From: Halothermothrix orenii H 168 | GTDB taxonomy: Bacteria > Bacillota > Halanaerobiia > Halanaerobiales > Halothermotrichaceae | Direction: 5' to 3' | Assembly (NCBI RefSeq): GCF_000020485.1 | Contig: NC_011899.1 | Coordinates: 962,501 to 1,026,500 of the forward strand | Length of the DNA stretch: 64,000 nucleotides | In this document: positions 1 to 64,000 of the stretch, piece by piece | How the letters are laid out: the number at the start of each line of letters is the position of its first letter | Position numbering within the stretch: the stretch's first letter is position 1 | Made by a program: the position numbers and the translations under genes | Notes under the pieces: model-generated | The model's input: only the letters and a program-made list of their open reading frames with translations | Databases searched by the model: none | What the model was told of the DNA's origin: nothing

Positions 1-1372
<1,372 letters not shown>

Positions 1373-1457
1373 TCATCTCATCATTGTATGCTGTTTTGAA
1401 GGTGTGAAAGTGGTTAATATTGAGAGGCCAAAAAGTTAAAAAAGCTGAAATAAAGTG

Positions 1458-1485
1458 TTGACAAGGCGAAAAAATCTGTTATAAT
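1458..1485 (+). promoter_or_regulatory. sigma-A promoter between 23S and 5S rRNA
   Basis: A TTGACA at 1458-1463 and a TATAAT at 1480-1485 are separated by 16 bp, so both hexamers are exact consensus matches. Transcription would start near 1492, about 27 nt before 5S. This would give 5S rRNA and tRNA-Asn a promoter independent of the upstream rrn promoters. Seen in sequence; activity is inferred. Confidence 0.75.
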
Positions 1486-1518
1486 AGAATATGCGAATGA
1501 GAGATAAGCAAAAAGTTT

Positions 1519-1635
<117 letters not shown>

Positions 1636-1673
1636 ATTTAATATTAAAATTTAATAGATTTAATAAGTGGCGT

Positions 1674-1749
1674 TCCCCGATAGCTCAGTTGGTAGAGCAG
1701 ATGGCTGTTAACCATCGAGTCGCAGGTTCGAGTCCTGCTCGGGGAGCCA
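1674..1749 (+). tRNA. tRNA-Asn (anticodon GTT)
   Basis: A 76-nt cloverleaf. The acceptor arms TCCCCGA and TCGGGGA pair. The D-arm is GCTC..GAGC. The anticodon stem is GATGG/CCATC with loop CTGTTAA, giving anticodon GTT. The T-loop is GGTTCGAGTCC. The 3' CCA is encoded in the DNA. It is probably processed from the rRNA transcript or from the short 5S transcript upstream. A T-rich run follows immediately. Confidence 0.97.
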
Positions 1750-1922
1750 TTTTTTTATGCCCGATTTTATTTATTATTCCAAAAATTATTATTCTAAAAA
1801 TTCCGGAGATTAATTTATATCAGGATCTATATTTTTAAAAAGCAATGATTAATTTAAGAACCAATGATTAAAATAAATTATTATACCTTTTATATCAAAA
1901 GCTTTTATATTAAAATTTGTGC

Positions 1923-2666
1923 CTATTCAATTATTAATTTTATGGACATTGAGATTACAGCAATTGTTAATATAAATTTAATTGGTTTATCACCTTTTTT
2001 TATGGCAAGGTTACTTCCCAGATAGGCTCCCAGGGAATTACCACAGGCCAGAAGCAAACCGGCCAACCAGTCAATGTTATTGGTGGATATAAATATTATA
2101 AGAGATGACAAAGTATATAACCCCACAACAAATACCTTTATACTATTAATCCTTACCAGAGATAAACCTGACATAATTGTTAAAGTACTGATTATTAGAA
2201 TACCGACTCCAGCCTGAATAAAACCCCCGTAAATACCTATAAAGAAAAATACAATAATGGTAGTTATTTTATTATTCAATAAACTATTTTTATGCTTCTT
2301 AACATTTCGGCCAGGGTTCCAGAGAATTAAAATTAACATAGTAATCATGACCAGGGCCAGAATTTTATTAAAAAGTTTTCCGGGTAAATTTATTGCTATT
2401 CTGGCACCTATAAATGATCCAAAGACAGCCGGAATAGCTACCATTAATGATATTTTGAGGTTAAAATAACCTTTTTGTTTAAAGTTTAAAGTTGCCACAA
2501 TATTCTGTAGTAATATAGCAATTCTGTTTGTACCATTGGCTACAGCCGGGGGGAGTCCCATAAAAATTAAAGCAGGTAAAGTCAGGAGGGAACCACCACC
2601 GGCCATGGTATTAATAAAACCGGCTCCGGTTCCAGCCAGTAATATAATTATTATTTTGAATAGCAT
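1923..2666 (-). CDS. TauE/SafE-family membrane permease
   Basis: A 247-residue membrane protein of the TauE/SafE (DUF81) family, which exports or imports sulfite, sulfonates or related organic anions. The N-terminal motif GxGAGFINTMAGGGS, with glycine-rich turns, is the family signature; a second half repeats the pattern at GGFIQAGVGI (about residues 145-155). Hydrophobicity suggests about eight membrane segments. The ATG at 2666 follows a good ribosome site (complement of acctcc at 2676-2681). It is transcribed convergently with the rRNA/tRNA block and divergently from the AhpD-like gene. No substrate can be named from sequence or context. Confidence 0.85.
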   Translation of the reverse strand: MLFKIIIILLAGTGAGFINTMAGGGSLLTLPALIFMGLPPAVANGTNRIAILLQNIVATLNFKQKGYFNLKISLMVAIPAVFGSFIGARIAINLPGKLFNKILALVMITMLILILWNPGRNVKKHKNSLLNNKITTIIVFFFIGIYGGFIQAGVGILIISTLTIMSGLSLVRINSIKVFVVGLYTLSSLIIFISTNNIDWLAGLLLACGNSLGAYLGSNLAIKKGDKPIKFILTIAVISMSIKLIIE

Positions 2667-2765
2667 ATATTTTTACCTCCATTTTTTATTTAATTACATA
2701 TAACCTTTATTGATATAATAGATTAAATTAATAATACCATAGTTTAGTTTATTTTCCCAGTCTGA

Positions 2766-2802
2766 TTGAATTTTAAAAGCCTCTCATATATAATGATTAT
2801 CA
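2766..2802 (+). promoter_or_regulatory. promoter with overlapping Fur/PerR-like box upstream of the AhpD-like gene
   Basis: TTGAAT (2766-2771) and TATAAT (2789-2794) are 17 bp apart. Over the -10, positions 2788-2802 read ATATAATGATTATCA, which matches 13 of 15 positions of both the Per box (TTATAATNATTATAA) and the 7-1-7 Fur box (TGATAATNATTATCA). A repressor bound here would block RNA polymerase. The downstream gene is an AhpD-like protein, and a Fur/PerR-family regulator lies about 2.4 kb away. The consensus sequences are established knowledge; control by that regulator is inference. Confidence 0.6.
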
Positions 2803-2932
2803 AGAATGTATATTATTTATTTTTGTTAATAATTCCTGTAACAAGTAAATTAGACAAAGCGATAAGCCAGGAAGTAAAACCAGATATGTTGTAGCGTTTA
2901 TCAGTTTAATAATATTATTAAGGGGGATTTTT

Positions 2933-3289
2933 ATGGATGATTTGAAAATGTTTAGAGAATACCGGGAAAAAATGAATGAAAAAATATTATCTGAAAAAAA
3001 TTTGAATATAAACCGTTTTTTTAACCTGGACACCAGGGTTTATAAAGATGGTTATCTCTCCAGCAAAACAAAGGAGATGCTGGGTCTTGTTTCTTCAATG
3101 GTATTAAGGTGTGATGATTGTATTAAATATCATCTAATTAGATGTAAAGAAGAAGGTGTTATTAGGGAAGAATTCTTTGAAATATTTAGTGTAGCCTTAA
3201 TAGTCGGGGGTTCTATAGTTATACCTCATCTTCGTAGAGCTGTTGATTTTTTAGAAGAACTCGAAAAAAAACAGGAAAAAGAAAAGTAA
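2933..3289 (+). CDS. AhpD-like carboxymuconolactone decarboxylase family protein
   Basis: 118 residues, typical of single-domain CMD/AhpD proteins. The family core is visible at about residues 40-90: a helix carrying CDDC (about residues 61-64) and a following histidine (YHL), the redox-active CxxC...H arrangement used by AhpD-type peroxidase partners. The family reduces peroxides or accepts thiol electrons; the precise role here is unknown. The ATG at 2933 follows the site aagggggat. It is preceded by a promoter overlapped by a Fur/PerR-like box, which supports an oxidative-stress role. It may be co-transcribed with the MscS gene 35 bp downstream. Confidence 0.8.
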   Translation: MDDLKMFREYREKMNEKILSEKNLNINRFFNLDTRVYKDGYLSSKTKEMLGLVSSMVLRCDDCIKYHLIRCKEEGVIREEFFEIFSVALIVGGSIVIPHLRRAVDFLEELEKKQEKEK

Positions 3290-3323
3290 AATAGATGTTA
3301 ACTTTAATAAAGGTTGTGTTTAT

Positions 3324-4270
3324 ATGGAGTGGTTAGATAACTTTATTAATATAAATTCAGAATACAGAAACAAATTAATTTATACAGTTATTATTGTTAC
3401 TGTTATAGCAATTATAAGGTGGGGTATTAACAAAATAATTAGTTCAAAGGTTGATGATGTTGCTCTTAAATACAGATGGAGAAAGGTATCAAATTATTTA
3501 TCTTTTTTATCAGGAATAATATTTGTGTTACCCCTCTGGTTAAAAGGGTTTCAATCCCTGATGACTTTTCTGGGACTGTTTTCAGCTGGTCTGGCTATTG
3601 CCCTCAGAGATTTGCTTTCTAATCTTGTAGGGTGGTTATTTATAATCTGGAAGCGACCTTTTACCCTGGGAGACAGGATTCAAATTGGAGAGTACTCAGG
3701 TGATGTTATAGATATACGAATATTTCAGTTTTCTTTAGTTGAGATTGGTGAATGGGTACAGGCAGATCAGAGTACCGGAAGGGTATTACATATTCCCAAT
3801 GGGAAGGTATTAAATACCAGTGTGGCCAATTATACTGCCGGATTTGAGTATATATGGAACGAGATACCGGTGCTGGTAACCTTTGAAAGCAACTGGGAGA
3901 AGGCCAGACAAATATTACTGGATATTGTGAGTAAATATGTTGAGGATACTGAAAATATTGTTCGAAAAAAAAACTTAAACAGGCATCAAAAAAATACCTG
4001 ATACAATATGGCAAATTGACTCCCATTGTGTATACCAATGTCAAAGATAGTGGGATTCTTTTGACTGTCAGGTATCTATGTGAAGCAAGAAATAGAAGGA
4101 CCAGTGAAAACTTAATCTGGGAAGATATCCTGAGGTCTTTTTTACAGGAGGATGACATAAATTTTGCATATCCAACCCAGCGTCTGTATTTAAAAGAGTT
4201 ATCTAAATATAATGTAATGGGAAACCGGTCTAACGGAGAAGGGATTAAAGGTGGAGATGAAGATGTTTAA
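3324..4270 (+). CDS. MscS-family mechanosensitive channel, frameshifted at an A9 tract
   Basis: The first frame (3324-4001) encodes three membrane segments (about residues 15-35, 50-70 and 75-105), the pore helix region FSAGLAIALRDLLSNLVG and the start of the MscS beta domain. The frame is lost in nine A residues at 3965-3973. A -1 shift there continues at CTT 3974 into a frame ending at 4270 that encodes the rest of the C-terminal domain, including the typical end FAYPTQRLYL. Joined, the protein is about 315 residues, normal for small MscS channels, which release solutes under hypoosmotic shock. The A AAA AAC at the junction is a slippery heptamer, so this may be a mutation, a base-call error, slippage, or recoding. 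It overlaps the RNase HI reading frame by 20 bp. Confidence 0.75.
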
Positions 4271-5066
4271 AATTAAAGCTGTCGCTTATGTAAAAACCCC
4301 GATTAAAAATAAAATAAACCAAAAACAAATATCCAATTCCAGTAATTATTATATTAAGCTTAAGGAAGAATTGAAAAATAAAATAAACATTTATAAAAAT
4401 AATAAACAATTATATATTATTTATTATGATTGTGATACCGTTAACAGTTTAAATAATCTGGCTATAGATCTTGTTAAAGTAAAGGATTTAAAAAACAGTA
4501 AGTTGATTATAGATCCAGTCGATATCAGGGATGAGACCCCAGTTCTTGATATTATACCCTGTTGTGATAATAATGGAGTTAATTTTAAAGAGAGGGATAT
4601 TTCAATAACAAGGGAGATGACAAAGATGGAACCAATTAAAGTATATACAGATGGTGCCTGTTCCGGGAACCCGGGACCAGGTGGTTATGCTGCTGTTATA
4701 TTGAATCAGGGGCAGGAAAGAGTAGTAGCCGGGTATGAAGATGAAACCACCAATAACAGGATGGAACTGAGGGCTGTAATAGAAGCTTTAAAAGAGATAA
4801 AAGAGGGTAGAGAGGTCCATGTTTATTCTGATTCAAGTTACATAATAAACGGTATGAAGAGCTGGATTGATGACTGGAAAAAACGGGGGTGGAAAACAAG
4901 TAGTAATAAACCTGTTTCCAATAAGGATCTGTGGTTAAAGCTTGATAATCTATCCAGTAAATTTAACATTAAGTTTAAAAAAGTAAAAGGACATTCAGGT
5001 GATGAATATAACGAAAAGGCTGATTCTCTGGCCAGGAAACAGATAGAAGAGAATAGTCCTGAATAA
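4251..5066 (+). CDS. rnhA: ribonuclease HI with N-terminal TrmO/TsaA-like domain
   Basis: Residues from about 126 onward are a complete RNase HI, which cuts RNA in RNA-DNA hybrids. The catalytic acids are visible: Asp in YTDGACSGNPGPGG, Glu in NRMELRA, Asp in YSDSSY, and Asp in EKADSLA. The first 125 residues are not part of RNase HI. They resemble a degraded TrmO/TsaA (tRNA t6A methyltransferase) domain: KIKAVAYVKTPIKNK at the start, IDLVKVK in the middle, and DIRDETPVLDIIP near the end, compared with the family's DxxDGTPVLDIKPY. The family motif RSPNRPNPIG is absent, so catalysis is unlikely. Start choices are GTG 4251 or ATG 4263 after AAGGTGGAG. A second start at 4626 would give RNase HI alone. 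Confidence 0.85.
   Translation: MEMKMFKIKAVAYVKTPIKNKINQKQISNSSNYYIKLKEELKNKINIYKNNKQLYIIYYDCDTVNSLNNLAIDLVKVKDLKNSKLIIDPVDIRDETPVLDIIPCCDNNGVNFKERDISITREMTKMEPIKVYTDGACSGNPGPGGYAAVILNQGQERVVAGYEDETTNNRMELRAVIEALKEIKEGREVHVYSDSSYIINGMKSWIDDWKKRGWKTSSNKPVSNKDLWLKLDNLSSKFNIKFKKVKGHSGDEYNEKADSLARKQIEENSPE
4611..4628 (+). promoter_or_regulatory. internal ribosome site and ATG for a stand-alone RNase HI
   Basis: AGGGAG at 4611-4616 precedes an in-frame ATG at 4626 by 9 nt. Starting there gives a 146-residue protein beginning MEPIKVYTDG, the usual length and start of RNase HI. Both a long and a short product are therefore possible from one reading frame. Seen in sequence; use of this start is inferred. 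Confidence 0.55.
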
Positions 5067-5114
5067 AAAAGAATCATAAACTTTTTAGTTATAAAATTTG
5101 TTTAATATAATAAA

Positions 5115-5152
5115 ACAGGTAAATACCTTTTAATTTATGGTATTTACCCTGT
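5115..5152. terminator. hairpin between convergent rnhA and fur-type genes
   Basis: ACAGG-TAAATACC at 5115-5127 pairs with GGTATTTACCCTGT at 5139-5152, a 13-bp stem with one bulged G. The T-run is clearer in the minus direction (complement of aataaaa), so it should end the fur-type transcript and may also end the plus-strand transcript. Confidence 0.6.
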
Positions 5153-5160
5153 GTTAAACT

Positions 5161-5565
5161 TTAATTTTTGTTTTGACATTCTGGACATACCCCGTAAAAT
5201 TCAGTACGATGATAAGTGACTTTAAAGGCAGTATTTTCATTAACTTCTTTATTAAGGGATTCTTTTACTGGAATATCCACATCATAAACACGCCCACATT
5301 CCAAACATTTAAAATGATAATGGTTTTCAGGGTTGCCGTCATAACGGCTGTAGGTACTCCCATAATCCAGGACCATTATTTTTCCCATTTCAGCCAGTAC
5401 GTTTAGATTTCTATAAACAGTACCAAGACTGATATTGGGTATTTCTTCTTTTACCTGTTCATAAACCCAGTCAGCAGTAGGATGGGACTTTGTGCTCTTT
5501 AATACTTTAAGTATGGCCTTGCGTTGTTTGGTCATCCTTGTCTTTTTTCTTTTATTTTTTACCAT
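5161..5565 (-). CDS. Fur/PerR-family metal-dependent repressor
   Basis: 134 residues. An N-terminal winged helix (about residues 10-80, with SLGTVYRNLNVLAEMG as recognition region) is followed by the metal-binding dimer domain: HYHFKC, and two CxxC pairs (CLEC and CPEC) forming the structural zinc site. The family represses genes for iron uptake, peroxide stress or zinc uptake. The DGNPENHYHFKCLEC type and the box ahead of an AhpD-like gene in this window favour PerR, but sequence alone cannot separate PerR from Fur. ATG 5565 follows the strong site AAGGGGGTGAC on the minus strand. An operator-like palindrome covers its own promoter, suggesting autoregulation. Confidence 0.88.
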   Translation of the reverse strand: MVKNKRKKTRMTKQRKAILKVLKSTKSHPTADWVYEQVKEEIPNISLGTVYRNLNVLAEMGKIMVLDYGSTYSRYDGNPENHYHFKCLECGRVYDVDIPVKESLNKEVNENTAFKVTYHRTEFYGVCPECQNKN

Positions 5566-5595
5566 ATTGTCACCCCCTTGATAAAGGAAAGTGTA

Positions 5596-5645
5596 ATTAG
5601 TAACTATTATTAATTTATTTTAACATAATTCATCTGAATATGCAA
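5596..5645 (-). promoter_or_regulatory. promoter and Fur/PerR-like operator of the fur-type gene
   Basis: On the minus strand TTGCAT (5645-5640) and TAAAAT (5622-5617) are 17 bp apart. Directly after the -10, positions 5614-5596 form a 19-bp imperfect palindrome, ATTAnTAA-nnn-TTAnTAAT on the plus strand (14 of 19 positions symmetric), covering the expected start of transcription. This fits autoregulation by a Fur-type repressor. Confidence 0.55.
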
Positions 5646-5694
5646 GGTTTCTTTATAGTATAGTAACAGAGCTGATAAGGGTCAGTTAATTTTC

Positions 5695-5723
5695 TTGACT
5701 GTTTATTACGATTTTGGTATGAT
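5695..5723 (+). promoter_or_regulatory. sigma-A promoter upstream of trpS
   Basis: TTGACT (5695-5700) and TATGAT (5718-5723) are 17 bp apart. Transcription would start near 5730 and run into the hairpin at 5756-5792 before trpS. Confidence 0.6.
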
Positions 5724-5755
5724 AAATAAAAATAATTTTCCTTTTGTGGAACCTT

Positions 5756-5792
5756 ATGCCCTTTGCTTTTTATATGGGATGGGCATTTTTTT
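5756..5792 (+). terminator. terminator-like hairpin in the trpS leader
   Basis: ATGCCC (5756-5761) pairs with GGGCAT (5781-5786), followed by seven T residues. It sits between the trpS promoter and start codon, so it could act as an attenuator. The 19-nt loop is large for a simple terminator. No T-box motif is present. Confidence 0.45.
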
Positions 5793-5834
5793 ATAATGCA
5801 TATTATTGAGGAAATAACAGGAGGGGTGGTTATA

Positions 5835-6836
5835 ATGGCAGAGAAAAAAAAGAAAAGGATATTAACAGGAGATAGGCCGACCGGGAAATTACACCTGGGT
5901 CATTATGTAGGGAGTCTGCAAAACAGGGTAAGATTACAAAAAGAATATGATACCTTTTTAATAATTGCTGATGTTCAGGCCCTGACAACCAATTTTGAAA
6001 CACCTGAAAAGCTGTCCCGGGATGTCAGGCAGGTAGCCACAGATTATCTTGCTGTTGGGATAGACCCTGAAGTGACAACAATATTTGTTCAATCTATGGT
6101 ACCTGAAATTGCAGAGTTGACTGTTTTTTATTCTATGATTGTTACTGTTAACCAATTACGGCATAATCCAACTATTAAGTCTGAAGCTGCCCAGTATGGC
6201 TATAATGATATGACATATGGTTTTCTGGGATATCCGGTTAGTCAGGCAGCTGACATTACTTTCTGTAAAGCCAATCTGGTCCCCGTAGGTGAAGATCAGC
6301 TTCCTCATATTGAGCAGACCAGAAGAATTGTAAGAAAATTTAACAATCTATATGCTCCTGTATTTCCAGAACCCGAAGCACTTGTCAGTGATATACCAAG
6401 GTTGGTTGGGCTTGATGGCAAAAGCAAAATGAGTAAAAGCCTGGATAATGCTATTTATCTTTCTGATAGTGAAGAAGAGGTTAATAGAAAGGTTCAAAAG
6501 GCGGTAACTGACCCGGCCCGTATCAGGAAAACTGATCCGGGACATCCTGAAGTTTGTACTGTTTTTGAGTATCATAAGGCTTTTAATTCAGATGAAGTTA
6601 ATGAAATTGAGGAAAAATGTCGGGCTGGAAAAATTGGCTGTGTGGCCTGTAAAAAGCGTCTGGCAGAGGTTTTAAATAATCTACTGGAACCAATGAGGGA
6701 GCGCCGTGTTAAATATGAACAGAATCCTGATATTGTTGACGAAATATTAATGGCAGGCACTAAAAAAGTCAGGGAAATAGGCAAAAAGACACTTGAAGAA
6801 GTACGGGAGGCAATGCATTTAAATTATTTTAAGTAA
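5835..6836 (+). CDS. trpS: tryptophanyl-tRNA synthetase
   Basis: 333 residues, class I aminoacyl-tRNA synthetase charging tRNA-Trp. The HIGH motif appears as HLGHY (about residue 20), the KMSKS motif as KSKMSKS (about residue 197), and the ATP/Trp pocket motif GEDQLPHIEQTR (about residues 153-164) is intact. The start chosen is ATG 5835, because a strong site (ggaggggtgg, 5820-5829) lies just upstream; the in-frame upstream extension from 5763 contains the leader hairpin and no family sequence. A promoter and a possible attenuator precede it. ddl follows after about 80 bp. Confidence 0.96.
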   Translation: MAEKKKKRILTGDRPTGKLHLGHYVGSLQNRVRLQKEYDTFLIIADVQALTTNFETPEKLSRDVRQVATDYLAVGIDPEVTTIFVQSMVPEIAELTVFYSMIVTVNQLRHNPTIKSEAAQYGYNDMTYGFLGYPVSQAADITFCKANLVPVGEDQLPHIEQTRRIVRKFNNLYAPVFPEPEALVSDIPRLVGLDGKSKMSKSLDNAIYLSDSEEEVNRKVQKAVTDPARIRKTDPGHPEVCTVFEYHKAFNSDEVNEIEEKCRAGKIGCVACKKRLAEVLNNLLEPMRERRVKYEQNPDIVDEILMAGTKKVREIGKKTLEEVREAMHLNYFK

Positions 6837-6919
6837 TATTATCGTTAAAATGCTGTAATTATTAATAAGGAAAATAAAGTTATGTATATAAGAAAGGAGA
6901 TTAAGAAAGGGGTCTTGGT

Positions 6920-7951
6920 GTGAGTAAATTAAGGCTTGGAGTTTTGTTTGGGGGACGCTCTCAGGAACATGAAGTTTCTGTTATGTCGGCCAGGTCAGTT
7001 GTCAAAATGGCCAAAAAAGAAAAATATAAGGTAATTCCCTTTGGTATAACCAAAAAAGGTCAATGGGTCGGACCCGAGGAATCGTGGAATATACTGAACA
7101 ATGGAATAAATGAAGTTAAAGCCAGTAAAGATAGGTGTATTACAGAGAGTGTCAGGGTATTCCTGGATCACAAACTGGATATTGTTTTTCCTGTTTTACA
7201 CGGTCCTTATGGAGAGGATGGCAAGCTTCAGGGATTTTTAGATTGTCTTGATATCCCCTATATAGGAGCCAGTGTTTTATCTTCGGCAGCCGGTATGGAT
7301 AAGGAAATAATGAAAAACTTATTTAGCTATCATAAAATTCCCCAGGCCAGATACAGGGTTTATCGACAGAATCATTTAGAAAATGGACTGGATGGCATTA
7401 TCTCAGAAATAGATCGATTTTTAGGATGGCCCTGTTTTGTTAAACCGGCTAATATGGGATCAAGCATCGGGGTCAGCAAGGTTCATTCTCCTGGGGAAGT
7501 AAAAAAGGCCCTGGAAAAGGGATTTTATTATGACCGTAAACTTATTTTTGAAGAATTTGTAGAGGGGCGAGAAATAGAGTGTTCAGTGCTGGGTAATGAC
7601 CAGGTTGAAGCTTCACTACCCGGTGAAATTCTTCCCGGAAAAGAGTTTTATGATTACGAAGCTAAATATAAAGATAACAAAACCCGACTGGTGATACCTG
7701 CCTCTCTGGATGAAAGTGTTATTGATAAGGCCAGAAACCTGGCAATTAAAGCTTTTAAAGCTATTGATGGTAATGGGTTTGCCAGAGTTGATTTTTTCTT
7801 AAAGAATAACGGAGTGCTTTTAGTAAATGAGATTAATACAATACCTGGTTTTACTCAATATAGTATGTACCCCAAATTATGGGAAGCAACCGGTCTTAAC
7901 TACCCTGATTTAATAGATAAATTAATAGAACTTGCCCTGGAGGACAGATAG
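6920..7951 (+). CDS. ddl: D-alanine--D-alanine ligase
   Basis: 343 residues. It joins two D-alanines with ATP, supplying the dipeptide that MurF adds to UDP-MurNAc-tripeptide. The N-terminal FGGRSQEHEVSV and PVLHGPYGEDG motifs, the ATP-grasp region KPANMGSSIGVSK (about residues 175-187), the EFVEGREIECSVLG segment and the magnesium site VNEINTIPG are all present. GTG 6920 is preceded by agaaaggggt. It lies outside the dcw cluster proper, separated from mraZ by dinB. The intact active site is consistent with D-Ala-D-Ala rather than D-Ala-D-Lac, though this was not modelled. Confidence 0.95.
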   Translation: MSKLRLGVLFGGRSQEHEVSVMSARSVVKMAKKEKYKVIPFGITKKGQWVGPEESWNILNNGINEVKASKDRCITESVRVFLDHKLDIVFPVLHGPYGEDGKLQGFLDCLDIPYIGASVLSSAAGMDKEIMKNLFSYHKIPQARYRVYRQNHLENGLDGIISEIDRFLGWPCFVKPANMGSSIGVSKVHSPGEVKKALEKGFYYDRKLIFEEFVEGREIECSVLGNDQVEASLPGEILPGKEFYDYEAKYKDNKTRLVIPASLDESVIDKARNLAIKAFKAIDGNGFARVDFFLKNNGVLLVNEINTIPGFTQYSMYPKLWEATGLNYPDLIDKLIELALEDR

Positions 7952-7984
7952 GTTTAGGCCAAAACAAACCAGGGGGCGACAAAC

Positions 7985-9142
7985 ATGGAATTGGATATTA
8001 TGCATGTAGATATGGATGCCTTTTTTGCCTCTGTGGAACAGCTCGACAATCCTGAATTTAGAAGGAAACCGGTCATTGTAGGTGGAATAGATTTGGAAAA
8101 TCGCGGTGTGGTATCCACTGCTTCATACGAAGCCCGCAAATACGGGGTAAAGTCTGCTATGTCAGTGGTAGAGGCCAGGCGGCTTTGCCCTGAAGGTATT
8201 TTTGTAAAAGGGAGGCATAGCAGGTACCGGGAAATTTCAGAAAAAATATTCAGGATATTTAATACTTATACTCCTCTGGTGGAGAAGGTTTCTATAGATG
8301 AAGCCTTTCTTGATTTAACAGGCTGTCATCGCCTCTTTGGTTCTTCTGTTGAAATTGGTAAAAAAATAAAGAACAAAATAAAAGAGCAGCTCGGATTAAC
8401 TGCTTCCATTGGTTTGTCATATAATAAGTTTCTGGCCAAGCTTGCATCTGGAATGGATAAACCAGATGGCTTTTTTATCATTGATGATAATAATGTAGAC
8501 AAAATTCTCAACAAATTATGTGTTGGTGAGGTCTGGGGGATAGGAAAAAAGACAGAGCAATTACTTTTAAGTAAAGGGATAAAAACAGTTGGTATGTTAA
8601 GGCATTTATCTAAATCAGATTTAAAAGGTATACTGGGAAAACAGGGACTTCAACTATATTATCTGGCCAGAGGAATTGATGACCGTCATGTGGAGCCTGG
8701 AAGTGATATAAAATCAATAAGCCATGAAGAAACTTTCAGTGATGACCTTATAGACCCTGATGAGGTTATGTCCCATTTGATGAATATGTCGGAACGTGTG
8801 GCGCGTCGTTTAAGAAAAAACTGCTTGAAAGGGAGTACAGTATTTATTAAGGTAAGATATAATAACAGGGTTACCCTGACTCGCCGAACTACCATAAAGG
8901 AGTATGTTGATGATACAGATAGTATTTATAGGACAGGTTTATTATTAATTAAAAAACACAACTTATTAAGTAAACCCATAAGGCTTCTGGGAATAGGTAT
9001 GGCTAATCTTACCGACAATAATGGCATTCAGTTATCATTATTTACTGACAGAGTAAGGAAAAAAAGGCTTACTTCTACTATCGATAAAATAAAAGATCGT
9101 TATGGAGAAAAGAGTATTACCAGAGGTCGAAATCTGACATAA
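7985..9142 (+). CDS. dinB: DNA polymerase IV (Y-family, DinB)
   Basis: 385 residues. Y-family translesion polymerase. Catalytic acids appear in MHVDMDAFFASVEQ (about residues 6-19) and in KVSIDEAFLDLTG (about residues 98-110). The YEAR motif, the helix-hairpin-helix region around GEVWGIGKKTEQLL, and a C-terminal little-finger domain follow. The C-terminus (IQLSLF) resembles a beta-clamp-binding motif of the QLxLF type. ATG 7985 follows ccaggggg. It is 30 bp after ddl and likely in the same transcript, ending at the hairpin near 9184. Confidence 0.95.
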   Translation: MELDIMHVDMDAFFASVEQLDNPEFRRKPVIVGGIDLENRGVVSTASYEARKYGVKSAMSVVEARRLCPEGIFVKGRHSRYREISEKIFRIFNTYTPLVEKVSIDEAFLDLTGCHRLFGSSVEIGKKIKNKIKEQLGLTASIGLSYNKFLAKLASGMDKPDGFFIIDDNNVDKILNKLCVGEVWGIGKKTEQLLLSKGIKTVGMLRHLSKSDLKGILGKQGLQLYYLARGIDDRHVEPGSDIKSISHEETFSDDLIDPDEVMSHLMNMSERVARRLRKNCLKGSTVFIKVRYNNRVTLTRRTTIKEYVDDTDSIYRTGLLLIKKHNLLSKPIRLLGIGMANLTDNNGIQLSLFTDRVRKKRLTSTIDKIKDRYGEKSITRGRNLT

Positions 9143-9183
9143 TTTTAATATTATATTTAAACCTAATAGTTAAGATTTTGTTA

Positions 9184-9210
9184 GAGTGTCCCTTCCGGGC
9201 GCTCTTTTTT
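9184..9210. terminator. terminator after dinB, shared with a small minus-strand gene
   Basis: GAGTGTCC (9184-9191) pairs with GGGCGCTC (9197-9204, with G-U pairs), then six T residues. On the minus strand the same hairpin follows the stop codon of the small reading frame at 9209-9346, so it can serve both genes. Confidence 0.8.
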
Positions 9211-9346
9211 ATTTTTGTTTGTTTCGTTTAAATATTTTAAGCCATTTTAAAAAGGAAGGCAATTTAAAAGCACCACCGATTGTTTTGGTGTATTCATCTT
9301 TTTTATCCTTGTTTTTAGTCCAGGCAAAGAAGAAATTAATTTTCAT
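9209..9346 (-). CDS. small basic protein, 45 residues, unknown function
   Basis: A short reading frame on the minus strand between dinB and mraZ. ATG 9346 is preceded at ideal distance by AGGAGGG (8 nt between AGGAGG and the ATG), and the TAA lies beside the shared terminator. The product starts MKINFFFAWT and ends FKRNKQK. It is lysine-rich, with an aromatic N-terminus and a C-terminal amphipathic-looking stretch (LPSFLKWLKIFK). A TATTAT/TATACT -10-like element lies at 9379-9371 with no clear -35. No family recognised. The perfect ribosome site plus terminator is the main evidence that it is real. Confidence 0.5.
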   Translation of the reverse strand: MKINFFFAWTKNKDKKDEYTKTIGGAFKLPSFLKWLKIFKRNKQK

Positions 9347-9444
9347 ACGAATTCCCTCCTGTTCTTCACAAGTATAATATGCAATAAATAGATAAAAAGT
9401 GAAAAAATAAAAAGGATTTTTTTTAGCAACAAAGAATAAATAAA

Positions 9445-9483
9445 TATAGTGGTAGATAGTGGGGTATTGTGGTTAAAAAGTGG
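9445..9483 (+). promoter_or_regulatory. mraZ promoter -10 and MraZ-type direct repeats
   Basis: Four TGG repeats begin at 9450 (TGGTA), 9460 (TGGGG), 9470 (TGGTT) and 9481 (TGGTA), with periods of 10, 10 and 11 bp. MraZ is known to bind TGGGN direct repeats spaced about one helical turn apart ahead of its own gene. The likely -10, TATAGT (9445-9450), touches the first repeat, which fits autorepression. The -35 (near 9422) is weak. Confidence 0.65.
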
Positions 9484-9499
9484 TAGAGGGTGAGCCACC

Positions 9500-9931
9500 A
9501 TGTTTATGGGTGAATACAAACACAATATGGATAGTAAAGGAAGAATAATAATTCCTGCTAAATTTCGTAGTGAGCTGGGGGATAAGTTTGTGGCCACCCG
9601 GGGTTTAGACCACTGCCTTTTTGTATATCCTATGCATGAGTGGAGTAAATTAGAAAAAAAATTAACTTCATTGCCGATAACCAGTAAAAATGCCAGGACA
9701 TTTGTTCGCTTTTTTTTCTCGGGAGCAACAGAATGTGAATTTGACAAGCAGGGGCGAATTTCAATTCCTTCAAACTTAAGAGAATATGCAGAACTGCAAA
9801 AAGAAGTAGTTATTATTGGACTTGCTAACAGAATTGAACTCTGGTCTTCCAAGAGATGGGGAGGATACCTGGATTCTGCCGAAGAGTCATATGAAGAAAT
9901 TGCCGCTGCCATGGAAGACTTAGGTATTTAA
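9500..9931 (+). CDS. mraZ: transcriptional regulator MraZ
   Basis: 143 residues, the usual length. It contains two AbrB-like SpoVT beta-hairpin repeats: [13 protein letters not shown] near residue 10 and [13 protein letters not shown] near residue 85. MraZ is a DNA-binding ring that regulates the dcw operon. It begins MFMGEYKHN, the family start, at ATG 9500 after gagggtgag. It heads the division/wall cluster, with its presumed binding repeats immediately upstream. Its stop codon abuts rsmH. Confidence 0.97.
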
Positions 9932-10879
9932 ATGGGAGTGTTTTTGTTGGAACATAAACCTGTATTATTAAAAGAATCACTTGACTATTTAAAGTGTAAA
10001 GAAAATGGAATATATATTGATGCCACCCTGGGTCGGGGTGGCCATACTGAAGAAATCATAAAGGCTATAAATGACAGGGGCCTTGTAATCGGGATTGACC
10101 GTGATCATGAGGCCATTGAGTCGGTTAAAAAGAGATTAAAAAAGTATTCAAGTTTAAGGACTGTACATGATAATTTTACAAATATACCATTTATATTAGA
10201 ACAATTTAATATCAAAGCCGTGGATGGAATGTTGTTTGACCTGGGGGTATCATCACCACAGTTTGATAATCCGGAAAGGGGTTTCAGTTATCGTAAAGAG
10301 GGTCCCCTTGATATGAGAATGGATAAGAATCAGGAACTGACTGCAGAATATATAGTAAATAACTTTTCCCATGAAGAGTTAACAAATATATTTAAAGAAT
10401 ATGGGGAAGAACGATGGGCTTCCCGGATTGCCAACTTTATCATTAAGTCCCGCCAACATAAACCAATTAAAACCACATTGCAGCTTACCACAATTATAAA
10501 AGACGCTATTCCTGCTTCTGCCAGACGAAAGGGTGGACATCCTGCCCGTCGCACTTTTCAGGCCCTGAGAATTGCAACCAATGATGAATTAAATATTTTA
10601 AAAAAGACCATAAACCATGTTGTAAAATTTTTGAAACCAGGTGGTAGAATTTGTATCATTAGTTTTCATTCTCTGGAAGATAGAATTGTTAAAAAAACCT
10701 TCAGAGAACTGGCCCGGGATTGTGTTTGCCCCCCTGATTTCCCGGAATGTGTTTGTGACCATAAAAGGAAACTTAAAATAATTACTAAAAAACCGGTTAA
10801 ACCAGGGGAAAATGAAGTTGAAAATAATCCAAGGGCCCGAAGTGCCCGGCTCAGGGTTGCTGAAAGAGTTCTAAATTAA
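9932..10879 (+). CDS. rsmH: 16S rRNA (cytosine1402-N4)-methyltransferase RsmH
   Basis: 315 residues. It methylates N4 of C1402 in the 16S rRNA decoding site. The N-terminal EHKPVLLKESLDYL, the AdoMet loop DATLGRGGHT, the GIDRD motif and LFDLGVSSPQ are all family hallmarks, and RRTFQALRIATNDEL and SFHSLEDRIVK complete it. ATG 9932 directly follows the mraZ stop but has a weak ribosome site. TTG 9944 or 9947, after GGGAG, would give the more typical start at LEHKPVLL, so the first four or five residues are uncertain. Second gene of the dcw operon. Confidence 0.96.
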   Translation: MGVFLLEHKPVLLKESLDYLKCKENGIYIDATLGRGGHTEEIIKAINDRGLVIGIDRDHEAIESVKKRLKKYSSLRTVHDNFTNIPFILEQFNIKAVDGMLFDLGVSSPQFDNPERGFSYRKEGPLDMRMDKNQELTAEYIVNNFSHEELTNIFKEYGEERWASRIANFIIKSRQHKPIKTTLQLTTIIKDAIPASARRKGGHPARRTFQALRIATNDELNILKKTINHVVKFLKPGGRICIISFHSLEDRIVKKTFRELARDCVCPPDFPECVCDHKRKLKIITKKPVKPGENEVENNPRARSARLRVAERVLN

Positions 10880-10886
10880 GAGGTGG

Positions 10887-11363
10887 GTGAATAAATTGTT
10901 ACAGACGAGTTATAAGTATGACTATAACTATAATAATTTAAAAAATGAAGATAAGAAAAGTAAAAATAATCGTTCTGTAACCAGGGTTGTTTTTACTTAT
11001 TTGATAGTAATTATTATTATGGGAACCTGTATTGTTGCCTATTTGTCACAGACCCTGACAATAACCCACCTCTCATATAAGGTTAATGAACTTCAGAATG
11101 AATTACAAAAAATAGATAAAGAAAACCATGAGTTAAGTCTGGAATTGGCCAGGGCAACTTCGCTATCTAAAATAGAGAAGATTGCCAGGAATGAATTACA
11201 TATGGTTGAACCGGAAAAAACAGAAATTATAGTTTTGAATAATAATGACACAGATATCAGTAATAAAAATAAGAATTCAGATAGAGATAAAATATTTTTT
11301 CTCCATTTTATTGATAAGATAATAGATAGAATTGGTACTGTTAAGGCTGGTTCCCGTAAGTAG
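10887..11363 (+). CDS. ftsL: cell division protein FtsL-like
   Basis: 158 residues. A short basic cytoplasmic segment, one membrane helix (about residues 33-55), then a coiled coil with leucine-type spacing (about 62-95, NELQNELQKIDKENHEL) and the motif IARNELHMVEPEKTE. This is the topology of FtsL, which links FtsQ/DivIB and DivIC in the divisome. Sequence conservation is low, so the call rests on topology and on its place between rsmH and the penicillin-binding protein gene. GTG 10887 overlaps the site AGGTGGGTGA; TTG 10896 is the better-spaced start. The C-terminal 35 residues are Asn/Lys-rich. Confidence 0.85.
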   Translation: MNKLLQTSYKYDYNYNNLKNEDKKSKNNRSVTRVVFTYLIVIIIMGTCIVAYLSQTLTITHLSYKVNELQNELQKIDKENHELSLELARATSLSKIEKIARNELHMVEPEKTEIIVLNNNDTDISNKNKNSDRDKIFFLHFIDKIIDRIGTVKAGSRK

Positions 11364-11375
11364 GGAGGCTGGATC

Positions 11376-13463
11376 ATGAACCTGCCCGGGTTAAAAATAA
11401 AAAAAAGAATAGTATTTTTGTTTATCATATTATTTTTACTTACTTTTTCTCTGGGGTTAAGACTGATCTGGATTCAGGTTATTAATAGTGAACATTATCA
11501 GGAAGAAGCCTTAAATCAGAGGTTGCGCCATTTAAAGGTTGAGCCCAAAAGGGGCACCATTTTTGACCGTAATGGGGGGAAACTGGCTGTTAGTGCCAGT
11601 AGTGAGACCGTAATGGCGATACCCCTAGAAGTTAAAGAACCCCGCCAAACTGCTCAAAAGCTCAGTAGAGTTCTTGATATGGAGCCTGAATATATATATA
11701 AACGACTCACGAAAAACGCCAGTGCTGTATATATAAAAAGAAAGGTAGATGAAAAAACAGCCAACCAGGTTAGAAAATTAAATCTTCCCGGCATTACTTT
11801 TACAGAGGAAAGCAAACGTTATTATCCCAAGGGAAGTCTCGCCTGTCATATCCTTGGCTTTGCCGGTATTGATAGTCAGGGGCTTGATGGTGTAGAATTA
11901 TTTTATGACAGGTATTTAAGAGGGATACCTGGGAGAATTGAAGTAGAAAGAGATGCTTCGGGTCAGACTATCCCGGGAGGGATACAGGAGTATGTACCCC
12001 CTGAAAATGGATATAATCTTTATCTGACGATAGATGAAGTAATCCAGTATATAGCTGAGCGGGAACTGGACAGAGCTTTAAAAGATTTTAGTATATCTGG
12101 AGGCACTATAATTGTTATGGAACCGGAGACAGGTAGTATCCTGGCTCTGGCCAACCGGCCTGCTTATGACCCCAACAATTTTGGAGATTTTCCTCAAAAA
12201 TACTGGAGGAATCGTGCTATTTCAGATGGCTTTGAGCCCGGCTCTACCTTTAAAATTATAACAACGGCTACAGCCCTCGAAGAGGGAGTTGTAAATGAAA
12301 ATGACCGTTTTGTTGATCCCGGGTATATTATAGTCAGTGGTGAGAGGATAAAATGCTGGAAAGCAGGTGGCCATGGCAGTCAATCCTTTGCTGAGGTTGT
12401 AAAAAACTCATGCAACCCTAGTTTTGTTCAGGTTGGAATGAGAATAGGTAAAGAAAGTTTTTATAACTATATTAACGCTTTCGGGTTTGGAAAAGATACC
12501 GGTATAAAATTACCAGGTGAGGCTGAAGGGCTTTTGCCTGGATTTGATGACATCGGCCCGGTTGAACTGGCTACAATGTCTTTTGGTCACGGGATAACTG
12601 TTACTCCCATTCAACTGGTAACTGCAGTTTCAGCAGTTGCCAATGACGGAATGTTAATGAAACCGAGGCTGGTAAAGGAAATCAGGACCCCTGATGGGGA
12701 GTTGGTTAAAGAGATTAAACCGGTCAGGGTCAGACAGGTTATATCAGAGGAAACTGCCCGGAGAACTTTAAAATTACTGGAACAGGTCGTAGCTGATGGT
12801 ACCGGAGTTCAGGCCCAGATAGATGGTTATAGAATAGGTGGTAAAACCGGTACAGCCAAACATTATGGGGTTCAGGTCTATGATTCTTCTTTTATAGGTA
12901 TAGTTCCGGTAGATAACCCGCGTTTTGTAATTCTGGTAGTTTTATATGATGTGACCGGGTTTCCCTATTATGGAGGCCAGACGGCGGCACCGCTTTTCAG
13001 AAATGTTGCCCTTGATGTTATTAGATACCTTGATATACCTCCCCAGTACTCCCCCCTCGATAAAAAACAAGAAGAGACTGAGGAGGTAGTTGTACCAGAT
13101 ATTATAGGGAAAAAGGCAATAAAAGCTGAAGAGGTATTGAGAAAAGCCGGTCTAGATGTTAAACTAGTAGGTATGAAGGAAAAGGTACTACGACAGGTAC
13201 CCCTACCAGGTGCCAGGGTAAAAGAGGGAACAACCGTTATTATATTTACAGAAGAAGGAGAAGGTATTGAGCAAAAATATAATGTAACCGTACCTGATTT
13301 AACTGGGATGACGGTTAATGAAGCATTAGACCTACTCTTTGAACTGGGGCTTAAAATGGATTATAATGGCAGTAAAGAAAGTTTAATTATTACCCAGGAT
13401 ATCGAGCCTGGCAGCAGGGTTCCAGGTGGCACCACTATAATAGTTGAAGTCAGTGATGATTAA
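11376..13463 (+). CDS. class B penicillin-binding protein (FtsI/SpoVD type) with two PASTA domains
   Basis: 695 residues. An N-terminal membrane anchor (about 10-30), a dimerisation domain (RGTIFDRNGGKLA), then a transpeptidase domain with SxxK in EPGSTFK (about residue 290), SxN as SCN (about 345) and KTG in GGKTGTAKH (about 490). Two PASTA repeats follow (VPDIIGKKAIKAEEVL and VPDLTGMTVNEALDLL). It crosslinks septal peptidoglycan. Only one such gene lies here, whereas Bacillus has both pbpB (two PASTA) and spoVD (one PASTA), so this gene may serve both vegetative and spore functions. ATG 11376 follows agggaggctgg. Confidence 0.93.
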   Translation: MNLPGLKIKKRIVFLFIILFLLTFSLGLRLIWIQVINSEHYQEEALNQRLRHLKVEPKRGTIFDRNGGKLAVSASSETVMAIPLEVKEPRQTAQKLSRVLDMEPEYIYKRLTKNASAVYIKRKVDEKTANQVRKLNLPGITFTEESKRYYPKGSLACHILGFAGIDSQGLDGVELFYDRYLRGIPGRIEVERDASGQTIPGGIQEYVPPENGYNLYLTIDEVIQYIAERELDRALKDFSISGGTIIVMEPETGSILALANRPAYDPNNFGDFPQKYWRNRAISDGFEPGSTFKIITTATALEEGVVNENDRFVDPGYIIVSGERIKCWKAGGHGSQSFAEVVKNSCNPSFVQVGMRIGKESFYNYINAFGFGKDTGIKLPGEAEGLLPGFDDIGPVELATMSFGHGITVTPIQLVTAVSAVANDGMLMKPRLVKEIRTPDGELVKEIKPVRVRQVISEETARRTLKLLEQVVADGTGVQAQIDGYRIGGKTGTAKHYGVQVYDSSFIGIVPVDNPRFVILVVLYDVTGFPYYGGQTAAPLFRNVALDVIRYLDIPPQYSPLDKKQEETEEVVVPDIIGKKAIKAEEVLRKAGLDVKLVGMKEKVLRQVPLPGARVKEGTTVIIFTEEGEGIEQKYNVTVPDLTGMTVNEALDLLFELGLKMDYNGSKESLIITQDIEPGSRVPGGTTIIVEVSDD

Positions 13464-13505
13464 ATTTAACCTGATGTGGTTAAAATAAATACGGGGGGAA
13501 GAACA

Positions 13506-15005
13506 TTGAAAATATCGGAATTAATTAAAGATATAACACCAGTTGAAACCAGGGGAGACCTGGATAAAGAAATAGATAATATTGTTTATGATTCCCGACA
13601 GGTTACTGATAATTCCCTTTTTATTTGTATAGAAGGTTTTAATACTGACGGGCATAAATATATAGATAAAGCGATTAAAAAAGGGGCTGTAGCTGTAGTT
13701 ATAGAAAAAGACCTGGAAGTATATTCTGAAGATATTACCTATATACGGGTTAATGATAGCCGGGAAACTATGGGTTATTTAGCCTCTACTTTCTATAATT
13801 ATCCTTTAAAAAACTTATCTTTAATAGGAGTAACCGGTACTAATGGTAAAACTACAACAACATACCTCATAAAAGCTATACTTGAAGAAGCCGGTTTTAA
13901 TACTGGTTTAGTAGGGACTATAAAAAATATAATTGGTGATGAAACTCTTCCAGCAACCAGAACTACCCCTGAATCACTGGATTTATACCGCCTTTTTGCC
14001 AGAATGGTTGACTCCGGGGTTACCCATGCTGTTATGGAGGTTTCTTCCCATGCCCTTGATCTTAAAAGGGTTGAAGGTATGGAATTCAAAATAGGGGTAT
14101 TCACAAATATTAGTCAGGACCATCTTGATTACCATAAGTCCCTTGATGAATACCTTAAAGCAAAAAGTCGCCTCTTCCGGCAACTGGAACCAGGAGGGTG
14201 GGCGGTTGTTAATATTGATGATTCTCATTCAGATAAGATAATTAAGTCTACTACAGGTAATATTATAACTTATGGTATTGAAGGAGATTGTGATTTAAAG
14301 GCTAATGAAATTAATCTGTCGCCAACAGGTGTTTCATACCATGTTTCCGGTAAAGAGAGTTTTAAGATTGACCTTAATCTAACCGGTCTTTTTAATGTTT
14401 ATAACTCACTGGCTGCAATATCCTGTGGACATGTGCTGGGAATTAATGGAGAAACAATAAAAGCGGGAATTGAAAAAGTCCAGGGAGTTGCCGGTAGGTT
14501 TGAACTGGTTAACGAAGGACAGGATTTTGCAGTTGTGGTGGATTACGCCCATACCCCTGATGGGATGGAAAATGTGCTAGAAACAGCCCGGGAATTTGTT
14601 AAAGGAAATATAATAGTTGTTTTTGGTTGTGGTGGTGACAGAGATAAGGGAAAAAGACCACTGATGGGTAAAATTGCAACCCAACTGGGGGATTATTGTA
14701 TAATTACCTCTGATAATCCCCGGTCTGAAGACCCCATGGAAATAATAAAGGATATTGAAAAAGGTATACAAGAAGAAGTGATTTCAGATACACCCTATGT
14801 TAAAGAACCTGACCGCAGAAAAGCAATCTTCTCTGCTATAAACTCTGCCCGTAAGGATGATATGGTAATTATTTTTGGAAAAGGGCATGAAACCTATCAG
14901 ATTTTTAAGGATAAGACTATTCCTTTTGATGATAGAGAAGTAGCCAGAGAAGCTTTGAAAAATAGAAAAAAGGGTGAAGACCATGATACCAATGAGTCTG
15001 GCTGA
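13506..15005 (+). CDS. murE: UDP-MurNAc-L-Ala-D-Glu--meso-DAP ligase MurE
   Basis: About 499 residues from TTG 13506, which follows GGGGGGAAG at ideal spacing; the in-frame GTG 13476 gives 509 residues but has no such site. Mur-ligase features: the ATP loop GVTGTNGKTTTTYL, EVSSHALDLKRV, and the substrate motif SDNPRSEDP near residue 400. DNPR indicates that the third residue added is meso-diaminopimelate rather than lysine. Its 3' end overlaps murF by about 20 bp, implying coupled translation. Confidence 0.96.
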   Translation: MKISELIKDITPVETRGDLDKEIDNIVYDSRQVTDNSLFICIEGFNTDGHKYIDKAIKKGAVAVVIEKDLEVYSEDITYIRVNDSRETMGYLASTFYNYPLKNLSLIGVTGTNGKTTTTYLIKAILEEAGFNTGLVGTIKNIIGDETLPATRTTPESLDLYRLFARMVDSGVTHAVMEVSSHALDLKRVEGMEFKIGVFTNISQDHLDYHKSLDEYLKAKSRLFRQLEPGGWAVVNIDDSHSDKIIKSTTGNIITYGIEGDCDLKANEINLSPTGVSYHVSGKESFKIDLNLTGLFNVYNSLAAISCGHVLGINGETIKAGIEKVQGVAGRFELVNEGQDFAVVVDYAHTPDGMENVLETAREFVKGNIIVVFGCGGDRDKGKRPLMGKIATQLGDYCIITSDNPRSEDPMEIIKDIEKGIQEEVISDTPYVKEPDRRKAIFSAINSARKDDMVIIFGKGHETYQIFKDKTIPFDDREVAREALKNRKKGEDHDTNESG

Positions 15006-16368
15006 GATTAGAAATGCTGTTTCTGGAAAAATAATTCAGGGAGACCCCAAGAGTAAAATAACTGATATATCTATAGACAGTAGGACTATTAATCCTGGTG
15101 ATATGTTTGTTGCCATTATTGGGGAACGTTTTGATGGTCATAGTTTTATTCCTGAAGCGGTTTCGAAAGGGGCCAGAGCTTTAATTGTGGATCACAGTAT
15201 AAAGGCCTATCCAGGGGTAGGAATCATCCTTGTCGAGGATACTACCAGGGCCCTCCAGGATCTGGCCCGGTATCACCGGATGTTAATAAAGGGTTTAACG
15301 GTAATCGGTATAACCGGTAGTGCCGGCAAAACTACTACCAAAGATATGATTGCTTCAGTATTGAAGGAAAAATATAATGTTACTAAAACCAGGGGTAATT
15401 TAAATAATTACTATGGTCTTCCCCTGACATTGCTTTCATTAGATGGGGATGAGGAGATTGCTGTCCTCGAAATGGGAATGAGTAAACTGGGGGAGATAGA
15501 ACTTCTGGCCAGTATTTCCAAACCAGATATAGGTGTTATCACTAACGTGGGTCCCACTCATCTTGAAAATTTAAAGACAGTCGGTAATGTGGCCCGGGGT
15601 AAGAGGGAGTTGATAGAAGGACTTCCTACCAATGGTCTGGCAATTCTTAACTATGATAACAAATATGTCAGGGACATGAAGGATTATGTAGAGGGGAAAA
15701 AAGTAATATATTATGGGTTTTCTCCTGAGGCCGATGTTTATGCTGAACACATAAAAGTTGATGAAAAAAATAAAAATATAAGTTTTATTGCCCATTATAA
15801 GACCGAAAAAGAAAGAATTACTTTACAAAAACCGGGAAAGCATAATGTCTATAATGCCCTGGCGGCCATCGCAGTAGCCCGTTATTTAAGGGTGGACTGG
15901 GGTGGTATAAAAAATGGTCTGTATAATATTGATCTGTCATCATTAAGATGGGATGTCAGAGATTTAGGTAACGAGATTACCCTGATAAACGACACCTATA
16001 ATGCCAATCCTCTTTCCATGAAAGCTGCTATTGAGGCCACTTTTGATATAGCACAGGAAAGAGTGATAACCGTTCTTGGAGGTATGCTCGAACTCGGCGA
16101 CATGGAAGAGAAGGCCCATGTTGACCTTGGTAGATATGTTGCAGAAAGAAATGTAGATGTTTTAATTACAGTTGGAGAACTGGGGAGGTTGACGGCCAGG
16201 AGTGCCGAAAAAGAGGGTATGAAGAACGTTTATCAGGCTGATAATAATCAGGAAGCCTCCAGAGTGTTACTGGATTTAATAAAAAAAGGTGATACAATTT
16301 TGGTTAAGGGTTCAAGAGGAAACAAAATGGAAGAAATAGTTAAGATGGTCAGTTCACAGGAGGATTAA
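14983..16368 (+). CDS. murF: UDP-MurNAc-tripeptide--D-alanyl-D-alanine ligase MurF
   Basis: 461 residues from ATG 14983 (GTG 14974 adds three residues). It adds the Ddl product D-Ala-D-Ala to the peptidoglycan precursor. The ATP loop GITGSAGKTTTKDM, EMGMSKLGEIELLA, and INDTYNANPLSMKAAI (a MurF hallmark, about residues 330-345) are clear. It overlaps murE and is followed 4 bp later by mraY. Confidence 0.96.
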   Translation: MIPMSLAEIRNAVSGKIIQGDPKSKITDISIDSRTINPGDMFVAIIGERFDGHSFIPEAVSKGARALIVDHSIKAYPGVGIILVEDTTRALQDLARYHRMLIKGLTVIGITGSAGKTTTKDMIASVLKEKYNVTKTRGNLNNYYGLPLTLLSLDGDEEIAVLEMGMSKLGEIELLASISKPDIGVITNVGPTHLENLKTVGNVARGKRELIEGLPTNGLAILNYDNKYVRDMKDYVEGKKVIYYGFSPEADVYAEHIKVDEKNKNISFIAHYKTEKERITLQKPGKHNVYNALAAIAVARYLRVDWGGIKNGLYNIDLSSLRWDVRDLGNEITLINDTYNANPLSMKAAIEATFDIAQERVITVLGGMLELGDMEEKAHVDLGRYVAERNVDVLITVGELGRLTARSAEKEGMKNVYQADNNQEASRVLLDLIKKGDTILVKGSRGNKMEEIVKMVSSQED

Positions 16369-16372
16369 AACT

Positions 16373-17338
16373 ATGGAATATTTTGTAGCCCTGTGTGTGC
16401 CGTTTTTAATATTGATGATATTTGGACGGGGGTTAATCAAATTACTAAAAATATTAAATTTTGGTCAACAGGTCAGAAATGAAGGTCCAAAATCCCATTT
16501 AAACAAAGAAGGAATACCTACCATGGGCGGGGTTTTAATAATACTGGCTATTCTGGTTACTTCCTTAATCTTTGTTGATTTAAAGACCCCGGTTATCTGG
16601 GCCCTCATTACTACAACCGGTATGGGACTGGTCGGTTTTTTTGATGATATTATTAAAGTAAGGACCAGGAGGTCACTGGGGTTAAGGGCAAGAGAAAAGC
16701 TGGCCGGACAGGTTTTGTTTGGCCTGCTGCTGGCCTTATATGTTTATTATTATTCAGATATAGGTTCAACACTTATTATACCCGTTTCAGGACAAGTTAT
16801 CGACCTTGGCTATGTTATTATTCCCTTTATTATTGTGGTCGTTATCGGGACTGCTAATGCTGTAAATTTAACTGATGGACTGGATGGACTGGCTGCTGGA
16901 GTTACCCTGATTGTAGCCAGTGCTTTTGCAGTTATTACATCTGGTCTGGGTTTGCAGGGTTTAACCTGTTATTCCCTTATTATAAGTGGGGCCTGTCTCG
17001 GTTTTATCTGGTATAATAGTCATCCAGCCCAGGTTTTTATGGGGGATGTGGGTTCACTGGCCCTTGGTGGAGCTATTGCTTCCATAGCAGTTCTTTCCAG
17101 AACCGAGTTGTTTTTACTGATCATAGGAGCTGTTTATGTTGTTGAAACCCTGTCAGTTATAATACAGGTTATCTACTTTCGGTTAACAGGTGGTAAAAGA
17201 GTTTTTAAAATGACTCCAATTCATCATCATTTTGAGTTAAGTGGTCTGGCTGAGTCAAAGGTTGTAGCCAGATTCTGGATAATAAGTCTTATATTTGCTG
17301 TACTCGGAATTATATCTTTTTATCTTATCGGTAGTTAA
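16373..17338 (+). CDS. mraY: phospho-MurNAc-pentapeptide translocase MraY
   Basis: 321 residues, polytopic membrane enzyme (about ten helices) that moves phospho-MurNAc-pentapeptide to undecaprenyl phosphate, making lipid I. Family motifs: GIPTMGGVL, the aspartates of FFDDIIKV, NAVNLTDGLDGLAAG (active-site region), FMGDVGSLALGG and the histidine loop TPIHHHFELSG. ATG 16373 follows acaggagg. Confidence 0.97.
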   Translation: MEYFVALCVPFLILMIFGRGLIKLLKILNFGQQVRNEGPKSHLNKEGIPTMGGVLIILAILVTSLIFVDLKTPVIWALITTTGMGLVGFFDDIIKVRTRRSLGLRAREKLAGQVLFGLLLALYVYYYSDIGSTLIIPVSGQVIDLGYVIIPFIIVVVIGTANAVNLTDGLDGLAAGVTLIVASAFAVITSGLGLQGLTCYSLIISGACLGFIWYNSHPAQVFMGDVGSLALGGAIASIAVLSRTELFLLIIGAVYVVETLSVIIQVIYFRLTGGKRVFKMTPIHHHFELSGLAESKVVARFWIISLIFAVLGIISFYLIGS

Positions 17339-17404
17339 CTTAAGGTTTTTTATAATTGATTTTATCCTTGCAAAAATGTTTGAGTAAAAAGGAGTAGACT
17401 TTCC

Positions 17405-18775
17405 ATGATAGATGTAAGTAGCAAAAAAGTTGCCGTTATAGGTTTAAGTAAAAGAACCGGTGTTTCAGTAGCCAGAACACTTGTAAACTGCGGGGCAGAG
17501 GTCATTGTTTCTGATATAAAAGAGAAAAAAGACCTTAAGGACGAAATTGAAATGTTAAATGAATATGAGGTTGAATTTGATCTGGGTGGTCATTCAAATA
17601 AATTACTGGATGTTGATTTAATAATAGTCAGTCCCGGTGTCCCCCTTAATCTGCCATTTTTTAAAAGTATTTCTGAAAAAGGGATACCTGTTATCAGTGA
17701 AATAGAGTTTGCCTATCATCTTACTGAAGCAAACATTATTGCCATTACCGGAACAAATGGCAAGACGACTACTACTGCTTTAACTGGTGAGATATTGGAT
17801 AAAGCAGATATTGGAGAAGTCAGGGTTGGTGGTAATATTGGAAAGCCATTAATTGATGTGGTTCAGGGACTGAAGAAAAATGACTGGGTGGTGGCAGAAG
17901 TTAGCTCATTTCAACTGGAAACAATCAGGGATTTTAAACCCCATATCAGTGCCTTTTTAAATTTTTCCCCTGATCATCTGGATAGGCACTTGAGTGTGGA
18001 GAATTACTGGAAAGCTAAAAAAAGGATTTTTGAAAACCAAATGTCCGGTGATTATGCCCTTGTCAATTATGATGATTATAAGGTACTAAAAGCAGTTGAA
18101 GATTGTTCAGCGAGAGTTTTTGGTGTTTCTTTAAAAGACAATATAGAACAGGGTATATACCTTGAAGAAGATAAATTAATTATTAATTCAGCAGATAGAA
18201 GTGAAGTTGTCTTACCTGTTGAGAGCATTCCTTTAAAGGGTAAACACAATATATATAATATAGCCTTTGCTTCCCTGATAGCTTACCTGGCAGGGGCTAG
18301 TACTGAAGCTATAAAAGAAGGGGTTTATCAGTTTATACCTGAACCTCATAGACTTGAAGAGGTTACAGTGCTGAAAGATAGGGTTATGGTTATAGATGAT
18401 TCCAAGGCAACAAATCCCCATGCGGCTATTAATGCCCTTAAGTCCTTTGATCAACCTATTGTTTTGATAGCAGGTGGTCAGGATAGAGATGCTGATTTTT
18501 CTGAATTTGCCAGGGAAATTGTGTCCCGGGTCAGGGCTCTGATTCTGTTAGGGGAGACAAAAGATAAACTGGCAGAAACTGTATTAAGGATGGGATTTAA
18601 TAATATATATAAAGTAAGGGATATGAATGAAGCAGTGAGAAAAGCAATTGCCCATACCGAACCAGGTGATGTATTATTATTATCCCCCGGATGCCCCAGC
18701 TGGGATATGTATGACAGTTATAAAAAAAGGGGCCAGGAGTTCAAGGAGGCAGTTAATAAGATAAGGGGGAGTTAG
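17405..18775 (+). CDS. murD: UDP-MurNAc-L-alanine--D-glutamate ligase MurD
   Basis: 456 residues. It adds D-glutamate to UDP-MurNAc-L-Ala. An N-terminal Rossmann-type nucleotide domain (KKVAVIGLSKRTGVSVAR) is followed by the ATP loop AITGTNGKTTTTAL (about residue 115), EVSSFQLETI, the family motif FSPDHLDRH, and a C-terminal domain with DDSKATNPHA and SPGCPSWDMY. ATG 17405 follows aaaaggag. A 66-bp spacer from mraY holds no obvious signal. Confidence 0.96.
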   Translation: MIDVSSKKVAVIGLSKRTGVSVARTLVNCGAEVIVSDIKEKKDLKDEIEMLNEYEVEFDLGGHSNKLLDVDLIIVSPGVPLNLPFFKSISEKGIPVISEIEFAYHLTEANIIAITGTNGKTTTTALTGEILDKADIGEVRVGGNIGKPLIDVVQGLKKNDWVVAEVSSFQLETIRDFKPHISAFLNFSPDHLDRHLSVENYWKAKKRIFENQMSGDYALVNYDDYKVLKAVEDCSARVFGVSLKDNIEQGIYLEEDKLIINSADRSEVVLPVESIPLKGKHNIYNIAFASLIAYLAGASTEAIKEGVYQFIPEPHRLEEVTVLKDRVMVIDDSKATNPHAAINALKSFDQPIVLIAGGQDRDADFSEFAREIVSRVRALILLGETKDKLAETVLRMGFNNIYKVRDMNEAVRKAIAHTEPGDVLLLSPGCPSWDMYDSYKKRGQEFKEAVNKIRGS

Positions 18776-18777
18776 TT

Positions 18778-19875
18778 GTGGAGGACCAGAAAACCCCGGA
18801 TCTGGTACTGTTTTTTGTTGTGGTTACTTTGCTGGTGATTGGTTTAATTATGATCCTCAGTGCCAGTTCTATAAGGTCTTTAAAACTTTACGGAGACAGC
18901 TATTACCTTTTTAAACATCAGCTTATCTGGGCTATAATCGGAATTATTGCAATGATATTTTTTATGAATGTAGATTATCATATTTACCTGAAGTATGGTA
19001 AACTAATCATTTTAATAACGATTATTGGTCTCTTTCTGGTTCTGATTCCCGGCGTGGGGCGTGTGGCTGGAGGAGCCAGAAGGTGGATAGACCTGGGTCC
19101 GATCGGTATTCAGCCCTCTGAACTGGCTAAATTAGCTATAATAATATATTTTGCCCAGTATGTAACTACAAAACCGGATAGGATTTCTTCTTTTAAAAGG
19201 GGGATTGTTCCTCCTCTGATTATACTTGGGCTAGTATTTGGTCTTATTTTAAAAGAACCAGACCTGGGGACGGCAGTTACGGTAGCCGGGATCTTTTTTG
19301 TAATGTTGTTTGCTTCAGGGTCCAGGTTATCCCATCTGTTTTTACTTATAACTGCCAGTATTCCCTTAATTATATTTTTTATCCTGAGTGAAGATTACCG
19401 GAGAAAGAGGCTTTTTGCCTTTTTAGATCCCTGGGCTGATCCCCTTGATACCGGGTATCACATAATCCAATCTTTACTTGCTCTTGGTTCCGGTGGGATT
19501 TTTGGAATTGGTTTAGGTAAAAGCAGACAGAAATTTTTGTATTTACCGGAACCGGGTACAGATTTTATATTTGCTGTACTCGGTGAGGAAATGGGATTAA
19601 TTGGAACCATGCTTGTCCTTTTCCTGTTTTTTATGTTTGCCTGGCGGGGTTTGAAGATAGCCCTTTCTGCTCCTGATACTTTTGGGACAATGATGGCAGT
19701 AGGACTTACTTTTATGGTAATAATACAGGCCTTTATTAATATTGGTGTCGTAACGGCTTCAATGCCGGTTACAGGAATTACCCTGCCCTTTATCAGTTAT
19801 GGAGGCACATCTCTGGTGATTATGTTATCAGGGGTTGGAATTTTATTAAACATATCCCGTCATATTCTTGAATGA
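18778..19875 (+). CDS. ftsW: SEDS-family peptidoglycan glycosyltransferase FtsW
   Basis: 365 residues, about ten membrane helices. It polymerises lipid II in the divisome together with the class B penicillin-binding protein encoded upstream. Family motifs: GARRWIDLGPIGIQPSELAK, LKEPDLGTAVT and the C-terminal PVTGITLPFISYGGTS. GTG 18778 follows the murD stop by 2 bp. Its stop overlaps the upstream ATG of the murG frame. Confidence 0.96.
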   Translation: MEDQKTPDLVLFFVVVTLLVIGLIMILSASSIRSLKLYGDSYYLFKHQLIWAIIGIIAMIFFMNVDYHIYLKYGKLIILITIIGLFLVLIPGVGRVAGGARRWIDLGPIGIQPSELAKLAIIIYFAQYVTTKPDRISSFKRGIVPPLIILGLVFGLILKEPDLGTAVTVAGIFFVMLFASGSRLSHLFLLITASIPLIIFFILSEDYRRKRLFAFLDPWADPLDTGYHIIQSLLALGSGGIFGIGLGKSRQKFLYLPEPGTDFIFAVLGEEMGLIGTMLVLFLFFMFAWRGLKIALSAPDTFGTMMAVGLTFMVIIQAFINIGVVTASMPVTGITLPFISYGGTSLVIMLSGVGILLNISRHILE

Positions 19876-19886
19876 GGTGGAAGAAA

Positions 19887-21002
19887 GTGAAATTAGTATT
19901 TACTGGAGGGGGGACAGGGGGACATATCTATCCAGCCCTGGCCCTTGCAGAATCGTTTCGCAAAAAAGGAGATGAAATTCTTTACATTGGTTCTAATGAT
20001 GGCCTCGAAAGGAGAATAGTACCAGAAGAGGGTTTTGATTTTCAAGGTATTGAGGTAGCTCCTTTTCCCAGGAATCTCTCTGTTCATCTCTTTTCTTCTT
20101 TGTTAAAAACAGGAAGGGGTTTTATTCAGGCCAGAAAATTATTGAGAAAATTTAAGCCAGATGTTGTAATCGGTACAGGAGGTTTTGTGTCCGGACCTGT
20201 AGTACTGGCTGCTGCTTTACAAAAGATCCCAACAGTAATTCACGAACAGAATGCCTATCCAGGACTGGCAAATAGATTACTGGCTCCATTTGTTACCCGG
20301 ATTGCTTTAAATTTCAAAGAGGCGGACAGGCATTTTAAGGAAAAAGCAAGGGAAAAAATAGAGATAACCGGAAATCCTATCAGGGAAAGAATATTAACAA
20401 CTTCCAGGGAGGAAGGACTATTAAATCTGGGTCTTAGAAAAGGCAAAAAAAATATACTTGTTTTTGGGGGAAGTCAGGGAGCTAAAAATATTAATGAGGC
20501 AATGATTGCTTGTTATAGATACTTTAAAAATAATTCTAAACTACAGATTATTCATTTGACAGGGATGAGAAATTATCAAGAGGTTCTACAGGATTTAAAG
20601 GAAAAGGGATTAGATCCCTCTAAATATACACAATATAAAATAATGCCTTATTTAGATAATATGGAATGGGCTTATGCCGTGGCTGACCTGGTTATTTACA
20701 GGGCCGGGGCTACTGGTCTGGCTGAGATAACAGCAAAAGGTATCCCTGCAATTTTGATCCCCTACCCTTATGCAACCGGGAATCATCAAGAACATAATGC
20801 CCGTAGCCTTGAAAAAGCGGGGGCGGCAATAGTTATTAAAGATAGCGAATTAAAGGGTCATAAGTTAGTGAAACTAATAGAAGAATTAATTAATGACGGA
20901 AAACGTTTAAAGAAAATGGCTCAATCCAGTAAAAGGATGGGTAAACCCTGGGCCCGCAATACTTTAATAAATTTAATTGAAGATACTGCAAAGGGTAGTT
21001 GA
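19887..21002 (+). CDS. murG: UDP-GlcNAc--lipid I transferase MurG
   Basis: 371 residues from GTG 19887, after the site GAGGTGG. Starting at ATG 19872 would add five residues ahead of the conserved start KLVFTGGGTGGHIYPAL. GT28 glycosyltransferase converting lipid I to lipid II. GTGGFVSGPV, HEQNAYPGLANR, FGGSQGAKNIN and the acceptor-domain motif RAGATGLAEITAKGIPAILIPYP are present. Peripheral on the inner membrane face. Confidence 0.96.
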   Translation: MKLVFTGGGTGGHIYPALALAESFRKKGDEILYIGSNDGLERRIVPEEGFDFQGIEVAPFPRNLSVHLFSSLLKTGRGFIQARKLLRKFKPDVVIGTGGFVSGPVVLAAALQKIPTVIHEQNAYPGLANRLLAPFVTRIALNFKEADRHFKEKAREKIEITGNPIRERILTTSREEGLLNLGLRKGKKNILVFGGSQGAKNINEAMIACYRYFKNNSKLQIIHLTGMRNYQEVLQDLKEKGLDPSKYTQYKIMPYLDNMEWAYAVADLVIYRAGATGLAEITAKGIPAILIPYPYATGNHQEHNARSLEKAGAAIVIKDSELKGHKLVKLIEELINDGKRLKKMAQSSKRMGKPWARNTLINLIEDTAKGS

Positions 21003-21070
21003 AACAGGGGTACATTATAGAGTTAAAAAATGCATATACTGAGATGTGATAGATAAAAGGGGGGAGTATT

Positions 21071-22450
21071 TTGGCCTCAAAAAAACATGTTCATCTGATT
21101 GGTATTGGTGGTATTTCAATGAGTGGAATTGCCCAGATGTTATTAAAAAGAGGCTATAAGGTTAGTGGATCTGATTTAAAGGATTCACCTTTACTCGATA
21201 GATTACGACGGTCAGGAGCCAATGTTTATATTGGTCATTCCCCTGAAAATATAAAAGGGGCCGATATGATAGTAATTTCAACAGCAATTCCTGAGGATAA
21301 TAGTGAACTTCAGGCTGCCAGAAAAGCAGGACTACCTGTTTACGGTAGGGCACAGATGATTGCAAAACTTATGGAAGACAAGAAAACAATAGCTATTTCA
21401 GGTACCCATGGAAAAACCACTACTACATCAATGGTAGCTACTATTTTAAAAGAAAACAAAATGGATCCTACAGTTATGGTTGGTGGTGTTTTGAATAACA
21501 TTGGTGGTAATGTTTATCTGGGGAAAGGTGAATATTTTGTTACAGAAGCTGATGAGAGTGATGGTTCATTGCTGTATTTTGATCCTAGCGGGGTTGTAGT
21601 TACTAATATAGAATTTGACCATCATGATTACTATGATAGCAAAGAAAAGCTCTTAAATACATTTAAAGAATTTGTCAATAAAATTCCTAAAGATGGTAAG
21701 GCAATTGTTTATGCTGAAGATGATAACATAAGAAAAATATTAGACAATGAGGACCGCAGGGTTTTAACTTACGGAATTAATGCTGGAAAGCTAAAGGCCA
21801 TAAACATAAATACCCTCCCCTTTGGAAGCTATTATAACCTGGTATATGGGGAGCGAGTCCTGGGAGAAATCAGGTTACAGGTTCCTGGAGTTCACAATGT
21901 ATTAAATTCCCTGGCTGCAGTGGCAGTGGGAATGTATGTTGGCCTTAGTTTTACCGATATTCAGGAGTCACTGGGCAAATTCTATGGTGTTCACCGGCGT
22001 TTTGAGAAAAAGGGGTTAATTGATAGTATCCTTATTATTGATGATTATGCTCACCATCCTACTGAAATAAAAGCTACCTTAAAAGCTGCCAGGAATACAG
22101 GTTATGAAAGAATAATTGCTATTTTCCAACCACATCGGTATTCCCGTACCAGGCACTTTATGGAGGAGTTTGCTAAATGTTTCGACGATGTAGACCATCT
22201 TATAGTAACAGATATTTATAGTGCCAGTGAAAAACCGATACCGGGAGTTACTGCTGAAAAGCTGGCCTTGAAGATTGATAATTGTAACGGTCCTGATGTG
22301 GATTATATTCCTGAACTTGAAGAGGTCGTAGACTATGTTGAAAAAATAATTAAACCCCGGGACCTGGTTATTACAATTGGAGCAGGGAATGTTTACAAAG
22401 TTGGAGACCGACTTGTCAATAGATTAAGGGAAAAGCGGGAGATGGCATAA
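21071..22450 (+). CDS. murC: UDP-N-acetylmuramate--L-alanine ligase MurC
   Basis: 459 residues from TTG 21071, which follows GGGGGGAG. First Mur ligase, adding L-alanine to UDP-MurNAc. GIGGISMSGIAQMLL, the ATP loop AISGTHGKTTTTSM, EADESDGS, and the motif HHPTEIKATL with FQPHRYSRT are clear. In many Firmicutes murB lies beside murC and ftsQ; it is absent from this cluster. Confidence 0.96.
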   Translation: MASKKHVHLIGIGGISMSGIAQMLLKRGYKVSGSDLKDSPLLDRLRRSGANVYIGHSPENIKGADMIVISTAIPEDNSELQAARKAGLPVYGRAQMIAKLMEDKKTIAISGTHGKTTTTSMVATILKENKMDPTVMVGGVLNNIGGNVYLGKGEYFVTEADESDGSLLYFDPSGVVVTNIEFDHHDYYDSKEKLLNTFKEFVNKIPKDGKAIVYAEDDNIRKILDNEDRRVLTYGINAGKLKAININTLPFGSYYNLVYGERVLGEIRLQVPGVHNVLNSLAAVAVGMYVGLSFTDIQESLGKFYGVHRRFEKKGLIDSILIIDDYAHHPTEIKATLKAARNTGYERIIAIFQPHRYSRTRHFMEEFAKCFDDVDHLIVTDIYSASEKPIPGVTAEKLALKIDNCNGPDVDYIPELEEVVDYVEKIIKPRDLVITIGAGNVYKVGDRLVNRLREKREMA

Positions 22451-22460
22451 ACCAGGGGGA

Positions 22461-23177
22461 GTGGCCAAGGTGACAAAGCCGCAAAACTACTATATTTATA
22501 TACTTGTTTTGATAAGTGTAATAGCTCTGGTTTCATTTTTATCATCCCCTTATTTTAAAATACATTCAATAAAGATAAATTCTTTAAGTGTATTGAGTGA
22601 GACTGAAGTGAGAAAATCTATAGAACAATACAGGGGTGTTAATATCTGGTTAGTGGATACCCATGAAGTTAGAGAACGGTTGCTGGTGGACCGTTATATA
22701 AAAAATGCTATTGTGAGAAAAGAACTTCCTGATACCCTGAATATAAATATACAAGAACATATACCCCTGGCCAGGATAAATATTAATGGTAAGTACTTTA
22801 CTTTTACTTCTAGAGGTTATATCCTGGAGAAGGGGTCTTTAAACGCCAGATTAGATGTGCCTGAAATAAAAGGAATGAAGTTTAACTATACAGATGACAG
22901 GGTGTTATTTGGTCCATCTTTAGAAAAGATTGTACAGGCCCTTGAAGAAATAGATATTGATACCAGAGCCCGGATAAGGCTAATTAATAAAAGTCAGGAT
23001 AGATTAATTGCTTATATTGGTCATAATTACAGGGTTTATCTGGGTTCAAGTGATAAGGTCATATATAAATTGAAAATTCTGGAGTCAATTCTTTATAAAA
23101 TAGATGAGGAAAACCTCAAGGTTGATTACATAGATTTGAGCATAGTCCGGAAACCGGTAATCAGGCTCAAAAAATGA
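22461..23177 (+). CDS. ftsQ: cell division protein FtsQ/DivIB
   Basis: 238 residues. A short cytoplasmic end, one membrane helix (about 10-30), a POTRA domain (about 35-105, FKIHSIKINSLSVLSETEVRKS) and a beta domain. It scaffolds FtsL and DivIC at the septum. GTG 22461 is 10 bp after murC, with accaggggg as ribosome site. Sequence conservation is modest; position between murC and ftsA and the architecture support the call. Confidence 0.9.
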   Translation: MAKVTKPQNYYIYILVLISVIALVSFLSSPYFKIHSIKINSLSVLSETEVRKSIEQYRGVNIWLVDTHEVRERLLVDRYIKNAIVRKELPDTLNINIQEHIPLARININGKYFTFTSRGYILEKGSLNARLDVPEIKGMKFNYTDDRVLFGPSLEKIVQALEEIDIDTRARIRLINKSQDRLIAYIGHNYRVYLGSSDKVIYKLKILESILYKIDEENLKVDYIDLSIVRKPVIRLKK

Positions 23178-23265
23178 AGTAAAAAATTTTTATAAAAAAA
23201 GGAATATGACCCTGGCATGTTGAATTAGTTTTTTAGAGTTTAGCCGGGAGAGGAGGTATAAATTT

Positions 23266-24531
23266 GTGGGTATTCGTAGAATTATTACCGGACTAGATAT
23301 AGGGACAACAAAGATTTGTGCTATGATAGCAGAAGTTAATTCTGAAGATAAACTGGATATCATTGGTATTGGCCTCTCCCCTTCCCATGGTTTAAGGAAA
23401 GGTATTGTGGTTGATATAGATAAAACCAGTAATGCCATTAAACAGGCCGTAGAGAAAGCAGAAAGAATGGCCGGGCGGCAGATAGATTCAGCTTTTGTCG
23501 GAATCGCCGGTTCCCACATATCTTCTCTCAATAGTCATGGGGTTGTAGCTGTTAGTGGAGAAGAAAAGGAGATAAAACCCAGTGATATCCAGCGGGTTAT
23601 GGAAGCTGCCAAGATAATTCCCCTTTCTGCCGAGGAAGAAATTATTCATGTCCTGGCCCGGGAATTTATAGTTGATGGCTGTCCTGGAATAAAGGATCCT
23701 CTGGGTATGTCAGGGGTCAGGCTAGAAGTGGAAACCCATATCGTTACCGGTTCTACAACTTCGATACAGAATCTGGTAAAAAGTGTACTCAGGGCAGGAC
23801 TGGATGTTGATGATATTGTTCTGGAACCCCTTGCTTCCAGTGAATCGGTTTTAACCGAGGATGAGAAGGAATTAGGGGTAGCCCTGGTAGATGTGGGTGG
23901 TGGAACTACTGATCTTATTGTTTTTCAGGAGGGTAGTATTACATACACCTCTGTTTTACCAGTTGGGGGAAATCATGTTAGTAATGACATAGCTGTTGGA
24001 TTAAGAACCCCGATAGCTGAAGCAGAGAAGATTAAAATAATGGCAGGTTCGGCAACTACAAAAAATATAGGAGATGATGAATATATAGAAGTGGTTTCCG
24101 CCAGTCGGAAAAAAAAGAATAAAATTCCGCGAAAGGCTCTGTGTGAAGTCATAGAACCCCGGATGCAGGAAATTTTCAATCTGGTAAAAAGGGAGCTGGA
24201 TGAAGTTGGCCCCCGGGATTTAACACCGGCCGGTGTTGTTTTGACCGGTGGTGCTTCCCTGCTTGAGGGAGCAGAAGAGCTGGCTTCTGAGGTTATCGGC
24301 CTGCCGGTTAGACTTGGGGAACCTGATTATGTAAATGGGTTAACCGATGTAATCGATAATCCGGTATATGTGAAAAAAGGCAAACAGGTTCCTAAAGCAA
24401 TATTCTCAACAGCGGTTGGATTGGTAGAGTATGGATTAAAATATGACCAGCCATCCCGTGATAATAATCGTGGCGAAATAGTTAGTGATTTTTTCGGAAA
24501 ACTTAAAAACTGGTTTAATGATTTTTTCTAG
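23266..24531 (+). CDS. ftsA: cell division protein FtsA
   Basis: 421 residues. Actin-fold ATPase that tethers FtsZ to the membrane. GLDIGTTKICAMIAE (phosphate 1), the SHS2/1C domain, VDVGGGTTDLIVF (phosphate 2), GVVLTGGASLLEGA (adenosine motif) and a C-terminal amphipathic tail (FFGKLKNWFNDFF) for membrane binding are present. GTG 23266 follows AGGAGGT. ftsZ begins 18 bp after it. Confidence 0.96.
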   Translation: MGIRRIITGLDIGTTKICAMIAEVNSEDKLDIIGIGLSPSHGLRKGIVVDIDKTSNAIKQAVEKAERMAGRQIDSAFVGIAGSHISSLNSHGVVAVSGEEKEIKPSDIQRVMEAAKIIPLSAEEEIIHVLAREFIVDGCPGIKDPLGMSGVRLEVETHIVTGSTTSIQNLVKSVLRAGLDVDDIVLEPLASSESVLTEDEKELGVALVDVGGGTTDLIVFQEGSITYTSVLPVGGNHVSNDIAVGLRTPIAEAEKIKIMAGSATTKNIGDDEYIEVVSASRKKKNKIPRKALCEVIEPRMQEIFNLVKRELDEVGPRDLTPAGVVLTGGASLLEGAEELASEVIGLPVRLGEPDYVNGLTDVIDNPVYVKKGKQVPKAIFSTAVGLVEYGLKYDQPSRDNNRGEIVSDFFGKLKNWFNDFF

Positions 24532-24549
24532 GAAAGGAGGTACTACCCG

Positions 24550-25614
24550 GTGTTTGATATCGGAACAGAAATAGAGCAATTTGCCAATATAAAGGTTGTT
24601 GGTGTCGGTGGGGGTGGCAATAATGCAGTAAATCGGATGATTGAAGAAGGACTCGATGGTGTTGAATTTATTGCCATTAATACCGATGCCCAGGCTTTAC
24701 TGTCATCTAATGCTGGTATGACTATTAGAATTGGTGAAAAGATTACCAGGGGGTTAGGGGCAGGTGCTGACCCTACAATCGGGAAGGAGGCTGCTGAAGA
24801 AAGCCGGGAAGAGATCGCACAGGTGTTAGAAGGTGCTGATATGGTTTTTATTACTGCTGGAATGGGAGGTGGCACTGGAACAGGAGCAGCTCCGGTTGTG
24901 GCCGAAATAGCCAAAAATCTGGGTGCCCTGACTGTAGGGGTAGTTACCAAGCCTTTTACTGTTGAAGGCAGAAAAAGGATGGAAAAGGCTGAAAAAGGGA
25001 TAGAAGAACTCAAGACTAAAGTAGATACCCTGATTATTATTCCCAATGACCGTCTCCTGGAAGTTGCTGAAAGGCAGACAAGTTTAATGGAGGCCTTCAA
25101 AATTGCTGATGATGTTCTGCGACAGGGCGTCCAGGGTATTTCGGATTTGATTACTATTACCGGAATAATTAATCTTGATTTTGCTGATGTCAAGACTATT
25201 ATGACTGATGCCGGTTCAGCCCTGATGGGGATTGGCCATGCTAAAGGAGAAGATAGGGCTACAGAAGCAGCCAAACTTGCGATAGCTTCACCCCTGCTGG
25301 AAGCCTCAATAGATGGGGCCAAAGGTGTTTTATTAAATATTACAGGTGGCACGGATCTTGGTATTCATGAGGCCAATGAAGCTGCCCGGGTTATTCAGGA
25401 AGTAGCTGACCCAGATGCCAATATTATTTTAGGGGCTGTTATCGATGAAAGCCTGGAAGATGAAGTGAAAGTAACGGTTATAGCAACCGGCTTTGATTCA
25501 CAGGAAAATAAAGAAGAAAACCATATTGAAGACTTCAAACCAGATTTTAATACAGAGAATTTTACTGGTGATGATCTGGATATTCCTGCTTTTCTTCGCC
25601 GCCAGAAGGGTTAA
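24550..25614 (+). CDS. ftsZ: cell division protein FtsZ
   Basis: 354 residues. Tubulin-like GTPase forming the Z-ring. The signature [17 protein letters not shown] (about residues 105-120), the N-terminal [13 protein letters not shown], the T7-loop [11 protein letters not shown], and the C-terminal peptide [12 protein letters not shown], which binds FtsA and SepF (both encoded in this window), are present. GTG 24550 follows aaaggagg. A strong terminator closes the dcw cluster at 25693-25724. Confidence 0.98.
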
Positions 25615-25692
25615 TATCATATAATTTGTCTTCCGAATTATTAAAGTTATTTTGTTATATTAATTTTACGCTTAGTGAAAATGAACAGTTAT

Positions 25693-25724
25693 ACTCGATG
25701 CCATATCAGGCGTCGAGTTTTTTG
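25693..25724 (+). terminator. terminator after ftsZ
   Basis: ACTCGATGCC (25693-25702) and GGCGTCGAGT (25709-25718) form a 10-bp stem with one G-U pair, followed by a T-run. It separates the dcw operon from spoIIGA-sigE. Confidence 0.9.
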
Positions 25725-25737
25725 GTTTTTAGTGTAT

Positions 25738-25772
25738 TTGACAAAAACCCTGAAAAAAAGCAGTAATATCAT
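25738..25772 (+). promoter_or_regulatory. probable spoIIGA-sigE promoter with long spacer
   Basis: A perfect TTGACA (25738-25743) lacks a -10 at the usual 17 bp. AT-rich candidates lie at 20 bp (TAATAT, 25764-25769) and 23 bp (TATCAT, 25767-25772). The Bacillus spoIIG promoter has an over-long spacer of about 22 bp and needs Spo0A-P. A clear 0A box (TGTCGAA) was not found; CGTCGAG in the terminator arm matches only 5 of 7. Confidence 0.4.
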
Positions 25773-25823
25773 CAAATCTTGCTGCATAAAAATTTTATAG
25801 GGTGATTTTTTACGGAGGATAAT

Positions 25824-26720
25824 ATGGTTATCTATGCTGATATTACCTTTATTAATAATTTTTTAATGACATTGGCCATAATCTGGGCGGTTGGCCATAT
25901 CCTGGAATACAAGACATCCTGGATTAGATTATTATTAGCAGCCTTAATAGGTACAATTTACTTATTTGTGATTATTATTATTAAGATATATCAACTTTCA
26001 TTATTTATAAATATAGCCATACATATATTATTAAATATTTTAATAGCCATTGCCATGGTCAGGGTGGCTTTTGGTAGAATTTCAAAAAAACATCTCTGGA
26101 AAGGAGTTGGTTACCTTTATCTTGTTAGTTTTATAACTATAGGTACTACCATATCTATCTTTTATATGTATGGTGGTGCTCCTATCCAAAGCAGTGGTTT
26201 TGTATTAAGAGTGGTAGGATTGCTAATACTTGTTGTTATCGCCAGGTATGGATGGAAGTTTGTGCAGAGTTATGTAACCCCGGATAACTTTTTTGTTCCT
26301 GTAACTATAGTTACCGGTGACCACAGGATAAGGCTAAAGGGACTGGTTGATACAGGAAATAAATTAAAGGACCCTCTGACCGGTGTACCTGTTGTTATTG
26401 TATATATAAAAGATATTATAGAGTTGTTTCCCGATAAAATAAAAAATAAAATAAATTCCAGGAATTATGATATATATAAGATTATATCAATTTTTAATGA
26501 TGATGGCTGGGGGAACAGGGTCAGGGTTTTACCCTTTTCTGATCTCGGACAAGAGCATGGTATTCTCCTGGGGTTTCGTCCTGATACTATCATAATTGAA
26601 TATAAAGATAATTATATAAAGACCAGGAAGGTTATAATTGGTTTATCCGGACATAAACTTGATGATGAGGATAGTTATCAGGTTTTACTTCATCCTCAAC
26701 TTATAAGACTCCCGGTGTAA
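25824..26720 (+). CDS. spoIIGA: sporulation sigma-E factor processing peptidase SpoIIGA
   Basis: 298 residues. Aspartic protease in the mother-cell side of the septal membrane that removes the pro-sequence of sigma-E. About five N-terminal membrane segments (residues 5-150) precede a cytoplasmic protease domain with the catalytic motif GLVDTGNKLKDP (about residue 175). ATG 25824 follows cggagga. It lies directly upstream of its substrate gene sigE, as in other spore formers; it is activated by SpoIIR, encoded 3 kb downstream. Confidence 0.95.
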   Translation: MVIYADITFINNFLMTLAIIWAVGHILEYKTSWIRLLLAALIGTIYLFVIIIIKIYQLSLFINIAIHILLNILIAIAMVRVAFGRISKKHLWKGVGYLYLVSFITIGTTISIFYMYGGAPIQSSGFVLRVVGLLILVVIARYGWKFVQSYVTPDNFFVPVTIVTGDHRIRLKGLVDTGNKLKDPLTGVPVVIVYIKDIIELFPDKIKNKINSRNYDIYKIISIFNDDGWGNRVRVLPFSDLGQEHGILLGFRPDTIIIEYKDNYIKTRKVIIGLSGHKLDDEDSYQVLLHPQLIRLPV

Positions 26721-26735
26721 GGAGGTATTAAGATT

Positions 26736-27473
26736 ATGATTAAAAGGTTTTATTTCCTGTTAAAGTTTAAAATACAAATATTATGGATTAAGTCCCTTCA
26801 GAAATTGGGATTATATAAGTCTCCGGTTTATTACCTGGGTAGTAGTGAAACCCTGCCACCTCCATTGGAGGAAGATGAGGAAGATTACCTTTTGAAAAGG
26901 TTGAGTGAGGGGGATAATAGTGTCCGGCAGTTGCTGATAAAACACAACCTTAGACTGGTTGTTTATATTGCCAGGAAATTTAGTAATACCGGTATTGATA
27001 TTGAGGACCTGGTTTCAATAGGAACTATTGGCTTGATCAAAGCGGTTAAGACCTTTGATGTTAACAAAAATATTAAACTGGCTACCTACGCTTCCCGGTG
27101 TATTGAGAATGAAATACTTATGTATTTGAGGAAAAATAGCCGTAAGAAGGCAGAAATTTCGTTCGATGACCCCCTGAATATTGACTGGGATGGTAATGAA
27201 TTAAAACTGTCAGATGTTATGGGGACTGAAGGTGATATAATTTACAGGAATATAGAATCAGAAATTGACTGGGAACTATTGAAAGATGCCATGAAAACAT
27301 TAAGTGATAGGGAGAAAAAAATCCTTATATTGAGATTTGGACTTTTAAATTCAGGAGAAACAAAGACCCAGAAGGATGTAGCTGATTTACTGGGAATATC
27401 CCAGTCATATATATCCAGGCTTGAAAAAAGAATTATAAGAAAATTAAAGAGAGAAGTGGCCAGGATGTGTTAG
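26736..27473 (+). CDS. sigE: RNA polymerase sporulation sigma factor sigma-E
   Basis: 245 residues. Early mother-cell sigma factor made as an inactive precursor: the first about 30 residues, hydrophobic and basic, form the pro-sequence, followed by [13 protein letters not shown] at the processing region. Region 2 ([26 protein letters not shown]) and region 4 with a helix-turn-helix ([21 protein letters not shown]) are clear. ATG 26736 follows taaggagg. A strong hairpin ends the unit. Confidence 0.96.
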
Positions 27474-27495
27474 TGCTCTTTGTAAAATTAAGTAA

Positions 27496-27534
27496 AAGCC
27501 CAGCCGATAACTAATCGGTTGGGCTTTAATTTTA
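27496..27534. terminator. terminator after sigE, symmetric
   Basis: AAGCCCAGCCGAT (27496-27508) pairs with ATCGGTTGGGCTT (27514-27526), one G-U pair, 5-nt loop, then a T-rich tail. Runs on both sides make it usable from either strand, so it could also end the minus-strand transcript predicted from 27892. Confidence 0.85.
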
Positions 27535-27553
27535 ATTAAATAAGGGACTGGCT

Positions 27554-27582
27554 TTGCTAAATAAGGAAAAATATGGTAAAAT
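27554..27582 (+). promoter_or_regulatory. promoter upstream of the structured small transcript
   Basis: TTGCTA (27554-27559) and TAAAAT (27577-27582) are 17 bp apart. Transcription would start near 27589 and end at the hairpin at 27798-27828, giving an RNA of about 240 nt. Confidence 0.5.
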
Positions 27583-27676
27583 AAAAATAGAGCTACAAAG
27601 AAATTATATATTGATAAATTTAAATTAATTAAGGCCTCCAGTTACCGGTCACGGGCTATGAAAGGAGGTGATGATA

Positions 27677-27766
27677 GTGCGTCTCCTGTTTAATACCTTG
27701 ATCGCACTAACATTTTTTGCCATCACCATCGATATAGCCCTACACATAGATGTATATATTTTCTAA
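27677..27766 (+). CDS. 29-residue hydrophobic peptide, candidate type I toxin
   Basis: GTG 27677 to TAA 27764-27766. The peptide starts MRLLFNTLIALTFFAITI and ends HIDVYIF: one basic residue at the N-terminus, then a single membrane-spanning stretch. The ribosome site GAAAGGAGGTGAT (27660-27672) matches 13 consecutive bases of the complement of the 16S rRNA 3' tail, far stronger than most genes here. Both site and start lie within helices of the surrounding RNA. A membrane peptide with tightly masked translation resembles type I toxins (Fst, TxpA, Ibs and similar in size and character), but no family similarity is recognised. Confidence 0.55.
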   Translation: MRLLFNTLIALTFFAITIDIALHIDVYIF

Positions 27767-27797
27767 CTGACATGAGGACCGGTAATGGAGGCTCTAT

Positions 27798-27828
27798 CCG
27801 GGCAGGGTAAACTGCCCGGTTTTTTTTT
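27798..27828 (+). terminator. terminator of the peptide-encoding RNA
   Basis: CCGGGCAG (27798-27805) pairs perfectly with CTGCCCGG (27812-27819), followed by nine T residues. It is only efficient on the plus strand, since the minus side lacks a T-run. Confidence 0.92.
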
Positions 27829-27862
27829 ATGTTTTTAGTATATAATATGTTAATTATAAAAA

Positions 27863-27930
27863 ATATTGACAATTATTATTATAAATTTGGACAAGTATAT
27901 ATTACCATAATAAATAAAAATTGTCAATAT
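27863..27930. repeat. 12-bp perfect inverted repeat
   Basis: ATATTGACAATT (27863-27874) and AATTGTCAATAT (27919-27930) are exact inverted copies 44 bp apart. Each contains a TTGACA facing the other. It lies in very AT-rich DNA (27829-28100) that otherwise shows no gene. It could be an operator pair or a promoter duplication. Confidence 0.6.
27899..27927 (-). promoter_or_regulatory. minus-strand promoter facing the small transcript
   Basis: On the minus strand TTGACA (27927-27922) is followed after 17 bp by TAATAT (27904-27899). Transcription would start near 27892 and run antisense across the whole peptide-encoding RNA; the hairpin at 27798-27819 lacks a T-run in this direction, and the symmetric sigE terminator could stop it. 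This would be the antitoxin RNA in a type I system. AT-rich DNA can give chance promoters. Confidence 0.45.
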
Positions 27931-28104
27931 ACAAGATATTAATCTATATATAAATTTGAAACAATTATTTATATAACAAAGTAATTTTAAATAACTTGTG
28001 AAGAAGTTTTTTTTTGCTTGTTTAATCTCTATAATATTGTATTTAAATATTAACATAGATATTACTGAAAATGACCAGGGGCTTATGGTTACCTATATTT
28101 ACAT

Positions 28105-28133
28105 GTATAAATAGGGTAACGATGGCAATAATG
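28105..28133 (+). promoter_or_regulatory. sigma-F/sigma-G-type promoter of sigG-spoIIR
   Basis: GTATA (28105-28109) is followed after 14 bp by GGCAATAATG (28124-28133), matching the forespore consensus GYATA...GGNNANANTR at every defined position. The start would be near 28140, 34 bp before sigG. In Bacillus sigG and spoIIR are sigma-F targets, so the match fits. Confidence 0.75.
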
Positions 28134-28173
28134 ATAATAGGAAAAAAATAATACCAGTAGCGGGGGGATAAAC

Positions 28174-28956
28174 ATGGGAAACAAGGTAGAAATAAGTGGA
28201 GTAAACACTTCAGAACTACCTGTTTTATCCAATGAAGAAATGCGTAAGCTCTTTAAGAAAATGCAGCAGGGCGACTGGTCAGCTCGTCAGAAGATAATAA
28301 ATGGGAACTTAAGATTAGTATTAAGTGTGATACAACGTTTTAATAATCGAGGAGAAAATGTTGATGACCTTTTTCAGGTTGGTTGTATTGGTTTAATTAA
28401 AGCCATTGACAACTTTGATTTAAGTCAAAATGTCAGGTTTTCAACCTATGCTGTTCCCATGATTATCGGTGAGATAAGAAGGTATTTAAGGGACAATAAT
28501 CCTATCAGGGTCAGTCGTTCATTACGGGATACTGCCTATAAAGCCCTGCAGATGAAAGAGAGCTTAAAAAATAAAAAGTCAGAAGAACCCTCATTAAAAG
28601 AAGTTTCTGAAGAACTGGGAATTCCCAGATCTGAGATTATATTTGCGCTGGATGCGATTCAGGACCCGATTTCCCTCTTCGAACCTATCTACCATGATGG
28701 TGGTGACCCCATATTTGTCATGGACCAGATAAGTGATGAGAAAACAGAGGATGAAAACTGGCTTGAAGGTATTGCGGTCAGGGAGGGATTAAGAAAGTTA
28801 AGTCCCAGGGAAAAGCTTATTCTGGCTTATAGATTTTATGAAGGCAAGACCCAGATGGAGGTAGCCAATGAGATCGGAATATCTCAGGCCCAGGTTTCAA
28901 GACTGGAAAAGGCTGCATTAAAAAGGTTAAAAAGGCATGTAAAGGAGGATAGATAA
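28174..28956 (+). CDS. sigG: RNA polymerase sporulation sigma factor sigma-G
   Basis: 260 residues. Late forespore sigma factor. The N-terminal segment KVEISGVNTSELPVL is diagnostic for sigma-G. Region 2 (NLRLVLSVIQRFNNRGENVDDLFQVG), region 3 and region 4 (QMEVANEIGISQAQVSRLEKAA) follow. ATG 28174 has the site cgggggga. It lies behind a forespore-type promoter and 2 bp before spoIIR, so the two are very likely co-transcribed in the forespore. Confidence 0.97.
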   Translation: MGNKVEISGVNTSELPVLSNEEMRKLFKKMQQGDWSARQKIINGNLRLVLSVIQRFNNRGENVDDLFQVGCIGLIKAIDNFDLSQNVRFSTYAVPMIIGEIRRYLRDNNPIRVSRSLRDTAYKALQMKESLKNKKSEEPSLKEVSEELGIPRSEIIFALDAIQDPISLFEPIYHDGGDPIFVMDQISDEKTEDENWLEGIAVREGLRKLSPREKLILAYRFYEGKTQMEVANEIGISQAQVSRLEKAALKRLKRHVKEDR

Positions 28957-28958
28957 CC

Positions 28959-29642
28959 ATGAAAGTATTGAAAGTTATAACCGGACTAATATTTTTAACT
29001 GTTGTATTATTGAGTATAAATGCAAATAGCGCCTATGTAATTAAAGATACTTCTGATCTTATTAATGCCTATAATAACAATAATCTAGTTCGATTCCATG
29101 TAGTTGCCAATAGTAATTCACCTGAGGATCAATATATAAAAAGACAGGTCAGGGATGAAGTAATAAAGTATATGTCAAGAACCAGCCCTGACGGGTTAAA
29201 GAAACAGGTTAGTAAGACACGTTTACAGGAGATTGAAGAATTTACAAATAACCTCCTTACGAATGAAGGCGTGGATTACCGGGCCCGGGTTCAATATGGA
29301 AGATTTTATTTTCCGAAAAGGACGTACGGGAAACTTACATTACCAGCAGGAGATTATAATGCCCTGAAAATAATTCTTGGTAAAGGACAGGGAGCAAACT
29401 GGTGGTGTGTTTTGTTTCCACCCCTTTGTGTCCAGGAAAAAAATCAATCTGCTTCAGTATCAGGGAGTATAAAATCATCAAAAATTGAGTTCAGGTTTAA
29501 AATTTTGGAGCTTTTACAGGATAATAAGAAGAAAATTAATGATATAAAACTGACCCGTATTTTAATAAATAAACTGGAGCTGAATAAATTTATTTATAGA
29601 GAAAAATTTATAGATAGTCAGCCAGAGGGGGTTTATAATTAA
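28959..29642 (+). CDS. spoIIR: stage II sporulation protein R
   Basis: 227 residues. Secreted forespore signal that triggers SpoIIGA to process pro-sigma-E. An N-terminal signal or anchor segment (residues 5-25), the conserved VRFHVVANSNSPEDQ, and the hallmark NWWCVLFPPLCV (about residues 147-158) identify it. ATG 28959 follows aaaggagg. In Bacillus spoIIR is not adjacent to sigG; here the two share a transcript, putting the signal, its receptor (spoIIGA) and both sigma factors within 4 kb. Confidence 0.94.
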   Translation: MKVLKVITGLIFLTVVLLSINANSAYVIKDTSDLINAYNNNNLVRFHVVANSNSPEDQYIKRQVRDEVIKYMSRTSPDGLKKQVSKTRLQEIEEFTNNLLTNEGVDYRARVQYGRFYFPKRTYGKLTLPAGDYNALKIILGKGQGANWWCVLFPPLCVQEKNQSASVSGSIKSSKIEFRFKILELLQDNKKKINDIKLTRILINKLELNKFIYREKFIDSQPEGVYN

Positions 29643-29655
29643 ACCCCTTTTTTTT
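29628..29655 (+). terminator. terminator after spoIIR
   Basis: GGGGTTT (29628-29634) pairs with AAACCCC (29641-29647), then eight T residues. The stem begins inside the last codons of spoIIR. Confidence 0.9.
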
Positions 29656-29657
29656 AT

Positions 29658-29686
29658 TCACATAGCTTCCCCCTGAGTCATATTAT
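29658..29686 (+). promoter_or_regulatory. possible sigma-E-type promoter of ylmC
   Basis: CATATTAT (29679-29686) resembles the sigma-E -10 (CATAnnnT). An ACATA-containing segment lies 14 bp upstream (29658-29664), a weak -35. ylmC/ymxH genes are known sporulation genes, which is why the match is noted. Confidence 0.35.
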
Positions 29687-29719
29687 ATGTAGGTAAGAGA
29701 AGAGGGGAGGTTAAGAATT

Positions 29720-29971
29720 ATGGTAAAAAAGTCAGAATTAAGTCTTAAGGATGTAGTTGATATATCCCGGGGAAAAAAACTGGGATATATTGAAGATGTT
29801 GAAATTGATCTCGATAAAGGAAAAATTAAAGCCTTTGTTGTTCCTGCTCATCCCAGCAAAGTAATGAGATTTTTTACTAAAAAAAGTGATCTGGTAATAA
29901 ACTGGGAAGATATTAAAAAAATAGGTGAAGATGTTATACTGGTAAACTTAAATAATGATGGCCAAGTTTAA
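29720..29971 (+). CDS. YlmC/YmxH-family PRC-barrel sporulation protein
   Basis: 83 residues, one PRC-barrel domain: LSLKDVVDISRGKKLGYIEDVEID at the start, then FFTKKSDLVINWEDIKKIGEDVILV. This is the YlmC/YmxH family, found next to sigG in spore formers; its molecular role is not established. ATG 29720 follows ggggagg. Conserved synteny with sigE/sigG and nrdR/ylmD supports the call. Confidence 0.88.
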   Translation: MVKKSELSLKDVVDISRGKKLGYIEDVEIDLDKGKIKAFVVPAHPSKVMRFFTKKSDLVINWEDIKKIGEDVILVNLNNDGQV

Positions 29972-29986
29972 AAAAAATTGTAGATG

Positions 29987-29995
29987 TGGTATACT
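29987..29995 (+). promoter_or_regulatory. extended -10 promoter of nrdR
   Basis: TGGTATACT at 29987-29995 is an extended -10 (TGn plus TATACT); no good -35 is seen. It lies 31 bp before the nrdR start and just past the ylmC stop. Confidence 0.45.
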
Positions 29996-30025
29996 AATGA
30001 CAGTAATCTACGGAGGATGATATTG

Positions 30026-30481
30026 ATGAAATGCCCATACTGTCACCATCTGGAAAGTAAAGTAGTTGATTCGAGGTATACTAAAGAACATACTTCAATT
30101 CGTCGTCGGAGAGAATGTCTTAACTGTGGGGAAAGGTTTACAACTTATGAACGTATTGAAGATATACCCCTTATGGTAATTAAAAGGAATGGACAGCGGG
30201 AGTTTTTCGACAGAAATAAATTGTTAACAGGTATAATGAAATCCTGTGAAAAAAGACCTATTCCCCAGGAGAAGATTGAACAAGTTGTTGATGATATCGA
30301 AAAAGAGTTAAATAATAAAATGAAGCAGGAGATAGCCAGTACTGAAATTGGAGAAATGGTTATGGAACGTTTAAAAGATATTGATGAAGTTGCTTATGTC
30401 CGGTTTGCTTCTGTTTACCGCCAGTTTAAAGACGTAAATAAATTTAAGCAGGAGCTGGAGAGATTACTCCAGGAAGATTAA
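30026..30481 (+). CDS. nrdR: transcriptional repressor NrdR
   Basis: 151 residues from ATG 30026 (site cggagg), the usual start MKCPYCHH. An N-terminal zinc ribbon (CPYC...CLNCGERF) and an ATP-cone domain (about residues 49-139, [17 protein letters not shown]) identify it. It represses ribonucleotide reductase genes in response to ATP/dATP. A longer frame from 29984 exists but runs over the promoter. pgeF follows 16 bp later. Confidence 0.96.
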
Positions 30482-30497
30482 GGAGGGGGTTTATTCT

Positions 30498-31304
30498 TTG
30501 TTTGTCTGGAATGGAGCCGGGCCCTTACAATACTTAGAAATTGAGGAATTTAAGGACAATGGGGTTACAGCTATTTTTACAAGTAGGCGCGGTGGAGTTA
30601 GCAAAGGGAGTTATGGCACCCTTAATCTAGGATTTCACTCCGGTGATGACCACCAAAATGTTGTTGAAAATAGAAAGATTATTTCTTCTTCAATTAAAAT
30701 AGATTACCATAACTTTGTAGCCGGGGAGCAAGTTCACGGTAATAAAGTATATATAGTTGCTGAAGAAGATAAAGGCAAGGGAGCCCTGGATTACAATACA
30801 AGCATAAGCGGGGTTGATGCCTTAATAACTGATAGGCCCGGGCTTCCTTTAATATCATTTTATGCCGATTGTGTTCCTCTTTACTTTTTAGCTCCTTCCA
30901 GGAGAGTAATTGCCCTGGCTCATGCTGGCTGGAAAGGAACCTTATTAAAAATAGGGCAGAAAACGATAGAGAAAATGAACCAGTATTTTGATATTAATAT
31001 TAAAAACTGTCTGGCAGCAATTGGTCCTTCTATTTCACCCGATGTTTATGAAGTTGATGACAGGGTAGTGGGCAGGTTCAAAGAAAAATTTACTGAATGG
31101 CGAGATATTGTGGTAGATAAGGGGAAGGGATACTACCTGTTGAACCTGTGGGAGGCCAACCGGATTGTTTTAAATAAGGCCGGTATACCTTCTAAAAATA
31201 TAATTACCAGTGGCTATTGTACTTATAAATATGATAATTTCTTTTATTCATACAGGAGAGATGGGGCAAAGACTGGAAGAATGGCCAGCATTATTGTAAT
31301 CTAA
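30498..31304 (+). CDS. pgeF: YlmD/PgeF-family multicopper-type (laccase-fold) purine nucleosidase
   Basis: 268 residues. DUF152/YfiH family, first described as polyphenol oxidase, later linked to removal of misincorporated amino acids from peptidoglycan precursors (PgeF) and purine nucleoside cleavage. The metal ligands stand in FVAGEQVHGN, YADCVPLYF and ALAHAGWKGT. TTG 30498 follows aggaggggg. Its position in the ylm cluster agrees with Bacillus ylmD. Which activity dominates here cannot be decided from sequence. Confidence 0.9.
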   Translation: MFVWNGAGPLQYLEIEEFKDNGVTAIFTSRRGGVSKGSYGTLNLGFHSGDDHQNVVENRKIISSSIKIDYHNFVAGEQVHGNKVYIVAEEDKGKGALDYNTSISGVDALITDRPGLPLISFYADCVPLYFLAPSRRVIALAHAGWKGTLLKIGQKTIEKMNQYFDINIKNCLAAIGPSISPDVYEVDDRVVGRFKEKFTEWRDIVVDKGKGYYLLNLWEANRIVLNKAGIPSKNIITSGYCTYKYDNFFYSYRRDGAKTGRMASIIVI

Positions 31305-31355
31305 AAAAGGACTTTTCAAATTTTTGGCGAATTTTAAATAAGGTGATTACCTGCT

Positions 31356-32297
31356 ATGCCTGAAAAAATATATTACCTTGATCAGAAAAAATATAAAAGA
31401 AATAAATCCCCTGTCAGGAAATATAATAAGATTATAATTGTTATTTTGTTATTAACAGGATTTATTTATCTCCTTACCAATGATCGTATCCAGATGATGG
31501 AGGTAAGATATGGTCAAATTATAGACGGTTTTTCTTCAAAGGCTGTAATTATAAGAGATGAGAAGTTATTTTTCTCTCCGGTTAGTGGACGGGTTATACT
31601 AAAACAACAGGAAGGAAGCCGGGTCAGTAGTGGTCAAAAAATAGCTGTAATTAAAACTGGAGAAGGGGAAATAACGATTTTTAACCATACATCGGGTTTA
31701 GTCAGTTATGCTACAGACGGTCTTGAGAATCGTTTCAATGTTAAATTTATAGACAATATTAAACCATCTTTATTTAATAACTTTCAAAGAGATTATAACC
31801 AGCTTGTTAATGGTGATTATATAAATAAGGGACAGCCTTTATACAGGATTATTAATAATTCCCTTGTATTTCTGGTTGTAAAGACTGATAGAAATGAAAT
31901 TAATCGTTACCAAATTCATGAGGTTGTTTTTATAAGATGGAATAAGCTGAATACCGGTTTAATAAAAGGCAGGGTTATTGATAAAATAATATATGATGAT
32001 GGTAGTTACCTTGTAGTTGAACTTAATCGTTTTGTCCGGGAATGGTTAAATATGCGGTCTGTTCAGATTGATTTTATTAAAAATATATACAGGGGTATTG
32101 TAATCCCCAGAGACGCTATTTTTACCCAGCCCGAAGGTGAAGGTGTTCTGGTATGTACTCCTGAGGGTGATTTTATATTTAGAACGGTAAAAGTACTGGA
32201 TGGTACCAGTAAAAGGGTTGTTGTGGAAGGTATAGAAGTCGGAGATAAAGTTGTAATTAACCCTGAGGTAATTAATTACGGCTGGGAGGTGGAGTAA
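31356..32297 (+). CDS. HlyD-like membrane-anchored protein of the ylm cluster
   Basis: 313 residues. A basic N-terminus (KKYKRNKSPVRKYNK), one membrane helix (about residues 25-42), then an extracytoplasmic region with a biotinyl-lipoyl-like hairpin (FFSPVSGRVILKQQEGSRVSSGQKIAVI broadly, about residues 68-97) and a C-terminal domain ending VEGIEVGDKVVINPE, as in periplasmic adaptors. Proteins of this type occur beside ylmE-sepF in clostridia and lack a partner transporter. Function unknown. ATG 31356; ylmE starts 2 bp after the stop. Confidence 0.75.
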   Translation: MPEKIYYLDQKKYKRNKSPVRKYNKIIIVILLLTGFIYLLTNDRIQMMEVRYGQIIDGFSSKAVIIRDEKLFFSPVSGRVILKQQEGSRVSSGQKIAVIKTGEGEITIFNHTSGLVSYATDGLENRFNVKFIDNIKPSLFNNFQRDYNQLVNGDYINKGQPLYRIINNSLVFLVVKTDRNEINRYQIHEVVFIRWNKLNTGLIKGRVIDKIIYDDGSYLVVELNRFVREWLNMRSVQIDFIKNIYRGIVIPRDAIFTQPEGEGVLVCTPEGDFIFRTVKVLDGTSKRVVVEGIEVGDKVVINPEVINYGWEVE

Positions 32298-32298
32298 A

Positions 32299-32991
32299 GT
32301 GGTTACCAAAGACTTACAAACAAGGCTGGAAGAGATTAATAAGAGAATCGATGATGCCACCCGCAGATCCGGTAGAAAGGATAAAGTTAAACTTTTACCT
32401 GTTAGCAAAGGACAATCCCCTGAAAAAATTAAATATTTTCAGAGACAGGGATTTACTATATTTGGAGAAAGCAGGGTTCAGGAATTAAGGGAGAAAGATG
32501 AGAAACTAGATGGAGTTGAGTGGCACTTTATTGGTCATTTGCAGCGTAATAAAGTAAAATATTTAATGAGGATGGAAAACTGTACCTTAATACATTCTCT
32601 GGATAGCTGGCGCCTGGCCAGGACAATAGATAAAAGGGCCAGAAAAAATAACAGGAAGATACCTGTCCTGGTGCAGGTTAATGTTGCCCGTGATCCCAAT
32701 AAATTTGGTATTGAGCCTTCAGAAGTAAAGGATTTTGTTTATGAGGTATCTAAATTAGAAAACATAAGAGTAGAGGGATTAATGACCATAGTTCCTTATT
32801 CTGAAAACCCTGAAGAAGCCAGGCCATATTTTAAACAAATGAATAACCTGAAAAACATGTTATGTGATAAAGGTTTTAATGTAAAAGAGCTGTCAATGGG
32901 GATGTCTAATGATTTTGAAGTAGCCATAGAGGAAGGGGCTACCATAATAAGAATAGGTACAAAATTATTTGGTGAAAGGGTATACAATTAA
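32299..32991 (+). CDS. YggS/YlmE-family pyridoxal phosphate homeostasis protein
   Basis: 230 residues. PLP-binding TIM-barrel protein of the YggS/PLPBP family, which buffers free PLP. The PLP lysine is in LLPVSKGQSPEKI (about residue 36). FGESRVQEL, WHFIGHLQRNKVKYL, LVQVNVARDPNKFG and LSMGMSNDFEVAIEEGAT are family motifs. GTG 32299. Conserved neighbour of sepF; a role in division has been discussed for ylmE but is not shown by sequence. Confidence 0.94.
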   Translation: MVTKDLQTRLEEINKRIDDATRRSGRKDKVKLLPVSKGQSPEKIKYFQRQGFTIFGESRVQELREKDEKLDGVEWHFIGHLQRNKVKYLMRMENCTLIHSLDSWRLARTIDKRARKNNRKIPVLVQVNVARDPNKFGIEPSEVKDFVYEVSKLENIRVEGLMTIVPYSENPEEARPYFKQMNNLKNMLCDKGFNVKELSMGMSNDFEVAIEEGATIIRIGTKLFGERVYN

Positions 32992-33006
32992 GGAGGTTGA
33001 TTACTG

Positions 33007-33408
33007 TTGGGGGTTAAGTCTTTCTGGGATAATTTTCTTGATTTTTTTGGACTAAATGAAGAGCTTGTTGAAACTGAAGATGAGAATCATCTTCATTCCA
33101 GTCAGAAGATAGTCAGTATCCACCGGACCAAAGGTTTAAAGGTATCGGTATATCATCCCGTGTCAATAGATGATGTTAAAATTATTGTAGATGATCTGAA
33201 AAATAGAAAACCGGTGGTAATAAATTTGGAAGATGTTGATCTGGAAACAGCCCGCCGCATAGTTGATTTTATCAGTGGGGCCATTTATGGCCTTGACGGT
33301 AATATTAAAAAAGTGGGTGAAGCAGTATTTTTAATAACTCCCAACAATATTAGTATTGATGGGGATTCTATTGAGGATAACAGTGAAAGGTCATTTTTGT
33401 TAAGTTGA
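33007..33408 (+). CDS. sepF: cell division protein SepF
   Basis: 133 residues. FtsZ-binding protein that aligns and tethers the Z-ring. An N-terminal amphipathic helix (KSFWDNFLDFFGL) suits membrane attachment; the C-terminal SepF domain (about 45-125) has HPVSIDDVKIIVDDLKNRKPVVINLEDVD split over strands and DFISGAIYGLDG. TTG 33007 follows taaggagg. The FtsZ C-terminal peptide it would bind is present in ftsZ of this window. Confidence 0.94.
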   Translation: MGVKSFWDNFLDFFGLNEELVETEDENHLHSSQKIVSIHRTKGLKVSVYHPVSIDDVKIIVDDLKNRKPVVINLEDVDLETARRIVDFISGAIYGLDGNIKKVGEAVFLITPNNISIDGDSIEDNSERSFLLS

Positions 33409-33421
33409 GGTATAAAAGGAG

Positions 33422-33712
33422 ATGATATTGGTGATTTCATCTTTTCTAACAGGGTTAATAAACCTTGCTTATGAACTGGTAGTTTTACTTATTTTTATCA
33501 GGGTTATAATTTCCTGGATCCGACCAACAGTTCATAATAGTACATTTATTAAAATTTTAAGGATTATATATGAACTTACCGAACCAATTTTAAGTCCGAT
33601 AAGACAATTGTTACCCCAGGGAAATCTGGGTATAGATTTTTCACCATTTATTGCTATTATAATTTTGTCTTTATTGAGAATTATTCTGGTAAGTCTGGTT
33701 AATGCCTTTTAA
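33422..33712 (+). CDS. YggT-family membrane protein (YlmG)
   Basis: 96 residues. Two membrane helices and the family motif VRIIS-WIRP region (IRVIISWIRPTVHNS) with LTEPILSPIRQLLP and GIDFSPFIAIIIL. YggT/YlmG proteins are division-associated membrane proteins of uncertain function. The reading frame opens at ATG 33422, but AAAGGAG at 33416-33421 better fits TTG 33428 or GTG 33431. Confidence 0.9.
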   Translation: MILVISSFLTGLINLAYELVVLLIFIRVIISWIRPTVHNSTFIKILRIIYELTEPILSPIRQLLPQGNLGIDFSPFIAIIILSLLRIILVSLVNAF

Positions 33713-33727
33713 GGAGTGGTTTTTTAA

Positions 33728-34516
33728 ATGTTTAATCGGGAAAAAATGTTATCACATTTACACACTGCAGAGGAGCAAAACCTCGGAGGTCAGATACTGG
33801 ATAAAATAGAAATAGTTGTAAAAAGGAAATCAGAGGTATCTACTAATTTTTTAAATCCCCATGAGCAAAGTATTGCAGAAGGTTTAATAAAACAGGTATA
33901 TGATATAAATTACAAAATTGACGGAGGTTATGACAGGGCTGAACGGAAACGGGTTACTCTTTTTCCCGATTATCTGTATCCGGAACATGTAAAAACCCCT
34001 GTTTGTATTCTGAAAGTTGAGGGGAATTTTAAATTTAATTCTGTCAGTCACCGTGATTTTCTGGGAGCTATCCTGGGATTGGGAATTAAAAGGGAGATGA
34101 TTGGAGATATCCTAATCCTTAAAGATTTTGCCGAGGTAGTTGTGGCAGAGGAGATTAAAGAATATATATGTTTAAGGTTGAAAAAAGTTCACCAGGTTCC
34201 GGTAAATGTTGAAGAATTAGACAGGGAAAATGTAGTTATTCCAGCAGAGAACACCAGGGAATTTACGACCACTGTTCCCTCGATGCGCCTGGATGCAGTC
34301 TCCAGTGCTGGCTTTGGTGATTCCCGGAATAAAATAAGTCGGATTATAAAATCTGAGAAGGTTAAGGTAAACTGGAAAAAGGAGAATAACCCTGCCCAGA
34401 CTGTAGAGATTGGTGACCTTATTTCTATTAAGGGTAGAGGGAGGGTACAGATAGTTAAAAATGAAGGCCTTTCCCACCGGGGGAGGGTAAAATTAAGATT
34501 AAAAAGGTTTTTATAG
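33728..34516 (+). CDS. YlmH-family S4 RNA-binding protein
   Basis: 262 residues. The N-terminal YlmH region (about 1-75, FLNPHEQSIAEGLIKQ), a middle domain (FLGAILGLGIKREMIGDI), and a C-terminal S4 domain (about 183-245, MRLDAVSSAGFGDSRNKISRIIKS, VKVNWK, GDLISIKGRGR). YlmH has recently been tied to rescue of stalled ribosomes. ATG 33728 follows aaggagtgg. Same order as Bacillus. Confidence 0.92.
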   Translation: MFNREKMLSHLHTAEEQNLGGQILDKIEIVVKRKSEVSTNFLNPHEQSIAEGLIKQVYDINYKIDGGYDRAERKRVTLFPDYLYPEHVKTPVCILKVEGNFKFNSVSHRDFLGAILGLGIKREMIGDILILKDFAEVVVAEEIKEYICLRLKKVHQVPVNVEELDRENVVIPAENTREFTTTVPSMRLDAVSSAGFGDSRNKISRIIKSEKVKVNWKKENNPAQTVEIGDLISIKGRGRVQIVKNEGLSHRGRVKLRLKRFL

Positions 34517-34531
34517 AAAGGAGGGCTCAAG

Positions 34532-35038
34532 GTGAGACTTTCACCACTGGATATTTATAATAAAGAGTTTAAGAAGACTACTTTTGGTTATAGCCAGGCC
34601 CAGGTTGACGAATTTCTTGACGAAGTAGGACGGGCCTATGAAAGGGTTTTAAAAGAGGTAAACCATCTCAAAGATGAAAATGAAAAATTACGGGAACGCC
34701 TCGGTAATTATGAAAACCTGGAACAGGATTTAAAGAACATGATGGCTGCTATTGAGGAGACTGCTAAAGAAAAGACAAAACAGGCCCAAAAAGAGGCTGA
34801 GATGATTATCAATAGGGCCAGGGTTAAAGCAGATAATATAGTTAAAGATGTTAAGGAGCAGATACAGGAAGAATATAGAACCCTTCAGGAACTAAAAGAG
34901 AGCCGGGATCTATTTAAAATCAGGTTTAAAACCCTGCTGGAAAGTCATCTGAAGATGCTCGAAGAAGATGATGACCAGCTGAACATAAATGAGTTTGAAG
35001 ATAAGGTAGCTGCCAGTGAAGTTGAACTTGACGAATAA
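34532..35038 (+). CDS. divIVA: cell division initiation protein DivIVA
   Basis: 168 residues. The N-terminal membrane-curvature-binding segment SPLDIYNKEFKKTTFGYS is followed by coiled coils (about 25-75 and 80-145). It marks poles and septa and helps position division or chromosome segregation in sporulation. GTG 34532 follows aaaggaggg. The -35 of the ileS promoter lies in its last codons. Confidence 0.94.
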   Translation: MRLSPLDIYNKEFKKTTFGYSQAQVDEFLDEVGRAYERVLKEVNHLKDENEKLRERLGNYENLEQDLKNMMAAIEETAKEKTKQAQKEAEMIINRARVKADNIVKDVKEQIQEEYRTLQELKESRDLFKIRFKTLLESHLKMLEEDDDQLNINEFEDKVAASEVELDE

Positions 35039-35056
35039 TATTTTTTGGTTTATAAT
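35028..35056 (+). promoter_or_regulatory. sigma-A promoter of the ileS leader
   Basis: TTGACG (35028-35033) and TATAAT (35051-35056) are 17 bp apart. The -35 is inside the end of divIVA. Transcription would start near 35063, just ahead of T-box stem I. Confidence 0.75.
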
Positions 35057-35083
35057 TATAAAAAATAAATATTGAATAATAAC

Positions 35084-35318
35084 AGTGAATGAGAGAGTAG
35101 CATATAATTGATTTTACAGCGACCTGGGTATGGTGAAAGCCAGGAAATTAGTTATATGTGAAGATCACTCAGGAGTTGGCAGGTTGAATTTGAAGTAGGT
35201 CTGCCCGCTGACCGGCGTTACAGGTTGGAGTGAGTATAATTGCAAATGAATTGTGCAATTGTACTAAATAGGGTGGTACCGCGGTCCTTTCGCCCCTTGG
35301 GCGTAAAGGGCTTTTTTT
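35084..35318 (+). promoter_or_regulatory. T-box riboswitch, isoleucine-specific
   Basis: The T-box sequence AGGGTGGTACCGCG (35270-35283) is followed by a terminator (arms within 35286-35309, core CGCCC/GGGCG, then seven T residues). Upstream is the long stem I with its AG-bulge/apical part (cctgg...ccagg). The probable specifier codon is ATC at 35164-35166 in gaagATCactc, fitting tRNA-Ile and the ileS gene downstream. Uncharged tRNA-Ile would stabilise the antiterminator. From 35319 to 35473 there is only one further hairpin (GATAACC 35327-35333 with GGTTATC 35342-35348) and AT-rich leader. Confidence 0.93.
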
Positions 35319-35473
35319 AATGTATAGATAACCTGATCATGGGTTATCATATCTTTTTTTATTAAATTTGCTTTAATTTAAATATAGATTGTTTAATTTT
35401 TAAATTATATTATATATGTGAAAATGTGTAACTTGCTTAAGAATCAGTAAACAGTATAAAAGGAGGTATAAAA

Positions 35474-38263
35474 TTGGATTATAAAGAAACCATTAATCTA
35501 CCAAGAACAGAATTCCCAATGAGAGCTAATTTGAGTAAACGGGAACCCGGTATTGAAAAATATTGGGAAGAGAATAATGTCTATGAGAAGGCCATAAAAA
35601 ACAGGGAGGGTAATAAACAGTTTATTCTTCATGATGGACCACCTTATGCAAATGGTGATATCCATATCGGTCATGCTTTGAATAAGATATTAAAGGATAT
35701 TGTTACCAGGTATAAAACCTTATCAGGTTATTACTCTCCTTATGTACCTGGCTGGGATACTCATGGACTTCCGATTGAACACAAAGTCACCAAGGAGATG
35801 GGAGATAAAGCTAAAGACCTTTCTGTATCTGAGTTGCGAGATAAGTGCAGGGATTATGCCTTAAAATATGTTGAAAGACAGAAAGAACAGTTTAAACGCC
35901 TGGGAGTATGGGGTGAATGGGATAAACCCTATCTTACTCTAAACCCAGAATATGAGGTTAAACAAATTGAGGTTTTTGGTGAAATGGCCAAAAGAGGTCT
36001 TTTCTATAAAGGGAAAAAACCGGTTCACTGGTGTCCCAGTTGTGAAACTGCCCTGGCAGAAGCTGAGGTCGAATACGGAGAACACCGGTCACCTTCTATT
36101 TACGTTAAATTTCCATTAAAGGATAAGGTTAATGTCGGCGGGGTGGAATTAACCCCTGGAGATAGTTATGTTGTCATCTGGACGACAACACCATGGACAA
36201 TACCGGCCAATATGGCTATAGCCCTTCATCCAGAATTCGATTACGTAGTTGTTAAGGCTTCAGGGGAAAAACTGGTTATGGCCCGGGAGCTGGTTGACAG
36301 GGTTATGGAAGAGGCTGAAGTTGAGAACTATAAAGTGGTTGGCCAGGCCTTTAAAGGGACTGAACTTGAAAACAAGAGATGCCGGCATCCTTTTGAAGAC
36401 AGGGATTCCATTCTTATTTTAGGAGACCATGTTACTCTGGAACAGGGGACCGGCTGTGTTCATACAGCCCCTGGACATGGCCATGATGACTATTTAGTAG
36501 GTCTCAAATATGATCTTGATATATATGCACCTATGGATAACCGGGGTGTCTTTACAGAAGAGGCTGAACGCTTTGCCGGTATGTATTATGATGATGTAAA
36601 TAAAGAAGTTACCAAAATTCTTGATGAAAAGGGTTTATTAATGAATTTGAGTTTTATAAGCCACCAGTACCCCCATTGCTGGAGGTGTAAAGGTGCTTTA
36701 ATATTCAGAGCAACTGATCAATGGTTTGCTTCAATTGAGGCCATTAAAGAGGAAGCCCTGAAGGCTATTCATTCTGTAGATTGGTACCCGGCCTGGGGTG
36801 AAGAGAGAATGGCCAATATGATTTCAGAGAGAACAGACTGGTGTATTTCCAGACAGAAAAAATGGGGAGTACCGATCCCGGTATTCTACTGTAAGGATTG
36901 TGGACACAGTATTATAAATGATGAAACTATTGAGGCTGTTAAGAAATTATTTGCCCGGGAAGGGTCTTCAGGTTGGTATAAATACAGTGCTGAGGAAATT
37001 TTACCTGAAGGTTTCAGCTGTCCAGAATGTGGTGGAAAGTCCTTTAAAAAAGAAGAAGATATCATGGATGTCTGGTTTGATTCAGGGTCAAGTCATAAAG
37101 CTGTTCTGGAGACCAGGGACCATCTATCCTGGCCTTCTCAGCTCTATCTTGAAGGTACTGACCAGTATCGTGGTTGGTTTAATTCTTCATTGTTGACAGC
37201 AGTGGCAACTGAGGGCAAACCACCCTATGAAGCTGTTGTTACCAACGGTTTTGTGGTGGATGATAAGGGTAATAAGATGTCCAAATCTATTGGAAACGTA
37301 GTTTCTCCTCAGGATGTTATTAAGAGGTACGGAGCTGATATCCTTAGATTATGGGTTGCTTCTTCTAATTTCAAAGATGATGTCAGGGTATCAGACCGGA
37401 TTTTAAAACAGAATTCTGAGGTGTATCGCCGCATAAGAAATACATTCCGGTTTATCCTCGGTAACATTAATGACTTTAACCCCGGACAGCATTATGTAGA
37501 TTATAATGATAGAGCTGAAATCGACCGGTGGATAATGATTAAACTTCAGGATTTGATTAAAGATGTAACCCGTGCCTATGATGAATATGAATATCACCGG
37601 GTATATCATGATGTTCATAATTTCTGCACCATAGAAATGAGTTCACTTTACGTAGATATTGTTAAAGACCGACTCTATACAGATGGAACAAATTCTCTAA
37701 GCCGGCGCTCAGCCCAGAGTACCCTCTATGATATCCTTCTTGTTCTGGTTAAACTGGTAGCTCCTGTATTGGCTCATACAGCAGAAGAAGTCTGGCAGCA
37801 TCTTGATGAAAGCTCAAAAGATGCAGAGAGTATCTTTTTAACAGACTGGCCTGAGGTTGTTAATGAGTATTATGATGATAGGCTCATGTCTAAGTGGGAT
37901 AAACTTCTTGAGGTCAGGAAGGATGTGGCCAAAGCGCTGGAGCTGTCCCGGGAAAATAAGGAAATCGGTAATTCACTGGATGCCAGAGTGATTCTGGTGC
38001 CTGTTGATGATAAACAAAGACAATTACTGAAAGATAATATAGATATTTTACCGGATCTATTCATTGTTTCCCAGGTAGAGTTACAGGGTGAAACTGGTGA
38101 AGGATTCCATAAAGGTAGTGAAACCGGAATTTCTGTTTCTGTAGTAAAAGCTTCAGGTGAAAAGTGTGCCCGGTGCTGGAAATACAGTGAAGCGGTAGGC
38201 AACGACGAAGAACACCCCGAATTATGTGAACGCTGTGTTGAAGTGGTAAGAACTGAAGTTTAA
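35474..38263 (+). CDS. ileS: isoleucyl-tRNA synthetase
   Basis: 929 residues. Class I synthetase with HIGH as HIGHALNK (about residue 60), KMSKS as NKMSKSIGN (about 599), the editing domain ([29 protein letters not shown]), and a C-terminal zinc finger CARCWKY...CERC. TTG 35474 follows aaggaggt. This bacterial-type IleS with a C-terminal zinc knuckle is the usual housekeeping form. Controlled by the T-box upstream. Confidence 0.98.
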
Positions 38264-38282
38264 ATGACAGGAATAAAATAAC

Positions 38283-38319
38283 AAGCCCCCTGACCTTTTT
38301 CCGGGTCACGGGGCTTATT
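38283..38319. terminator. terminator between convergent ileS and MATE genes
   Basis: AAGCCCC (38283-38289) plus TGACC pairs with GGGTCA plus GGGGCTT (38310-38316). The following T-run is interrupted. Symmetry suggests use by both converging genes. Confidence 0.75.
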
Positions 38320-38365
38320 TACTTTTAACCTGTTTATTTATTTTTTTCTGGTTTATAATATTTCA

Positions 38366-39727
38366 TTAATCAAATATTTTTATTTTAGCCCATTTCATAG
38401 ATTTAAAGCGGCGATTTATTAGTATTGAGAAAATTATAAAGGAACTTATTTCTGCTATCCAGACTCCGGCTACTCCATATTGTAAAATGATGGCAAAGAC
38501 ATAGGATAAAGGAATAAAAATAGTCCAGAGTCTTAATGATGTCAAGATCATGGCTCCCCTGGTATCACCGGCTCCCCTCAGAGCCCCGGCCATAATGATC
38601 ATAAAAGCCAGGAGGGGTTGATTAAAACCGGCAATCTTAAGAGAATTAATGGCCCTTGATATCAAAGGAGATTCACTGGTAAAAATACTGAGTATTGGTA
38701 CCGGTAACAGGAAGAAAATAGTTCCCATAAAAATACCCCAGACTATTCCCAGCAGGGCAGCAGTATACCCGGTATCCAGGGATTTTTCAGGATTTTTTTC
38801 TCCAAGGTGTTTCCCCACCAGGGTTGTAGTGGCTATAGCTATTCCGATGGCCGGCATAAATGAGGTTGATTCAATATTTATTAGTATTCTGAAAGCTGCT
38901 TCTGATGTTGTATCCAGTTTTGAAATAATTATACCATTAGTAAAAAAAGCCAGCTGCATAAAAAATTGTTCCAGGGCGGCAGCATAACTTAACTTCCAGA
39001 GGGGTTTTATAATATAAGTAGAAATCCTGAGACTATGGAAATGAAGTTTAATCTTTCTTTCGCCTGATATTAAAATATAAAGGTACAAAAAGGCAGCAAT
39101 AGCCCGGGAAATAGTTGTAGAAAGGGCAGCCCCGGCTATACCGAGCTCGGGGAAGACATAGAAACCTGTCATCAGGGCATAGTTCCCAAAGATATTTAAA
39201 ATGTTAGCCATACCGGTTATATACATTGGTGTTTTGGTGTCTCCCGCTCCCCTGAGGCTGGCAGCGGCCGCAAACGAAATAAACATAAATAACTGACTGA
39301 ATGAGACAACTTTTAGATAGCTAAGCCCCATCTGGTATACGTTTTTTGAGATATCAAATACTTTAAGAATTTGATCTCCATAAAAGTAGGATGCCATAAA
39401 AATAATAATGCCAATAAACAGGTTTAGGGTTAAATTTTCACCGACAATCTTATTCAAACGTTTATAATTTTTCTCACCATAGCTTCTGGCCACCATAGCT
39501 GTGGCTCCAGCATTGAAAGAGGAAAATATAAATATCAGGGTAAAAATAATTTGATTGGCAAAACCTACGGCAGCAAGACCTTCTTTTCCAATTATCCGGC
39601 TAATCATCAAGGTATCGGCAAACCCCAGCATGGTATTGAGGCTCATTTCCATTACTGCCGGAAAGGCCAGGACAAGTATATTTTTTATCATTTCTTTTCT
39701 TCGGTTTATTTCATTGATTAACAGCAT
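38366..39727 (-). CDS. MATE-family efflux transporter
   Basis: 453 residues, twelve predicted membrane segments in two homologous halves. MATE pumps export drugs or metabolites using sodium or proton gradients. Typical features: LAFPAVMEMSLNTMLGFADT near the start, ANQIIFTLIF, SLRGAGDTKTPMY, and the second-half copy GALRGAGDTRGAMILT. ATG 39727 follows a GAAGGGGAAA site on the minus strand. Alone on this strand; no regulator next to it. Substrate unknown. Confidence 0.9.
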   Translation of the reverse strand: MLLINEINRRKEMIKNILVLAFPAVMEMSLNTMLGFADTLMISRIIGKEGLAAVGFANQIIFTLIFIFSSFNAGATAMVARSYGEKNYKRLNKIVGENLTLNLFIGIIIFMASYFYGDQILKVFDISKNVYQMGLSYLKVVSFSQLFMFISFAAAASLRGAGDTKTPMYITGMANILNIFGNYALMTGFYVFPELGIAGAALSTTISRAIAAFLYLYILISGERKIKLHFHSLRISTYIIKPLWKLSYAAALEQFFMQLAFFTNGIIISKLDTTSEAAFRILINIESTSFMPAIGIAIATTTLVGKHLGEKNPEKSLDTGYTAALLGIVWGIFMGTIFFLLPVPILSIFTSESPLISRAINSLKIAGFNQPLLAFMIIMAGALRGAGDTRGAMILTSLRLWTIFIPLSYVFAIILQYGVAGVWIAEISSFIIFSILINRRFKSMKWAKIKIFD

Positions 39728-39881
39728 AATAATTTCCCCTTCATTTAATAGATTATTGTAATTTTATATATACAAATAAATTTAAGTATGTAAGTTACAA
39801 ACATAATCATACCACAATCGTTATTAAGAATAAAGGGAAAAAATAAGGGGATAATATTAAAACCGGCAGGTGGTAATATAT

Positions 39882-40169
39882 ATGGTAACTGAAGATGATA
39901 AAAAGGAAATCATGGAAAAACTGGATGAGATATCTGACAGGTTGCAGAAGTTGAATATAGCTGAATATATTGAGCTTGTTAGATCTCCAAGGAGAATGCT
40001 TTTAATAAATTTTATAGCAGGACTGGCCAGAGGTCTGGGGGTGGCTATAGGTGCTACTTTTCTCGGGGCAATATTTTTAGTTATTTTATTTAGGCTTGCC
40101 CGGTTAAACCTGCCGTTAATTGGAGAATATATAGCCAGGATTGTGAAAATAGTTCAGACATATCTCTAA
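39882..40169 (+). CDS. small membrane protein, DUF5665-like
   Basis: 95 residues from ATG 39882 (site ggcaggtgg; GTG 39870 adds four residues). An N-terminal charged helix (EIMEKLDEISDRLQKLNIAEYIEL) precedes a motif SPRRMLLINFIAGLARGLGVAIGAT and a membrane helix (about residues 60-80). This pattern matches the DUF5665 family of Firmicutes, function unknown. Stands alone between MATE (minus strand) and the ylyA-like gene. Confidence 0.65.
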   Translation: MVTEDDKKEIMEKLDEISDRLQKLNIAEYIELVRSPRRMLLINFIAGLARGLGVAIGATFLGAIFLVILFRLARLNLPLIGEYIARIVKIVQTYL

Positions 40170-40405
40170 CAAATTATAAGCTATAAAGTACAAAATTAAC
40201 AGCTTTATTATATAATGACTAAGTGCAATTATAGTTTAATAGAATTATTTAATAACAGGGTCAGGTTTTTTTGATTTATACTATTTTTTAAAAATCTATT
40301 ACCATTAAAAGTTTATAATTAAGTTCCCGTTAAAATTCCAATATTATATATTTTACTCATTACATTTTCTTCAATATTAAATTGATTCAGGAAAGAGGTA
40401 ATAGA

Positions 40406-41092
40406 ATGGATAGGACAAAAGAGAAAAAATACCGTCAATTATTAATAAATGAAAAAAATAGTTTATTACATGAGCTAAAACATTTTTCTGATGACGAGTT
40501 TGCCAGTGTTAAGGACTCAACCGGAGAATTATCCAGTTACGATAATCATCCAGCCGATCAGGGAAGTAATACCTATGACCGGGAGAAAGACAGAGGTTTA
40601 AGGGATAATGCACAGGTATTATTAAATAAAGTCGAAAACGCCCTTAACAGGCTAGAAGAAGGTAATTATGGATTGTGTGAAAAATGTGGCCAGGAGATAA
40701 GGGAGGAAAGACTGGAAACCATTCCTTACGCAACCCTGTGTGAGCGTTGTCAGGCGAAAGAGGAAGGGAAGGATTATAACAGGGACCGCCCCCTTGAAGA
40801 AGAAAATTTGACTCCTCCCTTTGGTAGAGGGTTCTATGACGAGACAAATTATAATGCCTATGATGCTGAGGATACCTGGCAGGATGTGGCCCAGTATGGA
40901 ACTTCCAATACACCCCAGGATGTCCCTGAAGAGACTTCAGGGACGGGGGCAGAGGCTTATATTGATTCAGAAGAGACTGTTGGGTCAGTTGGATTTGAAG
41001 ATAGTATCATTGATGATGAAGCAGATAATTTAGAAGAGGCATCTGAAAAAGAGAGTACTTTTACCGGGGAAAAAGGAAAGGATAAAAAATAG
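40406..41092 (+). CDS. DksA/TraR-type zinc-finger protein (YteA/YlyA-like)
   Basis: 228 residues from ATG 40406 (site gaaagaggt). An N-terminal coiled coil (KYRQLLINEKNSLLHELKHF), then DNHPADQGSNTYDREKD and a C4 zinc finger, CEKCGQEI...CERCQ (about residues 92-115), as in DksA. The acidic C-terminal half is typical of YteA/YlyA. In Bacillus ylyA lies at this same position between ileS and lspA and influences sigma-G-dependent transcription during spore formation; that role is inferred here. Confidence 0.82.
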   Translation: MDRTKEKKYRQLLINEKNSLLHELKHFSDDEFASVKDSTGELSSYDNHPADQGSNTYDREKDRGLRDNAQVLLNKVENALNRLEEGNYGLCEKCGQEIREERLETIPYATLCERCQAKEEGKDYNRDRPLEEENLTPPFGRGFYDETNYNAYDAEDTWQDVAQYGTSNTPQDVPEETSGTGAEAYIDSEETVGSVGFEDSIIDDEADNLEEASEKESTFTGEKGKDKK

Positions 41093-41097
41093 ATAAT

Positions 41098-41131
41098 ATA
41101 ACGGTATAGCTTCTGGTTATACCGTTATTTA
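41098..41131 (+). terminator. terminator after the ylyA-like gene
   Basis: ATAACGGTATA (41098-41108) pairs perfectly with TATACCGTTAT (41118-41128), followed by TTTATTT. Confidence 0.85.
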
Positions 41132-41213
41132 TTTGTAATTAAATACAAATGTAAGTGGGGAGGTTTTTAATTTATTTTGAAGAATATTTTATATATAACC
41201 CTTACTTAAGGAA

Positions 41214-41243
41214 TTGACATAATTAAAGTCCCGGGGAAATTAT
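41214..41243 (+). promoter_or_regulatory. possible promoter of ilvA
   Basis: TTGACA (41214-41219) with AATTAT (41238-41243) 18 bp downstream. The -35 is perfect; the -10 is only 4 of 6. No leader riboswitch or T-box is seen. Confidence 0.4.
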
Positions 41244-41286
41244 ATTTTGTATTATAAATTTAAAAATATAGAGGGAGGGGTAATGT

Positions 41287-42498
41287 ATGGAAATAACCCT
41301 AGAGGATGTAAAGAAAGCATCTGAACGGTTAAAGGGGGTAATTCACCGTACTAATTTAATTTATTCATATACTTTTAGCAAACTGACGGGTAATAAAGTC
41401 TATATGAAACCTGAAAATTTTCAAAAAACCGGTTCATTCAAAATCAGGGGGGCCTTTAATAAAATTGCCTGTCTCAGTGATGAGGAAAAACGCCATGGGG
41501 TAATTGCTTCTTCAGCCGGAAACCACGCTCAGGGGGTGGCTTTCGGAGCCAGTCAAAATGGCATTAAATCCACTATTGTTATGCCCAAGAGGGCTCCGAT
41601 GGCTAAAGTAACCGCTACCAAAAATTATGGAGCTAAAGTTGTGTTATATGGAAATAATTATGATGAAGCTTATGAAAAGGCAAAAGAGATTCAGGAGGAA
41701 ACTAAAGCCACCTTTGTTCATCCCTTTAACGATCCTTATGTTATTGCCGGTCAGGGGACACTTGCTCTTGAAATAATTGAGGAGTTACCCGATGCTGATA
41801 TTATAGTTACCCCCGTCGGTGGTGGGGGATTAATATCGGGAATAGCTCTTGCTGCCAAGGCCCTTAATCCCTCTATCAAAATAGTTGGAGTTGAAGCCTG
41901 TCAGGCTGCATCAATGGCTAATTCATTAAACAAAGGGAAGCTTGCAACACTGACTGAAGTAAATACTATAGCTGATGGAATTTGTGTAAAAACTCCGGGG
42001 GATTTAACATTTAATATCTGCCGGGAATATGTAGATGATGTAGTAGCTGTCAGTGAAGAGGAAATTGCTAATGCCATATTAATGTTAATGGAAAGGGCTA
42101 AAATGGTTGTAGAAGGAGCGGGAGCAACCTCGATAGCAGCCCTTATATACAAAAAACTCGGCGTTCAAAATAAAAAAATAGTTCCGGTGCTGAGCGGTGG
42201 TAATATTGACTTTAATATTATTTCCCGTATTATTGAAAGGGGTTTAGCCAAGGCCGGCCGAAAAACAATTATTAAAACATACCTGGAAGACAGACCGGGT
42301 AGTTTGCAAAAACTACTTAGTTTGATTGCCGAGCTTGATTCCAATATTATTTCTATAAATCATAATCATTATAACCCCGATATTTCTATAGATAAGGCGG
42401 AAGTAGAACTTGAACTTGAAACAAAACACCGGGACCATGTTAATGATATAATCAAGAAGTTAAAGGAAAATAATTATAAAGTTATCCGTCTTTTGTAA
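41287..42498 (+). CDS. ilvA: threonine ammonia-lyase with C-terminal ACT domain
   Basis: 403 residues. PLP enzyme turning threonine into 2-oxobutanoate, the first step to isoleucine. The PLP lysine is in FQKTGSFKIRGAFNK (about residue 55), the phosphate loop in VTPVGGGGLISG, and SAGNHAQGVA is present. A single ACT domain (about 330-400, TYLEDRPGSLQKLLSLI) makes this the short form found in many Firmicutes; whether it is feedback-inhibited biosynthetic or catabolic cannot be told from sequence. ATG 41287 follows gagggagggg. Confidence 0.92.
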   Translation: MEITLEDVKKASERLKGVIHRTNLIYSYTFSKLTGNKVYMKPENFQKTGSFKIRGAFNKIACLSDEEKRHGVIASSAGNHAQGVAFGASQNGIKSTIVMPKRAPMAKVTATKNYGAKVVLYGNNYDEAYEKAKEIQEETKATFVHPFNDPYVIAGQGTLALEIIEELPDADIIVTPVGGGGLISGIALAAKALNPSIKIVGVEACQAASMANSLNKGKLATLTEVNTIADGICVKTPGDLTFNICREYVDDVVAVSEEEIANAILMLMERAKMVVEGAGATSIAALIYKKLGVQNKKIVPVLSGGNIDFNIISRIIERGLAKAGRKTIIKTYLEDRPGSLQKLLSLIAELDSNIISINHNHYNPDISIDKAEVELELETKHRDHVNDIIKKLKENNYKVIRLL

Positions 42499-42586
42499 CC
42501 TGACCGTAACCCGGACATATTTATATTATATATATTTTATAGGACAGGAAGATTGGGAAAAAAGTTATTAATTTATAAAGCAGTTA

Positions 42587-42615
42587 TTGCCATCGATTAC
42601 TGGCTATGCTACAAT
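42587..42615 (+). promoter_or_regulatory. sigma-A promoter of lspA-rluD
   Basis: TTGCCA (42587-42592) and TACAAT (42610-42615), 17 bp apart, with the start expected near 42622, 14 bp before lspA. Confidence 0.6.
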
Positions 42616-42635
42616 GAGGTAAGGGGCCTGGAATA

Positions 42636-43073
42636 ATGGTATATATTGTTGTTTTAATAGTTATATTACTTGATCAGATGGTTAAATTATTAGTCATGGA
42701 AAAAATGAAGGTTTCAGAATCTATACCGATTATAAAGGATGTTTTTCATCTTACCTATGTTCAAAACCGGGGGGCAGCCTTCGGGATTTTACCCGGCCGG
42801 AGGTATTTATTTATAGTCATTACTGTAGTTGTAATCTCTTTTCTGTTAATTTATTATTATAAAACCAGGGGCTCTGGAATGGTTACCCTGTCTACAGGAT
42901 TAATAATTGGTGGTGCCCTGGGTAATTTAATTGACCGTATTAGATTTGGTTATGTGGTTGATTACCTTGATTTTAGAATATGGCCTGTTTTTAATCTGGC
43001 TGATTCTTCTGTTGTAATTGGGGCGGCACTTTTAATACTGTATCTCTGGCAGCAGGAAAAAGTAGGTGATTAA
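42636..43073 (+). CDS. lspA: lipoprotein signal peptidase (signal peptidase II)
   Basis: 145 residues with four membrane helices. It cleaves prolipoproteins such as the sugar-binding lipoprotein at 61930. Catalytic aspartates are in GGALGNLIDRIRFGYVVDYLDF and FNLADSSVVIG. FHLTYVQNRGAAFG is the other family block. ATG 42636 follows gaggtaagggg. rluD starts 3 bp after its stop. Confidence 0.96.
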   Translation: MVYIVVLIVILLDQMVKLLVMEKMKVSESIPIIKDVFHLTYVQNRGAAFGILPGRRYLFIVITVVVISFLLIYYYKTRGSGMVTLSTGLIIGGALGNLIDRIRFGYVVDYLDFRIWPVFNLADSSVVIGAALLILYLWQQEKVGD

Positions 43074-43076
43074 GCT

Positions 43077-44003
43077 ATGGATGTGGATGAAAAAGTTTAT
43101 GAAGTTTCTTCTGAAGAAGAGGGGAAGAGGATAGATAAATATCTTAGTAAGTTAAATAAAGATTTATCACGTTCTTATATTCAGAAACTTATTGATAATG
43201 ATAAGGTTCTCGTTAACGGGGAATCTGTTAAACGAAGTTTTAAAGTAAACAGGGGTGATCATATTCGATTAATCATTCCCCCACCGGAAGATTCCGGGAT
43301 AAAACCAGTGGAGATGGATCTTGATATTATTTATGAAGATAAGGATATTTTGGTATTAAATAAAAATGCAGGACTGGTTGTCCACCCGGCACCAGGTAAC
43401 CATGAAAACACCCTTGTTAATGCTCTTATAGCTTACTGTGATAACCTGTCAACAATAAGTGGGGTAAATCGTCCAGGGATTGTACACAGGCTTGATAAGG
43501 ATACATCCGGGGTTATGGTAATTGCCAAAAACGATATAAGTCACCGGAAACTGGTAGAACAATTTAAACAGAGAAAGACAAAAAAATATTACCGGACCTT
43601 ATTAAAAGGAGAACTACCATATAAAGAGGGAAAAATAGATGCCCCCATCGGGCGAGACCCCCATGATCGTAAGAAAATGGCGGTTACCAGGAAGAATAGT
43701 AAAAAAGCGGTTACATATTTTAAAGTACTGGAATTTTTCCGTGACCATTCCTATGTTGAGGTTGAATTAAAGACGGGTCGAACCCACCAGATCAGGGTTC
43801 ACTTTTCTTATATGGGTTTTCCTGTTGTTGGTGATAGTATTTATGGAAAAAAGAGAAACAGGTTACAGGCTACAAGGCAGCTTCTTCATGCCTACCGGCT
43901 GGGTTTTTATCATCCCCGTAATGATAAATGGGTTGAGTATAAGGCCTCGCTTCCTGATGACTTTAAGAAGGCCCTTGATATATTAGAAAACAAATTTAAA
44001 TAA
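43077..44003 (+). CDS. rluD: 23S rRNA pseudouridine synthase, RluD type
   Basis: 308 residues. An N-terminal S4 domain (RIDKYLSKLNKDLSRSYIQ, about 15-75) and the RluA-type catalytic domain with the aspartate in HRLDKDTSGVMVIAK (about residue 140) and RTHQIRVHFSYMGFPVVGD. Corresponds to Bacillus ylyB. Its stop codon TAA abuts an insertion sequence: the 9-bp target duplication begins on the last base of the stop. Confidence 0.93.
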   Translation: MDVDEKVYEVSSEEEGKRIDKYLSKLNKDLSRSYIQKLIDNDKVLVNGESVKRSFKVNRGDHIRLIIPPPEDSGIKPVEMDLDIIYEDKDILVLNKNAGLVVHPAPGNHENTLVNALIAYCDNLSTISGVNRPGIVHRLDKDTSGVMVIAKNDISHRKLVEQFKQRKTKKYYRTLLKGELPYKEGKIDAPIGRDPHDRKKMAVTRKNSKKAVTYFKVLEFFRDHSYVEVELKTGRTHQIRVHFSYMGFPVVGDSIYGKKRNRLQATRQLLHAYRLGFYHPRNDKWVEYKASLPDDFKKALDILENKFK

Positions 44004-44011
44004 TTATGCAA
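44003..44011 (+). repeat. left target-site duplication ATTATGCAA
   Basis: Nine bases identical to 45548-45556, flanking the insertion sequence directly. Perfect identity suggests a fairly recent insertion. Confidence 0.85.
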
Positions 44012-45547
44012 GAACGTGTAAAATTTAAGTAGGAAAAGAAGGAAAACAAGGTATAGATAAAGAAATAGAGACCTCAAACAAACCCGACCAAAGGAGTTGA
44101 GGTCTCTATGGTAAATATTTTACTACAAAACATAACAGATATCAATACCTTGGAGAAGGCAGCACTGGAACTTGCAAGGCAGATAATGGAGAAGGTAATA
44201 GAAAAGCTTGAAGAAGAGCTATTTAAAAATAAAGATAAAAATTTAGAAGTAGTAAGATTTTTAGAAAGAACGATATCGACTAAAGTTGGAAACATCAAGC
44301 TTAGAAGGCGACTATATAAAGACCAAAAAACAGGAAAAAGCGTCATTTTACTGGACAAAAAACTGGGGTTAAAAAAGAAAAAAAGAGTAAGTGGAGAATA
44401 CCTAAAACTGCTGGTAATACTGGCAAGTAAGATGAGCTACAGGCAAGTGGAGGAAGTACTGGCTGAAGCCGGTTTTCCCCATTTAAGCCATACAACTATC
44501 TTTAATGAAGTCAGGGATTTTGGAAAAAGGGAGTCAGAGAGACTCAAACATGAAAAAGAGGAAGTATTCACTGGAGGTAAGATTTTAAAAGGAGAGGAAA
44601 AAGAAATACCACTACTATTCATTGAAGCTGACGGGATAATGGTTGGTAGTCAGGAAGAAGGAGGAAAGAAGCTGGAAATCAAACTGGGATTAATCCATGA
44701 GGGCTGGGAATACACTAGTCCAGCAAAAAAACGGAAGAGATTGAAGGAGCCACAAATAGTAGCAGGAGTCTATGGAAAAGCAGATGACTTTTATGAAGAA
44801 TTAATCCATCAAATAAGCAAAAAATATAATCTTGAAAACACTTTAGTAGTATTAAACGGGGACGGTGCCAGCTGGATACAAAAGACCAGTAAGGAATACT
44901 TTGAAAATATAATAGTACAACTGGATAGGTATCATATAAAAAGAGATATAGGATTATACTTTGGAAGAGAAGTTGCAGATGATTTATGCAGGGTATTAGC
45001 AGAAGGAAGAAAGCAGGTATTTCTGGACACATTGGAATCGTTAATATGTATGGGAGAAACAGCTGAAAACCGAGAAAAGAGGAGGAAAATAATAAAGCAT
45101 TTTAAAAAGTATGAAGAGCACTTATTAGATTACAGATATCGAATACCAACAGAATTAAGGAATAAAGAATTACATGGGATGGGAGCAGCTGAGGGCTATG
45201 TGGATAAGAATGTGGCTCGCAGGATGAAGAACCAGGGAATGAATTGGAGCAAAAAAGGTGCTGAGGCAATGGCTAGAATTTTAATGTTAAAACATAACAA
45301 GGAATTAAAAGAAAGACTTGGAGATCAGTATTACACAATAAAAAACCCGGTAAGGAAAATAAAATATATGTTTAAGAAAGTGGACAGGGATTGGAGTAAG
45401 TGGTTACAGGCAAAAATACCTGCAATAAATGGTCCAGATAGCGGTAAAGATTGGGTAAAAGCAATAAGAGGACTGGCAACTATTTAGAATAAATATTTAT
45501 GGGTTGTTTGAGGTGAAATATTCTTCCTACCTTTTCTTGACACGTAC
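44012..45547 (+). mobile_element. ISLre2-family insertion sequence, apparently complete
   Basis: 1536 bp, bounded by imperfect inverted repeats of about 26-28 bp: the left end GAACGTGTAAAATTTAAG and the inverted right end GTACGTGTCAAGAAAAGG, both continuing with TAGGAA. It is flanked by a perfect 9-bp duplication and holds one intact transposase gene. Inserted between rluD and the pyr leader, 16 bp upstream of the pyr -35, so it separates two units that are adjacent in Bacillus without breaking any gene. Confidence 0.9.
44108..45487 (+). CDS. ISLre2-family transposase (UPF0236)
   Basis: 459 residues. UPF0236-type transposase: an N-terminal helical region, a zinc-free helix-turn-helix-like segment (SYRQVEEVLAEAGFPHLSHTTI), then a DDE-type core with acids in FIEADGIMVGSQEE and LNGDGASWIQK, and GAAEGYVDKNVARRMKNQG toward the end. 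ATG 44108 follows aaaggag. The frame is complete, so the element may be active. Confidence 0.92.
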   Translation: MVNILLQNITDINTLEKAALELARQIMEKVIEKLEEELFKNKDKNLEVVRFLERTISTKVGNIKLRRRLYKDQKTGKSVILLDKKLGLKKKKRVSGEYLKLLVILASKMSYRQVEEVLAEAGFPHLSHTTIFNEVRDFGKRESERLKHEKEEVFTGGKILKGEEKEIPLLFIEADGIMVGSQEEGGKKLEIKLGLIHEGWEYTSPAKKRKRLKEPQIVAGVYGKADDFYEELIHQISKKYNLENTLVVLNGDGASWIQKTSKEYFENIIVQLDRYHIKRDIGLYFGREVADDLCRVLAEGRKQVFLDTLESLICMGETAENREKRRKIIKHFKKYEEHLLDYRYRIPTELRNKELHGMGAAEGYVDKNVARRMKNQGMNWSKKGAEAMARILMLKHNKELKERLGDQYYTIKNPVRKIKYMFKKVDRDWSKWLQAKIPAINGPDSGKDWVKAIRGLATI

Positions 45548-45556
45548 ATTATGCAA
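45548..45556 (+). repeat. right target-site duplication ATTATGCAA
   Basis: Second copy of the 9-bp duplication bordering the insertion sequence; identical to 44003-44011. Confidence 0.85.
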
Positions 45557-45563
45557 AAAAGTC

Positions 45564-45592
45564 TTGACAAATTTCACTGGTTTTGATACATT
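45564..45592 (+). promoter_or_regulatory. sigma-A promoter of the pyr operon
   Basis: TTGACA (45564-45569), 17 bp, TACATT (45587-45592), with TG at 45584-45585 making an extended -10. It starts 8 bp after the right target duplication of the insertion sequence. Confidence 0.75.
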
Positions 45593-45610
45593 TATATAAA
45601 AGCAAATAAA

Positions 45611-46320
<710 letters not shown>

Positions 46321-46414
46321 CCCTTGAAATCAGTCCCGTGAGGCTGATAAGGGTGGTTGTTTAACACTGGATAACCATCTCCTTATCAGTCTGTGGCTGG
46401 TAAGGAGTTTTTTT
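46321..46414 (+). promoter_or_regulatory. PyrR attenuator 2 (pyrR-uraA)
   Basis: CCTTGAAATCAGTCCCGTGAGG begins directly after the pyrR stop; its GTCCCGTGAGGCTG loop follows the PyrR site pattern. CTCCTTATC (46379-46387) pairs with GGTAAGGAG (46399-46407), 8 of 9, then seven T residues. CTGATAAGG (about 46344-46352) offers the alternative antiterminator pairing with ccttatcag. Confidence 0.88.
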
Positions 46415-46486
46415 GTATATTATTAAGACTGTTAAACAGTCTGGTATTGAAACAAATGAACTGAAAACTTAACAGGAGGGATATTA

Positions 46487-47788
46487 ATGAAATTTATAAA
46501 CCAGATGAAGAATAACATAACAAAATTAAGAGAAAATAATATTAACAGTTTTCAATGTTTAATGATGGCATTACAGCACATATTTGCCATGTTTGGGGCT
46601 ACTGTATTGGTACCTGCCCTGACCGGATTAGACCCTTCGGTAGCATTGTTCACCTCCGGGCTGGGGACACTGGTATTCCATATAATTACAAAAGGAAAAG
46701 TTCCGGCCTATCTGGGTTCATCTTTTGCCTTTATTGCGCCGATAATTGCGGCCAGGGCAAAGGCCGGTGTTGGTGGAGCTATGGTAGGAATTATAACAGC
46801 GGGAATAATTTATATCTTAATGGCAGCTTTAATAAAGTTAATCGGACCAAAATTTTTTAAAAAACTTTTACCCCCGGTTGTGGTAGGACCGGTTATTATA
46901 ACTATTGGACTTGGTCTGGCACCGGTAGCTAAAGACTATGCCTCTGAACACCTGTTAACTGCCCTTGTAACTCTGGTTATTACCATAATCTTTAGTGTTT
47001 TTGCCAGGGGTATATTCAAAGTAATACCTGTCCTGATGGGGATCATCGGTGGATACATCTTTGCCAGTACTCAGGGTCTGGTTGATTTCACTCAGGTAAG
47101 GGATGCTGCCTTAATTTCTGTGCCTCACTTTACCTTTCCTGATTTTAGTGGCAGTCTACAGGCAATTTCTTTAATAGCACCCATTGCCCTGGTTACCATG
47201 GTTGAGCATCTCGGTGATGTTCTGGCTCTCGGTTCTACAACAAAAGAAGATTATGTAACTGAACCCGGTTTGCACCGCACCCTTCTTGGTGATGGGATTG
47301 CAACAGCCCTGGCTGGATTACTGGGTGGTCCTCCAAATACGACATATGGGGAAAATATCGGGGTTCTGGCAATTACCAGGATATATAATCCACTGATAAT
47401 TGAGTTAACAGCTATTATGGTTCTGGCCTTCAGCTTTATAGAAAAAATTGGAGCAGTAATCAGAACAATTCCCCAGGCGGTTATGGGTGGCATAGTTTTT
47501 CTCCTCTTTGGGATGATCGCTTCTATCGGACTCAGGACTTTAATTGAGAATAAGGTGAATTTTTCTGATAACCGTAACCTGGTTATTGTTTCAGTGATAC
47601 TGGTTGTTGGTATAAGTAATTTAACAATAACAATCGGGCGTTTTGAATTTGCTGGAATGGGACTGGCTGCTCTGGTTGGGATTATATTGAATTTGCTCCT
47701 TAATATCCTTCCTGAACTATTAAATCCTGAATACAAAAAACAGGTTATTAAAAATGAAATAAATGAGCTGGGATATGAGACTAACTAA
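46487..47788 (+). CDS. uraA: uracil permease (NCS2 family)
   Basis: 433 residues, about fourteen membrane segments. Nucleobase symporter; named for uracil because it sits between two pyr attenuators in the place of Bacillus pyrP. Family features: QHIFAMFGATVLVPALTGLDP (start), GLGTLVFHI, the transport motif MVEHLGDVLALG and GGPPNTTYGENIGVLAITR. ATG 46487 follows aacaggaggg. Confidence 0.93.
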   Translation: MKFINQMKNNITKLRENNINSFQCLMMALQHIFAMFGATVLVPALTGLDPSVALFTSGLGTLVFHIITKGKVPAYLGSSFAFIAPIIAARAKAGVGGAMVGIITAGIIYILMAALIKLIGPKFFKKLLPPVVVGPVIITIGLGLAPVAKDYASEHLLTALVTLVITIIFSVFARGIFKVIPVLMGIIGGYIFASTQGLVDFTQVRDAALISVPHFTFPDFSGSLQAISLIAPIALVTMVEHLGDVLALGSTTKEDYVTEPGLHRTLLGDGIATALAGLLGGPPNTTYGENIGVLAITRIYNPLIIELTAIMVLAFSFIEKIGAVIRTIPQAVMGGIVFLLFGMIASIGLRTLIENKVNFSDNRNLVIVSVILVVGISNLTITIGRFEFAGMGLAALVGIILNLLLNILPELLNPEYKKQVIKNEINELGYETN

Positions 47789-47797
47789 TAATACAGG

Positions 47798-47829
47798 AAC
47801 CCTGATGGTAATCCATCAGGGTTTTCTTT
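47798..47829 (+). terminator. hairpin between uraA and pyrB
   Basis: AACCCTGATGG (47798-47808) pairs perfectly with CCATCAGGGTT (47813-47823), then TTTTCTTT. No PyrR-binding loop precedes it, unlike the two upstream attenuators. Confidence 0.8.
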
Positions 47830-47900
47830 AAATGCTTTAACCTGAACCAGGCCACTTAACACGTTAATAAAAATGTATTATTAAGGAAAGGGGGACTAAA

Positions 47901-48842
47901 ATGGCTTTGAAAAGAAAAGATTTTCTTGGTTTATACAATGTAGAGGCAGATGAAATAAATGAAATACTGGATACGGCCCAGGCCATGAAGGAAATTTTTA
48001 CAAGAACAGTAAAAAAAGTCCCGACCCTTAGGGGTAAAACTATTATAAATCTGTTTTTTGAGCCGAGTACCCGGACCAAGTCATCTTTTGATATAGCTGC
48101 CAAGAGGCTCAGTGCTGATGTTATGAGTATTTCAAAATCTTCCAGCAGTGTGGCCAAGGGAGAGACTTTACTTGATACAGCCCGGACCCTTGAAGTTATG
48201 GGAGCTGATGTTGTGGTTGTCAGGCACAGTGCCCCGGGGGCAGCCCGGTTTCTGGCAGAAAACCTTTCAGCCAGTGTCCTCAATGCCGGGGATGGAGCTC
48301 ATGCTCATCCAACCCAGGCTTTACTGGATATGTATACTATTAAGGAAAAGATGGGGAAAATAGAAGGTTTGAATGTTTTAATTATCGGGGATATAGCCCA
48401 CAGCAGGGTGGCCCGGTCCAATATCTGGGGGTTAACTAAACTGGGGGCCAGGGTTCGCGTTGTTGGACCTGGTACCCTTATCCCCAGGGATATAGAGGAG
48501 ATGGGGGTTGAGGTATACCGTGACCTTGATGAAGCCCTTGAAGGTGTGGATGTTGTAAACATTTTAAGAATACAGCTGGAAAGACAGCAAAAAGGTTTGT
48601 TCCCTTCCATCAGGGAATACAGGCATTTTTACGGAATGAATGAAGTAAGACTAAGGAAACTGGAAGATAGAGCATTGGTTATGCATCCTGGTCCCATGAA
48701 CAGGGGTATAGAGATTGAAAGTATTGTTGCCGATGGGGAACAATCTGTCATCACTGAACAGGTTACTAACGGGGTTGCTATAAGAATGGCTTTATTATAC
48801 TTACTGGCCGGGAGGGAGATAAATGATGAGGACCTTGCTTAA
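47901..48842 (+). CDS. pyrB: aspartate carbamoyltransferase catalytic subunit
   Basis: 313 residues. It makes carbamoyl aspartate. The carbamoyl-phosphate site [18 protein letters not shown] (about 52-70), [13 protein letters not shown], and the aspartate-loop region [12 protein letters not shown] are intact. No regulatory PyrI gene is present, as in Bacillus. ATG 47901 follows aaggaaaggggg. It overlaps pyrC by 20 bp. Confidence 0.97.
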
Positions 48843-50127
48843 AAACGGTACAGTAATTGATCCGGTTAATAATATCAGGGGCCAATATGATATTTTGATA
48901 GAAGGAAAACACATCATTAATATAAAAAAAGAAATTAAACCAGAAAATTGTCAGGTTATAAAGCTTGAAGGTAAGGTTGTTATTCCCGGGTTGATTGATA
49001 TGCATACTCATCTGAGGGAACCAGGTTATGAAGAAAAAGAAACAATTATAACTGGATGTGAGGCTGCAGCAGCAGGTGGTTTTACGACAATAGCCTGTAT
49101 GCCCAATACCAGACCGGTAGCTGATAACCCGGCAACAGTTGAATATATTAAATCAAAAGCCAGGGAGGCTGTAGTAAAAGTACTGCCCGTCGGGAGTATT
49201 ACTAAAAATCTTGAAGGGAAAGAACTGGCCGAAATTGGTTTTCTGGCCAGGGCCGGGGTTTGTGGACTTTCTGATGACGGCAATCCGGTCATGAATTCTG
49301 AGATAATGAGACGGGCCATGGAATATGCCCGGGCTTTCGACCTTCCTATTATTAGCCACTGTGAAGACCTGGACCTGGTAGGTGATGGGGTCATGAATGA
49401 AGGTTACTATTCAACTATACTCGGGTTAAAACCAATTCCGGCTGCAGCTGAAGAGGTAATGATTTCCAGAGATATTATTCTTGCTGATTTTACCGGTGCC
49501 CGTCTCCATATTGACCATCTCAGTACCAGAAAAGGGGTTGAAATGGTTGCCCGGGCCAAGGAAAAAGGGTTACGGGTAACAGCAGAGGTTACCCCTCATC
49601 ATCTAATATTGACTGATAAAGCAGTTAAGGGCTATAATCCAAATACCCGTGTGAATCCTCCCCTCAGGTCTTCAGAAGATAGAGCAGCCTTAAGACAGGG
49701 GATTAAAGAAGGGATAATAGATGTAATAGCTACTGACCATGCTCCCCATACCTTTGAAGATAAACTCGGTGAATATGATTATGCAGAAAACGGAATATCG
49801 GGACTGGAGACAGCACTATCCCTTATTTATGATAGATTGATTAAAACAGGCGAAATCAGCTGGGAGGACCTGGTCAGGTTAATGGTTATTAATCCGTCAG
49901 AAATAGTCGGGGTCAAAGCTGAAGGTATTAAACGATACGCCAGGGCAGATATTACTATATTTGATCCGGATCGCACCTGGCAGGTTAACCCGGAAAACTT
50001 TAAATCAAAAGGGAAAAATACTCCTTTCGCCGACTGGGAACTTACCGGTAAAGTTGTTATGACTATAGTGGATGGTAAAATAGTTTATGATGACCGGAGT
50101 GGTAATAATGAAGTCCTTTATAGATAG
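48823..50127 (+). CDS. pyrC: dihydroorotase
   Basis: 434 residues. Zinc amidohydrolase closing carbamoyl aspartate to dihydroorotate. Metal ligands: [15 protein letters not shown] (about 60-75), a lone histidine in [19 protein letters not shown] and the aspartate in [15 protein letters not shown] 48823 (or 48826) lies inside the pyrB end; the stop lies inside pyrF. This overlap chain implies translational coupling. Confidence 0.97.
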
Positions 50128-51043
50128 GTTAATAGAAAAGGTGAAAAAAAAGCGGAGTCATGTCTGTGTTGGACTGGATCCCCACCTTGAGCAGTTGCCC
50201 AAGCACCTGATGAATAAAGCCCGGGAAAAGGTAAAAGGAGATAACTCCAGGCAGGTGGCCTTGGGACTTGCCATCTGGTGGTTTAATAAAACCATAATTG
50301 ATAATATTTATGATATAGCAGTAGCGGTAAAACCCCAGGTTGCCTTTTATGAAAAGGTAGGTTCATCGGGGATGCTGGCATTAAAAGAAACGGTCCAGTA
50401 TGCCAGGCAAAAAGGTTTGCTAGTAATACTTGATGGGAAAAGAAATGATATAGGTTCAACAGCAAGGGCATATGCAGAAGCCTATCTAAAGGGGCAGGGT
50501 CTCGATAATTCAATTCAGGCGGATGCCATTACTGTAAATCCCTATCTCGGGGTTGATGGGATTAAACCTTTTATAGAAAATAAAGAGAACGGGGCTTTTG
50601 TGTTAATAAAAACATCTAACCCCAGCTCCGGTGATTTGCAGGATTTAGTCTTAAAAGATGGGAATAAACTCTATCAGAAAATGGGCCAGTATGTGTCTGA
50701 GTGGGGACAAAATAGTATTGGGGAGAATGGTTATTCTAATCTGGGGGCAGTAGTTGGTGCCACTTATCCAGAGGAACTTAAAATTCTCAGGTATGAGATG
50801 CCACACAGCTATTTCCTGATTCCAGGATTCGGGGTTCAGGGTGGGAGTGTCTTAGATGTAGTTAACGGTTTTAATGATGATGGACTGGGGGCTATAGTTA
50901 ACTCCTCCAGGGGTATTATCTTTGCCTATCGTAGAGAACCATGGTCTGGCAGGTTTGTTGAAAAGGAATTTGGACTCGCTGCCAGAGCAGCTGCTCTGGA
51001 TATGAAGGACAAAATAAATTCAGCCTTAGGAGGGAGAAGATAG
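50108..51043 (+). CDS. pyrF: orotidine 5'-phosphate decarboxylase (type 2)
   Basis: 311 residues from ATG 50108; the frame start at 50087 lies deep in pyrC. Last step to UMP. The longer type-2 family (about 300 residues), with CVGLDPHLEQLP, LDGKRNDIGSTARAYAEAYL (catalytic Lys/Asp cluster), and AITVNPYLGVDGIKPFI. It is placed between pyrC and the CarA-like gene; in Bacillus pyrF is near the end of the operon. Confidence 0.95.
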   Translation: MKSFIDRLIEKVKKKRSHVCVGLDPHLEQLPKHLMNKAREKVKGDNSRQVALGLAIWWFNKTIIDNIYDIAVAVKPQVAFYEKVGSSGMLALKETVQYARQKGLLVILDGKRNDIGSTARAYAEAYLKGQGLDNSIQADAITVNPYLGVDGIKPFIENKENGAFVLIKTSNPSSGDLQDLVLKDGNKLYQKMGQYVSEWGQNSIGENGYSNLGAVVGATYPEELKILRYEMPHSYFLIPGFGVQGGSVLDVVNGFNDDGLGAIVNSSRGIIFAYRREPWSGRFVEKEFGLAARAAALDMKDKINSALGGRR

Positions 51044-51044
51044 T

Positions 51045-51407
51045 ATGAAAGGGAAACTTAATTTGAAGGGCAGAAATTGTATTAAGGGTACATTGGTCGG
51101 GGTAATTGGCAAGAAGGTAGAAGGCAGGGTAGCCAGTGTAGGTAACATAGGGGACTTTTGTAAAAAAGAGTGTGAAGGAATGCTGATGGTAATAAGGGAT
51201 GAATGGAATGGCAGGGTGGTAAAAAATTATCACCCCACTGAAGTAATGGTCGGTGGAGTAATCCTTGATAAGGATATAAAAAATGTAAGGAAATGGGAGG
51301 ACTATTTGAAACAGCACGGGATTATGGGAATATACGGAGTGGATACAGACTCAATATTAGATGACAATAAAGAAACAGAATTAACAGGTAGTATTGAATT
51401 GGTATAA
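51045..51407 (+). CDS. orphan CarA N-terminal-domain-like protein
   Basis: 120 residues. The second half resembles the N-terminal domain of the carbamoyl-phosphate synthase small subunit: VMVGGVILDKDIKNVRKW, then YLKQHGIMGIYGVDTDSIL, compared with the family's LxEYLxxxGIPGIxGIDTRAL. The first half is diverged. The glutaminase domain (Cys-His-Glu) is absent, and no carB follows; carA-carB would normally stand here between pyrF and pyrK. ATG 51045 follows ggaggga and the frame is intact, so it is translated rather than an obvious pseudogene. It may be a repurposed domain or a relic of deletion. Function unknown. Confidence 0.6.
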   Translation: MKGKLNLKGRNCIKGTLVGVIGKKVEGRVASVGNIGDFCKKECEGMLMVIRDEWNGRVVKNYHPTEVMVGGVILDKDIKNVRKWEDYLKQHGIMGIYGVDTDSILDDNKETELTGSIELV

Positions 51408-51438
51408 GGTATAAATAAGCTAAGAAAATGTTTATATC

Positions 51439-51467
51439 CGGTTCCCGGTAAATTACCAAGGGAACCG
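51439..51467 (+). other. intercistronic hairpin before pyrK
   Basis: CGGTTCCC (51439-51446) plus GGTA pairs with TACC (51454-51457) plus GGGAACCG (51460-51467), with a two-base bulge. There is no T-run, so it is not a normal terminator; it may be an mRNA processing or stabilising element. Confidence 0.5.
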
Positions 51468-51536
51468 AGTCTCTCCATATACCAGGGAATATATGTGAAA
51501 AATTTCAGTGATATTATTCGGGAAGTTGGTGTTATT

Positions 51537-52313
51537 ATGGCGATTGTCAAAAATAGCAAACAACTTGGAAATGGTTATTACAGGTTAGATCTAGCTGATA
51601 GTATTATTGCCAGGAAAGGGATACCAGGTCAGTTTTTACATATAAAAATTAGCTCTGATAATGTTTATGACCCTCTACTCAGGCGTCCCTTCAGTATTTA
51701 TGATATAAACCGGGATAAGGGGATAGTTACCATTGTTTACCGGGTAGTTGGGCGGGGCACCCAGATCCTCAAAGAAGTGGATAGAGGTAATCATCTGGAT
51801 GTACTCGGTCCTCTTGGTAGAGGTTTTTCAACAGACTGGAAAAATAAATTTTTAATCTTGATAGGTGGGGGCATGGGACTGGCACCATTATATTTTCTGG
51901 CTAAAAAGCTGGTAACCAGTAACAGAGTTCTGGTACTGGCTGGTGGTAATTCAGAAGAGGATCTGGCTTTTTTTAATGAAAGCTATGGTTTACTTGACCT
52001 GAATTTGTTAAACGCTACCCTGGATGGTAGTACAGGCTATAAGGGAAATGTCATTGAATTATTTGAAGAACAGCTTTCTTACTATAACCCGGATTATATT
52101 TTCGGGTGTGGCCCCCGGGGAATGTTAAAGAGATTGAAAGAAATTACAGAGGAACACAATTTGATGGGAGAAATTTCTTTAGAAGAAAGAATGGGTTGCG
52201 GGTATGGTGTCTGTTTATCCTGTGTTTGCAACACTGAAAAAGGTAACCAGCGTGTCTGTAAGGAAGGGCCTGTTTTTAACATTAATGAGGTGATTTTTGA
52301 TGGACAGGATTGA
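51537..52313 (+). CDS. pyrK: dihydroorotate dehydrogenase B, electron-transfer subunit PyrK
   Basis: 258 residues from ATG 51537; GTG 51495 gives 272. An FAD-binding barrel with RRPFSIYD (about 50-60), an NAD domain with IGGGMGLAPLYFLAKKL, and a C-terminal [2Fe-2S] site: MGCGYGVCLSCVC and a fourth Cys in RVCKEGP. It passes electrons from PyrD to NAD. Overlaps pyrD by 14 bp, as expected for partner subunits. Confidence 0.95.
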   Translation: MAIVKNSKQLGNGYYRLDLADSIIARKGIPGQFLHIKISSDNVYDPLLRRPFSIYDINRDKGIVTIVYRVVGRGTQILKEVDRGNHLDVLGPLGRGFSTDWKNKFLILIGGGMGLAPLYFLAKKLVTSNRVLVLAGGNSEEDLAFFNESYGLLDLNLLNATLDGSTGYKGNVIELFEEQLSYYNPDYIFGCGPRGMLKRLKEITEEHNLMGEISLEERMGCGYGVCLSCVCNTEKGNQRVCKEGPVFNINEVIFDGQD

Positions 52314-53214
52314 TCTTTCAGTTGATCTTGGTCCTTTAAGTTTAAAAAATCCAGTTATGACTGCTTCCGGTACCTGTGGATATGGTATTGAGTTTAAAGA
52401 TTATTATGATCTCAATAAGCTCGGGGCGATTGTTATTAAAGGTTTAACTCTGAAACCATGTTCAGGTAATTTAAATCCAAGGATTGCAGAAACCACTGGT
52501 GGTCTTTTAAATTCAATAGGACTTGAAAACCCGGGTATAGAGTCCTTTATTAAAAATTATATAGGGGTACTGCGGGATTTTAAAATACCGGTCATTGTTA
52601 ATATTTCGGGACATGCTGTAGAAGATTTTGCCCGCCTGGCCGATAAACTTGCTCCCTATTCTGAGATATCAGCTCTGGAAGTTAATGTCTCCTGTCCAAA
52701 CCTGGCAGGTGGGGGAATGGCTTTTGGAACAGATAGTGAACTGGTTTATAGAGTTACAAAGAAGGTTAAAGAAAACTACCCGGGGTCTGTTATTGTTAAA
52801 TTATCCCCCAATGTTACTGATATTGTAGAAATTGCCCGGGCTGCTGAATCAGCTGGGGCAGATGTTTTATCCCTTATAAATACTTTACTGGGGATGGCGA
52901 TAGATGTAGAAAAACAAAAGCCTGTCCTGGGAAATATTTTCGGGGGGTTATCCGGGCCTGCCATAAAACCGGTAGCCTTAAGAATGGTTTACCAGGTGGC
53001 TCAACAGGTTGAAATTCCTATTATCGGAATGGGGGGGATTATGTCCGGAAAAGATGCCCTTGAATTTATTCTTGCCGGGGCCAGTGCTGTAGCAGTAGGC
53101 ACTGCAAATCTGGTTGATCCCCTGGCCGGTCAAAAGGTTTTACGTGAGATACATGACTATCTTATTAAACATAATATTGAGAGAATAGGGGAGTTGAAAG
53201 GAAAGGCTTTATAA
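52300..53214 (+). CDS. pyrD: dihydroorotate dehydrogenase B, catalytic subunit (class 1B)
   Basis: 304 residues from ATG 52300 (site atgaggtga). FMN barrel enzyme oxidising dihydroorotate to orotate. The catalytic cysteine is in LEVNVSCPN (about residue 129); TASGTCGYG, GLTLKPCSGNLNPRIAET and the FMN phosphate loop GMGGIMSGKDALEF are present. Class 1B is indicated by the adjoining pyrK. Confidence 0.96.
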   Translation: MDRIDLSVDLGPLSLKNPVMTASGTCGYGIEFKDYYDLNKLGAIVIKGLTLKPCSGNLNPRIAETTGGLLNSIGLENPGIESFIKNYIGVLRDFKIPVIVNISGHAVEDFARLADKLAPYSEISALEVNVSCPNLAGGGMAFGTDSELVYRVTKKVKENYPGSVIVKLSPNVTDIVEIARAAESAGADVLSLINTLLGMAIDVEKQKPVLGNIFGGLSGPAIKPVALRMVYQVAQQVEIPIIGMGGIMSGKDALEFILAGASAVAVGTANLVDPLAGQKVLREIHDYLIKHNIERIGELKGKAL

Positions 53215-53277
53215 ATATACTCTAAACAGGTAGTCCAGAAATTATGTTTACAATTTTATAAAAGGAAGGTGGTATTA

Positions 53278-53859
53278 ATGTTGAAACAGGACAGAATTAT
53301 TGAAATTTTTAAAAAAACCGGTGTTCTCAGGGAAGGACACTTTCTACTGAGTTCGGGAAGGCATGCTGAAAAATACCTCCAGTGTGCCCGTGTCTTGCAA
53401 TACCCTGAATACGCCAATGAACTGGCAGAAGGAATTGCTCAATTTTGGGAAGATGATAATCTTGATGTCGTTATTGGTCCAGCTATTGGGGGTATTGTTG
53501 TTTCCTATGCCGTTGGACAGGCTTTAGGAATCAGGGCTATTTTTGCAGAAAGGGAAAATGGTCAAATGGCATTAAGGCGTAATTTCAAAATTGAAGTTGG
53601 TGAAAGGATACTGGTTGTTGAAGATGTGGTCACAACAGGTGGTTCGGTTAAGGAAGTACTCCAGCTACTCGAGAAAACAGGAGGTACCATTGTAGGCGTA
53701 AGTTCCCTTGTCGACCGGAGTGCCGGTAAGGTTGATTTTAAATACCCCTATCGTCCTTTAATTAAACTTGATATCAAGTCATATTTACCTGAAGAATGCC
53801 CCCTTTGCCAACAGGGTTATGAGGTTGAAAAACCTGGTAGTAGAAATATCCAGTCTTGA
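53278..53859 (+). CDS. pyrE: orotate phosphoribosyltransferase
   Basis: 193 residues from ATG 53278 (site aaaggaaggtgg). It makes orotidine monophosphate from orotate and PRPP. The PRPP motif VVEDVVTTGGSVKEV (about 119-133), GPAIGGIVVSYAV and the flexible-loop lysine/arginine region FAERENGQMALRR are present. Last gene of the operon. Confidence 0.96.
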   Translation: MLKQDRIIEIFKKTGVLREGHFLLSSGRHAEKYLQCARVLQYPEYANELAEGIAQFWEDDNLDVVIGPAIGGIVVSYAVGQALGIRAIFAERENGQMALRRNFKIEVGERILVVEDVVTTGGSVKEVLQLLEKTGGTIVGVSSLVDRSAGKVDFKYPYRPLIKLDIKSYLPEECPLCQQGYEVEKPGSRNIQS

Positions 53860-53868
53860 TTTACCTTA

Positions 53869-53897
53869 TTGAGTTGTAAATGTGGTAATGTTATAAT
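53869..53897 (+). promoter_or_regulatory. sigma-A promoter upstream of the LacI-type regulator
   Basis: TTGAGT (53869-53874) and TATAAT (53892-53897), 17 bp apart. The leader to the gene start would be about 155 nt and shows no clear structure. Confidence 0.5.
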
Positions 53898-54059
53898 AGG
53901 AATGTTAAAAGATTATTTATTATTTCAGTACCTCTTATAATTTGTATTTTGTTATAATTGATTTTCGTAGCTTTAAAATTCCACGTTAATCCTTGACTAT
54001 GGTATTTAAATTAATTTTAGGCTAGATAACTGGAATTAGTTAAAAGGGGTAATGTTGTT

Positions 54060-55154
54060 ATGAAAAAGGTAACCCAACAGGATATTGCTGATATGCTTGG
54101 TATTTCCAGGACTACTGTTGCCCGGGCCTTGAACGGAACCGGACCAGTGGATGAAAACACCAGGAAAAAGGTAATAGAAACAGCCCGAAAGCTTAATTAT
54201 CAAATTAATCCGATTGCCAGGACCCTGGCCCGTCAGAAAACAGTGGGGGTCAGTGTTTTTTGCGCTAAAACAAGTAATGATCATTTTAATCATCATATTG
54301 AAGCTGGTTTTAATCTTGCTTTTAATGAATTTAAACATTTTGGGGTAAAATATAATCTCTACTGGACCAGTACTGAAGACCCGGATAAACAGGTTGAAAA
54401 AATGTATGCAGTGTTAGAAAAAGATAAAGATATAGATGGGGTAATTGTTATGCCTTTGAATGTGGAGAAAGTTAAAGAAATCGCCCGGGTCTGTAAAGAA
54501 AAAAATATTGAATTTGGTACGGTAAATATGGATATTGATTGTGATGATAGATTATTTTTTGTTGGTAATGATGACTATAGTGGAGGGAGAATAGCAGGTG
54601 ACATTTTATCTAACCTCCTTACTGGAAGAGGCAATATAGCCATTATAGGGTCTGTTTATCAGTATGTTTCTTCTTATAAAAGGCTTAAGGGTTTTATGGA
54701 CATTGTAATGGAAAGATCTCATCTCGATATAAGTACCTGGCAGAATGTTAAAGACCTGGATGAAGCCTATAAAATAACCAAACAGATACTTAAGGAAAAG
54801 ACAGACATACATGGGATTTTTACTACAGTAGAAATTCTTTATGTAGCCCGGGCCCTTAAAGAATTGGGTAAAAGAGATGTAGTTTTAGTGGGTTATGATC
54901 TTAATAAAAAAGTGAAGTCTTACATTAAGCAAGGAATTATTAATTCGGTGTTGTATCAACGCCCCTTTCTTCAGGGGTATCTTGCCCTTAAGTATATGTT
55001 AAACTATTTAATTTATGAAAATACTACCCCCACTAAAGAAGTGACCATTGGATATGATATAGTTACTAAAGAGAATTTAAAGGTGGAGGAGCTTTATTTA
55101 AAAAACTTTTTACAACAACCTGTTTATGATACTGAGAGAACCCAAATTAAATAG
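54060..55154 (+). CDS. LacI-family transcriptional regulator
   Basis: 364 residues. An N-terminal HTH (TQQDIADMLGISRTTVARAL, residues 5-24) with the hinge motif YQINPIARTLARQKT, then a periplasmic-binding-protein-like ligand domain of the sugar type (GVIVMPLN, GRIAGDILSNLL, VGYDLNKK). Placed directly upstream of sugar uptake and glycosidase genes; three CG-centred palindromes in this locus fit LacI operators. The inducer is probably an alpha-glucoside, but this is inference. ATG 54060 follows aaaagggg. Confidence 0.92.
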   Translation: MKKVTQQDIADMLGISRTTVARALNGTGPVDENTRKKVIETARKLNYQINPIARTLARQKTVGVSVFCAKTSNDHFNHHIEAGFNLAFNEFKHFGVKYNLYWTSTEDPDKQVEKMYAVLEKDKDIDGVIVMPLNVEKVKEIARVCKEKNIEFGTVNMDIDCDDRLFFVGNDDYSGGRIAGDILSNLLTGRGNIAIIGSVYQYVSSYKRLKGFMDIVMERSHLDISTWQNVKDLDEAYKITKQILKEKTDIHGIFTTVEILYVARALKELGKRDVVLVGYDLNKKVKSYIKQGIINSVLYQRPFLQGYLALKYMLNYLIYENTTPTKEVTIGYDIVTKENLKVEELYLKNFLQQPVYDTERTQIK

Positions 55155-55223
55155 GGATTCTGGTCGCGAGTACAATTAATAAAAAACATAATTTAGATGA
55201 TTTTGATTAGTTTTTAAAAATTG

Positions 55224-55252
55224 TTGACAAATTTCTTTAAATTAAATAAAAT
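55224..55252 (+). promoter_or_regulatory. sigma-A promoter upstream of the MFS gene
   Basis: TTGACA (55224-55229), 17 bp, TAAAAT (55247-55252). The start would be near 55259, leaving a leader of about 290 nt that contains both palindromes at 55386 and 55513 but no gene. Confidence 0.6.
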
Positions 55253-55385
55253 ATAGTTATAGGAGCAATTAAATCTGATTAATACCAGGTTTAATTAGTA
55301 AGATTTATAACTTCAAACTTAATACATGTAGAGGGAAGGGGTGGTTTAAAGCATAAAGCAAGGGGAAACATATATTTTTTTAACA

Positions 55386-55407
55386 AAAATGTTAGCGCGA
55401 ACATTTT
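55386..55407 (+). promoter_or_regulatory. LacI-type operator 1
   Basis: A 22-bp palindrome: AAAATGTT, central AGCGCG, AACATTTT. Only one symmetric pair of positions breaks the symmetry. The CG centre is typical of LacI-family operators. Confidence 0.65.
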
Positions 55408-55512
55408 ACTTGCTGATAATAAGTTTTATATAAAATCAGGAAAAGTTTTTATCACCCTGCAATAACTATATTAACAAGGCTTATAAGAGGAATTTATTTT
55501 TTTATAAAAAAA

Positions 55513-55526
55513 TGTTCACGAGAACA
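55513..55526 (+). promoter_or_regulatory. LacI-type operator 2
   Basis: TGTTCACGAGAACA: arms TGTTC/GAACA around a CG centre, 19 bp before the MFS start codon. It shares TGTT..CG..AACA with operators 1 and 3. Confidence 0.6.
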
Positions 55527-55544
55527 AAAGGGGGGATTAAATAA

Positions 55545-56813
55545 ATGAATTTAACTCTTAAAAATGATAGAACCCGGATAACGATAATTGCTTATCTTTT
55601 GATTACTTTTATTGGTTTATGTGGTGGCTCTCTAGGAATAATTATTACCTCAGCTGCTAAAGACCTGGGTGTAGATACTTCAGCTATTGCAGCTACATTT
55701 TCATTGTTTAGTCTCGGGAGTACAATAATGATTATTTCAACAACTGGTTTTGTCCTGAATTTCTTATCTATTAAGAAAACTATAATTCTAAAAACCCTGG
55801 TTCTGCTTACTGGTGGGGTTGCCATGTGGATGGCCCCAGGTATTAAAGTGTTTACATATGCTATCTTTCTGTATGGTTTTGGGGTTGGGACAGTCTATTC
55901 ACTGGGTAATTATTTTATTGTCTCAATGTATGAAAACAAAGAGCGTAATGCAAAATTAGCTTTCTTACTCTTTTTCTATAGTTTAGGTGCTACTGTTGCC
56001 CCCTATCTTGGAGGGGTTATGCTTGAAGCAGGCCTTTCCTGGAAACTGGTTTTTACCTATTCACTGGTAGTAATTTTTCTGTCTTTTCTGCTATCCCTTG
56101 GAACTAAATTTGAAAATGTTATTACTCCTGTTAAAAAGAAAGAAGAAAATGATGATAGAGAAGTTGAACCCCCTGTTCTAGAACAGATTAAGAGCTGGCC
56201 CTTAAGTGTATGGGTACTGGTTATTGGATTGTTATGCTATGCTCTATCTGAAGTTTCGCTGACAACCTGGTTAACTGTATATGCTGAAAAAGGTCTTGGT
56301 ATGAGACTGGCCAAAGCTGGTTTATTGACATCTATTTTCTGGATGTTTGTTGGTATTGGTAGGGCCGGGGCCAGTTATATTCTTAAAAAGATTACCGGAG
56401 AAGTTTATATTATGTGTGTATCTGTTTTAACAATAATTGCTTTACTCATTTATGCTTATGCAGCTACCCCGGGTCTAATATTTGTGATTGTTGCTTTGCT
56501 CGGTTTAGGTTTCTCCGCGATGAATTCAACTATTACTTCATTTGGTACCCTTCAGGTTAGAAAAACCACTTCAAAATTGGTAACTCTGTTCCTGGGGACA
56601 AGTTCTGTGGGACCAATCGTTGCTCCTGTTATTTCCAGTGGTATTAAAGCATCCTTTGGATTAAGGGCTACAGTTGTGTCAAGTGCTATTTTTATGGGAA
56701 TAGTATTTGTGGCTACCTTCATAACTGTTGTTATTAATAAAGCCAGGAATTATGACCCTTATGCAGATGAAATTAAAGATAGTTCTGATAATAAAGCAGT
56801 AAATCCTGCTTAA
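55545..56813 (+). CDS. major facilitator superfamily transporter
   Basis: 422 residues, twelve predicted membrane segments with a charged central loop (about residues 190-215, KKKEENDDREVEPP). MFS carrier, probably for a sugar or oligosaccharide since it lies between a LacI-type regulator and glycosidases. FIGLCGGSLGIIITSAAKDLG at the start and FGVGTVYSLGNYFIVSMYENKERNAK in helix 4 region are visible. Subfamily not recognised. ATG 55545 follows aaggggg. Confidence 0.82.
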   Translation: MNLTLKNDRTRITIIAYLLITFIGLCGGSLGIIITSAAKDLGVDTSAIAATFSLFSLGSTIMIISTTGFVLNFLSIKKTIILKTLVLLTGGVAMWMAPGIKVFTYAIFLYGFGVGTVYSLGNYFIVSMYENKERNAKLAFLLFFYSLGATVAPYLGGVMLEAGLSWKLVFTYSLVVIFLSFLLSLGTKFENVITPVKKKEENDDREVEPPVLEQIKSWPLSVWVLVIGLLCYALSEVSLTTWLTVYAEKGLGMRLAKAGLLTSIFWMFVGIGRAGASYILKKITGEVYIMCVSVLTIIALLIYAYAATPGLIFVIVALLGLGFSAMNSTITSFGTLQVRKTTSKLVTLFLGTSSVGPIVAPVISSGIKASFGLRATVVSSAIFMGIVFVATFITVVINKARNYDPYADEIKDSSDNKAVNPA

Positions 56814-56865
56814 GTTATATAAACAAACATTTAGTAAGCAAAGTTATTTAAGGAGGCTGAAGGAA

Positions 56866-58557
56866 ATGACTAAAAAAGAGAAAAGCTGGTGGAAAGAGGC
56901 GGTAGTTTATCAAGTATACCCGCGTTCTTTTAATGATACTACTGGTAATGGTATCGGGGACTTAAGGGGTATTATTGAAAAGCTCGATTATATAAAAGAC
57001 CTTGGTGTTGATGTTATCTGGTTAAATCCCGTTTACGAGTCTCCATGTGATGACATGGGGTATGATATTAGCAATTATAGAAAAATATTACCCCAGTTTG
57101 GCACCATGGAGGATTTTGATCTTCTCCTCTCTGAAATGCATAAGCGGGGATTAAAACTTGTCATGGATCTGGTAGTGAATCATACTTCTGATGAACATCG
57201 CTGGTTTGTTGAGTCCAGGAAGTCCAAAGATAATCCCTACCGGGATTATTATATCTGGAAAAAGCCAAAAGCTGATGGTAGCCCTCCCAACAACTGGGTT
57301 TCCTATTTCGGGGGTTCTGCCTGGGAGTATGATGAACAAACCGGTGAATATTATCTCCATCTGTTTTCCAAAAAACAGCCTGATTTGAACTGGGAAAACC
57401 CAAAGGTCAGAGAAGAAGTAAAGGATATAATGCGTTTCTGGCTTGATAAAGGTGTCGATGGATTTAGAATGGATGTTATTGGATTTATTTCAAAGGATCC
57501 TGATTTTGAAGATTTTCCAACTGATAATCCCAGTGGGAAGGATCTTGGTGATAAATATGCCAATGGGCCCAGATTACATGAATTTTTACAGGAACTCCAT
57601 GATGATGTTCTTAGTCACTATGACTGTATGACCGTTGGAGAATGCCCCGGAGTATCACCTGAAGATGCCCTGTTAATAGTTGGTAAAGACAGGCGAGAAC
57701 TCCAGACTCTCTTTCAATTTGAGGGAATGGACATTGATTATGGTAAAAATGGAAGCCGCTTCAGTATAGGTAACTGGGATGTTCATGGTTTTAAAAAAGT
57801 ATATACAAAATGGCATAAAAAGTTATATGGTAAGGCCTGGAACAGTATTTATCTTATGAACCATGACCAACCACGGGCAGTGTCCAGGTTTGGTGATGAT
57901 AAAAAATACCGCAAAGAATCTGCTAAAATGTTAGCAACCTTCCTGCTGTCTATGTGGGGTACCCCCTATATCTATCAGGGGGAAGAAATAGGTATGACAA
58001 ATTGCCCCTTTGAAGGTGTGGAAGAATTCCGGGATATTGAAATGATTAATTATTATAATGAACAGATAAGTAAGGGTAAAACTAAGGAAGAAATAATGCC
58101 CGGATTATTATACAGAGGACGGGATAATTCCAGGACTCCAATTCAATGGAATGACTCCAGAAATGCAGTTTTTTCTGATGCTGAAGAGACCTGGATAAAG
58201 GTAAACCCCAATTATACTGAAATTAATGTTGAAGAAGCTGAAAAAGACCCTGATTCAATTCTCCATTATTTCCGTCGTATGATTAAAACCAGGAAAGATA
58301 ATGATGTTCTAATATATGGTGACTATGAACTGGTAGATGAAGGAAATGACGATGTGTATGCCTATCGAAGATTTCTAGACAATGAAGAAATGCTTGTTCT
58401 TCTAAACTTTACAGATAAAGAGACAAGCTGTGATGTTAGCCCTTATAACTTAGAAGATAAAGAGCTGATTATCTCTAATTATAAGGGGGGTCAAAAGGTC
58501 AAAGGAACTGAAGTGACTTTAAGGCCTTATGAAGCCAGGATCTATAAGATAAAATAA
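56866..58557 (+). CDS. GH13 alpha-glucosidase (oligo-1,6-glucosidase type)
   Basis: 563 residues, cytoplasmic, no signal peptide. It cleaves glucose from isomaltose-like or short alpha-glucosides. GH13 conserved regions in order: DLVVNHTSDEH (about 100), GFRMDVIGFISK with the nucleophile Asp (about 200), VGECPG with the acid Glu (about 257), and NHDQPRAVSRFGDD (about 330). Region II as MDV is like oligo-1,6-glucosidases rather than trehalose-6-phosphate hydrolases. ATG 56866 follows aaggagg. In one direction with MFS and GH31, probably one operon. Confidence 0.93.
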   Translation: MTKKEKSWWKEAVVYQVYPRSFNDTTGNGIGDLRGIIEKLDYIKDLGVDVIWLNPVYESPCDDMGYDISNYRKILPQFGTMEDFDLLLSEMHKRGLKLVMDLVVNHTSDEHRWFVESRKSKDNPYRDYYIWKKPKADGSPPNNWVSYFGGSAWEYDEQTGEYYLHLFSKKQPDLNWENPKVREEVKDIMRFWLDKGVDGFRMDVIGFISKDPDFEDFPTDNPSGKDLGDKYANGPRLHEFLQELHDDVLSHYDCMTVGECPGVSPEDALLIVGKDRRELQTLFQFEGMDIDYGKNGSRFSIGNWDVHGFKKVYTKWHKKLYGKAWNSIYLMNHDQPRAVSRFGDDKKYRKESAKMLATFLLSMWGTPYIYQGEEIGMTNCPFEGVEEFRDIEMINYYNEQISKGKTKEEIMPGLLYRGRDNSRTPIQWNDSRNAVFSDAEETWIKVNPNYTEINVEEAEKDPDSILHYFRRMIKTRKDNDVLIYGDYELVDEGNDDVYAYRRFLDNEEMLVLLNFTDKETSCDVSPYNLEDKELIISNYKGGQKVKGTEVTLRPYEARIYKIK

Positions 58558-58566
58558 AATGTTTAT

Positions 58567-58589
58567 CCCCGGTCAGTATTGGCCGGGGG
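58567..58589 (+). other. GC-rich hairpin after the GH13 gene
   Basis: CCCCGGTC (58567-58574) and GGCCGGGG (58581-58588) pair with one G-U. No T-run follows, so it may stabilise mRNA rather than end it. Confidence 0.5.
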
Positions 58590-58650
58590 TATAATTAATA
58601 AATTTTTCAGTAAGTTTTGTAATCAATGTTCAGTATTAATTTTGTAAAGA

Positions 58651-58668
58651 GTGTTAAATTTTAAACAC
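58651..58668 (+). other. AT-rich palindrome before the GH31 gene
   Basis: GTGTTAAATTTTAAACAC, arms GTGTT/AACAC, 22 bp before the GH31 start. It lacks the CG centre of the other three operators, so it may be a different site or a hairpin. Confidence 0.4.
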
Positions 58669-58689
58669 AAGGGAGGGGTAAATTAGATT

Positions 58690-61600
58690 ATGGATAATCT
58701 GGTAATTAACTTACTTGATAATGGTGTTATTAATTTGAAAGTTCTGAATAACTATGATGATAATAACCGCATTTCTATTGTAAAAAATAAAAAAGTATTG
58801 AAATCTTTTGAAGTTAGTAATTTAAAAACTGTGGTAGAGTATGAGGTCGATGCTGAAAACGTGTTAGTTATAAACCCTGACCCATTGGAACTTAAAGTAC
58901 ATAGCAAGAAATACAAAAATGATATATTTGCAACTAAACTTGATTTTATTTTTGAAACTGAAAAGGAAACAGGTTTAAGGTTTGATTATAATGAAGATGA
59001 AATAGTACTGGGATTGGGTCAGGACCATATGGCAAACCTTGATAACCGAAATGTGCAAAGAGTAGCCTGGCATCAATGTAATGCCTATGATCGGGCTAAT
59101 AACTGTACAGTCCCATTTTATCTATCATCGAGGGGTTATGGTTTTTTGTAAATACTTCATATCCGGTCAGGATGGCTTTTGGAAAACCGGTTGTTCCCGA
59201 TGAGCCGGTAATTGCAGATATTGCTCCATCCCCCTTTGACTGGAACAGAAAATGTTGTGAAAACGGTGAAGATACCATATCAATACTGGTCTGGGAAGAT
59301 CCCGAAATTGATGCTTATATTCTTCTGGGAGATTATCAGGAAGCCCTGAATAAATACTATGATTTGACCGGTTATCCGTCCCTGATGCCAAAATGGTCTC
59401 TTGGTTTTATACAGTGTAAAAACCGTTATAAAAGTGCGGAAGAGGTATTGAGGATTGCCAGGAAGATGAGAGAAAAGGAAATACCATGTGATTGTCTGGT
59501 TATTGACTGGATGTGGTTTAAACAGTTCGGTGACCTGGAATGGGATGGTAAATATTTTCCTGAAAATATGAAGGAGATTATAAAAGAGATTAACGATCTT
59601 GGTATTCAGATAATGCAGGCCCAGCATCCCTTTATTGAAAGGGATAGTCTTAAGTATAATAAATTTAAAGAAAAAGGACTTATCACCAGAGTTCCTGAAG
59701 GGGCTAGACCCACTTTTGATCATTTTCATCCCGATGCAAAAAAAGAATGGTGGAATGAAATTTCCAGACTGTATGATGATGGAGTAAGAGGCTACTGGAC
59801 TGATATGGGTGAGCCTGAATTTGACTTACCGGGTAGCGAAAATTCACTGGGGTCAAGGGAAAAATATCATAATATGTATACCTATCAATGGAGTAAAAAT
59901 CTATATGAAGCCCAGACTGAAGACAAAAAGACTCGCCCCTTTATTCTGGCAAGAACCATGAGCCTTGGTATTCAAAATTATAATACTGCTTTATGGTCAG
60001 GTGATGTATTTGCCAGCTGGCAGATTTTAAAGGATAGTGTTATTCAGGGACAAAATGTATCTATCTCAGGACAGCCTTACTGGTGTACTGATATTGGAGG
60101 ATTCCATGCTGATCCCCGATTTACACCGGAAATGTATGTCCGCTGGTTTGAATTTGGAACTTTCTGCGGTATTTTTAGAACTCATGGTACAAAAGTAGAG
60201 AATGAACCCTGGTCCCATGGTCAGGATACAGAAGAAATTGTAACCGACTATATTAAACTACGCTATAGTTTAATGCCATACATTTATTCTTTAACTAAAG
60301 AGATGACCGAAAACGGAGTCAGTCTGGTAAGACCATTAATATTCGACTACAATGATCGTCGGGTCATGGAATATCCCTATCAGTATATGTTCGGGGATAT
60401 TCTGGTATCACCTGTTGTCGATAATGGGTCCAGAACAAAAACAACCTACCTTCCAGACGGTATCTGGTATGACTTTTATACGGGGGAAAAGCTTCATGGC
60501 AGTCAGGAAATAACTTCACTGGCACCAGTTGAAAAACTGCCACTTTATGTAAGGAACAACTCAATTATAATAAGAGGGAATATTGAACAAAATGCTGTTG
60601 ACATAAACAAAGAGTATGATATTAATGTATATGGTAATGATGGGGATATAAAATATATTTATGAAGATAATGGAACAACCTATGAATATGAGAGTGGCAA
60701 ATATAATAAGATAAAGGTCGAATTATCGGGTGGAAAGTTGATTATAACTACTGAGAATCATGGTTATAAAATAGATAATAAAACCAGAAAGCTTACAGTA
60801 ACCCATGTGGTCGACAAATATAAGAAGGCTTCTAAAAGTTTTGAGTATGAACTGGGAACGGTCAGGGAAGTTAAACTTTCTGACCTTGAATTGGAAACAG
60901 AAGAAGATAGGAAACAAGACCTTGAACTTTTTGTAGATACCATGGACAGGCGCTACAACGGTCAGGTTAAAATGAATATCTTACTGGTTAATAATACTAA
61001 AGAAACCAGGAAATATGTGCTTGACATCGAAAAACCAGTACACTATTATGTTGAAGGTATTCCAAATCGTCCTGTTGAAAAATTTGAAGTAAACGATTAC
61101 TACCATAAGCAAGTACTGTTTAAGCCATTAACCGACAAAATGCCCCAGTGTGAAGAAGTGAAAGTTTATATTAAGGACAATGATGGTAATGTTGTTTTCG
61201 AAAGGAATGTAAATGTTGGTAATGGTTATGCAAAAAAATGGAGAGTGGCTGTTTCTAAAGAGCATATTACTGATAAAGACCTTTTCTTCGATGTATCTGA
61301 AAGGGAGAATAATGCCTGGGGTTATGTAAAATTACTGAGTTACCTCAATATTGATGCTAAAGGTGTGTGCCCGGTTGACTTCCTGGATTATTCCGTAAAG
61401 AAAGGATATGCTAAAGGTTTTGTAAATATTGAAAGTGATAAAGATAAAGAAGTATATTTCAGGGTTAAAGGGGAGACAACCATTAAAGTTAAGGTTAATG
61501 GGAAAACAATTATAGACACAGATGATTATGCAATTGATGAATTAGTTAAAACTAGACTAGAACAGGGTGAAAACAGGGTAGATGTAGAACTTACCTTTGA

Positions 61601-61694
61601 ATCAAACCATCCCTACACCGGACGTGAATTTGGCTTTTCAATTCAAGTTTTAAATGAAGATATGGAGATTGATAAGGATATCTTATTCTATTAA
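58690..61694 (+). CDS. GH31 alpha-glucosidase/xylosidase-like glycosidase, frameshifted at a T6 tract
   Basis: The first frame (58690-59151) ends SSRGYGFL just after six T residues (59142-59147). A -1 shift at T TTT TTG continues as RGYGFFVNTSYPVRMAFG in the frame to 61694, giving about 1000 residues. GH31 features: the galactose-mutarotase-like N-domain, the barrel with SLGFIQCKNRY, nucleophile Asp in GYWTDMGEPE, acid/base region in SGDVFASWQ, and DIGGF. About 250 extra C-terminal residues form beta-rich domains. No signal peptide. Intact except for the shift, which could be mutation, base-call error or slippage. Confidence 0.82.
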
Positions 61695-61818
61695 TAAATA
61701 GTTTTCGGAGCAGGTCTATAATTATCAGGAGAAGGGTCTCTTTCTATAAACCCGGATAAAATTCCTCCCCTGTAAACTATCGGAAGGGATTCTTCTCCAT
61801 AAACTTTGTAAAAAAACG

Positions 61819-61870
61819 TTGATTTTTTGTGAAAATTGTACTACAATAAATACAGATGTGCCCGTGAACA
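61819..61870 (+). promoter_or_regulatory. promoter and LacI-type operator 3 before the sugar ABC genes
   Basis: TTGATT (61819-61824), 17 bp, TACAAT (61842-61847), start expected near 61854. Directly over it, 61857-61870 reads TGTGCCCGTGAACA, symmetric at 10 of 14 positions and sharing the CG..GAACA half with operator 2. This is the classic place for repression. The stretch 61695-61818 holds only a weak hairpin (GGAGAAG 61728-61734 with CTTCTCC 61792-61798). Confidence 0.6.
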
Positions 61871-61929
61871 CAAAAAGATGCTGGTTATATTAAATTAAGT
61901 CCCTTAACCGGGGAGAGGAGGAAAAGATT

Positions 61930-63204
61930 TTGAAGAAAAGTAAATTGAGGGGGTTTTTATTAGTAATTACTGTCTTACTGGTTATAGGTTTAATATCCGG
62001 GTGTGGATCTAAAACAGTTGGGGAGAAGGCAACAAAAGATAAACAGTTTAAGTTAACATTCTTCTTTTATAAAAGTGAAATTGCAGATGCTATGGAGACT
62101 ATGGCCCGGGCTTTTCAGGAAGAACACCCCAACGTTGTTATTAAAAATGAAATAATAGGCCAGGAGTATAATACTGTTCTTAAAACCAAAGATGCAGCAG
62201 GCCAATTACCGGATATATTTGCTGCCTCAATACCCGGGGAAAGGGCTTTAAAAGATTTTATTGAAGCCGGTAAAATAAGGGATGTCAGTGATTTTAAAGT
62301 AATGGATAATTTATCAGATGATTTTAAAGAGTCTTTAACTTTTTCTGATGGTAATATTTATATAATTCCCCTGTTTATTACCGGACGTGGTATAGTCTAT
62401 AATGAAAAACTCTTTAAGAAGGCTGGAATTAAAAAATTTCCTGATACCCTTGAAGGGCTTAGAGAAGCATGCCGAAAATTAAAGAAAACAGGAATAACAC
62501 CATTTGCCGCCGGAGCCAAAGATGTCTGGACTCTGGGAAGTCCTTTATTTCAGGTTGGGCATGAAGTTATGAACCCTGATGGTTGGGTAAATAAAATGTA
62601 TCAGAAAGAAGCCAGTTTTAAAGATTATACACTACCGGTTATGGATTTTGTTGACTTATTTGTAGAATACAGCCAGGATAATCCACTGGGTACCGATTAC
62701 ACAGAATCTGTTGTCCTTTATGCCCGGGAAGAAGCAGCTATGCTGGTACAGGGTCCCTGGGTTATGGACCTGGTTCAGGATTTAAATCCTGATGTGGCCA
62801 GTTCAAGTCACATGGCTCCCATACCTTTTACCAATAACCCGGAAAAGAACAAACTCTATATAGATTATGATGGTTATTTTTGTATTAACTCCAAAACTGA
62901 TAAAGAGGTTGTAAATCAATATTTTGATTTTATGATAAATGGTTCAGGTCGTAAAATCTTTAAAGAAGAAATTAAATGTCTTAATCCCTTTGGAATAACT
63001 TTTGAGACCCATGGAGTTAATGAGGATATTATTACAGCGATTGAAAGTGGTGAGGTAATTCAGGATACCCAGTTTGTAAAGATGCCTGATAATTTCTTTA
63101 TTACTATGGGAACAGTTCTGCAGGAATATATAGCCGGTAAACTTACCAGAGAGCAGGTTATGGAAAAGCTTGATGCAGAATGGTTTAAATCTATGGATAA
63201 ATAA
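61930..63204 (+). CDS. ABC sugar-transporter substrate-binding lipoprotein
   Basis: 424 residues from TTG 61930 (site ggggagagg). A lipoprotein signal peptide with lipobox LISGC (Cys about residue 25), then a family 1 extracellular solute-binding fold (FQEEHPNVVIKNEIIGQEYNTVLKT region, PDIFAAS, GIVYNEKLFKKAGIKKFPDTLEG). Likely binds an oligosaccharide and delivers it to the permease encoded next. Context points to alpha-glucosides; not proven. Confidence 0.92.
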   Translation: MKKSKLRGFLLVITVLLVIGLISGCGSKTVGEKATKDKQFKLTFFFYKSEIADAMETMARAFQEEHPNVVIKNEIIGQEYNTVLKTKDAAGQLPDIFAASIPGERALKDFIEAGKIRDVSDFKVMDNLSDDFKESLTFSDGNIYIIPLFITGRGIVYNEKLFKKAGIKKFPDTLEGLREACRKLKKTGITPFAAGAKDVWTLGSPLFQVGHEVMNPDGWVNKMYQKEASFKDYTLPVMDFVDLFVEYSQDNPLGTDYTESVVLYAREEAAMLVQGPWVMDLVQDLNPDVASSSHMAPIPFTNNPEKNKLYIDYDGYFCINSKTDKEVVNQYFDFMINGSGRKIFKEEIKCLNPFGITFETHGVNEDIITAIESGEVIQDTQFVKMPDNFFITMGTVLQEYIAGKLTREQVMEKLDAEWFKSMDK

Positions 63205-63273
63205 CTGATAAAAAATATGAATTAATACATTATTTAATTTTTATCAATAAGGTAATATCCAGGAGGAAAGTTT

Positions 63274-64000
63274 ATGTTTCTTGCAGATAGGTCAAAACGC
63301 CGAAAAATCTATTTGTTTCTGGCCTTTGTTGGTCCTATATTTGTGTTATATACCTTATTTTTTATCCTGCCCCTGTTTGAAGGGATATATTATTCCTTTA
63401 CTGATTGGAAGGGGGTAGGGGGTAGTATAAACTGGGTTGGTTTTGATAATTATATAAACCTGTTTAAGATAGATGATGTGTTTATAAATTCCATAAATAC
63501 AACTTTTTATATTGCTTTTGTTAATGTTTTATTAACAAATATCCTGGCTATGATTTTTGCCATTGCTTTAACTAATAATTTTAAACTAAATAATCTATAC
63601 AGGGGGATAATACTCCTTCCCAACATGATTAGTATGGTTGTTTCGGGTTTTATCTGGAAATTTATGTTTTCTAAAATATCAGGGAGCTTATATGAGGCCA
63701 CAGGAATTGAATTGTTCAATAATAGTTGGCTTGGAGATATTGAGATTGTTATCTATTCAGTGGTAATTGTTAGCCTGTGGCAGGGACTGGGATACATAAT
63801 GACCATTTATATTGCGGCCCTGCAGGGTGTTGATGAAAATGTTATTGAGGCTGCTTCAATAGATGGTGCAAATTCATGGCAGATATTCTTTAAAATAAAA
63901 CTGCCATTAATGCTTCCCATTGTATCTATTGGTGCCTTTCTCAATATATCAATGTCTCTTAAAATATTTGATATAATATATTCTTTGACCGGGGGTGGAC
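63274..64000 (+). CDS. ABC sugar-transporter permease (MalF/UgpA type), 3' end outside the window
   Basis: ATG 63274 follows aggagg; the frame stays open to the window end (242 codons seen). Membrane helices at about residues 15-35, 75-100, 110-130, 160-180 and 215-235. The cytoplasmic EAA loop EAASIDGANSWQIFFKIKLPLM type motif (quoted in part: EAASIDGANSWQIFFKI) contacts the ATPase. It partners the binding protein upstream; the second permease presumably follows beyond the window. Confidence 0.9.
   Translation, partial: MFLADRSKRRKIYLFLAFVGPIFVLYTLFFILPLFEGIYYSFTDWKGVGGSINWVGFDNYINLFKIDDVFINSINTTFYIAFVNVLLTNILAMIFAIALTNNFKLNNLYRGIILLPNMISMVVSGFIWKFMFSKISGSLYEATGIELFNNSWLGDIEIVIYSVVIVSLWQGLGYIMTIYIAALQGVDENVIEAASIDGANSWQIFFKIKLPLMLPIVSIGAFLNISMSLKIFDIIYSLTGGG

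What the first reader, a model, noticed from the sequence alone, without database searches (positions are those of the whole stretch)
27589..27828. Candidate type I toxin mRNA: a 29-residue membrane peptide inside a fully nested RNA fold
Between sigE and sigG, four helices nest without conflict (P1 27634-27650/27777-27792; P2 27653-27659/27734-27740; P3 27667-27673/27721-27727; P4 27675-27681/27703-27709). Within them lies a GTG-started peptide of 29 residues with one membrane span. Its ribosome site matches 13 bases of the 16S tail complement, and P3 and P4 bury that site and the start codon. The RNA's ends pair with each other, and it has a promoter and a perfect terminator. Known type I toxin mRNAs (hok, bsrG, aapA) show this design. 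Nothing in the gene order of Bacillus predicts a gene here.
Basis: partly seen in the sequence, partly recalled or inferred. Interest (0 to 1): 0.8.

Follow-up and report, generated by a model that had tools for sequence, protein, structure and literature searches.

The report
Orphan bsrG-like type I toxin–antitoxin candidate
Between two sporulation genes of the heat- and salt-loving bacterium Halothermothrix orenii lies a tightly folded small RNA that hides the start of a 29-residue membrane peptide and is faced by a strong promoter for an opposing RNA; together they look like a previously undescribed self-poison and antidote pair of a well-known general kind.

Summary
One search gives the four helices, MFE -81 kcal/mol, z -5.66. 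Of 389 window segments the core has the lowest energy, and its z is second only to a segment holding a PyrR site. The 13-base Shine-Dalgarno match is unique in the genome. A type I toxin mRNA is the best reading.

Four additions. (1) A strong extended -10 promoter on the minus strand (27927-27899) faces the RNA tail-to-tail; an antisense RNA would start about 64 nt past the toxin 3' end, as in bsrG/SR4, which I ran as positive control. (2) The 5' GGCCUCC pairs with the SD in nascent RNA and with the 3' GGAGG in full-length RNA, so the SD is predicted mostly closed at every length. (3) The sigE-sigG gap is 111-253 nt in ten relatives, 700 here: probably an acquired insertion. (4) No homologue was found in 58 relatives, phages or plasmids, nor by architecture in 84,980 species, so no covariation test is possible.

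Transcription, toxicity and the antitoxin are untested. Most likely a new member of a known kind, without sequence link to any known toxin family.

The parts
27554..27582 (+). toxin promoter, TTGCTA-17-TAAAAT with TG before the -10 (9/12); predicted start of RNA at about 27589
   Evidence: shuffled region reaches this quality in 0.8%
27589..27828 (+). predicted toxin mRNA, 240 nt
   Evidence: MFE -81.0, z -5.66; ends inferred from promoter and terminator
27589..27632 (+). A/U-rich 5' leader, unpaired at 60 C; possible ribosome standby site (inference)
27633..27639 (+). 5' anti-SD element GGCCUCC: pairs with the SD in nascent RNA, with the 3' GGAGG in full-length RNA
27633..27650 (+). P1 5' arm (partner 27777-27793), 5'-3' closing helix
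27653..27660 (+). P2 5' arm (partner 27733-27740)
27660..27672 (+). 13-base Shine-Dalgarno GAAAGGAGGTGAT, unique in the genome
27665..27673 (+). P3 5' arm (partner 27721-27730), covers the SD
27675..27683 (+). P4 5' arm (partner 27700-27709), covers the start codon
27677..27766 (+). GTG-started ORF, 29-residue membrane peptide (candidate toxin)
   Evidence: GRAVY 1.62
27787..27791 (+). 3' GGAGG, SD-like partner of the 5' anti-SD element within P1
27798..27828 (+). intrinsic terminator, 8-bp stem then T9
27899..27927 (-). facing promoter TTGACA-17-TAATAT with TG (10/12), candidate antitoxin promoter
   Evidence: one of 2 on the minus strand and 7 in all of this quality in 64 kb; shuffles P 0.006
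27700..27892 (-). putative antisense (antitoxin) RNA, start about 27892; 3' end not defined (27700 is only an example by analogy with the extent of SR4)
   Evidence: inferred from the promoter; one search found no clear terminator before the sigE hairpin at 27518-27504
27529..28095 (.). stretch absent from the sigE-sigG gap of ten relatives (probable insertion; borders approximate)

Best explanation
[quoted passage not shown] The plus-strand RNA (27589-27828) encodes a 29-residue membrane peptide, and its translation is held off in stages. While the RNA is being made, the 5' GGCCUCC pairs with the SD. Once RNA polymerase passes about 27740, P2-P4 take over the SD and start codon. When the 3' end emerges, the freed 5' element pairs with the terminal GGAGG and closes the molecule. 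An antisense RNA started near 27892 runs tail-to-tail into the toxin RNA and pairs with its 3' part, marking it for RNase III and, by displacing P2-P4, letting the 5' anti-SD capture the SD again. If antisense supply stops, the remaining toxin RNA is opened (by processing, ribosome standby or heat; not determined) and the very long SD drives synthesis of a membrane-damaging peptide. Shown by sequence and computation: ORF, SD, folds, terminator, both promoter matches, absence in relatives. Inferred: transcription of both RNAs, translation, toxicity, antisense action, activation step.
For: Fold z -5.66; lowest energy of 389 windows, z second only to a PyrR-containing segment. With SD-to-start held fixed and both flanks shuffled, MFE at 60 C is -34.7 against -15.7 +/- 3.0, 0 of 400 shuffles. 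SD-core openness stays at or below 0.21 at every length from 27672 to 27828, with hand-over from the 5' anti-SD to P3 between 27738 and 27744 and 5'-3' closure by 27792 (60 C). SD of 13 bases, unique in the genome, duplex -22.2 kcal/mol with the standard 16S tail, GTG start; in B. [quoted passage not shown] Facing minus-strand promoter 10/12 plus TG, shuffles P 0.006, with no evident minus-strand gene ahead of it. Positive control bsrG: 5'-3' closure, SD openness 0.08-0.09, z -7.0, opposing promoter with start about 60 nt past the terminator. If antisense covers 27700-27828 the 5' anti-SD recaptures the SD, openness 0.04.
Against: No homologue, hence no covariation and no test of selection on the peptide. 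The SD-closure statistic alone is modest (21 of 400 shuffles do as well). No clear terminator for the antisense RNA. Removing the 3' end does not open the SD in the predictions, so the activation step known for aapA is not reproduced. The peptide lacks the basic tail of many known toxins (one Arg, two Asp). No RNA or toxicity data.
Confidence: 0.68

Rival explanations
1. A small-peptide gene of another use, for example a sporulation or membrane-stress peptide, whose mRNA folds to limit translation. It sits between sigE and sigG, and short membrane peptides are known in sporulation (SpoVM, from general knowledge).
For: Gene neighbourhood; a true ORF with a strong SD.
Against: Absent from the same gap in ten relatives that have sigE and sigG; promoter looks like a vegetative extended -10 type; a facing antisense promoter and a buried SD are not expected of an ordinary peptide gene.
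Confidence: 0.12
2. A structured non-coding regulatory RNA; the SD and short frame are incidental, or the SD-like stretch serves only as a pairing element.
For: Very stable fold; no protein family match.
Against: The 13-base SD is unique in the genome and lies at correct spacing before a start codon that opens a hydrophobic frame ending before the 3' arm of P1.
Confidence: 0.1
3. A leader-peptide attenuator controlling sigG, with the terminator at 27798 as the switch.
For: Short ORF followed by a terminator upstream of sigG.
Against: Terminator and P1 do not overlap and no alternative antiterminator appears in the folds; sigG lies 345 nt further on, behind a promoter-like stretch shared with relatives that lack the element.
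Confidence: 0.04
4. A decayed inverted-repeat mobile element (MITE-like), with P1 as its terminal repeats.
For: Present only in H. orenii as an insertion with imperfect 17-bp inverted ends.
Against: Single copy in the genome, no copies in 60 relatives; the inner nested helices, SD and terminator are not explained.
Confidence: 0.04

Closest known systems
bsrG/SR4 (B. subtilis phage SPbeta; Hol_Tox family PF16935)
   Same: Small hydrophobic ORF enclosed by a 5'-3' helix, SD shut at all nascent lengths, own promoter and terminator, convergent antisense promoter with start about 60 nt past the toxin 3' end (pairing at 3' ends, PMC6562991).
   Different: No sequence similarity; no Hol_Tox match although BsrG matches; 29 versus 38 residues; longer SD; antisense RNA not shown and its terminator not found.
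txpA/RatA and yonT/SR6 (B. subtilis)
   Same: Exceptionally long SD of 11-12 bp (PMC3531473) and, in yonT, a GUG start (PMC5848175); antisense overlap at the 3' ends.
   Different: Toxins of other sequence and length (YonT 58 residues); yonT is on a polycistronic mRNA. No direct sequence comparison beyond family profiles.
aapA3/IsoA3 (Helicobacter pylori)
   Same: An upstream aSD hairpin in nascent RNA, then a downstream aSD inside the ORF, then a 5'-3' long-distance interaction (PMC6733600).
   Different: In aapA3 the 3' end itself masks the SD and 3' trimming activates; here the 3' end pairs with the 5' anti-SD while P2-P4 keep the SD, and 3' trimming does not open it in silico.
hok/Sok
   Same: 3' end folds back on the 5' end; metastable 5' structure; SD masked by a downstream anti-SD (as described in PMC6733600).
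   Different: No Hok profile match; hok relies on an overlapping mok leader frame and Sok acts in the 5' region (PMC6562991), here the antisense promoter is on the 3' side.
Type I modules of Clostridioides difficile (CD2907.1-RCd9 and others)
   Same: Convergent toxin and antisense RNAs in Clostridia whose toxins have no sequence link to others (PMC6563280).
   Different: Toxins of 50-53 residues (PMC6563280); not compared by sequence here.

Membership tests
type I toxin-antitoxin module (functional class) | small hydrophobic, membrane-spanning ORF with a ribosome site | tested here: met
   29 residues, GRAVY 1.62, 13-base SD, GTG; translation itself not shown
type I toxin-antitoxin module (functional class) | toxicity of the peptide on expression | not testable with these tools
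   needs expression in a laboratory strain
type I toxin-antitoxin module (functional class) | antisense RNA that base-pairs with the toxin mRNA | tested here: inconclusive
   strong facing promoter at 27927-27899 minus; no RNA data, 3' end undefined
type I toxin-antitoxin module (functional class) | toxin mRNA folded so that its SD is masked (common, not universal) | tested here: met
   (prediction only)
Hol_Tox / BsrG-TxpA family (PF16935) | match to the Pfam profile or similarity to BsrG | tested here: not met
   control BsrG matches at 1.8e-08
other toxin families held in Pfam, NCBIfam or PHROGs | profile match | tested here: not met
   no family up to E 10 (low power for 29 residues)
known RNA family (Rfam 15) | covariance-model match to 27589-27828 | tested here: not met
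aapA/IsoA | removal of the 3' end opens the SD | tested here: not met
   openness unchanged for ends from 27744 to 27828 (prediction)

The most novel reading that the evidence does not exclude
An orphan type I toxin-antitoxin family, found so far only in H. orenii, that joins the bsrG layout (3' convergent antisense, 5'-3' closed mRNA) with an aapA3-like staged lock: one 5' anti-SD element first masks the SD, is then parked on an SD-mimicking 3' end, and can re-mask the SD when antisense RNA removes the inner helices.
Probability: 0.4. Interest if true: 0.62.

Novelty: new member of a known kind. Interest (0 to 1): 0.5.

Why it matters
It would extend type I toxin-antitoxin modules to a thermophilic halophile and add a sequence-unrelated toxin found by RNA anatomy rather than by homology. 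It would also offer a Firmicutes case of co-transcriptional SD masking, shown in vivo so far for aapA3 of Helicobacter (PMC6733600), with the 5' GGCCUCC and terminal GGAGG as testable parts. No paper on type I modules in Halothermothrix or Halanaerobiales was found, though only open-licence papers were searched.

Tried and rejected
Homologue search by DNA in the own genome and 60 relatives: single copy, no relative. Peptide search in order and class: two weak hits (L018 E 1.4, L036 E 0.36) read and rejected as chance. Covariance model R1, built on the one sequence: only itself; one E 5 hit (L038) rejected. Architecture pattern (CCTCC, 12-base SD, start, GGAGG) in 84,980 genomes and IMG/VR: 7 and 2 hits, none with a short membrane ORF in a comparable fold. 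MITE, attenuator, sporulation-peptide and non-coding readings considered and ranked lower. The own 16S tail could not be read (masked). A first background scan timed out and was repeated smaller. The whole genome was not available as a file, so no genome-wide screen for similar RNAs was made beyond the model search.

Full report
Where it is. The window lies in a single 2,578,146-bp chromosome, the exact length published for Halothermothrix orenii H168 (PMC2626281), a thermohalophilic anaerobe of the Halanaerobiales. The genes on either side are SigE (26736-27473) and SigG (28174-28956) by NCBIfam equivalogs.

The observation. Folding 27589-27828 gives -81.0 kcal/mol against -53.6 +/- 4.9 for shuffles, z -5.66, with the four helices as described. 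They remain at 60 and 68 C. Among 389 windows of 165 nt across the 64 kb, the core has the lowest energy, and its z (-5.6) is exceeded only by the segment starting at 46291, which contains a PyrR site found by Rfam. So the fold stands out as much as a recognised structured RNA does. No Rfam family matches it.

The peptide. GTG at 27677 opens a 29-codon frame, GRAVY 1.62. GAAAGGAGGTGAT ends 4 nt before it and occurs once in the genome. The 11-mer inside it occurs 8 times, and some of those precede ordinary genes, such as a 476-residue protein. The genome's own 16S tail is masked, so complementarity is to the standard tail, known from general knowledge. In B. subtilis the two strongest SDs belong to the type I toxin genes txpA and yonT (PMC3531473), and yonT starts with GUG (PMC5848175).

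How the fold behaves as it is made. At 60 C, for nascent RNAs ending from 27672 to 27732, the 5' GGCCUCC (27633-27639) pairs with the SD (probability 0.79-0.99). Between 27738 and 27744 the SD passes to P3 (0.96). By 27792 the 5' element pairs with the 3' GGAGG (1.0). SD-core openness never exceeds 0.21. With the SD and start held fixed and both flanks shuffled, none of 400 shuffles reaches the energy, while 21 of 400 match the closure. The energy is therefore the strong result and the closure statistic a modest one. Equilibrium folds of growing RNAs stand in here for real folding kinetics.

The opposing promoter. On the minus strand, TTGACA-17-TAATAT with TG before the -10 (27927-27899) is one of two matches of that quality on that strand in 64 kb and seven on both strands; shuffles of the region reach it in 0.6%. 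It points at the 3' end of the toxin RNA, and no evident minus-strand gene lies ahead that it could serve. A transcript would start near 27892, 64 nt beyond the toxin 3' end. Its own 3' end is unclear: no good terminator was found before the sigE hairpin. The two promoters' -10 regions form a 12-nt inverted repeat.

Positive control. The bsrG locus of phage SPBc2 (L057) was treated the same way. Its mRNA closes 5' to 3', the SD stays shut (0.08-0.09) at every nascent length, z is -7.0, and an opposing TTGCAA-18-TATAAT match lies at 1027-998, so that its start falls about 60 nt past the bsrG 3' end. Published work states that SR4 and bsrG pair at their 3' ends and that binding extends SD masking (PMC6562991). 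In the H. orenii RNA, blocking 27700-27828 as if bound by antisense returns the SD to the 5' anti-SD, openness 0.04, a similar outcome.

Evolution. In ten relatives the sigE-sigG gap is 111-253 nt, with a terminator and the sigG promoter region only; here it is 700 nt. The added DNA holds the module and a very AT-rich stretch of 10-20% GC. No copy or relative was found by DNA, peptide, covariance model or architecture. This fits a horizontally gained or fast-changing module.

Membership. It works like bsrG/SR4 and shares the staged-masking idea of aapA3 (PMC6733600). It is not filed in either family: there is no sequence similarity to BsrG, no Hol_Tox match while BsrG matches, and in silico 3' trimming does not open the SD as it does in aapA. 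As a type I module in the functional sense, the hydrophobic ORF and SD masking are met by sequence and prediction, the antisense is supported by a promoter only, and toxicity is untested.

Verdict. A real, well-formed feature, most likely a type I toxin-antitoxin module of a new sequence family (0.68). The chief gaps are RNA evidence, toxicity, the activation step and any homologue.

Noticed in passing
window 45611-45706 and 46318-46416: Two PyrR binding sites (Rfam RF00515), as expected for a pyr operon; the 46291 segment is the only one with a lower fold z than the element.
   Followed up: no
window 35076-35300: T-box leader (Rfam RF00230, 138.6 bits).
   Followed up: no
window 27572-27583 and 27898-27909: The -10 regions of the toxin and antisense promoters form a 12-nt inverted repeat (92%), TATGGTAAAATA / TATATTACCATA, so two near-identical extended -10 elements face each other.
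   Followed up: partly
window 27998-28114: GTG-started frame of 38 codons (VKKFFFACLISIILYLNINIDITENDQG...) resembling the start of a signal peptide, in the AT-rich insert, without a visible SD; no PHROGs match. Possibly chance.
   Followed up: partly
window 28092-28115: CCTATATTTACATGTATAAATAGG, a near palindrome over the sigG promoter region, partly shared with relatives (TTACATGTATAAATA).
   Followed up: no
L049 (genome 161584) and L050 (genome 269207): Extended SD AAGGAGGTGAT not followed by ATG, GTG or TTG at 2-13 nt; possible non-standard start codons such as ATT.
   Followed up: no
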